NCBI GenBank assembly: GCA_030062745.1
Contig: CP099850.1
Location: forward strand, 1,240,001-1,304,000
Reading direction: 5' to 3'
Length of the DNA: 64,000 nt
Source of the DNA: Capitulum mitella
Taxonomy: Eukaryota; Arthropoda; Thecostraca; Pollicipedomorpha; Pollicipedidae
A program made the translations under genes and the position numbers. Shown one piece after another: positions 1 to 64,000 of the stretch (position 1 is its first letter; each line of letters begins with the position of its first letter). The notes beneath the pieces are model-generated. The model saw only the letters and a list, made by a program, of their open reading frames with translations. It was not told the DNA's origin and did no database searches.

Positions 1-194
1 ACTTTTTTGACAAAGGTCCGTTTGACCAGGCCTAGGTTAGGCACCTGACGTCACCTGAGGTCAAAATTTTGACACGAGATGTAGAATTGATAGGGCAAAA
101 AATACACAAAGTTTCCTGACTCTGCGTTTGTTCGTTCTCTCGCAATCCCAGAAAAACCTCAGGGGGCAGTCAACTGCCCCCAGTCGGGGACGGG
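1..194. mobile_element. right end of a TTAA-flanked (piggyBac-type) element, cut by the window edge
   Basis: The end reads inward from a TTAA at 195-198 as CCCGTCCCCGACTGGGGGC. This matches the layout of two complete TTAA elements in this window: CCC at the tip, then a GC-rich palindrome a few bases in (arms GGGGGCAGT and ACTGCCCCC at 157-180). The left end lies outside the window. No protein is visible. Assignment to the piggyBac superfamily rests on the TTAA target and the CCC tip only. Confidence 0.5.
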
Positions 195-198
195 TTAA

Positions 199-1725
199 GG
201 CATGGTTTGGGTTCGCTAACGACTGCACATAAAGTGGACTAATATATGATAATCATTATATGCTCTCCTATCTACAGTACAATTTTCACTCAACGTCTAT
301 CACTACCAATTTTCGACCACGAAGGAGAAAATGATCCCTTGTGATGTTTCATTTGGGGAAACCAAAATGCAACTTTTTTCTCGTATCATCCATTACTTAT
401 TGCTATGTGAATTCTGTTGGTACGAATGTGAAAATGCAAAAAATTACCCCAATTCAACGAGGTCTCATCCCATGCTCTGAGCTCAAAGATTCCACATACG
501 GGTTCTTCCAGGAATAATCATCAAGGTATGGCCCCAGTTGTTCACCATGACCCTTCCATTTTGGATGAAATTTGGCACGCAAGCTTATACCCCATGCCAC
601 ATCCATGCAATTTTTCGTTTTTGGGGTCAGATGGATCACCAGATGTAAGTCCCGGAATGTTCAAGGTCATCTGGATAGTTGGACCAGAGTTTAATTTTTA
701 TCTATGCAATGGCTTCTTTCATCTGACCAAAACTGAACATCACTTGAAGGTGGATGATCTGCTGCATCCAGAAAATACGAATGATCACTTCCGGTCATTT
801 TTCGGCCTCGTGACATCGCGGCATTTTGTTTTTGCTGCGACCTTTCGAAACAGCCACGCTCTGAAACTTTCTATTTTGTTCGTTGAATGATTCCTAACAC
901 ATTTCTTCAGTGATGAGGTGAAGCTTTTGGAAACCCGACTTGTGGCGAGGCACCAAGGTCAACAGTGAGGTTATGACAGGGACTTTAAACATCGTTGGTG
1001 TGAATGGCGTGCAACGTAGCTGATATGGGTATGATATGAAAGTTCGTTGCCCAATCATAGTTTTGGTGATGTTGTAACGTGGTTACGTGTCTTCCACGGG
1101 CCGGGTCTTTGAAACTGCGAGCGGGCGGCATCACGTCCAAACGACCGACAGCCGGCCAGATCCCCCCCCCCCACGTCTATCAGTACCAAATTAAACCACG
1201 AGGGAAAAAAGCTCCCCTGTGGTGTTGCATGAAAGGATATGGCTTCAAGATGGCTCTGGCCCTAAGAAATTAAAAACGCTCCTACGCATATGCATATAAG
1301 CCCGGACGGCCCTGAGGCCTTCCCGTTATCCGCGAGTTCTGAGTAACATAGGCGAAACTACATCCCAGGCATTAGGAGGAGGGGTAAATCAGAATCTGGG
1401 GCGTTAATCTGATCGCCAAAGCCATATTTCTCAACGGGAAACTGCGAAAAACGCTCACGTTCCGTCCAAAACTGGGGGCCGGGGGGACAAAAGCCCATTT
1501 TGCCCAAACTGGAGGAACATGTCCCCCAGCCATCCGGCGGTTACCCATGCTGAGCCGTGTGCTGAGAGACCAGCGGCTCATGCCGTCACTAACGTCGCCT
1601 CCTCGGCTCAGTTTACAGAAGCCGCCTGTCAGCGACCGATGATGACAGTGATGATGATTTGGGCTTGAGGTCGCGCCAACTGCCTATTTGCCACGTATCA
1701 TTATATATTATAGACCATCATATAT
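199..1725. other. non-coding stretch, no gene seen
   Basis: No reading frame here resembles a known protein. A degenerate segment of about 60 bp at 289-350 recurs at 1172-1240; both contain 'acgtctatca.taccaa' followed by 'ccacga.gga'. They look like two decayed copies of one short dispersed repeat. A poly-C run lies at about 1150-1162. Confidence 0.4.
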
Positions 1726-2770
1726 CATATGGTCATATGGCGCCCGCGAGTCAGCAACCGAGGTCCGGCGTCCTCTCGCGGCGTTTACTGTTTCAGCTTG
1801 TCACTGTCGGACGGTTCGTGCTGGAGTACTGACCGCACCCGGCAGCAGATCAAGGCCTGCGAGCCACACGGCCGGCGGTGGTCACCAGTGGTGATCAGCT
1901 GCGGCCGGCGGTGGTCTCCAGCGCTGATCAGCTGCGGTCGGCGGTGATCACCAGCGCTGATCAGCCTAGACCAGCGACGATTACCATCGACGATCATCGT
2001 CGGCCTGTGGCGATCATCCCGTTGACCAGACTCGATGACGCAGGACAGTGGCGGTCTCGTTTGAGAAGCGAGCAGGCAGACCGCGACAGCCTAGAGTTGT
2101 AATGCACTGTCTGTAGGGTGTGTAATATAATGCAACGTCCTGCACTGCACTCCCGCCTGTCCAAAGGACGATCAGCAGCGTGGCTCAAGTATGCAGGCCT
2201 GGCACCGTAGCCATACTGGACACGAAACATTCCAGACTGTCGTGGCCGTTCGACAGCTTGGATTAGGGAAAAAGAACATGAGTAACAACCCTAGAACAAC
2301 AGCACAGAACACACGCACAAACATAACAGAACTAACTCTTCGTTGCAAGCCGCGAGGCACTGGTGCAGCGGGAGGCGCGTCAACGACGGGTGACGTCGTT
2401 TGATGGTGGAGCCATCAGACGGGGTGATGGTGGCGCCACCGCCGTCATGGCGGCTGGTTACGCCGTCAGAGCAGGGCGAGGCGATGGTGGCGCCGCAGAG
2501 CACTGCGACGGTGGCGCCATCAGAGGGCGACGCTGACGTCCTTAGACATGAGTGATGGTGGCGCCATCTGAGAAGTTGGCCGTCAGTGCCATCTGGGCAT
2601 GAAGCGGAGTAGTCAGGTCATAGCGACCATGGCGCTGCCAGAACAACGTCGCCAGGAGAGAGCGGACGTGGTGACATCAAATTCCTGCGGTAATGTCTCA
2701 AGAGCTTGATAGTTCATACCGTAGAAAACTGAAATCAGGCAGAATCCAAAGACCTGGCATCACGTCATCC
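1726..2770 (+). repeat. dispersed repeat family A, longest copy
   Basis: This segment recurs in part at 17025-18275 (its left half, interrupted by two MITEs) and at 25300-25765 (its right half). The left half has short palindromic tandem units built on GCTGATCAGC and GTGATCACC (1885-1965). The right half has many copies of GATGGTGGCGCC (2400-2570), whose core GGTGGCGCCACC is a perfect palindrome. There is no coding capacity. The superfamily is not recognised; it behaves like a non-autonomous element about 1 kb long. Confidence 0.6.
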
Positions 2771-2893
2771 TGTGCAATGATAGCGAAGGCGGAGCTGACC
2801 ACATCTGTGGTTTGCCTTAGATATTTGGAACAGGAAGCGAGTCCGAAAAAAATATTGCACAGTAACTTTTGTTCAAGCAATTGTGCACAGAGC

Positions 2894-3300
2894 CACGGGC
2901 GTCAAATTCTGTAAATGATTGGGTGGGCCGAGCAGCCGGCCCGACAACCTAACGTCCCCCAAATGTCGGTTTCTCAACGGATTTAACCCACTTCATTTTG
3001 GTCAGTGGAAATTTTTGGGTTTTTTGCTTATATTTTTGAAATAAAAAACTGTGTATATGCCAGGTGCATAGGTATATATGTATACATATAGAATATAAAA
3101 AGATAGATTCATCACTTTCTGCCTTATTCTATACTTCCTGCTATCCTTTATCTATTGCGGCCGTTTCTTTCGTTATTTCTGCCCGATTCCCTTTAAAACT
3201 CACAGAAAACGTTGGAGGGGTCCGAACCAACATTGGAAGGACACAAATCAACAGTGGGTGCGCCAGGGCCTACTCTAAAGAACACAAATCGACACCCCTG
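2894..3300 (-). mobile_element. hAT-type MITE, copy 1 (reverse orientation)
   Basis: This is a 407-bp copy of a MITE also present at 17269-17674 and 17824-18166. Its ends are CACGGGCGTC and, read inward from the other side, CAGGGGTGTC, fitting the hAT end rule YARNG. The 8-bp flanks CACAGAGC and CATGGAAC differ only by transitions, as an old 8-bp target duplication would. There is no coding capacity. Confidence 0.6.
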
Positions 3301-5154
3301 CATGGAACTGCCAAAAATCACCGCAGTCGGACCCTAACTATTGACATCATGGCAAACTCAACCTCGGAACGCGTCGGCCGGCAGGTAGGCCGGCCAGCTC
3401 ATCGGCGGCCGGCCGACGAACCGAGCCGCAAAATCCGGCAGGGCGACTCGGCGCGACGGCCACGTGATCCCGCCATGCGTTGGCAGTGCGGATCCATGGA
3501 AGGGAGGCTCATGAACTTGTCCCTTGCAGAAGACGTGGTAACCGCCAGCTGAAAATGAATAGTTCCTGCACTGGCCATGCACCTCGACCCATTTCCAGAA
3601 TCCTGAATCCGCATCTGGTGGGTCGAGATAAGGGTTGCTGTGCACGTAATATGTCAAAGAGGAAAGGGGAAGATAAATGGGTACTTTCTATCTTAGAATA
3701 TTGTAGAAAATACGACAGCAAGAGCCAGCAACTCGTTAGCAATATGCCATTGACCTATGTTATCCTACAAACTGACCTCAGCAGGTCACACATTGTTTTT
3801 ATATGTCGTAGACGTTTGTGTTACTTGAATCGCTCGAAGCTTCTAGGGCAAATAATGTAATATGTTGTAATATGTAATAATGAACAAATAATGTTCACAA
3901 ATGAAGACTATTACGCAATTTGCCTAGACATTACAAGAAACGTCCGGCTGATATTAGGCGAATACAGTTGTGAATGATAAGAACAATGGCATTGGCGTAT
4001 TAAAGGGGGAAGGGCGGACGCTAAGTCATTAAGTCATGACCTTTTTGGGCGTCGAATACCAATTCCGTCATTGGACTACGAATGCCCCGATATCGGTCAG
4101 CTGAACTGGCTATGGTGTGTCCGATCCCTCCCCCCCCTTTTAACGTCAATCTAAGCAATGGCTGCTTCGGCAAACCGGAAGATGGTTTGAGCGAAAACCG
4201 CGCTAGCGCAGAAACGCGCGTGGCAGCGTTTTTCTTCATCCGGTGTCCGAACTGCAGGCAGGGAGATGTCATCCTAATTAAATAAACCTGTCCACTTTTT
4301 GATAAATTAATCCAGCGCCTGGAAAAATGGCGTCACAGCTTTCAGGGGCGTGTGCAGGGTTTGTAACAGGAATGCTCCTTATTTCTGAAGAACGAGAAGG
4401 TATTTGAAGGAGATAAACTCTTAACACACTATCTTACTGCTTAACAAGTACTAAAAACCAAACTTTACTAGGTTGTGACAAATTTATAGAAGTGGAATGT
4501 GCCTCTGTACCCTCCCCTGCGCAGCCACTGTTAACGCTTCTGCACTGGCAGCGGCGTCGGCCATGTTGTTTACCTTTCCCTTCCTTCCTTCGGCCGGCTG
4601 GAGATAGGTTTCCGTCACCTGTTATTGTCATGGATGAGACTATTAATATGACTGATTTGCCATGGATGGTACCTGAGGCTAGACATGTTTCTGTCATAAA
4701 GCAGGGAAGGGGTAAACGTACTGATGCACGGTGGTCTACCCACGGATGCACGGGATATCCGGTCCGGCCGGATATGCGGCCGGACATTTGAGATTATCCG
4801 GTATCCGGTATCCTGTATCCGGCCGGCTATTTCGGGGATCTGGCTGGATATTGCAGGATATTTGGCCTTCCGGTGTACGATCGAGACGTTTTTATGTCTG
4901 CCTACAAAACCGTTTCAAGAGCAACGTGCCTTGTTATTAAGGACTGTCGATGTAACTGACAGTTCCATGGTCTGTCTGGAGCATTGCTTATTCTTCTCAG
5001 TTGGGAAGGGTTGAGACATAATTTGCAGTGGTGGGAATCAAGCTCAAAGCTGTGCAACAACAGCCAGCACATGCTCAGCCGCACATTTTGTGGTGCACTA
5101 TCGTCCTATTTTCCCAACATTTTTATTTGTCTCAAATACTCTCGTACAAATGCA
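3301..5154. other. non-coding stretch with TATCCGG-rich patch
   Basis: No gene is recognised. Around 4748-4860 the sequence is dense in TATCCGG/CCGGATA motifs in both orientations. The same motif cluster recurs at 7035-7110. Clusters like this often mark the subterminal regions of hAT elements, so 4.7-7.1 kb could be the two ends of one old element into which others inserted; matching tips were not established. Confidence 0.35.
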
Positions 5155-5424
5155 TTAACCCTCGCGCCTATAGGGGGATGCATTCCCACTTGAGGATTTC
5201 CGAGGATAACTTCCGAACGGTTTGTTTGATTCATCTGAAACTTAGTGTACCTTCTCGGGCATCCTTTCCACTTAAAATGGTGATTTTTCTACTTTACCAT
5301 GGTAACGAGATGTAACTCATAACGAGAACCGCGTCAGCCGTTTTCGAGCGCCGACGCGACCGGTTTACAACGGTCTCAGTTTTGTCTTACTATGAGACAG
5401 CTGGAGTGCACAAATACAATAATA

Positions 5425-5470
5425 TATATAAATATATACACATATATATTTATATATATATATATATATA
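5425..5470. repeat. (TA)n-rich simple repeat
   Basis: The stretch is almost pure TA/TATA sequence directly abutting the mariner terminal repeat that starts at 5471. A TA-rich tract is the natural target of a TA-inserting mariner element. Confidence 0.8.
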
Positions 5471-5770
5471 CGATGTGTGTCAGAAAAGCTCCAGGACTGG
5501 TGTCACAAAAGATTTATTTGAAACTCGAACTTCACACTAAGAGTTTTCCCCTTCGAAGAAATCCCCCTGGAGTCTAATGCACTTTGCAATCCTTCTCTGC
5601 CACGCTTGCATGCACGCCTGGAAGGATTCTTCCGGCATCCTCCGCAGTTCCGTCGTCACGGCCTTTTTGACGTCGTCCACGTCTTCAAAACGGGTCCCCT
5701 TGATGACCCCCTTGAGCTCGGGGAAGAGGAAAAAATCACACCGGAGCCAGGTCGGGGGAGTAGGGAGGTC
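5471..5770 (-). pseudogene. mariner transposase 3' fragment with terminal repeat
   Basis: On the minus strand this reads as the last part of a mariner transposase. PPYSPDLAP (the tail of the DDD catalytic region) is followed by a block containing VIKGTRFEDVDDVKKAV and a tail ending at a TAG at 5537-5539. One extra base near 5741-5743 shifts the frame just after LAP, so it is broken. The element end at 5471-5500 begins CGATGTGTGTCAGAAAAG and is preceded by TA, the mariner target. The rest of the transposase and the other end are missing. Confidence 0.8.
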
Positions 5771-6704
5771 ATCACACCGTCACAGTTTACACACACCGAG
5801 TGTGTAAACTGAGGTCATGAGCTACGGTGGAAAACACGTAACTTTTTATCTTTGGAAATGCGATGGGAAATGGGTATCGTAAGACAACCTACATATTCGG
5901 ATTGCTTGAGGTGTAAGGAATCGAGTGATATCATTTTGTTGCAGTTTACCTTATATTTCGCCAAAAGTGGGCGCAGAGCAGCGAAAGTCTGACTCGCCCC
6001 GACGGGCGGAGCAGAGTCGACCGTGGAGTGATGAGTCTCCAGCACCAAGACATGCCTAAAATTAGATTTTGCGTTGGACATCAACTGAAAAAAAGTTTTA
6101 CGGCATCTACGTTACGATTTTTCGTTAATCTGAGGTCATCCTAGGCCATTAGCTTGAGACAACCTTGGATGACCTAAGATGACCTTGGATGGCTTAAGAT
6201 GGCTTTTATATGTTATTCGACAATAGTGCTTGTTAACTGGGATGCTACATTTAACTTAAGCATCCATTATTATCCACAAAAATGCTTTTGCATCTCAGAA
6301 AACGCATTTAAGCCGACGATCTTACTTCACAAAGATTGACCTAGCATGACCTGAATCGGACTCCATGGGTAAAACAAAATTATGTGGTGTACAGATAGAC
6401 TCGCAGTTGACTGACGAACACTACGACATCCGTTTCGTTCCATTATCATTCATTCTTTGACGTTCATCTGCGCATAAACTCGAAAAAGTACCCATTTCTG
6501 CCAATTTTTAATTTTTGACCCGAGCTGGAAGGTCATCCACTGACATGAGACCTTAAAACAGATATTGTCGCGAGATCTCATCACGCGCAACACGCTATTT
6601 TTTCCGCGACGCTCTAGGACGTACCGTGTGGAAGCAGCTAGGGGGTCGTACCAGCTCCTCATACATTCGCGTTATGCTCAAGGCCCTATATGGGCGAGGG
6701 TTAA

Positions 6705-9700
6705 GGGACAATATACTTCAACGGGCATGCCTTAGTTTTGTACAGAATGCTTATCAAGCCAGGTATTCCAGGTCTTCCAAAGCGCTTTCATGGCATTCGC
6801 TATATTTTGGAACTTTTGCCTTTTGCCTAAAGGCAGAGATGATGAGCTCCTGTATGATCGGTGTTCTTTATTTATTTTTATTTACAATGAAACATGTGGG
6901 AACCTCACAATAACTGTAAGCGCTGTGGAAAGATTTACAAACTGTTAATATTTTCGATTTAATATTTTTTCAGTTTTCCATCGTCCTTTTTCTGATCGGT
7001 ACCTTTCGTTTTATTTTTAAGCAACAAATAGTATATAGCCGAATATCCGGCAGGATATCCGACACCCCGATGCGAAATATCCGTCATCCGGCCGGATCGC
7101 AAAACTTCCTATCCGGGCTACCCGTCAAGTCATAACATCTTTGACGTCAGAGGGGATTTTAATCAATTGTTTATCTTTTAGAACTACGTAGATAGTTGTA
7201 AGGCCATTTTGCTATTCATGACAATTATTTTCAAGACTGCAAAATGGGCGTCTTACCCCATGAGTGGGTAAGACGTCCTCATGGCAATGGTAAGATGCCC
7301 CGGGGAGGAGCATCTTATCCCGTCACGAGAAATTGTAAGCTATTAGTAATCTGTGGTAATTTGGTATCGCAAGGCAGCTTTATCTGCAAACAGAAATAGT
7401 TTTAAGTGGGTCTTATCTTAAGCCAGTTGGCCATTATCTGTACTAATAGCAATTAAAGTACTCGATTTCGAGTACTTTAAGTGCTCAGAGTACCGATAAT
7501 GTTTACTGCATACCAAGCTTGTACGTACCTTTTGCCAGTATCGCCATCTTTCGTCCCAGACAATGAAAAACATTGATCAAAACGGTACTGAATTTATCTG
7601 AGCCTTGGTACGCAGGCTTCAGTAGTTCCAAACCAGCACTTACAAACGAGGCCATAGTTTGACGTCACAGGAACTGGGCATTCGCCGCGTCACAAGGTTA
7701 TAAGCAGGACCGCGACTTGAAATAAAGCTCACTTTTAATGTGAGCCAACCATGATGTTAATGTGAGCCGGCCTCTTTTAGTGAATGCACATGGCGAAACC
7801 GTTTGTAGGTATATGTGCTAACATAACACAAACAGTTCTAAGAATTCATAACCCAGACACGGGTGGCGCTCTGGCCAGAGCGGCAGTCAGAACTTAGCTT
7901 GGTACCGATGCGACCGACACGTCTGCGGACCTTCCAAGTTTGCCTGGGACCGCGACTCTGACACAATGACCTGAAATTCTTAATTTTGAGTGGAAATACA
8001 CACTCAGCAATATTATTTTTTTACCTCTCACACGATCATAATGACCTCACCTCAGATTCTGTTCAAACGCATGCAAAAAGACTTGACAGTATTTACATAC
8101 CTCCACGTCAACCTCTGACGCTCCAAAACATTGCTCACGTCCGATACACAAAAGCTTCGTGATTTCCTCTGCATTTCTGCGTTACAAGAGAATCAGTGCG
8201 GATTTGCCATATCTTGCTACCAATTTGGCAGGGACGAAAAACTTGACGCCTCGTCGGAAGGAGTCAGAAATAAAGGCCCACCCAAAACCCATTTTGCATT
8301 CAGCCTGAACTGAGACAACTGAACATGGTTTCCGCATGATAATCAAAAAAGGAAAGAATCTCCGACTTCCTACAGTACCAAATGACATGTTTCAAAAAGC
8401 TTACAATATTCGAAAAGTCCATAAATATAAACGAAGTATTTTTCGCTTCGTCATAACGTCCCAGGACCTCGATTGCCACAAAGGAATGAAATATTTGGCA
8501 AAAAGAAAGACCCGAAAGCTGAACCAAAGGGATAACGTAAGAAAGGAGTTTTGCATGGCTTAGGCTTAGATGCTTCGACATAGAGCTAGTCAGTGTTGTA
8601 ACTCAGGGTGCTCTCCGGCTTCCTGGCGCACCGTCATCACCGTCTCCGACGCGCAGCAGTCATCACGTGCCTGGTGACTGCTGCGTCGTCGGAGATGGCG
8701 ACAGCCCGGCCAGCCAGTTTAGAACTTTCATGGAACGTGTCTGCACCAAGGCAGACCAGTACGGTTCGATGTGGCTACCAGCGGATGATGCAAGGGTGCG
8801 GACATGGTGTCACGAACAGGTCCTGCAGACCTTTCAAAACATTCGAGCGGGGCTCCACACGGGCATAGCAGATGTCGTGGAGGTGGCTGAGACATGCCTG
8901 ATACTGTCGCGATCCCAGTCAGATAGGCAGAAAGGGTGGGGAAGGCCATCAAGACGGTTAGCGAGGGTCGGTTTGAGGGTAAGTTCGACGAGGGGAACAG
9001 GAACGAGAAGGGCTGTGCCCAGAAAGAGGTATTCATTATCGAGAACGCCGCACCCCTCCAGTTTTTCCCGTCCTCCGCGGTGGCAGACCGATGGCTGACG
9101 CCCCTCCGTCCCAGCCTAAAAAAGACAGTCCCTGACGGTGCGGCGACTCAATAAGCTTGGTAGGACGTTCAGTTTCATGTTTGCTGATTACGGTAGTACA
9201 ATCTTATGCATGTTGTGTGGTGCTGCCGAACGTCCGGTGTGTGCTCTGCTGCACACTGGCTTGCTGTGTATCGCCTACTATTATGTACTGTGTGCTCCTC
9301 GCATGTCATCCATTCACCTTCATTCCAACATAAAACTTTTAGGTTGGATGGTATAAATTCTTAGAATTTCTAAGTTCGTACATTCGCAGTACACCGCTAT
9401 CTGGCTAAACGTTTGCGTTGACTGTCGCGTCATTCTGCTCAACTTTCGAACCGCGGCATGCGGCCCTTCGTTGTGAGGCGTAAATTTAGTCCCGGTAATC
9501 ATATGAGTCTTGACTTGAGCCGCCGAAAAGCGCGTGGTGTGCTCAACCTTGGCTTACTGTGTGTCGTCAGACATCATGCACTGCGTGCCGCTGGCTTATC
9601 ATCCCCATCCATTCGCCTGAACTCGGGTCCGCATCAGTTAAGTTTTTTCGCCTACATACATACATACATTAGACTCATTCGCATTAGTCTAAGTCCACTG

Positions 9701-11085
9701 TCATGTAATCAAGGTCTACGTGCATGATGACTGCTGCGTCGTTTGGCACATGCCGCTACTGAGTTTCAACTGTCCAACCGCAGCATGAGTCCTTTAGCTG
9801 TGAGATACAAGTTTACAGTATCCCGGTAATTATATGCATCTTGATTTGTGCCGCCGAAGACTGCGTGCTGTGGAGTACTAGTTTGGAAGACGTTAATGAT
9901 AAACACGTTCGCGTTCTGCACTTAGTCTTCCTTAGCCGGTGATACATTTATGGCAGCAGGATCTCCGTGTCAGGGTTCGTCTGGAGTCAGGAGCAGTACC
10001 TAATACAGTGATGGCCACTGAACCCGCAGCACAGCAACACTGCCTGCCACTCAAGCGTAACCATTAGTAACAGACAATGGGGAAGATGTAATGCCGGTCG
10101 TCCCAGTACTCTTCAGTAAAAACAACAATGTTAACAATAGGGTATCAGTGAGAGGGAGAATAGTCAAACTTTTGATGGAATTCTTTTGATGTAAATCAGA
10201 ACAGAGTTAAAATATTCCTTTTTTACTTCCCAGAGGAATACTGACCTCCACCTCCACTCTAGCCAAAAGTAATTTCAGGACACTGCCCTGACATCCCTGT
10301 GGCGTCGCAGCGTTTTTCTTGGAATCTTGTGCGTTCTTGACGCCAGGTGAAGACTTGTTCCACGGCGCAAGTCTTCGAGTGCTTGTTGAAGACTGTCTGT
10401 ACGAGACCCGGTCAAATTTCCGGGCTCTTGTTCGCCTCATCGTCCCGTGAAGCTGAAAAAATGACAGTTCATAATTTGGAAATCATGAAAAGGACACTCA
10501 AATGGTACAACATGTGGTTCGGGGGGGGGGGCAACCGCTCCCCCACATGATAAAGACGTGGCTAAATCATGGTTGCCCCTCAATGCTGATAATGACCCTT
10601 GACCCCCACGTGGCGAAAACTGTTCTGAGAATCAAAGCCGGGTAACACATCGATCGAACACAAATGCATATTGTGGGATGGAATACGACGTTTTAGAGTA
10701 AGATGTCTCGAGGGCGTCTTACCCTTCTTTTGTAGGGGGTAATTATTACACATTCACGGTCAAAATGAAACGGGCTGATTTTCCAAAAATGCTACGATCA
10801 TGGCGCAATGATCAATCGGGCCGAAAATAAGGTAAATGAATGGTATTTTGAGAAAAAAATGGTTAACGACGTACAGTCATACTCTTACGCTCATTATCAG
10901 CATCTTTTCCAGGCTATTTCGTTTTCAAAAACAGCCGAAAATCAAGTAGTACATATCAGTTGTTGCAGGTGACGCTACGGACACGTATTTTCACTCCAAG
11001 AACAAAGTCGACTTCTGCTATGATCCAAGAACTTTAAAAATGAGTTCCAGTTCGTAAATTGGCCTCCGAAGGGGGGAGGGCGTCT
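6705..11085. other. non-coding stretch, possible remnant of a second pogo-like family
   Basis: No gene is recognised. Inverted motifs around GTCTTACCC/GGGTAAGAC (7250-7275) and AAGATGCCCC (7293-7320), plus GTAAGATG at 10700-10735, resemble the internal motifs of the element ending at 11117. A reading frame at 8667-9098 shows no family I recognise. Segments at 9170-9310 and 9530-9620 share short stretches and may be a decayed duplication. Confidence 0.35.
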
Positions 11086-11117
11086 CATCTACCGGGGCAT
11101 CTTACCCCACTCTCCCC
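11086..11117. mobile_element. solo right end of a pogo-like element
   Basis: Read inward from a TA at 11118-11119 the tip is GGGGAGAGTGGGGTAAGATG. It has the same architecture as the complete element at 26257-28327 (GGGGAGACCGGGGTCAAATG). Related GGGTAAGA motifs occur upstream at 7250-7320 and 10700-10735. A matching left tip was not found, so the element is truncated or too decayed. Confidence 0.5.
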
Positions 11118-11119
11118 TA

Positions 11120-14100
11120 TCCAATTCTAATGGAGAACAAACTGCAATTTCAAAGCCGTCTAAGGCCTACAGGGTTGTAAAATTTCCTCATAAAAACAAC
11201 CGACACCTTAGGCTAGGCACACAGACGCGCTAGTTCCCGCGACTTGCCATGTTTTGGCAACTTTCCTCCAAAACATATCTTGTAATCTATGGTACAAGTT
11301 GAAACATCAAAATTCACCATACGGAAAAATTATAAGGTTTAAAGTTCATTTTTGTGCCAAAAGATATCTTAAGATCACTTAATCAACGTCAACTTTAGTA
11401 AATGTGTAAGTTGACATAGCTTTCCAATATCAAATGTTTGAATTTTGTGATAATTTAGAAACCATTGAATGCGACAATGCTGGCGCACATTGCTTTTCTT
11501 CGTGGTTTCCTTGACAAGACTTGACCACAGACTTTTGACACCTGAGCGCTAGAGGCTGTGTGTCCTAACTCACAAACAAAGAAACAAACAACAATTGGTA
11601 CTGTGTATTGTTTTTTTTTCTCCTTAAGTGAATTCGCTGTTTTATGTTCCCGAAGCAGGTTTTAGCGATGGCACATGCCGTGCACGCTTGAACAACGGGG
11701 TGCACGCCAAAACTACTTAATGCACGCCTGGGAATCGCGAATTGCACGCCTGAGCTGACATCAACTGTCCAGTGCACGCTGACGAGACCTCGTTAAAACC
11801 TGCCACGGTTTGCAGTCTGGGTGGAGGGGACTGGCTGGTTGGTTGGTATGGAATGCTGAGATTTTGTGGCGATTCCGTAAAATCTCGCCGTATCATTAAT
11901 TTAATGGCATATCAGCCATCTGTTGCAGAAAACATGGGGCAATACCATTAAGATTGGTGCACGTCATAATGGCGTCGAAACGCAAGAAACATTATCAGGA
12001 ACGATTTCAACCCTATTCTCGGAGGGCTAAACGACATATAGCTGACTCCCAGCAGGAAGGGGGGGGGGGCGAATTTGGCTCCCTGAGATTTCGAGAACTA
12101 CGCATCCGATTTCATCACAACAAAGACAATCGATTTGCCATGTCGTCGACGCCGACATTTGTTGGAGCTCGTCTGTTTGTTTGTTTTATCGCCATTGATA
12201 CCGGACGGAAGTGGTTCAGAGTCTTTATAGAACAGTGTCTCCAGTTTTGATTCTGTGCCAGGGAGAGCACAGGACGGCGATGGTTCAGAATCGGTACAGG
12301 TTAGTGTCTCTAGCTCTGATTCTGTGGCAGGGTTAGCACAAGACGGAGATGGTTCAGATGAGTATGGGACAGTGCCTCGAGCTCTGATTTTGTGTCAGCA
12401 TGAGCACAGGACGGAGGTGGTTCAGGATCGGCACAAGATGGCGTCTCGAATGGGGTTTTATGTGTATGGCCAATTTTATAACTATTTCGAAACGGCAAAA
12501 TGTTGGGCAGAAATCAAAGGTAGCCACCTGTTGGTGGCGTTGCGATGACCGTCGCCGTATTTCTGACCGATGTGAGACGCACTCGTCCTTATCACGCTTG
12601 TGTCTGGTGGGGTGCAGCAGCTGCGCGTGCGATTAGGGCATTTCCGACCAGCCCGCCTACAAGTGGCTCAGTGGACATGCAGTTATGCGATCAGTGTTGC
12701 CGGCAGTAGCCAACCAGCACTGTAAGGATACATATGGAACATGTGACGGACAAAAACATGTTCTCTGGGGATAGCATCGATCTCTGCAGTTTCAGAAAAT
12801 GTGATTGTCATTTGGCAGAACAGCTGCGAATTTACGAAAGCAACTCATATCAAGAAATCCTCGTGGCACCTACGCATGTCCCTTATTACGCCAGGAGTGG
12901 CAGTTACTGCCTGCGTACGTCTAACGTGTGAACCTGAGGTGGCAAAAGCTGGCTTATGCCACGTCAATGGTATTACCGGATACAGACCGTTTCCTGGAAA
13001 ATACTACCAACTGAACAGGGGACTGTGGTGGCGTGCTAGTACAGTGTATACTGGCGGGATTCGGAGAACCATGGGCTCATGCTCCTGGATCACAGGCTCG
13101 TGGCAGTCCTCTGCACCTGGTTGGAAGTCGATGATTCCGCGGACATTTTGATAACGCCGGTATGAACAAGTGGGCGAGTATTCCCTTCAAAACTGCTGTT
13201 AAAAACGCAAACGGTTAAGTTCGAAATATAACAGCAAAGTTTTAAATATTTCCTTTAAACTACGACAACACCGTTAATACCCAAAGCCGCGAGATTGTTA
13301 AGAAAAAAAAGCAGAAAGGGAGCACTGATGAATTTTGTTCTCGTAGTCCATTCAAATCCAGTTTCCGGATCTACTCGTGAGCCCCCCCCCCCAATAATTT
13401 TCGCGAAAATCCACCCCTGTCGCTGTGCGTGGAGGTGGATTTGTGTAGTGTCAGTGACAGCATGTACATTTTAAATCCAGAGTATTCATGTATTGGTTGG
13501 CGATGGTAATATGATCGCTCCTAGAGCGCAAACGTATGTTCTAGCCGCGAATGTTTGTCAGTATTTTGTGTATAACAATGGACGTGTGTCTCGTACATAC
13601 ATTCGCTGAATACCAAACAGCATACAACACAACACTACACGTTTGATACTTGCAGGCACGTATGCGGTTACAGGAGTGGCTGATGTCGCACGAGAAGGTG
13701 ACGTCCGGCTAATCTCCACCGAACACCGTTCTATCTCCTCGGCGGGAAATGAATGAAAGAGCTGGTGTGGTACGTCCTGTGTCATTTCGCCGGGAGTGCG
13801 AGTTGACAGCAACATTCATTATTATCGGTCGTGCAGAATCTGGCCACGAAGAACTGTTTTGGAGCGATTAGACGGGATGAGCAAGACAATAACAAGACGT
13901 CCAACGACGGCGGAAGGGGCGGGGGACGGACTAGCCAGCGCTAGATTCGAGCAGAACACTGAGCCTGGGGGGGGAGGGACGGACAAGCCGCAGCGTTAGA
14001 TCTGGACAGCGGACAGGCCGGCACTCTGTCGCCGGTGTTGATCGTTTCACAGCGATGGCGGCGGTGTTTGTTAATTCAGCCCGGGTCGTCTGCGTAGCGT
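11120..14100. other. non-coding stretch with a short minisatellite
   Basis: No gene is recognised. At about 12190-12440 a unit of roughly 70 bp is repeated about 3.5 times; each copy contains an 'agcacaggacgg..atggttcag' core and a 'tctg.ttctgtg' segment. Reading frames across it are by-products of the repeat. Poly-G runs occur at 12059-12069 and 13966-13977. Confidence 0.45.
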
Positions 14101-14238
14101 CAGCAGACAATGTCGGCCGGCCTGCGCGTGATCGGCGGCGCTGATATTTAGCGGGGCCGGCCGGGCCGGCGGCCGAGACTCGCTCGCCGCGCCGCCGCGA
14201 GTGCAGGCCAACCGCGACCGTCGAGTACCCCGCTGATC

Positions 14239-14931
14239 ATGCTGCGCCCGGCGCTGTTCGGTCTGCTAACGCTGGCGGCGCTCGGGGCCGCCAACTCCGA
14301 GGTGGACGCCCTCAGAAATTTCCTGGGCGGCGCGGGCAACGCCCTGGTCTGGCCGACGGTGGGCCTGAACGGCTCGGTGGTGGTGAAGTTCGGGCTGAGA
14401 CTGCGGGAGGTGGACGTCGACGAGCGGCGCAACACGGCCACGCTGAACGGCTGGATGTCGTTGGAGTGGGACAACCCGGCGCTCGACTGGTCGGCCGTGC
14501 CGGAGCTGGCCGGCGTGGAGCAGGCGCGGCTGCCCCTCGCGGCCATGTGGGTGCCCGACTTCCTGCCGTACAACATGGTGCCGGCGGCCGACACCAACTG
14601 GATGCTTCCCACGCTGGCTGTGGTGAGGCGCAACGGGAACGTGCTCGTCGTGCCGCCGGTGACGTTCACGGTGCGCTGTCGTCGCAACATCACCGAAGAC
14701 CAGGACCAGCTCAGCTGTCCGCTCAAGATCGGTCCCTGGACGTACAGCAAGAACGAGGTGGACATGCAGCTAGCCGACGAGGCCGATATCGACACCTCCC
14801 ATTTTATCGCGAACGGCGCGTGGAAGGTGGCCAGCACGGCGCTCAAACGAGTGGAAAAGGTGTACGAATGCTGCCCGGAATCGTACGTGTCTGTCGAGGG
14901 GGAGGTGGTGCTGCGGCCTCAGCGCTGCTAG
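14239..14931 (+). CDS. secreted Cys-loop ligand-binding protein (acetylcholine-binding-protein-like)
   Basis: A single uninterrupted frame encodes 230 aa. Residues 1-20 form a signal peptide, and the rest is one Neur_chan_LBD domain. The Cys-loop is C147 to C160 with 12 residues between, as in mollusc AChBPs rather than the 13 of classical receptors. The aromatic cage is complete: Tyr111 (loop A, PYNM), Trp167 (loop B, GPWTY), Tyr209 and Tyr216 flanking the vicinal Cys211-Cys212 (loop C, YECCPESY), and Trp77 (loop D). NGS (44-46) and NIT (150-152) are possible glycosylation sites. The frame stops after the last beta strand, before where TM1 would start, and no membrane segment follows downstream. 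It ends on an unpaired Cys230. Vicinal cysteines mark an alpha-type principal face, so binding acetylcholine-like ligands is a reasonable inference. The alternative is a degenerate copy of a nicotinic receptor gene, but no lesion is seen. Confidence 0.85.
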   Translation: MLRPALFGLLTLAALGAANSEVDALRNFLGGAGNALVWPTVGLNGSVVVKFGLRLREVDVDERRNTATLNGWMSLEWDNPALDWSAVPELAGVEQARLPLAAMWVPDFLPYNMVPAADTNWMLPTLAVVRRNGNVLVVPPVTFTVRCRRNITEDQDQLSCPLKIGPWTYSKNEVDMQLADEADIDTSHFIANGAWKVASTALKRVEKVYECCPESYVSVEGEVVLRPQRC

Positions 14932-14934
14932 GAG

Positions 14935-17024
14935 GTGGAGCTGCCGCCGCGCGGTGCGGGGCTGGTGGCTCGCGCCAAACCGGCCAGCGATGGTCAGATC
15001 CGCCTGAAACGGCCAGCTGCTGACTTCGATTAAGATCAACTGCCTTGTTCGCTCTCAGCACCTAGACTCTGAAAGCATTCAGCAATTTTTTCTTTCGCTT
15101 GGGTCGTTTCGAGACAGAATTGCGTTTTTCTGATGAGCTCGACCTTAGCGAAACCTAGGGCTCCGTTCTTCGGCCCAATTTACGCCCATTAAACGTCTTG
15201 TCGCTTTTCCGATTCTTTTAAGCATCATTCCTTTCGGTGTTGCAAGGGCTGACGCGAGCTGTGACGCTGGCTGTCAAGCCATGCACGGGGTACCATGTAA
15301 CCGTCCCTGCTAGGTGGCTCAGGATTAATGATTACCTGTCACACGCTTCTGTGTAAACATAACTGTGGGGGGCCAATTTACGTTAACATTAGGAGTTTTG
15401 CGCTACACTGTAACCAGTGAAAACGATGTGATGCTAAAACTGAAATATACTTTACGGTATACTATACGCACGGTAACTGATGAAAGCTTTATGCTGCTCC
15501 AACCACTGGCGGATCCAGGAAGGGGCCAGCAAGGTCTACCTCTCGTTGGAAAACCTGGGGTCAACATGTTTTGACCCTGCTGTCCGACGGACATGTGAGG
15601 GATTCGTTTTTCGAAAATGACGTTTCTTTTAACCTTCCCCGGGGCCGAGGAGGTTCATGAGAACCCCCTCCGGGTTTTTGAGGCCGACCAAAAAAGGCGT
15701 GGAGATTCAAAACTTGGGGCATTTTTTCATACATCATGTTTACACTTAATGATAATTTTCAAACCCACACACATCTCAGGCCATTGATTTAGGACAAGCA
15801 AGTAAGCCCATGTTCCAAAGAATGGAATTAGCATAACATTTTGTGAAATGAATCGATTGACATTAAACTCATTAGACTGATAGAAAATGTCAAACGCAAC
15901 ACTTCTGCTATCTCCATTTTTTTTTTCAATAATTTTCAGAGGTTAACTGAGCTTTCGGCCTTTTCTGTGTTTGCTATTAAGATAGCGGAACTGGTTCGGC
16001 GGTTTTAAAGCTTGGATGTACATCCTCAAGCGTCTCACGTCATTTGCACATTTAATGGACCCCCTGACCCGTGGCGCGGGGTCAGGCCACGTTGCATACG
16101 GAATTTTCTGACACGCGACAGGGCAAAGTTCCTTAATTTACGGCCATGAAATGTTTATTTGTAGTCGTATGAGTTTCGGAAACTAATATATGATAAGGAT
16201 TTATTTGCCAACGGTGGCACAATCCCATTCGAACCAAAACGAGCTGACTTGACCTTTCGGAATATTATGCTTGTTTCCAATGCGAACGCACTTTGTACGA
16301 CAGCTTTTGCATTGCGGCGGTACCCGTCGCCCGGTATTTAAGTGACAGGTGAAGAATGCTTTGTGTCACGGTATGTATGTAGTCACAAGTATGTGTAGTA
16401 ACACATGATGCAGAAGGGATGTTACATCATCCGATGTTACGAAGTTTGCATGGTTTATGTCTGACCAATGATAATGAGGCAGATGAAACGACAAACACCA
16501 GAAACGCCCGACGTATAGGCGTAGTTACCTATAATAAAGGCGTACCACGACGCAACTGACGTAGGTTGATCTTGTTCAACGTTTAATATCATAGCTGCAG
16601 ACTTCATGTGCGTACCAGACACATTTGCAGCATATTCCAGCCAAGACATACTTATTCCTTGAGAAAAACGAGATTTCTGCCCTTACAAAAAGGCGATTTT
16701 TTGCCGTCATTTTCTGCGTTCCTTGAAATGGTCAAATTTTGCCCCAATTGCCACATTTCTGTCCCACGTAGGTCAACAGGAACTTCATTTTATTATTAAA
16801 CGCCTTTTAAGCCACGTAGGAAGTATTTTCCGAAAACGTCAACAGCGTAATTTGACATCAGATGGCCTCTGATACTGACCTGACTGGTACTGATCGTGTT
16901 TAAAAAAATGTACGGGCTTCCTTCTAGTTTCGTCAAGGGTTTTCAGACGGTTTTCTTAGTTTTTTTTTGTCAGGCTTATAGTTCTCAGGATCTTGGGGGT
17001 ACGGTGGTTTTGATATGCCATATG
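14935..17024. other. non-coding stretch downstream of the AChBP-like gene
   Basis: No gene is recognised. At 15629-15632 a TTAA is followed by CCTTCCCCGGGG and a nearby inverted pair (GGAGGTTC and GAACCCCCTCC). That is the layout of the TTAA element tips elsewhere in the window, but no matching right end was found. At 15503-15530 a CACTGGCGGATCCAGG motif resembles the tip of a hAT MITE. Confidence 0.35.
15188..15193 (+). terminator. possible poly(A) signal ATTAAA
   Basis: This common variant signal lies about 260 bp downstream of the AChBP-like stop codon. It is only a hexamer match and could be chance. Confidence 0.3.
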
Positions 17025-17268
17025 ACCATACACTGTATGGTCATAGGGCGCCCGCGAGTCAGCAACCGAAGTCCGACGTCCTCCCACCGTGTTTATTATT
17101 TCAGCTTGTCACTGTCGGACGGTGGTGGAGTGCTGAACGCATCCGGCGGTAGATCAAGGCCTGCGAGCCGCACGGCCGGCGGCGGTCATCAGCGCTGACC
17201 AGCGTCGACCAGCGGTGGATACCAGCGCTGATTAGCCGGGATCGGCCGTGATCGCCCGCACTGGTCGG

Positions 17269-17674
17269 TCGGAGAAGTCGATTTGTATTCTTTTGTGAGG
17301 ACCCTGCCCCCCCCCCTCCATGTTGATTTTGGGCCCCAATGCTGGCTTGGCCTCCTACCCCATTATTTTCAGCCGGTTTTAAAGGAGGATGGGCAGATAG
17401 AGCGAGTAGACCGGCCGCAATAAATAAGAGATAGGCAGAAAGTACAGAATAAACCATAGGATGGTCTGTCTCTTTCTATCTTCTGTCTATATATGTACCT
17501 TTACACATGGGGATAAGTGCAGTTTTTACCTGATAAATATCAACAGAAAACTTATGGATTTCGGTTGGTCAAAAAAATGGGCTAAATCCGTTCAGAAACT
17601 CACATTAGGTGGGACGTTACGCGTTCGGGCCCTCGGCTCGGCCCTCCTATCATTTACAAAAATCGACGCCCCTG
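17269..17674 (+). mobile_element. hAT-type MITE, copy 2
   Basis: This 406-bp insertion in repeat A is flanked by CTGGTCGG (17261-17268) and CTGGTCAG (17675-17682), an 8-bp target duplication with one mismatch. The right tip read inward is CAGGGGCGTCGATTT. The left tip has drifted but keeps the AAGTCGATTTGTATTC segment shared with copy 1. There is no coding capacity. Confidence 0.7.
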
Positions 17675-17823
17675 CTGGTCAGCGTCGGCCAGCGGTGATC
17701 ATCCCCGATGACCAGACATGATGACGCAGGACAGTGGCGATCTCGTTAGAGAAGCAAGTCGGCACGTGTGGACCAGCGACAGTCTGGAGCTGTAATTTAC
17801 TGTCTGTAGGATGTGCAATATAA

Positions 17824-18166
17824 CAGGGGTATCAAATGGTATTCTTCCCAATATTTTCTGCCGGTTTTTAAGTGGAGTGAGTAATAATAGCGAAAGGAAC
17901 GGCCGCAGTAAATAAGAGATGGGCGGAAAATAAAGAACAAAGTTTAAAGCAATGTATCTATCTTTCCGCCCTCTATGGATATAAATACCTGTATACATTG
18001 GGTAAATGTATCTTTTCAATTGATAAATAGTAAGAGAAAAGATGTAAATTTCCTTTGGTCAAAATAAAGTAGGCTAAATCCGTTGAGAAACCCACATTTG
18101 GAGGGAGGTTAGGTTGTTCGGTTCTGGGCTGGCCCACCCAATCATTTCCAGAAACCGGCATCCCTA
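17824..18166 (+). mobile_element. hAT-type MITE, copy 3
   Basis: This 343-bp insertion in repeat A has tips CAGGGGTATC (left) and TAGGGATGCC (right, read inward), both fitting YARNG. The flanks CAATATAA and CCACATAA form a decayed 8-bp target duplication. The uninterrupted site is visible in copy 1 of repeat A at about 2122-2132. It shares its middle with the other two copies, including the segment around 'gctaaatccgtt.agaaac'. Confidence 0.7.
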
Positions 18167-18365
18167 CCACATAATGTCATGCACTGCACTGTAGGAAGCC
18201 GTCCCGCCTGTCCAGAGGACGGCCGGCAGCGTGGCTGAAGTCTGCACGCCCGCCATCGTAACGATATTGGACACAGAATTGAGTATAAATACACAAGTTC
18301 TGTCAGCTACTTACAAAACCATTTTGCAACACCTAACATTTTTGTTTAATATTCGTCTTCAGTCA

Positions 18366-18945
18366 TTAGTGTGCCCCTCTTTACTAAAATTTTCTTTCAA
18401 TGAACCTATTTTTCAATCCGGAGATAAAAACTGATTTATAAGTTATCGGCCGATTCCGTTACTGCCTGTCTTCGCAGAAATATTAGGAAAGGTCGTTTAT
18501 AGGTATCTTTCTCTTAACACTGAGGAAAACCAGAATTTGTTACCTCTTTGATTTGGACTCAGAAAGAAACACTCCACCTACAAGCATATTTCTCTCTTAG
18601 TTGACGAAATTACTAAATCGCGCTTTGAAAAGCAAATTATACTAACGATATACCTTCGTCCGAAAAAGACGTTTCACACCGTAATCATCCCTCTATTATT
18701 GGAGAAACTAAAAAGAGATTGCGGTCATTGGTCCATTGTTTACCATGAAGAAATCACTTTCACATGGCAGGCACAAGAAAACGAAAGCAAATATCAACAT
18801 TTCAGATGATTTAGAGCAAAATATGGGAGTACCTCATGACTCATTTTTGGGTCATTGTTATTTATATACACATTCATGATATTTCTCTTGTTTCTAGACG
18901 ATTTAAAACATACCATTCTGCTGATGCTAACGTAGTAATTTTCAA
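18366..18945 (+). pseudogene. CR1/Jockey-like non-LTR retrotransposon reverse transcriptase fossil
   Basis: In one main frame the fragment shows IFQSGDKN, then after a stop SYRPIPLLPVFAEILGKV, then after another stop FGLRKKHSTYKH. Then follows a degenerate LSKAFDTV-type block (IYLRPKKTFHTV), and GVPHDSFLG in place of the GVPQGSxLGP motif. These are blocks of the reverse transcriptase domain in the right order. Several in-frame stops and at least one frame change make it a dead remnant. The catalytic YxDD block, endonuclease and element ends were not found. Confidence 0.8.
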
Positions 18946-20984
18946 GGAAAATTCCTTTATGTGACCCGAAAAAGTGCGTAGAAAATATATTTCTGAAATA
19001 AGGCAGTAATTCTCTGAAAATAGGTTACCTCTTAATTAGGTTATCTCTTAATATCTCTTATCTCTTAAGCATTAGAAAACCGTCTATCAATTTTTTTTCG
19101 CATGTAAGGGAAGCTGCCCAATTTGCGTCATCTTTTCGGAAAACTGGCACAATGACTATGGTATGGAAAACATTGTCTTATTTCGTTCTTATATATCCTC
19201 TCTGGTCTTTTGACCACCATAACATCCAGTGTTTCAAGACTTCAGTCTTTGCCCGTTATTTGTTATTCAATTTCTAGCAAGAAACTGCAAAAGGCGCAAT
19301 TAGGGCAGCCCTGCCATATTTGCGTCACATGATGTGCCTAGTTGCGTCACCATAGAAATGATGCGGTACCTTGCGGCGACAAAAGGTATAATAAACCACT
19401 GTCTGGTATATTATCAACAGTTTCACTTTTATTCTTTTTGACAGTACTGGCGAATAAGCTGGGAGAGGTGCTCAGATCCCGACAAGATGCTGGGCAGCCC
19501 CATGGAGGTGGATACATAGACGCGTCCAATGGGTTTGGGGTCAATACCCCTCTTGTGATCCGAAAATGCTTCCCTCTTGAACCCGAAAATACAATAGTCC
19601 TGCATTTCCTAAATGTCGAAGAAAGGTCACCGAAACCAAAAGGGTTTTGGGCATGAATAGGGTGCATTCTTCCCCTTCGGGGTCCATTTTAGCATGTCAA
19701 TTAGGGAGCAAATTCCTGCAGTGGTGGGTAAATCCCTCGATGGAGAAGGGCGCAGCGACGTCACCTGGCTCCTAACGGCACAGTGAGTGCGGTCAGCGGC
19801 GAGCCACCGCTCCTAATTGAACCGGCTAAAATCTGAAACACATTTTCCTGCGAGAATGATAGGAGGTCCTCATTCCCTGGATGTCGCCAGGATTCTCGGT
19901 GTGGCGAGACCTGGGACGCTGATTTCGTGATGAATGGGGGAAAATTATGTTTAACATTAGTTTCCGCGGCCAGTGGACGGCGCGGGCTGAGCGGGCTCCG
20001 CGACGGGGGGGGGGGGCTAAGGGCTGCAGCCCTCCCAAGAAGGCTCCGGCGACATTTCTGCCTCACACTCGGAGGGGTCCCCTCCGCAGCCGAAATCCCT
20101 GCCGCCCCGGTGATAGTCGCTTCAAATGGGTTCCAGAAAAGTACGAAACACCGGAGCAGCCATCAGCACACGAATGGCTATTCCCACCCCGATTATGTTA
20201 CCAATGACAAAACTAACCGCGGATAAAAAAAAACGCGTGAACGTATCATCTCTGTTCTGATCAAATGGGAAGGGTAAATACTCAACAGAGGCACCATATA
20301 GGAACGATTTTGCTTCACGGTACTGGTGGCACGGTTAAACATGGGTAACACAAGACAGAAAATCATTTCAGATTTGCACTGAGACTTCACGGACCCACCA
20401 CACGTCTGCACCGCTGACGGAGAAGAAAAGGAAGGGGACAAATCCGTAGCCATGTATCTCTCGCAGGAAATATCCGTTATCTGCTAATCATCTGCCTCAG
20501 TTCGGAGATAATGGCAGGGGAGAGGGGGGAGTGGCGCAGTTAGGCAGGGTGGTACCCATTGGGCAGCTTCCCCTCCCCGTACAAATTAGTTTTGACGTGA
20601 TCTTGAACAACACCAGACTTTACCGAAATAAACAAGTGAAATATCTAAGAATTATAAGTTACCAGGATTTAACCTGGGTCTTCCATATCAATAAAATATC
20701 ATCAGTAGTTTCATCGGTGCTGTGGAAAGGATTAAACACTCACTAACATGCAGGAAATTAAAACTACTTTAAAACACGCTTGTATTACGACTGTGCGGTT
20801 ATCTTTTTTTTGGGGGGAACAATTATGCTTCCATAACTGGTAAATTTGTAAAATTAAAAAAGAGTTAAAGACTATTAACCAAAAGTCTTATTTGTATCCC
20901 CCAAATAATTTGTTGATAAAACAGTATCTTCTCAGTCTTACCGGCTTTCTTAAAAAAACAAATGTGATAATATTGTTAGGATTC
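18946..20984. other. non-coding stretch, no gene seen
   Basis: AT-rich up to about 19.4 kb, then GC-rich near 19.95-20.1 kb with a poly-G run. Two overlapping frames at 19342-19667 on opposite strands show no recognisable family. Nothing further can be supported. Confidence 0.35.
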
Positions 20985-20988
20985 TTAA

Positions 20989-22201
20989 CCCTATTCCCGG
21001 CAGGGGGGGCGGAATCCGCCCCCCCTCGGATTTTTTGCTTGCCAATTCCAGACTTTTTAACGCAGCTTCACGAAACTTCGTGACTTTTCCTGGCTATTCT
21101 TTCTACGTGCTGTGACAAAATTTCAAAATTCCATTTTACTTAGGGGCGGAGCCAGGCAACGTTTTTGGGAGACACCTCATGCCATTTTTGGCCATGTTGA
21201 GGGTAAAAGGAAAATGTCTGCTAAAGACAGAGTTTTAAAGCTAGAACTTAAAACGTTATATGGATGTATAGCTAAATAGTTGGGCAATGTGCAGATATAA
21301 TCTTGTTTATCTGAGGTCATTTTACAAGGTCAGGTCAAGGTCAAAATTTAAAATTTGTTTTTTCGTTATAATTTCGGCGCCACTTTTTTAAATGCCAAAC
21401 CCGGAATATATACGACGCAGAAAAGTGCCCTCTACTTGTGCACCAAGTTTCAGTTTGATATCAGGTCGGGTCACGGAGCTATGACCTATAATGTCAGTGC
21501 GCGTACCCTATATCGCAATAGCCATAAAATAAAATTTTTGGAATAGAGTGAATTAAAATTATTGAAAACGTTTACGGATAATATTAAATGCACACGACAC
21601 CATTCCAAGTGACCCCAAGATCACTGGAAGTCATTTAAGGTCAGAGGTCACAAGTTGATCTGAGAAACGTGTGACCTTGACAGTTCCCCTTTTTCATGTC
21701 CCTGGCACCGCCTATGCTAACATTATACAAACATTGTAATGCGATTTGTACTTCTTTGGTATAACATGACTAGCAGAAGCCAAAAAAGGGTGTTTGCCTC
21801 TTTTGTTCATTCAGTTGTTAGAAAACTAATCCTCCTATTTTTGAAACCCTGTGAATGCCCATGAATTTTCTCAAAATTTCAGATTTGCGGACCCATGGTA
21901 AAAGCCCTATCCATAATCTTTCGATTCATGCCAGTTTCATCGATCGAAATTGGTCGATAAACAAAGGAGTTATAAGAAGTCCAAAAGTACCCCCATTTTG
22001 ACATTTTTGGCCCCCTGTATCCACAAATTTCAAAATTTTGAAAATTTCTTTTCATAAAAATGTAGTTCACGTCACGGCAAATCGATTGCTGTTTGTTGCG
22101 ATAAAATCGGACTAGTAGTTCTCGAGATCGTAGGGGGGGGGGGTGCCGAATCCGCCCCCTGCCGGGAATCGACCATACCGTCTAGCCCTCCGGGAATAGG
22201 G
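20989..22201. mobile_element. TTAA-flanked (piggyBac-type) non-autonomous element, 1213 bp
   Basis: The element is bounded by TTAA at 20985-20988 and 22202-22205. The left tip CCCTATTCCCGG is matched exactly by the right tip read inward. Just inside the left tip is a perfect GC palindrome with 11-base arms around one base (GGGGGGGCGGA and TCCGCCCCCCC). Near the right end a related GGGGGCGGATTC segment follows a second copy of ATTCCCGGC. No transposase frame is present, so it must have depended on enzyme made elsewhere. Confidence 0.8.
21140..21718. mobile_element. possible MITE nested in the TTAA element
   Basis: The left boundary reads TTAGGGGCGGAGCCAGGCA and the right boundary read inward GCATAGGCGGTGCCAGGGA, an imperfect terminal inverted repeat. 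The interior is AT-rich and non-coding. No clear target duplication was found, so the exact ends are uncertain. Confidence 0.45.
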
Positions 22202-22380
22202 TTAAACCAGATACTGTCTCGTCCCAAGATGTCAGTCTTTCGATTGCATGACGGAGCAGACAGCATTAGAGAACCAACCCATTTTCATATTCCCTTCTCT
22301 CCTACAAACTGTCTCTTCTCTCTATCACTAACGGCTCCTAAAACATGGAATGAAATAATCGGTAACGTTAAGTTAATCGG

Positions 22381-22565
22381 GCCACGGTGCCGTGAGCGGT
22401 TTCGTACGGCCGTGTGCGCTGGAACGCCGCCGCTACCGCCGCTAAGGGAGTGAAAGCCGCGGCCAGTGTGGCCACCAGGGGGCGGCAAGGGCGGTGTCCT
22501 GGCGCTGCGGCCGCCAGGCGGTGTTCGCGGTGGAATCCCGGCCACCGGGGCACTCCGCACCGTGG
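22381..22565. mobile_element. short GC-rich MITE-like repeat, second copy
   Basis: The segment shares its interior with the MITE at 29924-30127: 'ggaacgccg', 'gccgccgcta', 'gagccgcgg' and 'aggcggcaagggc' occur in the same order. The ends carry GCCACGGTGC in inverted orientation. Frames on both strands here are by-products of GC richness. Confidence 0.5.
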
Positions 22566-25299
22566 CTTCTTTGGAGTAAGGTCATGAAGGTAACGGACCA
22601 AAGCGGGTCTCGAGATTTTGGGGGTGGGGTCTCTCCTGCGTAAATGTAGGCACTGTGACTGTGGGTGTTTTTGAACTGAACGTTTCGCTATGAATAATAA
22701 AGTTGCTTGTACATTTAGCTGTAACTTGTAATTTGTGAATGTATGGGATCCAAGGGATCAGTTATCTTTTCTCTTTAGTGCGCGGTGTCAAGGCTGTTCT
22801 ACAGTGAACGAACATTCGTCCCCTACCCCGGCTGCTAGTAACAACCGTATGAAAGGCGGTTAAAGAATAAATGATGCTGCACTCGGAGGCGGAGTCTGTT
22901 GATTAAGACCCTTCACCTTGTAACGCGCTTTGCCAGCGTGTGACAAGGGGGTCCGTGGACACATGAGGTACACCTTCCACAGTAAAATATTTCTTAGAAT
23001 ATCTTGTGTCCCGAAAAATAGAGCAAACCTTAAAAGAGCTGTGAAAAGGTTTATTTTGGACAAAAACAAAAATTAGTCGTAAAAACAATATAAGTAGCTG
23101 ATCAAGCAAGTTACACTGAGTCGTATAATTCATGTCCTTCCACATCATATTGAAATTGAAAGATAGTCAGATTGTTTTTTCTGTTCTTCCTTTCTGTTCC
23201 TGTTCTGTTTGCTTCTGTTTCTTTTCCGTTTGTTTATTTACGTTCTTTTTAGCTAACCCCATTTCACACCCGAGCATGGTATTCCTCGCGAACCGGGCGG
23301 CGTTACTAGCCTGCTACCTGCTTACCCGGCTCGCGAGGCCCATCACTATCATCGGTGGTGGGAGTAGATTTGAAAAAAAAGAATGGTGGGGAGTGGTGCG
23401 ACCCGAAGTAAGTCTTCGAGTATTGTAGAAATCATGGTATTTCAAGTAACTGGGTCACACGGGCATGGAAGGGCACTCCTGCCTACCCATTAACGGGTAC
23501 GGGATTGAAAAAAAAATATATTTCGGCGGGGGCGGCTTGGGTCAGGAGAACAGAACATCTGACAAGGTACAACAGTACAGGACATGATTAACTGGAGGCA
23601 AACCAAAGCGTTGCTCGATTGGTTTGAGGTCAAAATCGAAGCTTTGTATCGCACGCAGACCTGTGCACCCGCGTAACACACTTATCTAAATAAAGGTACT
23701 AAGGTAAGAGTCACAAATTTCTCTCAGACGGAGCATCCCACGTCCAACAAGCTACATTCTCACATGGATGGCATCTGGCCACTGATGCTCTAAATCTTGC
23801 TTGCACTGGATGGCGTTTATGACTTTACAGCCTATCACAAAATTTGGGGTCTTCAGCACCAACGGTTCCTAAACCGAAGGCCCGACTGGCAAAGGCGTGC
23901 ACCTCAGTACGTGCGTTCCGTAACGCTTGGTTGAAGCTATTGACATGCAGAATAGCCACATATATCGACTGCCACGTATCTCGTGCTGCTGCCCGTCAGT
24001 TTTCAGCATTCCAGCGGTAGTACTTTTGCGGTAATGCATGAGGGATGTTGTTCTTGGGCACCTCGCGCTTCACGTGCAAGCTGCACCCCTGTTTCGACCT
24101 GAATCCATCGAAATTGATTGCCAAGCTACCCATCCGCCTTTCCAAATCGTCATCGTGTCAAAACTGCGCCGTTTGCGCCCCGGCCATTGACCCATATGAA
24201 ACACAAGGGTGTTAAAAAGGCGCACGTGCGTCGCACGCGATCCGTTGGGCTATGCCCATCATTTTGGGTATCGTTGAATACAGGTGTGGCGCCACGTATT
24301 TTTGACTGTGGGGTACTACCATGGTCGCACCCCAGACGGTGAGTTCTTGAAAGGAGACCTCCCTCCTCAAAACTGGGTCTCTCCCCTGATTTGGGCCACT
24401 TCATTTTTCGATTGACAACCTTTGCAATAAAAAACTTGTTCCTGATCTGACCGAAATGGCGGTAAAGTTGGCAATCCCCGTTGCATAAAATTTTGCGTTT
24501 TACATTATAAAGCAAACGCTGAAATTCGAATGCACCGAAACATACACCAAACATGCACCGAAATTCAGATCTCTCTCGAAGTCGGGCTGATAATCTTCTC
24601 GCACCAGCCAGTTTCATTAAAATGATTAAACGTTCGGAATGCTTCCACCTGCAAAACAACTTCACAATTCTGTCTGAGCCCATGAGTTGTAATCATTGTG
24701 GGGTACTGGGTATAGGCAGCAAAGCTATAGAAACTTAATAGGCAGTACCCCACAATCAAATAACTGTGGGATGCTGGTACCCCAGGTACGCCACGGTGAC
24801 GCCGCCCATGGTTAAACAGCCCTAGTGCTGGTTTATCTACCCACCAAATTTCAGCCGCCTAGGTCATTTTTAACGGCACTCGGAGGTTGTCCGAGTCCAA
24901 ATCGAAACACGCGCCCGTGGATCGCTACGTGGATCGCACGTGTGTGCCGACCACAAGAGCGAGTACCTGCAAGTGGGGCCATGTTTTCGCCAACTCTTGG
25001 GTAAACAGCACTCGCCGTTTGACCTGTAGCCGTGATCAACTGAATTCTGCAGAGGTCTGACTCGCGCCACGTGGCACGTGTCACACGCTAGGCATCGCTT
25101 GGCAACATACACCACAATCTGTCCGCCGAGTCCGCGCTTCCCACGATGTCACTTGTATCACGATCGGCTGGCGCGTTCGGGCGCTAGACGCTCGGAAACT
25201 GGGCCTCACTAACTGACAAACACCTCAATCCTAACTTTTCCGAGCGACCGCCATGCATGAAATCTTACTCGCTTAGGTTGCAAAGCGTGCTTTCAGCTC
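22566..25299. other. non-coding stretch, no gene seen
   Basis: No protein family is recognised on either strand. A minus frame of 177 codons at 24150-24683 lacks recognisable motifs and is probably chance. The stretch is of mixed composition, with poly-T runs near 23.2 kb. Confidence 0.35.
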
Positions 25300-25765
25300 C
25301 TCCGATTTTGAACAACACAGAACACGAACGCAGACATAAACAGGACGCACTCATCGTTGGACGCAGCGAGGTACTGGTGCAGCGGAAGGCGCACCAACGA
25401 CGGTAGCGCCGTTTGATGGTGGCGCCGCCATGACGGCTGATTACGCCGTCAAAGCACTGCGATGATAACGCCGCCAGAGCACGGCGACGGTGGCGCCCTC
25501 ATGGGAACGCGATGGTGACGCTAAGAACTGACCTGACCTGGAACGCGATGGTGACCCTAAGAAGCTGACCTCGGTGTCGGTGCCATCCGGGCATGGAGCG
25601 GAATAGCCAAGTCACGGCGACCATGGCGCTGCCTGTTCAGAGCTAGAACAACGTCGCCAGGAGACAACGGCCGTAGTGACATCAAATTCTGGGGCTGATA
25701 GCTCAAGAGCTTGATAGTTAATATCATAGAAAATTGAAATCAGGCTGAATCCAAAGGGCCACCAT
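25300..25765 (+). repeat. dispersed repeat family A, copy 3 (right half only)
   Basis: This segment matches 2290-2770 of copy 1, including the GGTGGCGCC-rich stretch and the end 'tgaaatcaggc.gaatccaaag'. It carries a local duplication around 'ggaacgcgatggtgac' (25508-25560). The left half is missing. Confidence 0.6.
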
Positions 25766-26256
25766 TATGATACATGAGCACCAATAACAATGCCTTTACA
25801 GTGGCTTAGCCAAAAGCCAACTTAAAATAGCAAAAATGGCTCATCTGTATCGATTTTCTTTTGCTCCACTTCCGTCTCAGTAGTGTTACAATAGTTTTGT
25901 TCTACATTCGTCCCAATGGCCTTCACTTACATCTGCTCTCAGCAGACCTGGGTTTCAGTCCAACACAGTCAGTATGAATTCCAGTCTGAATCCAGGCGCC
26001 TTGAGACCGAGTCTGATTCCGATTCAGAATCTCTCCAGTGACTGGGACTCCAAGTCTGAGTCATGCCTAAAACTTAAAGTTGATTCCGACTTCGAATTAA
26101 CTCTCGGTCTTCAACCAGCCTGACCTTGAATTCTCCAATTTAAGCTTTCAAAAGGCCTGAATCTAAGTCAGAGTCCAAATCCGGGTAAGGCCTAAAAAGG
26201 CAACCACGGCTGCAAAAGCTCATTGGAAGCACAATGGCAATTAATGCATTAGGCTA

Positions 26257-28327
26257 GGGGAGACCGGGGTCAAATGTAACACGGGGCAATTGTAACAGAA
26301 GCTTTAACTTCGAAACTTACAGATGGATGACGCTGGAGGAACTACTGGACATGCGCAGTAAGCTGTTCCTTTTCCTCACGGGGTTTCAGGCCGGTGCGGC
26401 GGATGAGTCGATTGTGCTGTTCACAGTTGTGTTTTTTAGAGTGTGTTGTAACTTTGTTTATTTTTTAATATGATCAGCTCATTCACGTATCTTACTAGCC
26501 ACGGGTTTAAGAGTTTGTGTGGGGTGGGTGGGGGTACCTGGTCAAAAAATGAGTGCATCAGTTGCCGCCCACGTCGCCTTGTTTTGCGTCGTTTTTGTCT
26601 CAAAGATGGCGTGGCGTGACGGGGACAATTGTAACATTTTTGCTGGGATCAAATATAACAGTGTTACAATTGACCCCTATGACCAGACCATTAAACCTAC
26701 ATTTACGTAAAATATCAATGCACTTGGCATAAATGTAACCACTGGGGACGGAGGCTATGGAACACGCCCCGTCCAAATAATCAACATGCAATTTTGTCCC
26801 CAAATTCACTATCAATATCATTCAAAAATCATACTTACGGTATTATTGTCACCAGTCCCTGATTTATCTGTTAGGTACTGTTTTATCAGTCTTAATTTTA
26901 AGACGTGGTTACATTTTTGGCGGCTAGTGACCGTCGTCTTACCGTAAATGTTTTACCTTCAAAGCGGATTTATTAAGATATTTTATTATTTGGTTTATTT
27001 ATTATTTTATTGACTAAAAAGTTCTAGTTTGACTTCATTTGGATATTTCTGGGAGAAGTATGGGACATTTGTATATAGTTTAATTTGTCTTCCTCTGAAT
27101 GTTACATTGAAAATACATCATTATATCCTTGCATCATGGATGATAAATATCATGCATCATTCCTGGAGAGGCTGATACATTGGGGATCGACAAGCCTGGT
27201 CCATCGGGGATCGAACAGTCTCGTCCATCGCGGATCGCCTCAAAGCAGCTCACCCCTGAAGCGATTCGGCCGCTACCCAGGGCGGGTGCAAGAAAAAACA
27301 ACAGTGCGGGTCGAAAGTGAAAGGCCGCAATTCTGACTGACACTCCAGAAAAGACAGCGATAAAGCTAGAAGAGAGTCGAAAGGATTGCAAACAAGCATC
27401 GAAGAAGCTAAATTTTGACAAGGACAAGCATGAAGAGAAGATAAAGGCTGGTGGGAAGAAGGCTCGGAAGACAGCACGCAGGGAAAGCAGCAGTGATGAT
27501 GAAGAAGACGTCTTCTGCCTTGTGTGCGTTGAAAGCTTCAGAAACAGTCGATCCAAAGAAAGGTGGATCCGGTGCCAAATGTGCGCAATGTGGGCCCACG
27601 AGGCGTTTACCGCAATCGAAAAGTATGGGGCTTACATATGCGAAAACTGTGAATCAGACACCGAGCAGGCGATGATAGACCGAGCTCATAGACAGACAGA
27701 TAGACAGAGATATTAGAGGTGTCGTGTTTCCTCTACTTCAGCACAAATACTCAAGGCATGTTTTGGACCTCAGAGGTCCCGTTACTGAATTTCCAAGCTC
27801 GAGATGGCTGTGATGTTCTTTCCAGAAAGACCTTTGTTTTGTTGTGAAATCACACTTTGTTTGATGAGACATCGGTTCTTGGCCTGAGAAACGTGGAGCT
27901 GTTATTTAACTCAGGAAAAGCTGCTGTAGTACTTGAGCTTTACGCCGTTGCAAATGGTATTTTTGTATTGGAGCTGTGATTTTAATCCAGGAAAGGCTCA
28001 GGATGTAAGAGACAATGTTGTTCAGTAGAGGCTGTTGTCGACAAAAGTGGCTTTCACCACACCACTACATCATTCGCTAACATGTTACATTTGATCCTAG
28101 GTGCTGTTACAATTTACCCCGTACCTGGGGTTAATTGTAACAGCTGAAGCGACTTTTTGAAACAGTAATTTCGATACCTTTAAGTCGTTATTTCGGGATC
28201 GTTTCGTATCCACTGCAAAGGCAAAACATCAGGGTTTGTGAAAACTCGAGAAAATATTCCCCAATCCGAAATATTTTTGTTCCAGGATCGAAAAGGTAAA
28301 AATGTAACATTTGACCCCGGTCTCCCC
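26257..28327 (+). mobile_element. pogo-like DNA transposon remnant, 2071 bp
   Basis: TA dinucleotides flank a terminal inverted repeat whose first 21 bases are perfect at both ends, starting GGGGAGACCGGGGTCAAATG. A 16-bp motif with consensus GGGGNCAAWTGTAACA recurs nine times, direct or inverted, clustered near both ends: 26266, 26283, 26621, 26645, 26662, 28083, 28105, 28127 and 28303. These look like transposase binding sites. The interior keeps only the C-terminal part of a transposase (27324-27716); the DDE core and the N-terminal DNA-binding domain are gone. Confidence 0.75.
27324..27716 (+). pseudogene. C-terminal transposase fragment with PHD-like zinc finger
   Basis: An open 130-codon frame begins AAILTDTPEK, typical of the tail that follows the DDE domain in pogo/Tigger-type transposases. 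A lysine-rich region follows, then a PHD-like finger: CLVC, CQMC, WAHEAF, CENC. The cysteine normally following HEA is Phe here, so one zinc ligand is lost. There is no start codon of its own and no upstream DDE domain. It lies entirely inside the inverted-repeat element, which supports its origin as that element's transposase. Confidence 0.7.
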
Positions 28328-28329
28328 TA

Positions 28330-28689
28330 TTTCCCTGCAGGTATTAATCTCCTTGACCACAGCAAGAGGCGTTGTTAAGATTAAGCTGATGTTTGTACCT
28401 TCCTTCAGGTAGCGTCCAGCTTCACTCACCATCTTATTCCAACCTGACGGTTCTGCCAGTCGTGCATGCCATACACGGAACAAACGTCATATTACTCTGG
28501 CTACGCTCCGCCCCAGGTGCCGTTAAGCATAGACCAAAGCCACAATGGGAAGGGGGCTGATCAGCGTAAACATGTCTTCTGTGTATAACTGCCAAGGGCG
28601 GCTGAAGTGGGGAAGGGGGACAGTCGCCCCCCCCCCCGATTGCGATGGGTCTTGGGCAAGACTATATTTCTGTCCCCCCATTTATGATC
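28330..28689. other. non-coding stretch between element and satellite
   Basis: No gene is recognised. It includes a poly-C run at 28629-28638 and leads into the satellite array. Confidence 0.4.
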
Positions 28690-30240
28690 TTGAGGGGCCT
28701 CGTAAGAAATTGGACAGAAAAGAAAATGGGGATAAAAGCGACGAACATGCTAAAAACCAAAAAGAAAGGCAAATGCAACTATGCAGGCAGGGAAGCAGGC
28801 ACATGGCGTGCGTGTTCTTTCAAGTCGTACTTTGTTAGGTGCCTCAGCTTTCTTCCGGTAGGGGCCTCGAACAGGTTGGACCCAAAACTGGCCAGAGACC
28901 GCGAACTTACATTTTTTAAGGGGCCTCGCGGAATGGACCCGGGTGGCCTACCCCGGCACACAGTTTGGACCCTGCTAGGGGGTCCGGCTTCCATTCAATG
29001 GAGGGCCTCGTGTTGATTACACTCAAAGGTGGTCTAGCGACCAGGACTCATAATTTCCAGGGGCCTCAGAATCAATGGACTGGGGTGGCCTGCGCTGAAC
29101 CAGGGTCCGAACCCTGCTAGAGGGCCCGGCTTAGGTCCGAATTAGGGCCTCGTACCGATTATACTCAAAGGTGGTTCAGCGACCAGGACCAGGACAATTT
29201 TTAGAGGGCCTCACAGAATTAATGAATTGGGTGGCCTGCGATAAGCCGGAGCTCGAACTCTGCTAGGGGGACCTCATACCGATTATCATTTAAAAGCAAA
29301 ACAGGGCACGGAAACCTACAGTTTTTTCGAGAGGCCTCATAGAATGGACCCAGGGGGCCTTCGCTAAGCCATTTCGGGTCTCGAGGGGCACCCCAGCATC
29401 CGTCCGTAAGAGGGCCTTGCGCGAATTACACACAAAAGTGTCCCACAAACACACAGGGAACTTACAGTTTTTAAGGGGCCTCACGTAATGGACCCGGCAG
29501 GCCTCGGACATAGTTCGGACCATGAAAGGGGGCCCCCGGCTTCCACCCAAGAGAGGGTCTCTCGGCTTCCATCCCAGAGAGGGTTTCTTGTCGATTATAC
29601 TCAGAAGTGGCCCGGAGATCAGGAACTGACAGTTTTTAGAGCACCTCACAGAATGGACTTGGGTTGCCTGCGCTGAAGCAAGGTTCAGGTCTTGGAGGGT
29701 GTCCCAGCTCCCGTAAGTAAGAGGGCGACATGTCAATTTTCCTCAAAAGTGGCCAAGAACCTGGTAGATACTAAATTTCCTAGGGGGGCCGCAAAACACA
29801 CCCGGATGACCTGCGCTGAACCGGAATCAACCCGTCCTGCCAGAGGGCCCCGGCTTACGTTCGTGAGAGGGCCTCATACCGATTACACCTAAAAACAGGC
29901 TAGAGACCGGGAATCTAATATTGTGTAAAGAGTAATGAGGCAGCGGTACCGTGTGCGACTCCGGGTGCGGCTCCGGACGCGCACATCGGAACGCCGTCTC
30001 GGAGAGCCGCCGCTAGGGGGCAGTGTGAGCCGCGGCCTGTACGAACGCCAGGAGGCGGCAAGGGCTGTGGTGTCTGCGTGTGTAGCCCGGAGCCTCGCAC
30101 GGCACCGCGGCCTCATTACTCTTTACAGTTGTTAGGGGGCCTCACAAAATGGACCTGGTTAGCCTGGGTCTATTCTCTCACTAAATCGTTGCCACGACCC
30201 TGCCTCAGGGCCTTGGCTTCCGTCCGGAAGAGTGTCTGAT
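28690..30240 (+). repeat. satellite array, unit about 145 bp, roughly nine copies
   Basis: Each unit contains 'ggggcctca..aatggac', 'ggcctgcgctgaa', a 'ccctgctagagggc' segment and a 'cgattatactcaaa' segment. Unit starts fall near 28917, 29058, 29203, 29329, 29474, 29638, 29780 and 30133. Spacing is 126-164 bp apart from the last interval, which is enlarged by a MITE. Copies are well diverged, so the array is old. Frames across it are not genes. Confidence 0.75.
29924..30127. mobile_element. 204-bp MITE inserted in the satellite array
   Basis: The terminal inverted repeats are 30 bp with two mismatches, starting TGTAAAGAGTAATGAGGC at both ends. The GC-rich interior is related to the repeat at 22381-22565. 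It interrupts one satellite unit, so it arrived after the array formed. The target duplication could not be defined. Confidence 0.75.
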
Positions 30241-31436
30241 TGGTTATTGGGTTAGTTACGGCGTTCTGAACCAAAAGTCGATATGTGGACATGTGGACAT
30301 GTGGACTAGCTGTGGACGTCAGGACTTCACGTTGGGACCGAGCTGTGCCGCACCTGAGAGTTTAACGGTTCAGTGCCAGATTTCGCACAACGCACGACTG
30401 GATCGTGGACTTACCCCGCCCTGTCGGGCAAAATACGACTTCCATTAAGTGAAACATGGGCTTTTTTGGGGATGAGGGCCCTTCGCAGGGAAGCGTGGAC
30501 TCTCAAGATCAAGGAGCCTCGAAATTCCGTTTTGCCTCCTATGGTCAAATACGATTCGCCGCCACTGATAATTGCCGATTGGTTTTTTGTCAGCCATCCG
30601 TGCTGATGGCTAAGGATAGAGGCCACAAAAAATGCCGCACCTCAGTCAGCCTTCTGACTGACAGAATGCATGATTTGGCTCACTGCATACATACATCTTC
30701 GAATTATGTGGAGCAGTTCAAAGTAATATCAAACACTTCGTTCATTTGCGAATGTTCAGCAAATATTCAGGATGAAAAAACGGATAAACGAAACATTCGT
30801 CGAATGCTCTAACCTTCAAATCAAGATCCAAACATTTGCCGAATCCGGAAATTCGGCCAAAAATCCGAATAACCCAAATAAACATGGGTGTGTTTTTTTT
30901 TTTTTTGGAAAATGGTTGTAAGTACCCAAAAGTCATATGGGGGCATCGAGACATTGCGTATCGGAGGGGGACGGGATCGTGACAAGCATTTATGCCTAAA
31001 GTTCAGAGAAATGAGTTTTAAAACGTATTACGGGAGATAAATTACGGAAGGATGACTTCTATAAATCATGAATGGGTTTATGGCGACGACATCTTTAAAA
31101 GCTTTATCTGGTTTTTATCTGGTTTTCCGTAACATTTTCTGGTTTTCCGTTTATTTGGTTCTTGTCTGGTTTTTGCGTTATCCCAAAAACGCACTCGGGG
31201 AATATTTAAGATTGGTTATGGATTATCATGTATCGTGTAAAAAAATCACATTTTGGTCATCTTAGACCAATATTTCACGCATTTTAGTTATTGCATTTAT
31301 CGACAGTGATATCGGTAGGCGAAATACAACACAAAATACTAGAGAAGGGAGCCAATCGGCGAGCGGAAAATACGTAGGTAAACTTTGGACGGACCTGATG
31401 CTTGCTCAGCACTCTGTCTGGCTGTACCAGATGCAG
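30241..31436. other. non-coding stretch, no gene seen
   Basis: No recognisable protein family. A poly-T run lies at 30893-30906, and short repeats of 'ctggtttt' occur at 31108-31170. Confidence 0.35.
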
Positions 31437-32785
31437 TTACAAACGGAAGCGACGATTGTTTCGACAAACCACACTAACGTATTTCGACCTATCCACGCAA
31501 TACATACCTGCGAGGGAGATTCGACGAACAGCAGCGGTACTTGCCTGAATCCACGATGGCCGCGTCCATAATTTTGGTGTTCGTCAACTGATGTAAGCTT
31601 CGAAATCGTTGAGGCTAACGATACGCCTACCCGATTCATCGGCGATTGTAATGTTGGAAAGAAAATGGGGTAAATAGATTAAACTTGGGCTGGCAGCCAG
31701 AGCACTCACCTACCCCCGTAAAATATGAGTAAACGAGGGCGAGTTGGCAAGAATAAATGGTACTCACGCTTTGTTTCGTAAAGATGTCCTCTCCATTCGT
31801 ACGTGCGCAGACAAAAAACACGATTTGAGCTCATACACTCCCTTTAATGGAGGACCTTTCTTCAGGACCCGGCTTGACACATTGTTGTTTGGAGTGTGGT
31901 GGGGAAAAGCAACTGGTGGGTGACAATGGAGTAAATGAGTTTCGATTATTGTTTACAAAGCTGATTTTAGATGGTTAACATCATGGAACTGAGAATATAA
32001 GCATATTTCAAAATTTAAACACAGTTTAAGATGTGGGTGCCCAAATCGTATTGTGGGTGCCCATTTCCACTTTGTGAATGCCGGGGCACCGACAAAGGGA
32101 TAGGAAAGCACACCCTACAGACGCGGTGATAAACGGCAGAGACGATTGTTTTGACACACAACACCAACGTATCTCGACCTATTCACGTAAGGCATAACTG
32201 CGGAGAAAATTCGTGGAGCCACAGCGGTACTTGCCTGAGTACATGATGGCTGCCTTCATAATTCCGATGTTCGTCAGCTGCTGTCAGATTCGACATCGCT
32301 GAGGCTAACGACACACGACACGTTTTATCGGTGATTGCAGTGATGGAAGGAACCGGAATAAATAGATAAAACTCGCCTACTTACCTCAGTAAAATATGAG
32401 CTAACGAGAGCGAGTTCGTAAGACTGAATGTTATTTACGCTTTGATTCATAGAAATGTTCTCTTCGTTTGCACGCGTACAGTGAAAAATCACGAGTAGAC
32501 ACCCTCCCTTTGATGGAGGACCTTGTTCCAGGAGCAGGCTTGAGACGATTTTGCTTGGAGGGTGGTGGGGAAAAGCAATTGGTGGCTGACGGTGCTATAA
32601 ATAAGTTCCGATTATTGCTGATAAAGGTGATTTTAGGTGGTTACCGTCATGGGCCCGTGAATTTAACCATATCTGAATACTCAGACATACTCTAGGTTGT
32701 GGGTGTCCAAGTCATATTGCGGGTGCCCATTTCCATTTTGTGGATGCTGGGGCACCCATAAGGTGATAGCAAACCACACCCCTGC
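31437..32785 (+). repeat. tandem duplication of a 650-bp segment
   Basis: The segment 31437-32100 is repeated, diverged, at about 32128-32785. Shared landmarks in order: 'acgattgttt.gac', 'cagcggtacttgcctga', 'aaaatatgag.aaacgag', 'gatggaggacctt', 'ggtggggaaaagcaa', 'gggtgcccatttccatttt'. Neither copy is coding. Each ends in a segment with inverted GGGTGCCC and GGGCACCC, so the unit may be a mobile element. Confidence 0.7.
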
Positions 32786-35562
32786 AAATAAGAATGCTCT
32801 GCTCTGTTTCCGCTCGTCCGTAACTTCCGCGCTCTGGGTGTGCGAGGTCGGGGCGCCGCAGCTGGCGTCAGAGGACCTCGAGATCAGGGGCGGATCTAGG
32901 GGAATACTGATAGGAGGACTGCACTCCCTAGCTCCAGCAGACGCACGGACGAGACAAAGCTTGAATTTCCCTTCAGACAACCTTTCCAGGACAGTCGTGT
33001 AAATCCTTGTCCCCCGGACCGCCTCTGGCACGAGGCCCAATGTCGAACGCCGCCGCCCTCGCCGCCGCCGATCGACGGTCGGCCTCTGCCCGGATGGTGA
33101 CGGCCTTGGCCTCGCGGAATTTGGCGCAACGCCAGCCCTGAGGCCCGGTCCCCGTAACCGTGACGTCACGGCGAATGCCCGCGAGTCGGCGTGGATTCCG
33201 TCCGCGACTGTCTCCGCCTGCAGCGGTCCTGACTCAGTGTCATTGCATGGCGCGGGTCGGGGTCCCATGATCTCGGAATCTGGTGTGCGCATAGAAACGT
33301 GGTATATGAAGATCTGGACAAGCTTCTCGGCGTTGTTTGCGAGAGGGCTGACAAACATGTTTGTGCCATCTGTTCAGGATTTCGGAGAGTACCGCTGACG
33401 CTTTCATGCCGTTGATGCGAACGTTCACGGGCTTATTCGTTTCGTCGACCCTCGTGCATCGCCTTACGGCTCTGAGTTAAGCCAAGGTTACACGATATCC
33501 CGTGCAGGTACCATAAATATACAGCAAGGGCGCAGCCAGGATTTCCTTAACAAGAGGGGGAGATCAGTGTTAACTGAAATCATACGAAGAACGCCTGCCG
33601 GAAAGACGATGTGCAATGGTTTTCACGAGAAATGTAAAGTTACGTAAGGGGCGGGGGGCTGGCCCCGGCCCCTCTTTGGCTGCGCCTGTGATGTAAGGCC
33701 CATATATATTCAAAACCCTCGACTCACGAAAGCTCTCCCATTCCACGTCGAGCGTCAAAGGCGGGCATATCAGGGCAGTTGACGCAGCTAGGACTCACCT
33801 AGCCAGCAGTTAATCTTGATGCACCCGAGTTCGACGGCGCCCTATGGCCCGGCAACAGGCTCGGACCCTGATATCTGATCAGAGTCCACGAGGCCAATGT
33901 CTGACGATGGCCAGACTCTGTTCACAGAAGTAACATGTGGCCGTCTCTATAAGGTGATTGCCAACTGTCCGTGCAACTGAGCATTCTTATCAGACTGTTG
34001 CGCTCAGGAACAGTTTCCTCTGTAGGGGAGGGGGTTGCGATGCCTGCACTGTAGTTAAATCGGGAAAACGGCGCGGGCTAATGATTGTGAAATGCGGACA
34101 ACTCTTCAGTCGTGCTCAGTACTCAAATTCCCATTCTCGTGGAGGCCGTGTCGTCCTGAAGTAAGTCCACGGTACGCACCGAAGTGAGTCCACAACACCT
34201 ACTGGCGGGGGTCAGTAGCATTTTCTGATGTGTCTCTGACATTTGCTAGATGGTCCTCAGATCTATTGACGGGGTCCATAATGCCTACTGTTGCGAGACC
34301 GTGACTCATACCGTGTGGGAGCCCTAAGACATCGCAATCGGCGCCCCCGTAAGCCCCCATACTCAATCATAATCCCCCAGTCAATCGTGCCAGCTACTGT
34401 CGGCGGTCTGCGGCCCCCGATGACGTCAGTCCGTAGTGCGTGCCAGCGGCGATGGGGTAACTGAACGACAGCAGAGGGGCAGTCGGCCGGCTCCACGCAG
34501 GCCAGTGACGTCTGCCGCCGAGGCAGAGTCTTGTGACCACGACCGGCACGCCCACACCGCTCAGACAGCTGGCACGAAGCCAGCCGCGTGACGCACGGCG
34601 CCCGCTCACCCCGACCACCGACCCGACCTCTCGGACGTCATCGACCGCTCCCGCGTAAAAATACGCCCCTCAGCTTGCGACCGCAAACACAGCGCTGCCG
34701 GTGGAATGGCTCTATTGGCTGAGACCGTCGGCCGGTGGCGGCAGCTCCGTCAGTATGGCACCCGGTTCGGCACGAACGCGTTGGTCCACACGCACACACC
34801 GGGTCGGGCATCGCTGCCTCCAGCTGCCAGCGGCATCTCGACGCGAGAAAACGTCTCCAGGTGGGGCCGTGTAGGCCCGTGGTCACGGTCACGCAGTCAC
34901 GGTCAGCGGTCACGAGCGCTCACTCCACACGGTGTACAGGACTGGCCACGCAGCCCGCCACACACAGCCGCACGGAGGCTCGCTGGCACACACGGTCACC
35001 CCAGGTGGCTGACACGGACACTCGGGAGTCGCACACGCTTGCCTCCAAGCAGTGGATACGGAGGCCACACAACAGGCACGCCTGGCGGCCGAAGAGCCAA
35101 CCAGCCCTGAGTGTGATGCACGCGCGCGGCGCGCGGCGTTTCCGGCAATGGTGGCCCCGTGACGGCTTCCAGAAACGGACAATGCCGATATGGCTTGAAC
35201 CGATATGGCTTCAGGCGGTCACCAGCACGATATTTTCATCCCATCACATAAATATCTGAACAGTCAGATCCACAACATATGCAAGTCGTATACAACGGGC
35301 AATGCGCTAACTATAAAGTTACAACGCGCACTTGACAACCCTCGATGAATGCCATGTAATTCCATCGCAGTTTACCGACGCTTATATCCGCTGTTTGTAC
35401 ATGCATGCCAACGAATGGCAATCTGCGTGCAGAGTAACGAAATACAGTGGCGAAAGTCGATTCTGACAAGGTTAACGCCGCCGTCCCGCAGCGGGCTCTT
35501 TCTTCAACTACCTAACGTCGGCGGAACCGAACGCATTGAAAAATACCCTACGGCCGTCGTGC
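32786..35562. other. GC-rich non-coding stretch with one MITE
   Basis: Long frames exist on both strands (for example 32681-33358 minus and 34735-35259 plus), but none resembles a known family and they overlap each other. They are most likely products of high GC content. Confidence 0.35.
33525..33690. mobile_element. short MITE, 166 bp
   Basis: The ends CAAGGGCGCAGCCA and, read inward from the right, CACAGGCGCAGCCA match at 12 of 14 positions. The interior is non-coding and GC-rich toward the right end. No clean target duplication was seen. Confidence 0.5.
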
Positions 35563-38273
35563 TCATAGCGGTCGTTGGCTGGCCTGCTCGCCTATGTGGC
35601 CGATCTTCTTGGCCTGTTCGGTGATGCCGTCGGTGAGGTGGCCCAGCTGGCGGGCCCGCTCCGCGATGCCGTCCACGGAATGTTTGGCCGTGCTCAGCAG
35701 CTCGTCCGTGGTCTTCACGGCCGTCTTCGTGACGTTGGCCAGCTCGTGCACCTCCTGGTTGATCTTGCCGATCACCCACTCCATGGCCTCCCGACCCTGC
35801 CGGAACATGCCAGCTTGGTCACGGTCCTCGCTTGGTGCTGTGAGCGCAAGTCGCGCTCAAGCAAGTGAAATTTCAATACACAACCAAGCATGCAAGCAAT
35901 ACCTCAGACTGAGGATACCCACACATTTCAGACGTGTGGCAGGTAAAAATCCAACGCGTCAGTCCCCACATGACTCAACGTCCTCATAAGACTCGTCCAG
36001 CACGACACACCCACATGTTGACAAGCGAGCCTCACCTTCCCGGCGTTGGTCGAGATGATGCTGGTGATGATGTTCTCCATGTAGCTGGTGAGGGGCACGC
36101 CCTGCACGGCGACGACCGCCTCCTGGCGGAGCAGCGTGCGGCTGGCGTCCTGCGGGTCCGGCGAGTACACCAGCTGCTCGTCCACCGATATGCTGCTGCC
36201 GAACGTGATCTGGCAACCGGGCCGTGACGTCATCAGAGGCCAGCCAAAGCATGTGCTCCCTCCATCAACACTGCGGTGAACTGCTACAATATGTGATGCA
36301 ACCGAGCCTGACACACTCAGAAAAGGATGAAAACACTTAATCTCCAGCATCTCAGTAAAGTTGCAATCTATGTTCCAAACACACAATGCAATGGCCCATA
36401 CAGTCAATTGACTAAGACATTCAAAAATGCTTCAGACATTGCCAGTACTAAGCACCAGCACTACACTGTGCATGCATTATTTTCTATTAACTACATTACT
36501 TTGGTAATAATGAGCACTCCAATAAGTAACACTGGTGCAAGGGAGACGACCCAACTGGCGGAAACTCACGTTTCTAGTCTTGAGCACCATCTGGCGGGCG
36601 GTCGGGTCCACGGTAGAGCGCTCGTAGCCGTAGCAGACCTTGGGAGAACCTATGAGCCGTGCTGCCCAGCTTGGAATACCCCACTTGGAGCTGATGAGCC
36701 TATCAGTGACCAGCTTGCCCTCCTGTACTCTCCGCTCGAGAACGTCAATACCCACCACGGCTGGATTCATTGGGTTTGGGTATTTGCGCCAGGCGGCCTG
36801 GGTCACTGTCTCCCAAGAGTGGCTGCAATAAAACAACTGATGTTAACCACTAATTCCTCCTAATGATCATAACAATGAGAGGTATATGTGCTCCTATGAT
36901 TAGCTGTCCCACCATAGATTCATTGCACTGGTGATGCCAAATGACACTGCACATGTTGCTTTCCTACAACCTCAATCTGAGGCCTACTTTCAATGGATGG
37001 AATATTTCATCCTCACCACATTTCTTCCCAAGACAGTCAACTAGAAGCCATCAAAACCAATGCCTAAGTAGGGTTGGAAATTTGGTTTCTGTTCTTCAGG
37101 TCTGAGTATAATATCTGTTTTGGAATACAAAACTTTGCAAAGAGTAAAACTAGTTTAAGTTGACATTCTTGGTGCAAGTCATATCTTATCAAGTCATATT
37201 AGATCATATCTATGTCTAACTGAATGGAGGTAGAGTCACCTGCTTGTTCACTAAGAAATTTATCAACATCATCATATGAAGCCTCTTGATGGAGGCACAA
37301 AATCAGACTTTCAGAGTATAAAATGTTTTTGAGGCACATTTTATAATTTTGTAATGCCAAAAAAATGACATCTCTTCCAACCCTGCATCTAAGAGACAAT
37401 ATTTAACATTCAGATATTGGTCTGATGCTGCTTCAAAGCAAAATAAATAGCAGAACCATATCCAGCTTTTGATGTGTCATATAAAATACATGTTGATGTC
37501 ATATATAAAAAGAAAAAAAACACAATATGCCAGAGACAGAGCACTTAAGAAATATTTCCCCAGGCAAATAAAACAGATGAATGGTCTATATTTAAATGGA
37601 TGTTACATACTTCAAAGTCCACCACATCTGACATATCTGTGTAATGTATATCATGTTGATTTTACAATGTTCTTACTGGCTGCCTTCTTCCTGAACATGA
37701 CACCCATACCACATTAAATTAATGTAAAAATTGGAAATCAGTCAGATTTATCAATCCATTTCAACAATTACTGAGTGATTTTACAATACCAATGAGTGAT
37801 GGTCAATTTTGGTTAAGGCAATGATGTGGCACTTGCATTAGAGAAATGCTCAGCTGCTGTGCTTGTGTGACATAAGTGATTTCAACCATGGCCGTTTGTT
37901 TTGTGCTGCATCTCATTTAAGAATAAAATGGGCAAGGGAAGGGCACGGGTAACCCTTCCGCCCGAAAACGTGAAAACCTTTACGTCTGGAAAAGGCTGAG
38001 AGACTTAGGAAAATTCAGTCACTTAAGTTTCGATGTCGAAGCAACATCTGCTTTGTCAGTTTGACATCCAATTGGGACGTCAGTGGGGCACCCGGTTCCG
38101 CGAGCCCTCTCTTACATCACGTCCCCAAGGTATTACGTAATGTACGTGACAACATACAGCCGAAGACAATCTTGACGCAAAATCATCGCCCACTCAAGAC
38201 AACACCCCGAGCAAACTCATCTTGAAACTGTCACAACTTACTTGAAAACGTGTTCCGATGTCCAAATTTTCAT
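35563..38273 (-). CDS. slmo: PRELI-domain mitochondrial phospholipid transfer protein (slowmo/PRELID3)
   Basis: Four coding exons on the minus strand: 38273-38242, 36822-36570, 36209-36036 and 35796-35563. All junctions are GT-AG and in phase, giving 230 aa. The protein starts MKIWTSEHVFN and continues HSWETVTQAAWRKYPNPMNP, the diagnostic start of the slowmo/PRELID3 family. STVDP, ISVDEQLVY and STNAGKGREAMEWV follow in the expected order. Family members carry phosphatidylserine between mitochondrial membranes with a TRIAP1-type partner; that role is inferred by homology. The last about 60 residues form a predicted long amphipathic helix, a little longer than in Drosophila slmo (about 215 aa as I recall). 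The start codon is 539 bp from the divergent ELP3 start, suggesting a shared promoter. Confidence 0.95.
37070..37384 (+). repeat. 315-bp interspersed repeat in slowmo intron 1 (MITE-like)
   Basis: The ends are AGGGTTGGAA and its exact inverse TTCCAACCCT. A diverged copy in the same orientation lies at 39908-40210 in ELP3 intron 2. Shared segments include 'ggaaatttggttt', 'cattcttggtgcaagtca' and 'ttgatggaggcaca'. It is non-coding. Flanks TGCCTAAG and CATCTAAG could be an old 8-bp target duplication, which would make it hAT-type. Confidence 0.6.
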
Positions 38274-38812
38274 TTTGACTGGTGTATGGATCGAAGCTGT
38301 CGTGATAATGCGTACGGCACAGACGCGTCCACCCCCAACCGCTGACGCACTTCAAATGAACGAGCACGTGAATATCGGGAACCTTCATACCCCGGGTGAT
38401 GGAATATTTCTTGGTAATTGGTCGTCAGCTGACTAAGTTTTTTCAAGGGGATCTTCGCAGTGACCTGAAAGTGATTTTTCGTAAAGTTTCGTCCCTTTAC
38501 AATATTACAAAAGATGGATTAGTATTACTTTCTGATATACACTCTTTTGACTACAGTTTGTTTTGAATAGTAGCTAATTGTTCAGCAAATTTTCTACCCT
38601 CAGATACTATCAGCTGAAAATGATGAGTAATGCAAATACCACGCAGAATATGCTGAGGGACACCGTACATTTCGGACAACCTTACTCGTCAAGTCCCAGG
38701 CCATTCATTCCGCACATCCCACCATCCCACCGACCAAGGCACTATGTACCCCAGCCTGAAAGTTGCCTGAAAAGCTGTAGCCAACCGAGTTTTCTACCTA
38801 ATAGCTTTGATC
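38274..38812. promoter_or_regulatory. putative bidirectional promoter between slowmo and ELP3
   Basis: 539 bp separate the start codons of two divergently transcribed housekeeping genes, so both 5' UTRs and promoters must fit here or in unseen non-coding exons further out. No convincing TATA box was identified. A pyrimidine tract ending in 'ctaccctcag' at about 38592-38602 could be a splice acceptor for an ELP3 5' UTR intron. Confidence 0.5.
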
Positions 38813-46159
<7,347 letters not shown>

Positions 46160-47458
46160 GCGGGGGGCGCGCGCGCGACGTACGGCACGTGCGCCGTGTC
46201 CGCGGCGTCGGCCGGACGGTGACGGGCTGCACAGCACGGCCGGGCTGCAGCCGGAGGCTGTGGCGGTCCGGGGGCTGCCCTGATCCCCCCTGTGCAAGCG
46301 CTGTCGCCGGAGGTCTGTGTTTCTGCAGCCGTATGTGATACGTTATAGCTTTGAGGACGTTCACGAATTTGCGGTGGCCGCTGACTGCGTGAGCCTGGTT
46401 TGGGAGTCATCTGCGACCGTGCGGCGTATGTACGTGCTGTTTTGAGTTGTTTTACGTCCTGTAGACGTTATGTCCGCGGTTGACGATGGACTGATCAATA
46501 TAACTTCAGATTTTGCGCTAAGTTTTTCTCTTGGAATTTGATGACCCGAGGCGGAGATGGTGTTGGAAAGGTTGTAAAGATCACCAACATAACTGCGATA
46601 CAGAGGGCCGGCACATGACGGAATGAGTGGACGTGTGGTGTGATGAACTGGGCGCTCGTGCACATGCGGCCGGCGGCCGTGCGCGGCTTCGTGCGTTGAC
46701 CCCCGTCTGCCATCCCCGTTACTGACGGGGTCGCGGTGCGGACCGGCGCCTGTCACCCCGACCTGGGTGTGAGGTGGTGCGGTCAAGAGTTCAGGTGGCG
46801 CTGTGCCGCTGGAGGGCAGTATGTCGTTGATTCGCGAAACGTGAGACATCTTTAACGTTGCCCTTGGGTGTATACTCATCACCGCCGGTGATCACAAAAG
46901 GTGCGAACGTGACACCAACTGCGATCGTCAATGGATGCAAGGGGAATGACGGCATTTCTTTATAGTGGGCTCCATGGGTGTAGTTTTCTGTTCTTTTTTG
47001 GGTGCTCCGTTGCTCGCATTATCGACATGGAATCACCAACATTTAACATGGGGTCATATGAGATGTGCACCCGTAACAATCTGGTTTCCAAGATGATCCA
47101 TACTCCTCCCCCGATCCACTTCAAAATGTTGCATTCGAAGCCAAAGCTTTGAGAAGTTTAGTGTCCGTATTTCACCTCACACATTCGGAGCCAAAGGTTT
47201 CAGTTCAGTGTCTTTATTTTATCTGACTCACCCTGCGGTCCGCCTGGAGGCTACAAGCCTGACGTGAGAACCGTGAGAAATCGTCTGTCGATGTTTGCAA
47301 GATATCCAACTGTCTGACTTCATGACTGCCAGCTCTTAATTGAGGCAATATTCGCGCACCCACGACAAATACTTCGACTGTGGGTAACGTAGGGCTACGC
47401 TCAGCTTAACATTGTGAATTTCTGAACGCCGTGGTTTGTAGGGCTGCGGACTTCCACG
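46160..47458. other. intergenic: ELP3 3' UTR side to ACOT13 start
   Basis: No coding region is recognised. Neither a canonical AATAAA close to the ELP3 stop codon nor another clear poly(A) signal was found, so the 3' end of ELP3 cannot be placed. Confidence 0.45.
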
Positions 47459-50010
47459 ATGGCCTCGTCTGCGGGGAAGAGTACTTTGACGGCTGTTCGT
47501 GGTATATTAAAACATATCTCGAACACAAAGGGGTTCGATCGGGTCTCGCAAAAGGCAAGCTTTAGGTCTCAAAACTTTAGGGAAATGTGTGGCAATCGGT
47601 CAACCCATTTCAGGTTAATCGGATAGCCAGTTTTGTATGCCTCCTTTGCAGTGGGCGTCAAGGTCAAGGTCAAGATCGAGATCACCCAAGATCTTGTTGC
47701 CATCCCATGTTACTATGTAGTGACCTGAGGAATAGTTGGCAGATAATGCTGTCTGTTGTTTGTCATGTCCAACAAGTATTTTTGTTGAGGTATTTGGTGT
47801 TTACTATATTTTCTGAGTGTTAGAAGAATTAGAAAGGTTTTGATTTAAGTATGCAGTAATGATTACCAGTGTGACCACACTTATGGATGTTAGAGGTGCT
47901 GTTTGTCTGAGATATGCTATGAATAATGTGATAAGCACAGAATAGATAATTTGTTTTGGCTGCGTCAGTCTTCATGCTTCAAGATTGGACTCAAAGGAAA
48001 AGGCTGACTTACAATCACAGTGATATTGAGTAATACCTTTGTTGTTCTTTGTTGTTCAAGTTTTTGTGTACATAAATATTATAATCTTGGCATTGTTGGA
48101 TCAAATGAATAGAATGCCCTTTCAGAGGAGTTATTTTCATGTAATTTTCCATATGTTGTGGAATTTGAGCTTTTGGACAGTGTGTGGTACTTAAGATGTA
48201 TCTAAGCATCACAATCATTCTCAGTCAAAAAATCAGATTTACCATGAGGATACTGTTATGTTCATGTAAACAGCAGTTTGCTGGCAATTAAAAAATGAGT
48301 TTTGAGACATTTTTTTTTAATTTTGCAAGGTAATGAGCCCTTTAATATCATATGATTTGGCAGTTTTTTGCATGATTTGGCACACAACATAAAAATGAGT
48401 GAGAGAGAAAAAATTAAAAAAGCAGTTATCATGATTTATAGTTCATACCACACAGGACATAAGCCAAAGTGACCAGGTGGCAACATTTGCAGCATATGGT
48501 CTTTTTCAATAAAGAGATGTGGTATATGAATAAAGTGCATGCAGAGTACTTGGGATTTCATTTTAGATGCCTTCCATTTTATGGCTGTTTTTTTCCCGGA
48601 ATTCCTGAGACAGTTTTTATCACACATAAGATCCATGCTGTCAGTATTGCAAGACATTTTATGATAAGGAATGGCAAAAATGTTTTTGGTAGGCACAAAA
48701 CATATGCAAAGCAAATTGAGCATCAGCCATATTCTTGACAGGAAATGGGTTCTGACTGCAATATTGATTTGGTATCATGCTATTGCTCATGTTATGGTAC
48801 TGAAAACATACATAAATACAGAGATATACACATTTAGACATACATACTGGGGCTTTATGTATGTCTGTATAACATGTTGTTCTTGTGCATTGGTGAAGAT
48901 TCCCCATCTTCTTGCTTCATTGGGGTACAGAAATTGTTTCCTCAACATTGAGTTACATGAGGCTGGGCTCAGTAATTTATTCAGTCTATCATGTGCCAGA
49001 ATTTGCAGTGAGTAGTTCACTGACATGACTGATTATTTGGCCTGACCTGAGCTGGTCTGGCCATCATCCAAAGGTGGTTGCTGTCCAACCCAGCCATGTG
49101 ACCTGACTAACCTCAACAGCTTGTTTGACCTGACCTTACCTGGCCATGAGCTGGAATTGTCTGCCCAGCCTGACTGTGTGACTGTCTGCCTTACCTCACC
49201 TCACCTGACATGACCTCACCAGCTGGTGTTTGCTGCCTAGACTGGCCATACGACCTGAGCAGTGCACATGACCCGACCTGACCCCCTCAGCTGGAGGTGG
49301 TGGCCGCCAAGCCCGGCCACGTGACAGCCCAGTTCACGGTGGGAGAGGAGGACGTCAACACTGGAGGCACCCTGCACGGTGGCTACACGGCCTACATGGT
49401 GGACCTGGTGTCGACGGCGGCGCTCATGACCACCGGCTCCTGTCTGCCCGGCGTCTCGGTCGAGCTCAGCGTGTCGTAAGTGGCAGCCCCGCACGTCCGG
49501 CTGAGCGAACCTGAGCCTGATGCCGCCTGAATAGGCCCTGAGCCGGTTATGGCCGCCGCTCGCCAAGAGCGCGCTCAGTTTTGTGTCCAGTGGAGATTTT
49601 CATTGGCACATTTGGCGGGTGGGCTCACCGTGAGGCTCGCCGAAATGTAGAGCCTTTCGTGTTCGCTTTGGTGGTTGTCCGAGCCGCCTTCGCATTGGTG
49701 GTTGGTGTTTCAGACGTTTTCGGGCATATGCACATTTTCTAACTTACCAAGACAGATTTGATGCAGTAGAATAGTAATCCACCTGTTGAGAATGCCTGAT
49801 ACCAGCCGGATCCGCGGCGGATGCCGCTGGCGCCATGACGTCGGTCCGGCCGTCGACAGGTACATGCGGGCCGCCCGAGCGGGCGAGCTGGTCACCGTCG
49901 ACGCCGCCATACTGAAGACGGGCCGACAGCTGGGCTTCTGCAACGTCGACCTTCGCAACGCCGCCGGCCAGCTGGTGGCTCAGGGCAAGCACACCAAGTA
50001 CCTGGGATAA
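47459..50010 (+). CDS. ACOT13: hotdog-fold acyl-CoA thioesterase ACOT13/THEM2
   Basis: Three coding exons: 47459-47554, 49291-49475 and 49860-50010, joining to 143 aa (human about 140). The protein hydrolyses acyl-CoA to free fatty acid and CoA; in mammals it is mainly mitochondrial-associated. Conserved active-site positions are all shifted +5 relative to human numbering as I recall it: Asn55, Gly62 in TLHGG, Asp70 and Ser88 in PGVSVELS. The C-terminus AQGKHTKYLG is typical. Exon 1 (begins MASSAGKSTLTAVRG, ends KGFDRVSQK) was found by family match; its donor is GC (AAG|GCAAGC), so intron 1 is a GC-AG intron. The following gene METTL13 converges on it tail-to-tail. Confidence 0.92.
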
Positions 50011-50014
50011 CGGC

Positions 50015-50160
50015 GGCCGGCTGACCTCAGGTCACGGCTCCGCGGCGACCTGGCTGACCTCAGGTCATGGCTCCGCGGCGGCCCGGCTGGCCTCAGGTCA
50101 CGGCTCCGCGGCGCTCGCGCTGACCAGAGGTCGTGACTCTGCGGCGCCCCGGCTGCCGCC
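50015..50160 (+). repeat. short tandem repeat just after the ACOT13 stop codon
   Basis: About four imperfect units of 33-36 bp contain 'ctgacctcaggtca.ggctccgcggcg'. The array begins within about 10 bp of the ACOT13 stop and probably lies in its 3' UTR. Confidence 0.8.
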
Positions 50161-50664
50161 ATGCCGGGCTGGACGGGGCACGGACTGACCTCATAGCTCA
50201 GTGCAATAGACGAGGAGCCTCCGATGCTGGCGGCTGCTGGACGGAATTTTTCACCATACAAATACCGTAGTGGTTGCTGTGCGAAATCTGGTTGACATGC
50301 TCTTTTTTAGAAAGCTTTAGGATGGCTCGCGCATGTATAAGAGGTGTTTGAACTGATGTGGGAGTGATTTGTGAAAGTCTGTGGTTTCCATCCAGAGGTC
50401 ACCGACAGTTAATGTATCAGGACATATGTGCTGCCTCTCAGCTGACTGGCGCGTATTTCCCTCATGAAAAACTCTGAATGTTTGTGTTGCCGTTATCGAG
50501 TCTCACTCTTGGCGCACATCCTTCACAGCCCGGCTCGCTCAGTCCCGAGTTAATATCTTGATGTCCACACGTTTACATTGGCATCAGACGTATTAGTATG
50601 AAAACACGTCGGCAACAATGGTCACCTCGCACGCGACAAGCACAACAGTCCGACCCTCGGGACG

Positions 50665-53600
50665 CTATAGGTTCTTCAGCTCCTGTGCGAAAGACGCCAT
50701 GTCCATGAAGTCCTCTCGCGGCTTCCCTTTCCGGCGCCGGGAGAGCGTGTCGTTGACGCCGGCGGCGGCCGCGCACACCGCCTCCGCCACGTCACCGTCG
50801 GGCCGGCACCGGAAGCAGTACACCACCTCGTTGACCTCTTCCGGGATCGGGAACGAGGCGCAGGTGGCGAACGCGGCGCGCAGGTCGGCGCGGACCCGGC
50901 CGCCCAGCGTCGCGTCGCGCGCCACCAGGTTCAGCACGAACACTCCTGCGAGGAGGACTCGTCAGCTTGGGGCTCAGGACTCGGCAACGGGGCCGCACGG
51001 ACAGGACGAGGCGCATCAGCGCTCCTCACAATCGCCGTGATCGCACCGCTACGGAAACCGAGACTGAAACTGCAGGGAACTGAAACTGGGACTGGGATTG
51101 GTTGTCCTGCGTGATACAATGGTTGTGCTTCAGCCTTGCATGCGTTCAGCCTCGTCCAGCGGCCCAGCTGTGCCCAAACTGAGGTACAAATGATCCAAAG
51201 AGTCGCAGGTTAGGTACACATGTTGAGGTACAAATGATCCAACGAATCCCGTATGCCGGTTCGCAAACGGTTCCCTGTTCACTCAGAGAGCAGCCCCCTG
51301 TTGGCATCAAAAGAGCTCGTCTATTGACCTGCAGATGGGCCCCTGCCGGCTTGTAATTTGTACGCCTACATGCCTTTACATGGTCCCCTGCTGCCAGCTC
51401 CACAGGAATGGGACGCGCCATTGGCCTGAAGAGGGACTACCTGCCGGTCCATAAAGAGGCCCTCCGTTGGCCTGTAAAGGGCCCTCTGGCGACCTGAAGG
51501 GGTCCCGCAAACCTGCAAAGGTGCCCTCGCTGATGTTACAAGGAGTACTGCTGGTCTATACGGGACCTTTGCCGATCGGTTAAGGAATTTGCCGCAGAGG
51601 ACGCGAACTCAGCACGCAGCCATATTCGAATGTCAAATCGAACAAAATCAAATCAAAGCAAATCGAAAAAAGCTCGCGGATACGACAAAGACGATACAGG
51701 CTGCCGCAAGAAGAGGCCTGGCGAAGCCGGAGACCCCCCCGCCGGTCCATAAGAACCAGGCCCGCTACTGTTTGAGAAACAAACAATGCATGCTGCCCAA
51801 CGAGGAGGCCCCTGAAGCTGAAGGCTTCGCCCGCCCCTTACCCCTCCCCTCAAGAAAACCTTGAGTGCGTCGTTACCGAAATCGACAAACCACAACAAAC
51901 CGCGCCCACGCAAGCCGCAAAGACGAGAGCGACTCGTGGACAAAAAGTACCACGCTGCAACATCATCAACAACGGGCCCAGTGCACCGATGCTTCACTGT
52001 ACCCACAGCAGCAACCGAGACGAGCGGTAAAACCACACCGCACCACAAACAGCGGATGAAACAGACACCAGACCATGGCAGAAACGACAGCTAGGACAGC
52101 GACGCCACACATTGCATCACACACCACATGACGCTTGAGGCGCTACCTTCTGCTGAAATCCGTGCACAGGTTTCCAGACAGGAAAATCTACATCCTAACA
52201 TAAATCACTGGGACAAGTTCGTAAGTAACAACAAAACGGTTCAACGCCAGGTGCATAAGGGCTCCTAGAGCTCCTGTGAAAAACAGCAGCGCTGGGACGA
52301 AACAGCATTCATCGCTCTCCACATGACACGAACGAGGCATACCGGGACACCGCCGCACCACGCATATGCCCTCGAATTTTCCTGTTCGGAACTAAGGAAA
52401 CCGCCCAACAACAGCCGACCGCCACAGAACGGACCCAGTACCGTTCGGCGCTCACCATTGTCGTGCAGACATTCGCGCACGGTCTGGAGCAGGCCGGGCT
52501 CGACAAACTGCACCGGTGGACAGCTCATGCCCAGCGTGGGGTCCTTGCAGTCCACGTCGAACATTATGACGTTGTACTGGCGGCCTGTCGGACCACAGCA
52601 CCCGTCAGTTCCACGTACATCACCAACCGTACATCACAACTACGATAATATGCGAGAGAAAGCTTATTAGGTCCACGTAAAACGCATTGTCATGACAGCA
52701 TGCCAGATTTCACGAATAAGTTTTTCGTTATCCATACAGCGGTAAGGACGTCGCCAGAAAGCCACACGCCGAAGGCGGTCTTTTAACGAGACAAAGTAAT
52801 ACTGTTTTCAAAGTACGATAGCCTTAAAAACAAAGGCGCGTTGTTGAAGTTTTTTCTCACTGAAAAACTGCAGTTGAGCTGTCATTACGATTTGCGAACC
52901 GAATCACCAACACAAAACTGACAAGATCATTAGGTACGAATTTCAACATAAATGACCGTACTTCTACGGCGGCCGCTGATAACACGTCACAGCCCACATC
53001 CGCGTGAGGAATAAATTTTCACATTTTCCTGCGTACCTTACAGAAACCTGCCATGGCTTCCTCCAGGCGCTGCCAGCCGATCCAGTGTGCGAAAGTACGC
53101 GCAAGAGAACAAGTCGACGGACTAAATGGTCCAGTGGGCCGACGCTGACTCGAGTATGAGCCGACTGAACACTCAACGCGGGTCGCCCGGCCGGAGAACG
53201 GGCGGGCGCTGCCGACCGACGCGTGCAGAAAGCGTCAGCGCGGGCGACCGGTACACGGGTCTGCGTCTCGCCGTCCCCCGGCTGCGCCTGCCGCTGCTGC
53301 TGCCGGCCCTGGTGCTGCTGCGCGCCGGCCGGGCCGCCGCGTCCACGACCACCGCGTCCTCGGTGACCACGGCAGCCGCGCACAACGCCTCCGAGGCGCC
53401 GGCCGGCTCCGTGGCCAGGTACCACGACTGCGAGTGCGGCGTGCCCATGTACCCGGTGAGCCGCATCGTGAACGGCGTGCCGACGCGCAAGGAGGAGTTC
53501 CCCTGGATGGTGGCGCTGTTCGCCGGCCGGTCGTTCCAGCAGCCGCCCAAGTGCGGCGGCTCGCTGATCACCGACCGGCACGTGATCACGGCCGCCCACT

Positions 53601-56600
53601 GCCTCACCTACCACTCGGGCCTGTCGCCGTCCAACACGTACGCGCTGGTGGGCGCCTACAACTGGACGGACCGCTACGACGTGCACGAGTCGCAGCTGGT
53701 GCGCGTCTGGGACGGCCACCCCATGTCCACCTTCGACATGGACAAGTTCGACGGCGACGTGGCGCTGCTCGAGCTCGAGCAGCCGGTCGAGCTGAACCCG
53801 TGGGCGTACCCCATCTGCCTGCCGCCGCTCAACTTCACGCTGGACCAGGCGCGCGGCGCCGTCGTGATCGGCTACGGCCGGCTGTGGGCGCTCGCGGTCG
53901 ACGAGACCGGCCCGCAGCCGCAGGACCTCTTCAAAACGGTGCGTGACCTGCGGCTGGTCGACGGGCCCTCCTGCTCCAAGGACCCGCTCGTCAAGCGCAC
54001 CTTTCACAAATCGATGCCGCTGACGGAGCGGCAGCTGTGCGCCTACGGCGACGACACGGACTCGTGCCAGGGCGACTCGGGCGGCCCCCTGATGGTGTTT
54101 GATCGGGAACACTACCGCTACTACCTGCTTGGCCTGGTTAGCTATGGCGCAATGCACTGCAACACGCCCGGCCTGCCCGGCTTCTACGCCAGCGTCATGC
54201 ACGAGAGCATCCGCAACTATATCACCTGCAACATACCCGACGGCGTCACCTGCCGACACTGACGCCGGCATCACCTGCCCACGCTGACGTCAATACCGCC
54301 TATCCAGGCGACGTCACCTGTCGACCATGACGTCAACGCTGTCCATCCAGGCGACGTCACCTTTCCACACTGACGTCAGCGCCGCCTGTCCCGGCGACGT
54401 CACCTGTCGACAACGACGCCGACGCGGCCCGTCCTGACGAATAAGTGCGAAGCGGCTACCGCCTTCCTAATGATAGCTTCTCCACCATAAGAGCCAGTAA
54501 GACGCAAACTGACCTTGATCTCTGTAGTCTCGAATGTACTGGATACCGTCAGCCACGTGCACGGCCAGCCGATCGTCTTCTTTGAAGCCGAACCAGTCGC
54601 GAGCCACCGTCACCACCTCCGGATCAATATCCACCACGTCCACGATGGCCTGAGGGCACCAACGGTATTGACAACTCAGGACCACCACCCCAGGATCAAA
54701 CGCTAAGTTTCCACGATGACCTGAGGTCACATGCCGTGGTGATGTCGAAGCAACTCACATGTCTGCCCGGATGAGGCCATAGTGCCCACTGGCTCATACG
54801 GTACATGCACTTTATTTATTCGCTGACGTCAGTGCGAGGAGTGATTTTACGGTGCACAGTACATTGCGTGATACCCACCAGGTGTCAAATTGACAAATTT
54901 TCACCAAGATGATTTCTACCCACAGAAGTATGTCTAGTTTGAAACCTGACGATCAACGGATGATTTCAACTGACGCAAGGGGTTTTCGCCGTAGTATTCA
55001 GCCTACCAACAGATAACGTAAGTGGCGAATGATAACTACCCTATCCGAACCGGGATGAGCCATGAATCCTGCTAACTGCTGAACGTCACGTCAGTGATGC
55101 CGTGTGCCTGCCCACGACTTAACACGCGGCGGTGGCACTGGGGCAAACAGTACCAGCATGAAGCACCAGCACAGGTTACACGTATTGCACCGTAAACCTC
55201 ACCAGGCAAAACAGTTTCTTTTTATGACTTTGACCCCAGTGATTTACTACAGTGCTCTGAGATCCGAATCCGCGCTAAATTGTGCTTGATGCGCGGACTC
55301 TGCTCCCTACATCCGATCGCGCAATACCAGGTTAACAGCATGGTTTAGAGGCAACAGTTTAACGTGCTGACACGAACGACACGGTCGCGCGGTAGCCAGT
55401 GTCCCCCTCTAAAGGTCAGACACTCTACGAACCTTGCTAAGTGGCCTGCCGGAGAACAGCGAGCGCCGAGGCGACTCGAACCCATCTTGCCATGGCGAGG
55501 AGCGGCGACAAGCACTCTTGGAAATGAGCCACCGACGCGACAGATCCTTGATCATAGCATCCAGACGCCTCCCCCTCCAAGGGTCGGCCCCGCGTCATCC
55601 TGACCCCTCGCAGTGGCGTATTTTTCCGGCTGACCTGCCACCACGGGCCGGCGAGCTCTCCGCCGAGAACAGCGTCGACCGTCCAGTCATGCCCCGTCAC
55701 AGGGCGGCCGCCCCGACCGATTTAACGCGCCTCACGGCCCTGACCGCGGCAAACGGCGCACCTGCGGCAATTGACGGCGCCACGCCGAACCGCCCGGCAC
55801 CTTTCCCCGCCACCGGCAGTCCGGTTACCTGGCCGAACTTGTCGTGCAGAAAGCGCGCCAGGCCGCCGCCGCCGAGGCCGACCACCAGCACGCGGCAGGC
55901 CGAGCCGGCGCCGCCGCCGCCGCCAGCCAGGCCGAGCGCGGCCACCATGTACCGGTGGTGGCAGCAGGAGAGGTGGGCCGAGTCCACCGCCAGCGCCCGC
56001 TGTTGGCCCTTGGCCGTCACTGCCGGCCGACGCATGACCTGAGCCAGCCGCCCGGCACAGACACAACGGCCCTGCTATCAATCGGAACTGCAGAGGGTGG
56101 GGAGGACATCAACGGTTTGACGGCGGACATTCCGATGCAACGCTCATACGCTGTTTGTGTGAGGGTTGCATTTGTGCAACCATAAAATGCTGAACTCCGC
56201 AAAGAATGGTTAGTCCAATACCCCGTATCCCGTCTGGTGCAGCCATGGCCAGAACGCAGACCCCAAAGCGAGGTGCAGCGCAGCAAAAGCGGATGTCCAT
56301 GGACGCTCGTTACGGCTCTCAGAACGCAGACACTCCAGCGCAGAAACCTGACATCATTTCACCGGGGCGCGGGACGCCTCGTCATGTTTTCGCTGAGGTG
56401 CACACATCGCTCTCAACATCAGACACACATCGCCAATTCGAAATTGTCGCATTCCCAGTACGACAAACCAAAACAATCCAATTTAGCAGCCGCATTCCAC
56501 ACAAACATTGACATGCACATGCAGTTGGGACAAAGCGTTACCCAACTGCCTACATGGTGCCAGCCGCCGTTGGCGGGCGGTACAGTCGTCCTGACCTGCC

Positions 56601-59600
56601 TTCAGCCGCGCCTCCGATTGGACGATGTTGACGTTGGCGAGGAAGACCAGTCGACGGAACACCTCGCCGCCCTCCAGATGCACGTCCTCCACCACGTACT
56701 CGCCGGAGAGGGCGCTGGTGCCGCTGTGGCGAACCTCCCGCCGACCAAGGTCGTCCCCGCACGTCAGGAACGGGACCTGCACCGTCACACCGGGCCCTGG
56801 CCGTCACTCGCCGGGCAGCGACGGTCAAAACTAACGACCCGACCGGCACAGCGGGCCAGATTCAACATTCAAACGGTGACGTCAGTGCTGACGCGTCTCG
56901 TCGGGCTATCATTCCGGTTCCCGGCTCGTGACAAGAGCGCCTCAGTCCGTGCTGTATTTGGCAATACCTGGCCGCTCCGCGCAGGCTACACGTCAACGCC
57001 GTCATGCCCTGCGGCCGCGGGGTGACCCAGGCCGGGCCACCGCGGTGCGGTATCCAGCCAAGTATCGGCCGTGCCGGGCACACGATTGCGCCACGTATTC
57101 GGCCGTTGTAAACACAACAGCGACGACATAACCAGTAGGCGGTCAAGTGGGAGGGGCCAGTGGTGAAGGCCACCAATTTTCGTTAACTTTAACATAAATC
57201 CTATATGTTGCATGGCAATAATCGGCTCAAAATAGGGCAATCGCCCTCCAAGACGACATCATTAGCACAACCACATACTACTTTCACAGAAAGTCATCAA
57301 GAGGCGACTGGAACAGCGGAATAACTGTTGGGTGTGGCAAGACCACACAATGCAATGGTTGGCAAACGTGAAAGAATGGTTGACTTAACCTATTTACACG
57401 TCATCGCGAAAGTGGATCTAAACAGAACACGGCGCCCACCCGAACCTCAGGTTTATGATTCACCTAGACCCCATACCGGCGCCTTTCTCTCGATCAACAT
57501 AACATGCTGGCCGGGCTCTGGCGGTGGCAGCAGTGCCCCCCTCTCGAGTACAGGGTTCCTACGCCGTTCAGGACGACGTAAATACGAACCTTACAGATCA
57601 TTTATGTCTATAAATACAAAACTTTCACGAACATTTTTGAGTCGGCATGGGGAGAACAAAGACAGACAGACAATGGCTGGGATGATTAGTCGCGTACACA
57701 GTAGATGGGACAAAGAATCCTCGTTTTCTGGTACCCAGGTAGCCACATGACCCCAAACTTTTATGCCTGCAAAAGCCTGCAGTCGCACGTCTGAGGTGAT
57801 CAGTGATCTCTACCCTGCAAACTGAGGGAACGGAGCCGCAAGACGCTCCTCAGTCATAAACGTTTATGATTTTCAAGTCGCCAGGACACAGTAACGATTT
57901 GCGGTGCGTATGCCGTCCTGTGTCAGTTCTGCGGCACTTTTGTGATGTTAGGAATAGAAAAACAAAATATTTTAACTACCCCTTAACTCATACTGTGGAC
58001 TGGCCGAGACCCACTCGAACAACTATTTGCCATAATCGCATACAAGGTTTGAATCTCACAGAGTGTGTTTCGACCTTCTCCGGTAGCGACGGGTAGACAG
58101 AGTAGGGGATGGAGGGTTGGTCGTATTACCAAGAAAACGGAATCGATTTCTGAAGGGTTCTGAGAAACCTTGTTGTATTACGCATTCCATGTTCCAAAAC
58201 AACATTTCAATCATCAGCAAAGAAAAACAGAAAATTTTTGCAAGCACGTATTGATTGGGCCATGACACACAAATTGTACTGACCGAACCCTGACAGACAA
58301 TGTACTGACCGATCCCTGACAGACAGCGTACAGACCAACCCCTGACTGACACCATACTGACCGAGCCCCGACAGACACCGTACTGACCGACCCCCAACAG
58401 ACACCGTACTGACCGGGCCCCGACAAACATCGCACTGACGATCCCTGACAGACACCGTACTGACCGGGCCCTGACAGACGTCGTTCTGACCAGGCCCCGA
58501 CAGACACCGTATTGCTCAGGCCCTGACAGACACCGTACTGATCGGGCCCTGACCAACACCGTAATGACCGATCCCTGACAGACACCGTACTGACCGGGCC
58601 CTGATCAACGCTGTACTGACCAGGCCCCGGCAGACACTGTACTGACCGGGCCCTGACAGACACCGAACTGGCCGGGCCCTGGCAGACACTGTATTGACCA
58701 GGCCCTGGCAGACACTGCACCGACCGGGCCCTGGCAGACACTGTACTCACCGGGACCTGACAGACACTGTATTGACCAGGCCCTGACAGACACCGCAATG
58801 ACCGGGCCCTGACAGACACCGCAATGACCAGGCCCTGACAGACACCGCAATGACCGGGCCCTGACAGACACCGCAATGGCCGGGCCCTGACGGACACCGC
58901 ACTGAACGGGCCCTGGCAGACACTGTATTGACCGGGCCCTGACAGACACTGTACTAGCCGGGCCCTGGCAGACACTGTACTAACCGGGCCCTGACAGACA
59001 CTGTACTAACCGGGCCCTGGCAGACACCGCACTGACCGGGTCCTGCCGCGGCGGCGCTCGGCTGAACTGCACGTCGTCCCTGAGATGGGCCGGCCGCAGC
59101 TGGAGCACGCTGTCGGCCAGCTCCGCCTGCACGTCGGCCAGCGCGCCGAACCGGCACCGCCGGCCGGTCAGGTGCACCACCACCAGCCGGTCGTGCCCCG
59201 CGGTCTCCGCCAGCTGACGGCGGCTGGCCGGCGTCCCGAACATCCACTCCGTCTCCCTGGCAACGCACGGCGGCGGCGCGTTCACCGGGCGCCGGTGAGC
59301 ACGCCGCTCGCCAGGTGGCGCAGGCCAGTGAACGACGAGCTGAACCACGCAGGCTTCCAACGTCTTGACTCGGAAAGCCCGCTGAGATGGTGTGGACATT
59401 GCAGCAAAACAGGCAACACAGCCAACTGGGCACCATAAACCATCCATTTCCGCCCGTGAGCCCGCCAGGTGGCGAGCACGCAGCAAGGGGAGGATGCCAG
59501 AAGCGTCCTATGAAGAGACCAATCGGTCAGTAGTGTCGGCTGATGGCTGGGAGTACCTGGCCAGAGGTCGTACCTCTCCGACGACCCCACTGCACGTCCC

Positions 59601-62600
59601 CTGACGTCGCCTCGGGCGAGCGCGCTCCGAGTGCCGCGGGCGCTCACCTGCCCTGCGGCACGATGAAGACGGCGAACGCCCGCTTCGTCTTCTTCCGCCA
59701 GCGGTCGACGACGAAAAGCGTGAACCGCGTCTGGCCGCCGTCCGGGTGGCACAGTTCCAGCCGGACGTCGTCGCCGCTGCCGGGCGCCGCCAGGCCGTGT
59801 CGCGTGAAGGCGAACTGTTGCAGGCCGGCCACCGCCTGCAGCACGGCCTCGGCGGACGGCAGCCGCCGCGGCTTCTCCCCCTGCAGACTGAGCTCCAGCA
59901 CCTGACGACGTCAGACGGTGAAGTAACGTTATCATATACCATCGCACATAAAGACATAAACCTAAAAAGATGCATGGATGACGTGACCGAGTGAACCAAT
60001 TAAACTCCAGAAAGTAACTGAAGTGGAACACACCCGGATCATTTACAATCAAATTAGAGTTTCCTGAAAGTATTTCTTTTCGCGCGTTGCTTCAGGCCGA
60101 ACAGCGGCTCACATTTAAAGGTTTGCCGTCCGGTCGAAGCTCAAACTTTGTGCAGACGACCACGAACACTGGGAAGGCTATCCCACCAGAATCGGAGCTT
60201 TCGGCACTCTTACACCTGACGGAAAACGTCAAAACGTTAGACATATTATACAAAGTCACTAGGACGAAGCAAACAGGCAAAAGTACGACACAGGGAAACC
60301 CGACCAACAAAGTTCACGCGAAGTCATGGCGATGTTTGTTTTCCTGTATCGACGGTTTTGAACTGATGGACTGCAAACGCGGTGCAAAAGGAACGGACCA
60401 AACATCACTGCTTCCAATAAATCCAACAGATATCGGCGCTAAATGCTCTTACAACATATGAGGCTGCCAACAACATTTGCCTGATGTTTTCCCAGGGCAA
60501 GGAAGGATTTCTATGAGGTGCATGAAGAAAGCAAGAGGCAAAACGTTGCCCACACATATGTACATTGTAAGTCCCTCAACGATCTCTATCCGATCGGATC
60601 TCACTGATTTATCGATGACAACTAATCACTCTATGATTAGGATATCCGATATAACATATGTATGTATGCTCGGTTGATATGTGAGTAAACCAAATCTCGG
60701 ATACAAATGAGTCCGCTCTGACACTCCCCACGCACAATGAGCGCCATATGAGTTACAATGTGGGTATAACCACACTATGCACGCTAAACACACCACCCAG
60801 CCCCGTACGCCTAAGTACGCAACCACTCGGCCCTGCTCATCTAAATATGAATACATGTGCGAACCGCCCACCACAAAATGAGTACCATTCCACACTGCTC
60901 AACCAAAGCGAACATCACCCAGCTCCAGCCGCCTAAAAATACACACCGCCGGTTCGTGTTCCCCGTAACACGCGCGCCTCCCGGCCCCAGGTCCCGCTAA
61001 CCTGCAGATCCGCACCATCCAGCCGTGGCGCGGGAACCAGTGCAGCAGCTTGCGCAGGATGTGGCTCTGGAGGAGCGACACGCAGACGTACCGGCCGCCG
61101 ACGCGGAGCACGCGGCCGATCTCCTGCAGCGGGCCGGGCCGGAGTCAGCTGCGGGACGGCTGGCGGCGACGCTGAGCCGCCGGGCGTCACGCCGAGGTAC
61201 GGCCTCACGCCCCCCCCCCCAAGGAAACGGTGCCAGCAAGGGTCAGGCCCAGGCGCCGAAACGTGCGACGCCACGCCAAGCTTTCAAAATAAAAACGCCA
61301 GTCAAACGCGACGAGAAAAGAAGGGCACCAACACTGACACAGTCCATTACACCCAACTCAATGGTGTTCAGAAACATGCCTACCGAATGACCAGGTTCAA
61401 GGGCGCACCAGCTTCGTGGTCGTGCGTCGCCCAAAAGACACTCGTTTATCCACGTCGGGCCTGGAGGGCGGGCACACCTTGAACATGGTCTCCACCATCT
61501 GCGAGGTTTGCTCGTCGTCGTGGGTGAAGACGGCATCCAGGGTGCCCTTATCCAGGACACACGTGAACTCTTTGTCGGGAAACTCCAGCTGCATCAGGTC
61601 CATGCGGACGAACTTCATGCCACGCTCGCCATATTTCTGCACCATCTGGCGTATCACGACTTCACTGATGTCGACGGACACCATCGACCTGCCAGTACCA
61701 AAGCTGACCTGATGGACCACCCTGGGCTAACAGGCATAGTGCCAGGCTCTCAGAAACACAGCTGATGACACACATTGGATCGTATTGTATTGTACACATG
61801 TTTTCCCACTAATGAATTAACAATAATATAACTGGTACAATGCATTTTAGAAAAGCATGCCTCCAGTTTTAAGGAAGATAAACAGAACAATTATAAGAAT
61901 AGCAGACCACTGTTTGCACTTCACAGCAGGCCAAAACATTGTCTATTCAACATGTCACAAAACTGGCCAAATCAGGCACAGCACAAAATAAGTATCAGAT
62001 TAATTACTTTTGATAGGAAAATGACTTGAGAGAAAAGGTCCATTTACAATGCACTCATGCAAGACAACAAGTAAAACAGTCAAGCAAAATATATAAACCT
62101 AAGGTTATGGAAAAGTGACAGTCCTACACTGTGATATATTTAGAATGGATCAAAATATCACTGCTACTCTGTATTAATATTGGTACATTCTGCATCATTT
62201 GGGATGTTTTTCTTTACACCTGGCCCTGTTCTTCAGTTTGCAATAAATATGCTTCTCATTTTCTTATATTCCCAAGATGTCCATATTTCAGAAGGCAAAA
62301 AGGAAGATGGTTACATCTGGCAAAACACAATGCTTACTTGTATCCAACATTCCACATGTCTGCACTAAGGGTTGAGTTGCCACAACCAGCCACCAGGATG
62401 TGGTCCCTGGTCCACACATACTTGTCCAGGACTTCACACAGTTGAGGATATTCACCATACCTGCCAAGCAGTCACAATGAGATGAGATAATTGTCACAAA
62501 AAGTGAAATATTGGGACATGCAGACATCAGAAAGGTATGGAAAGCAGCAACAGATATAAACAAATCCACTTAAAAAGTATGATAACATGTCTGTACAACA

Positions 62601-63089
62601 GATTTAATCCAAAAATTTAGGCAATGAATCATTCACTGCATACCTATCACCATTTATCTCAACCATGGCATTTACCTCAGCAGTAGTTGCAAATGCTACA
62701 GCATTTTTTGGCACCTGATATTATAAAATATTAATGTCACAAATGCATCAGAAATGACAGCATCACAAATCTTCATAAATATGCAAACATATCTTAAGAT
62801 CATGCCAGGTACAAGCCAGCATAAATGCCACAAGGTGCAGTGAGGCTGATGTGATATAACTAAACATGAGACCAACAAGATTAGTTATGTCTTTGCATCC
62901 CAATGTACGAAATTATAAAATCACACACATTATGACAATGGGGCATGCATTGGGTTCTGCTTACTTATCTACTTTGTAATCAATTCATGGTACATACCAT
63001 TCAAAGGCCTCGGCTCCACATTTGGCAAAGAATGTTTCCCAGTATTGCTTCTCATTAAACTGTTCAGCTGACTTTGGTAACAAATCCAT
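50665..63089 (-). CDS. METTL13: METTL13 dual eEF1A methyltransferase (eEF1A-KNMT)
   Basis: Twelve coding exons on the minus strand: 63089-62998, 62460-62338, 61688-61478, 61123-61002, 60215-60113, 59901-59648, 59256-59037, 56776-56596, 56019-55829, 54649-54514, 52584-52456 and 50945-50665. All are GT-AG and in phase, giving 680 aa (human 699). The N-terminal methyltransferase half has VAGCGNS (residues 54-60), VDIS (77-80) and LDKGTLDAV (117-125). The C-terminal half has VVGLGGGG (481-488), DIDPEV (506-511) and [17 protein letters not shown] (from 552). In human the N half dimethylates eEF1A Lys55 and the C half methylates its N-terminus; here inferred. The exon 7 donor and exon 9 acceptor are the least certain junctions, because the family is variable there. 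It starts [11 protein letters not shown]. Intron 10 contains a nested protease gene and intron 7 a 26-bp minisatellite. Confidence 0.95.
51240..51560. repeat. degenerate short tandem repeat in METTL13 intron 11
   Basis: Imperfect units of roughly 30-35 bp carry 'ggcctg.aaaggg.cc' or 'gacctg.aaaggtgccc'. The units are weak and their borders uncertain. Confidence 0.4.
53126..54262 (+). CDS. trypsin-like (S1) serine protease, intronless, nested in METTL13 intron 10
   Basis: A single 378-codon frame. Residues 47-70 are a hydrophobic segment, either a signal peptide with an over-extended start or a type II anchor. A Ser/Thr/Ala-rich linker with CECG follows, the cysteines probably tethering the light chain. 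Activation would cleave at R113|IVNG. The catalytic triad is His158 (TAAHC), Asp211 (DVALL) and Ser318 (CQGDSGGPL). Asp312 at chymotrypsin position 189 predicts cleavage after Arg or Lys. Disulfide pairs C143-C159, C283-C305 and C314-C345 fit the family. The opposite-strand frame at 52964-54274 is a GC shadow. It lies wholly between METTL13 exons 10 and 11, antisense to them. The start is uncertain: a second ATG lies at codon 11, and an upstream exon could exist. Substrate unknown. Confidence 0.88.
   Translation: MVQWADADSSMSRLNTQRGSPGRRTGGRCRPTRAESVSAGDRYTGLRLAVPRLRLPLLLPALVLLRAGRAAASTTTASSVTTAAAHNASEAPAGSVARYHDCECGVPMYPVSRIVNGVPTRKEEFPWMVALFAGRSFQQPPKCGGSLITDRHVITAAHCLTYHSGLSPSNTYALVGAYNWTDRYDVHESQLVRVWDGHPMSTFDMDKFDGDVALLELEQPVELNPWAYPICLPPLNFTLDQARGAVVIGYGRLWALAVDETGPQPQDLFKTVRDLRLVDGPSCSKDPLVKRTFHKSMPLTERQLCAYGDDTDSCQGDSGGPLMVFDREHYRYYLLGLVSYGAMHCNTPGLPGFYASVMHESIRNYITCNIPDGVTCRH
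54237..54440 (+). repeat. 43-bp minisatellite including the protease stop codon
   Basis: About four and a half units with the core 'gacgtcacctgtcgaca.tgacgtc' and a spacer 'cgcctgtccaggc'. The first, shorter unit is the last coding bases of the protease plus its stop codon; the rest is 3' flank. Confidence 0.75.
58258..59046 (-). repeat. 26-bp minisatellite seeded on the METTL13 exon 7 splice donor
   Basis: About 30 copies read on the minus strand as CCCGGTCAGTACGGTGTCTG plus TCAGGG. The copy next to the exon includes the last bases of exon 7 (GGACCCG) and its GTCAGT donor. Because 26 is not a multiple of three, three units make one 26-aa period. Long open frames of up to 253 codons across it are artefacts. 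Confidence 0.9.
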
Positions 63090-64000
63090 GATCCTTGAAG
63101 GTGATCTTTGCAATCTGGAAATCACGCAAATAACATGGGGACCATACTATGTTGGCCTTTAACCAAGCAGCTCAATCACAACTATTCAAGTCTGGTGGCT
63201 TCAGCTGAATGATGTGGACATTGGCTCTTCAGGGAATGCCAGTTCTTCGACAGAAACGAACATTCTAGTTTGGAGCTAAACATGCAGAATCACTGTTTAC
63301 ATCAGTATATTTGTTCACGAGTTAAGCCACACAGCCTCTCAGTTTCAGACATCCACTCTTGAGTCAGTTACCGTGACCCGTCAGGGCTAATTCAGTTGCA
63401 AAAGAGCTCGATTGTCCAGGTGTACAATCTAAAACCTGTTTGTTTGTTTATGGATTAAAACACACGACCTCTTGTCCTCAGGTTTCCAAGGTCTCGTGTC
63501 GAGTCCTGTGTCCGTCAGACGTCAGTCAGTCGTGACCAATCTACAGCCGTGGTTTCCACATGCATTATAAATGCAAGAGCCGCGCCATGATTGACGGAAT
63601 TACGATTGCGGGCATATCACAGTTTTGGAAGGGAAAAGTGCTACCATGTGATGTGGTATGAGGCATTGCATTGCATTGACATGTCCATTGCACATTGTCC
63701 TCCCGGCAGATGGTTTTCGTATGATCCCAGTTCACACTGGGCTCCAGCCCCCCCCTTAAAAAATTCCGGCTGCGTCCCGTTCGACGGTACGTCTTAGCTC
63801 CCGCCGCGTCCATTAATGCAGCAGACGACGGGCTGCGCCAGTCGCCGGAGGACAGCGTTATGAGTACCCCAGCGGCAAGAAAGGCGTCGGCTCGTACCGT
63901 TGTCAGACTGACTCACCTGAATGTACGATGGACAGCATGTCTTCGCTGGATGGCATGAACACAGTCCTAGAATGCTGAACTGAACTGAACTGAACTGAAC
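63090..64000. other. upstream flank of METTL13
   Basis: No coding region is recognised. Near 63740-63780 a sequence reading 'ccttaaaaaattccggctgcgtcccg' resembles a MITE tip. The window ends in (TGAAC)n from about 63976. Confidence 0.4.
63976..64000 (+). repeat. (TGAAC)n simple repeat at window edge
   Basis: Five copies of the pentamer run to the last base, so the tract may continue beyond the window. Confidence 0.9.

Follow-up and report, generated by a model that had tools for sequence, protein, structure and literature searches.

Can an arthropod encode the ligand-binding half of a nicotinic receptor as a gene of its own? The question is raised by an open reading frame in the barnacle Capitulum mitella, lying in the 64,000-nucleotide stretch of DNA analyzed here as a whole (the window, C12:1240001-1304000 of a 477,042,490-base assembly in 16 contigs). 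The initial annotation described this frame, which we call copy A, as an intronless gene for a soluble protein resembling the acetylcholine-binding proteins (AChBPs). Its coordinates and stop are exact: 14239-14931 on the + strand holds 230 codons and a TAG in one uninterrupted frame. An HMM search, which the annotation had proposed, matched residues 39 to 226 to the Pfam family Neur_chan_LBD (E-value 8.8e-32, 110.7 bits with a curated cut-off of 26). Copy A also matches 198 sequences of solved structures, and the best 60 of these 198 are all named nicotinic receptors or AChBPs. Within these 60, the top relatives are AChBP/alpha7 chimeras (101 bits) and alpha7 (92 bits); 'soluble acetylcholine receptor' chains, which we take to be Aplysia AChBP, score 84 bits and Lymnaea AChBP 76 bits. 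That the best match is a hybrid of AChBP and alpha7 fits an alpha7-like body carrying AChBP-like loops. It is this homology that is decisive. The length of the frame by itself is weak evidence: a + strand frame of 231 codons or more occurs in 61 out of 2,000 shuffles of a 900-nt stretch. GC3 is 0.90 in copy A, compared to 0.53 in the 30-codon block beyond the stop (14959-15048).

The first 20 residues (14239-14298, +) form a signal-peptide-like N-terminus, with the cleavage site judged by eye. Hydropathy peaks at 1.59 in two 17-residue windows, those that begin at residues 1 and 2, and 17 of the 20 residues are invariant across the three intact copies of the gene described below. On the basis of hydropathy, copy A may carry a signal peptide. 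The coding part is intronless, and the 5' leader may hold an intron. The AlphaFold model of copy A, built from the single sequence without alignment, has a pLDDT of 39.5 and therefore gives no structural support.

Elsewhere in the window, a trypsin-like serine protease lies at 53126-54262 (+), with the protease domain in a single frame and GC3 of 0.95; its best solved match is a pro-phenoloxidase activating enzyme (99.7 bits), and thrombin reaches 98.5 bits, which points weakly to an arthropod source. Pieces of Elp3 occupy separate stretches and frames at 42100-44560 (+), as exons would give, and a piece of a thioesterase superfamily member 2 homologue is found at 49288-49479 (+). A methyltransferase-like stretch at 61472-61690 (-) scores 27.2 bits in Pfam, with a cut-off of 27. 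The window also contains a 26-bp minisatellite of about 30 copies (58276-59045) and a perfect (CT)126 repeat (45072-45323). Rfam families at gathering thresholds, tRNAs and TTAGG repeats were searched for in the window and none was found.

We placed the residues of the aromatic cage by aligning copy A to 5afm, a solved AChBP/alpha7 chimera chain. The loop names (A to E) are those that we take to apply to these positions, and all coordinates are on the + strand. Most of the site agrees with the initial annotation: Tyr111 in loop A (14569-14571) aligns with Y92 of 5afm, Trp167 in loop B (14737-14739) with W146, and Tyr209, the vicinal Cys211-Cys212 and Tyr216 in loop C (14863-14886) with Y185, C187, C188 and Y192. 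The exception is Trp77, which had been counted as a cage residue; it aligns with W59 and is a leucine in the tandem copy B, and the cage tryptophan of loop D, on the complementary face, is instead Trp72 (14452-14454; W54 of 5afm). W72, Y111, W167, Y209, C211, C212 and Y216 are present in all three intact copies. Loop E of copy A is hydrophobic (V128, L136, V138). Since the chain bears both faces of the pocket, loops A, B and C as well as Trp72 and loop E, it has what a homopentamer requires.

We consider it likely that copy A encodes a soluble protein that is secreted and homologous to the ligand-binding domain (LBD) of nicotinic receptors, probably homopentameric and probably a binder of nicotinic-type ligands. 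Copy A has the domain and an intact site, lacks a recognizable transmembrane (TM) domain and belongs to a set of several copies with preserved frames. The product would leave the cell as a soluble protein, would probably assemble from five identical chains with both faces on each, and would probably bind acetylcholine or related ligands while gating nothing. It might act as a buffer or decoy in the synapse or in the haemolymph.

Copy A belongs to a small family in this genome, with two tandem copies on C12, one copy on C5 and one broken copy on C2. Copy B (C12:1234847-1235533) lies 19.4 kb upstream of copy A on the same strand and is 80% identical to it; copy C (C5:9804819-9805508) is 75% identical. 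In the broken copy (C2 13575864-13576201), the pieces corresponding to residues 1-45 and 51-115 are in different frames, with the frame change between residues 45 and 51, and the homology stops around residues 112-115. The Pfam LBD is matched by all three intact copies, which are identical in the position of the stop, the 12-residue Cys-loop, the cage and five cysteines, including the odd C-terminal one. The TAG of copy A (14929-14931, +) stands ahead of TM1, a few residues from the pre-TM1 position. The description of copy A as soluble and AChBP-like, with its cage complete and TM segments missing, is supported, and the two intact paralogs that stop at the same place strengthen it. Bacterial and viral contigs gave 26 and 6 pattern matches, respectively, none of which was confirmed as a relative.

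The similarity between the copies is not limited to the coding sequence (CDS). Using blastn, copies A and B share a block at 13770-16181 (+) with 78% identity and, after an interruption in B, a second block at 16184-16998 with 70% identity; copies A and C share 13778-16813 with 74% identity. On the 5' side, homology thus begins about 0.47 kb ahead of the ATG; past the stop, it continues for 1.25 kb unbroken in B (to 2.1 kb after the interruption) and for 1.9 kb in C. Because it reaches beyond the CDS on both sides, A, B and C arose by DNA duplication. We discarded the TATTTA at 14145 as a conserved TATA box, as it is kept in copy B and missing in C.

Are these duplicates maintained? They could be a family of decaying retrogenes or duplicates, whose frames are still open merely through youth and GC-richness. 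In favor of such decay, the copy on C2 is broken in frame, open frames of this length are not rare in GC-rich DNA, as the shuffles indicate, and in molluscs low or absent expression is more frequent among intron-poor nicotinic receptor (nAChR) genes, according to extracts of PMC6896357. Against decay, the genome has three intact copies without frameshift, which have kept the same stop, the five cysteines and the cage. In particular, the CDS contains one indel (3 nt) in 690 positions between A and B and none in 693 between A and C. In the 3' noncoding DNA, from 120 to 1,250 nt past the stop, there are 16 indels in 1,045 positions and 19 in 1,009, respectively (P-value 0.004 for A-B and 6e-5 for A-C, Fisher test); the first 120 nt after the stop, with 0 and 1 events, were left out of the count. 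The frames have therefore held while the 3' noncoding DNA accumulated 12 to 20 indels per kb, which speaks against decay. The same contrast taken against the 400 nt of the 5' flank (1 indel in 392 positions for A-B, 3 in 396 for A-C) is not significant for A-B (P-value 0.47) and significant for A-C (P-value 0.005). Between A and B, sequence identity is 88.6% in the CDS, 86.2% in the 5' flank and 74-77% in the two 3' segments; between A and C, the values are 84.6%, 80.3% and 69-74%. As the 5' 400 nt, perhaps promoter and leader, are nearly as conserved and have few indels, the paucity of indels is not specific to the CDS.

Substitutions give a divided picture. Over the whole gene, dN/dS (Nei-Gojobori) is 0.79-0.80 in the three pairs, a value that favors the decay reading. 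It falls to 0.41 (A-B) and 0.34 (A-C) over codons 151-230, where nonsynonymous changes are fewer than synonymous ones in A-C (P-value 0.008; A-B, P-value 0.06), which argues against decay. In two stretches of codons 21-150, dN/dS is 1.0-1.4 in both A-B and A-C, with no synonymous excess. That dN/dS differs between these two regions is no more than suggestive (P-value 0.27 for A-B and 0.058 for A-C). The whole-gene ratio and codons 21-150 imply that much of the domain is under weak constraint or diversifying selection. Since dS (0.15-0.21) is below the 3' noncoding divergence, constraint on synonymous sites or gene conversion may have inflated dN/dS. Among the three copies, the most variable residues are 81-103 (10 of 23 invariant) and 116-124 (1 of 9 invariant). 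In our reading, A, B and C are real genes that combine a conserved core with a variable periphery, where selection may be relaxed or diversifying. Judged from the sequences, they are probably a functional AChBP-like gene family, and decay is an unlikely account of them.

The cysteines raise another alternative. Copy A has five (C147, C160, C211, C212 and C230), so that the terminal Cys230 (14926-14928, +) is the odd one, unpaired as the initial annotation had it. Its presence in all three intact copies makes the idea that it could link oligomers covalently more credible. Barnacles calcify, and copy A could be a mineral-binding protein for plate calcification, with the same anatomy and a role other than the one we favor. 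The precedent is ACCBP, a mineral-related, di-pentameric AChBP variant of pearl oyster and abalone that regulates shell growth (extracts of PMC3423370), and a terminal cysteine could likewise join pentamers. However, ACCBP is described there as glycan-rich, whereas copy A has two sequons, of which N44 is common to A, B and C and N150 is limited to A, being missing in B and C. We regard the mineral role as quite unlikely.

The Cys-loop bears on where the protein works. The loop of copy A, RRNITEDQDQLS, runs from C147 to C160 (14677-14718, +) with 12 residues between the cysteines, as first described, and has the same length as in Lymnaea AChBP (PDB 1uv6). It is without the FPF core, as opposed to the FPFD-type core of receptor subunits, and thus lacks the hydrophobic core of a channel-subunit Cys-loop. 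The aligned beta-3 and beta-4 subunits and the ordinary nicotinic exons that we read in this genome, which look presumably arthropod-like, all have a 13-residue Cys-loop with the FPFD-type core. A truncated receptor subunit acting inside the cell, for instance as an assembly decoy or chaperone for nicotinic receptors rather than as a secreted binder, would agree with the alpha7-like body that copy A has kept. Yet membrane subunits keep the FPF core, which is lost here as in soluble AChBPs, and an intracellular subunit is in our view very unlikely.

A last alternative would be that the gene continues past the stop. Using tblastn with human alpha7 TM segments, we found no homologue of TM1-TM4 in the 64-kb window (best E-value 0.8), and no Pfam family in the three + frames of the 15 kb downstream of the stop (14932 to about 29933). 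Nor is there a donor-like splice site (7 of 9 or better) close to the end of copy A. Of the 105 PF02932 matches listed genome-wide, one is on C12 at 17.24 Mb, about 16 Mb from copy A (1.25 Mb), and those on C5 lie at 11.77 Mb or beyond, about 2 Mb from copy C (9.80 Mb). This search, which took exons one at a time, scored 150 of 164 candidates and could have missed divergent TM exons. Downstream TM exons were thus neither detected in the window nor listed nearby. We find it hardly credible that copy A is one exon of a receptor continued by TM exons downstream. In a related gene on C7, exons further along carry TM-like pieces, and very divergent exons could go unseen, as the TM region of a gene on C9 is missed by Pfam, but no TM homologue or listed match is near, no donor-like site of that quality lies close to the end and three copies share the stop. 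Beyond the TAG, 33 hydrophilic codons follow in frame without a further stop (14932-15030, +; EVELPPRGAG...), and the matching stretch has at least 43 open codons in copy B and at least 42 in copy C. This possibly represents a readthrough tail, what is left of a longer C-terminus, or a chance effect of GC-rich DNA.

We then return to the secreted soluble binder and ask from which gene it could derive. The genome search with PF02931 scored 150 of 163 candidates and listed 127 matches. Ordinary nicotinic genes, as far as examined, are divided among several exons; in some other genes, one frame spans the LBD and at least some of the membrane domain. Most of the LBD lies in one open frame at 14 loci among L015-L044, and the vicinal cysteines of loop C are present in four of them (A, B, C and the C9 gene) and missing in ten (L016-L019, L021, L022, L024, L025, L033 and L043); six further long LBD frames in the list stand outside this count. 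For nine of these ten, L043 aside, the frame also takes in at least part of the membrane domain, and three of the nine sit within 26 kb on C4 (21396498-21422125). The C9 gene (L004/L015; C9:17837110-17840745) is receptor-like, with a 492-codon single frame, a full LBD and an 11-residue Cys-loop. It resembles copy A in its single frame, in the CCPEPY motif with vicinal cysteines and in 32% identity, and differs by hydrophobic TM-like segments that the Pfam channel profile does not recognize. The receptor-like gene on C7 (C7:6481193-6495482) shares CCPEPY with copy A but has introns: pieces like those of C9 are spread over different exons, and the TM-like ones match C9 weakly (E-values 0.005, 0.018 and 0.16).

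A tree built from 15 sequences places A, B and C together with the sequences from C6 and C9 (84/86). Next to them stand the C7 gene with its introns and Lymnaea AChBP, and the seven form a group with support of 95/96. Without Lymnaea, A, B, C, C6, C9 and C7 group with 89/89; without the anion outgroups and C6, C9 and C7 have no resolved placement. The AU test rejects none of the groupings of A, B and C with Lymnaea (P-value 0.22), with C9, C6 and C7 (P-value 0.23) or with C9 alone (P-value 0.20). The phylogeny proposed at the outset thus joins the family softly to C6 and C9 and not directly to Lymnaea AChBP, and since none of the groupings tried is rejected, that with Lymnaea included, an origin from a local intronless receptor is a lead and not a result. 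The C9 gene is a candidate source of the soluble family, which likely descends from an intronless nicotinic receptor of this genome whose membrane half was lost. The suggestion of a retrogene is plausible in that the ordinary nicotinic genes examined are in exons and the soluble family and the C9 gene are not; it does not extend to the present copies, which are DNA duplicates. By eye, neither a poly(A) tract nor a target-site duplication was seen downstream of copy A.

A broader scenario, which we put forward tentatively and hold to be rather doubtful, is that barnacle soluble AChBPs arose independently of those of molluscs. A receptor would have been retroposed, its membrane half would have decayed (the C9 stage) and been lost, and the copies would have duplicated and diversified at the pocket rim. 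The terminal cysteine would link pentamers, and the protein would serve as a haemolymph decoy for nicotinic toxins met in filter feeding or as a calcification factor. The genome allows the comparison of possible stages, namely an intron-bearing receptor, a one-frame receptor with odd TM segments, LBD-only copies and a broken copy. A crustacean family of soluble AChBPs would help to show whether loss of the channel half has recurred. In a sessile, calcifying filter feeder, the candidate roles are acetylcholine buffer, toxin trap and calcification. Snail proteins often serve as templates for modelling the nicotinic sites of arthropods, shrimp being one example, and the copies might give an arthropod LBD that can be produced as a soluble protein.

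How does this family compare with known systems? The initial annotation noted that AChBPs are best known from molluscs and some annelids and that one in an arthropod would be notable. This is partly outdated in view of the AChBP of the spider Cupiennius salei (CsAChBP, KT183363), reported in 2015 to be without TM regions and 246 amino acids long, with a possible relative in Stegodyphus (extracts of PMC4569296). CsAChBP, which we compare through that description, is like copy A an arthropod LBD alone, but it is longer and has a 16-residue Cys-loop (PMC4569296, in part). Among the open-access literature matches listed, no title or abstract opening reported a crustacean AChBP. The molluscan AChBPs of Lymnaea, Aplysia and Biomphalaria share with copy A the LBD-only architecture, the intact cage and the pre-TM1 end. 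Similarity to them is only 76-84 bits within the best 60 of 198 matches, and Lymnaea AChBP, which equals copy A in Cys-loop length, ends in a tail in place of the terminal cysteine. Biomphalaria AChBP genes have introns, whereas the coding part of copy A has none. In Biomphalaria AChBP2, which has a glycan site in the Cys-loop, a single extra cysteine is held responsible for disulfide-linked dimers (PMC3423370, in part). Intronless nAChRs are abundant in molluscs, where they multiplied by retroposition and duplication, and none was observed in D. melanogaster or C. elegans, as stated in the sections of PMC6896357 that we used. Like copy A, these molluscan genes are intronless and multiplied; unlike it, they are massively expanded receptors. 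Set against these systems, what is new in C. mitella is a probable crustacean AChBP, encoded by an intronless multi-copy family with a conserved terminal cysteine.
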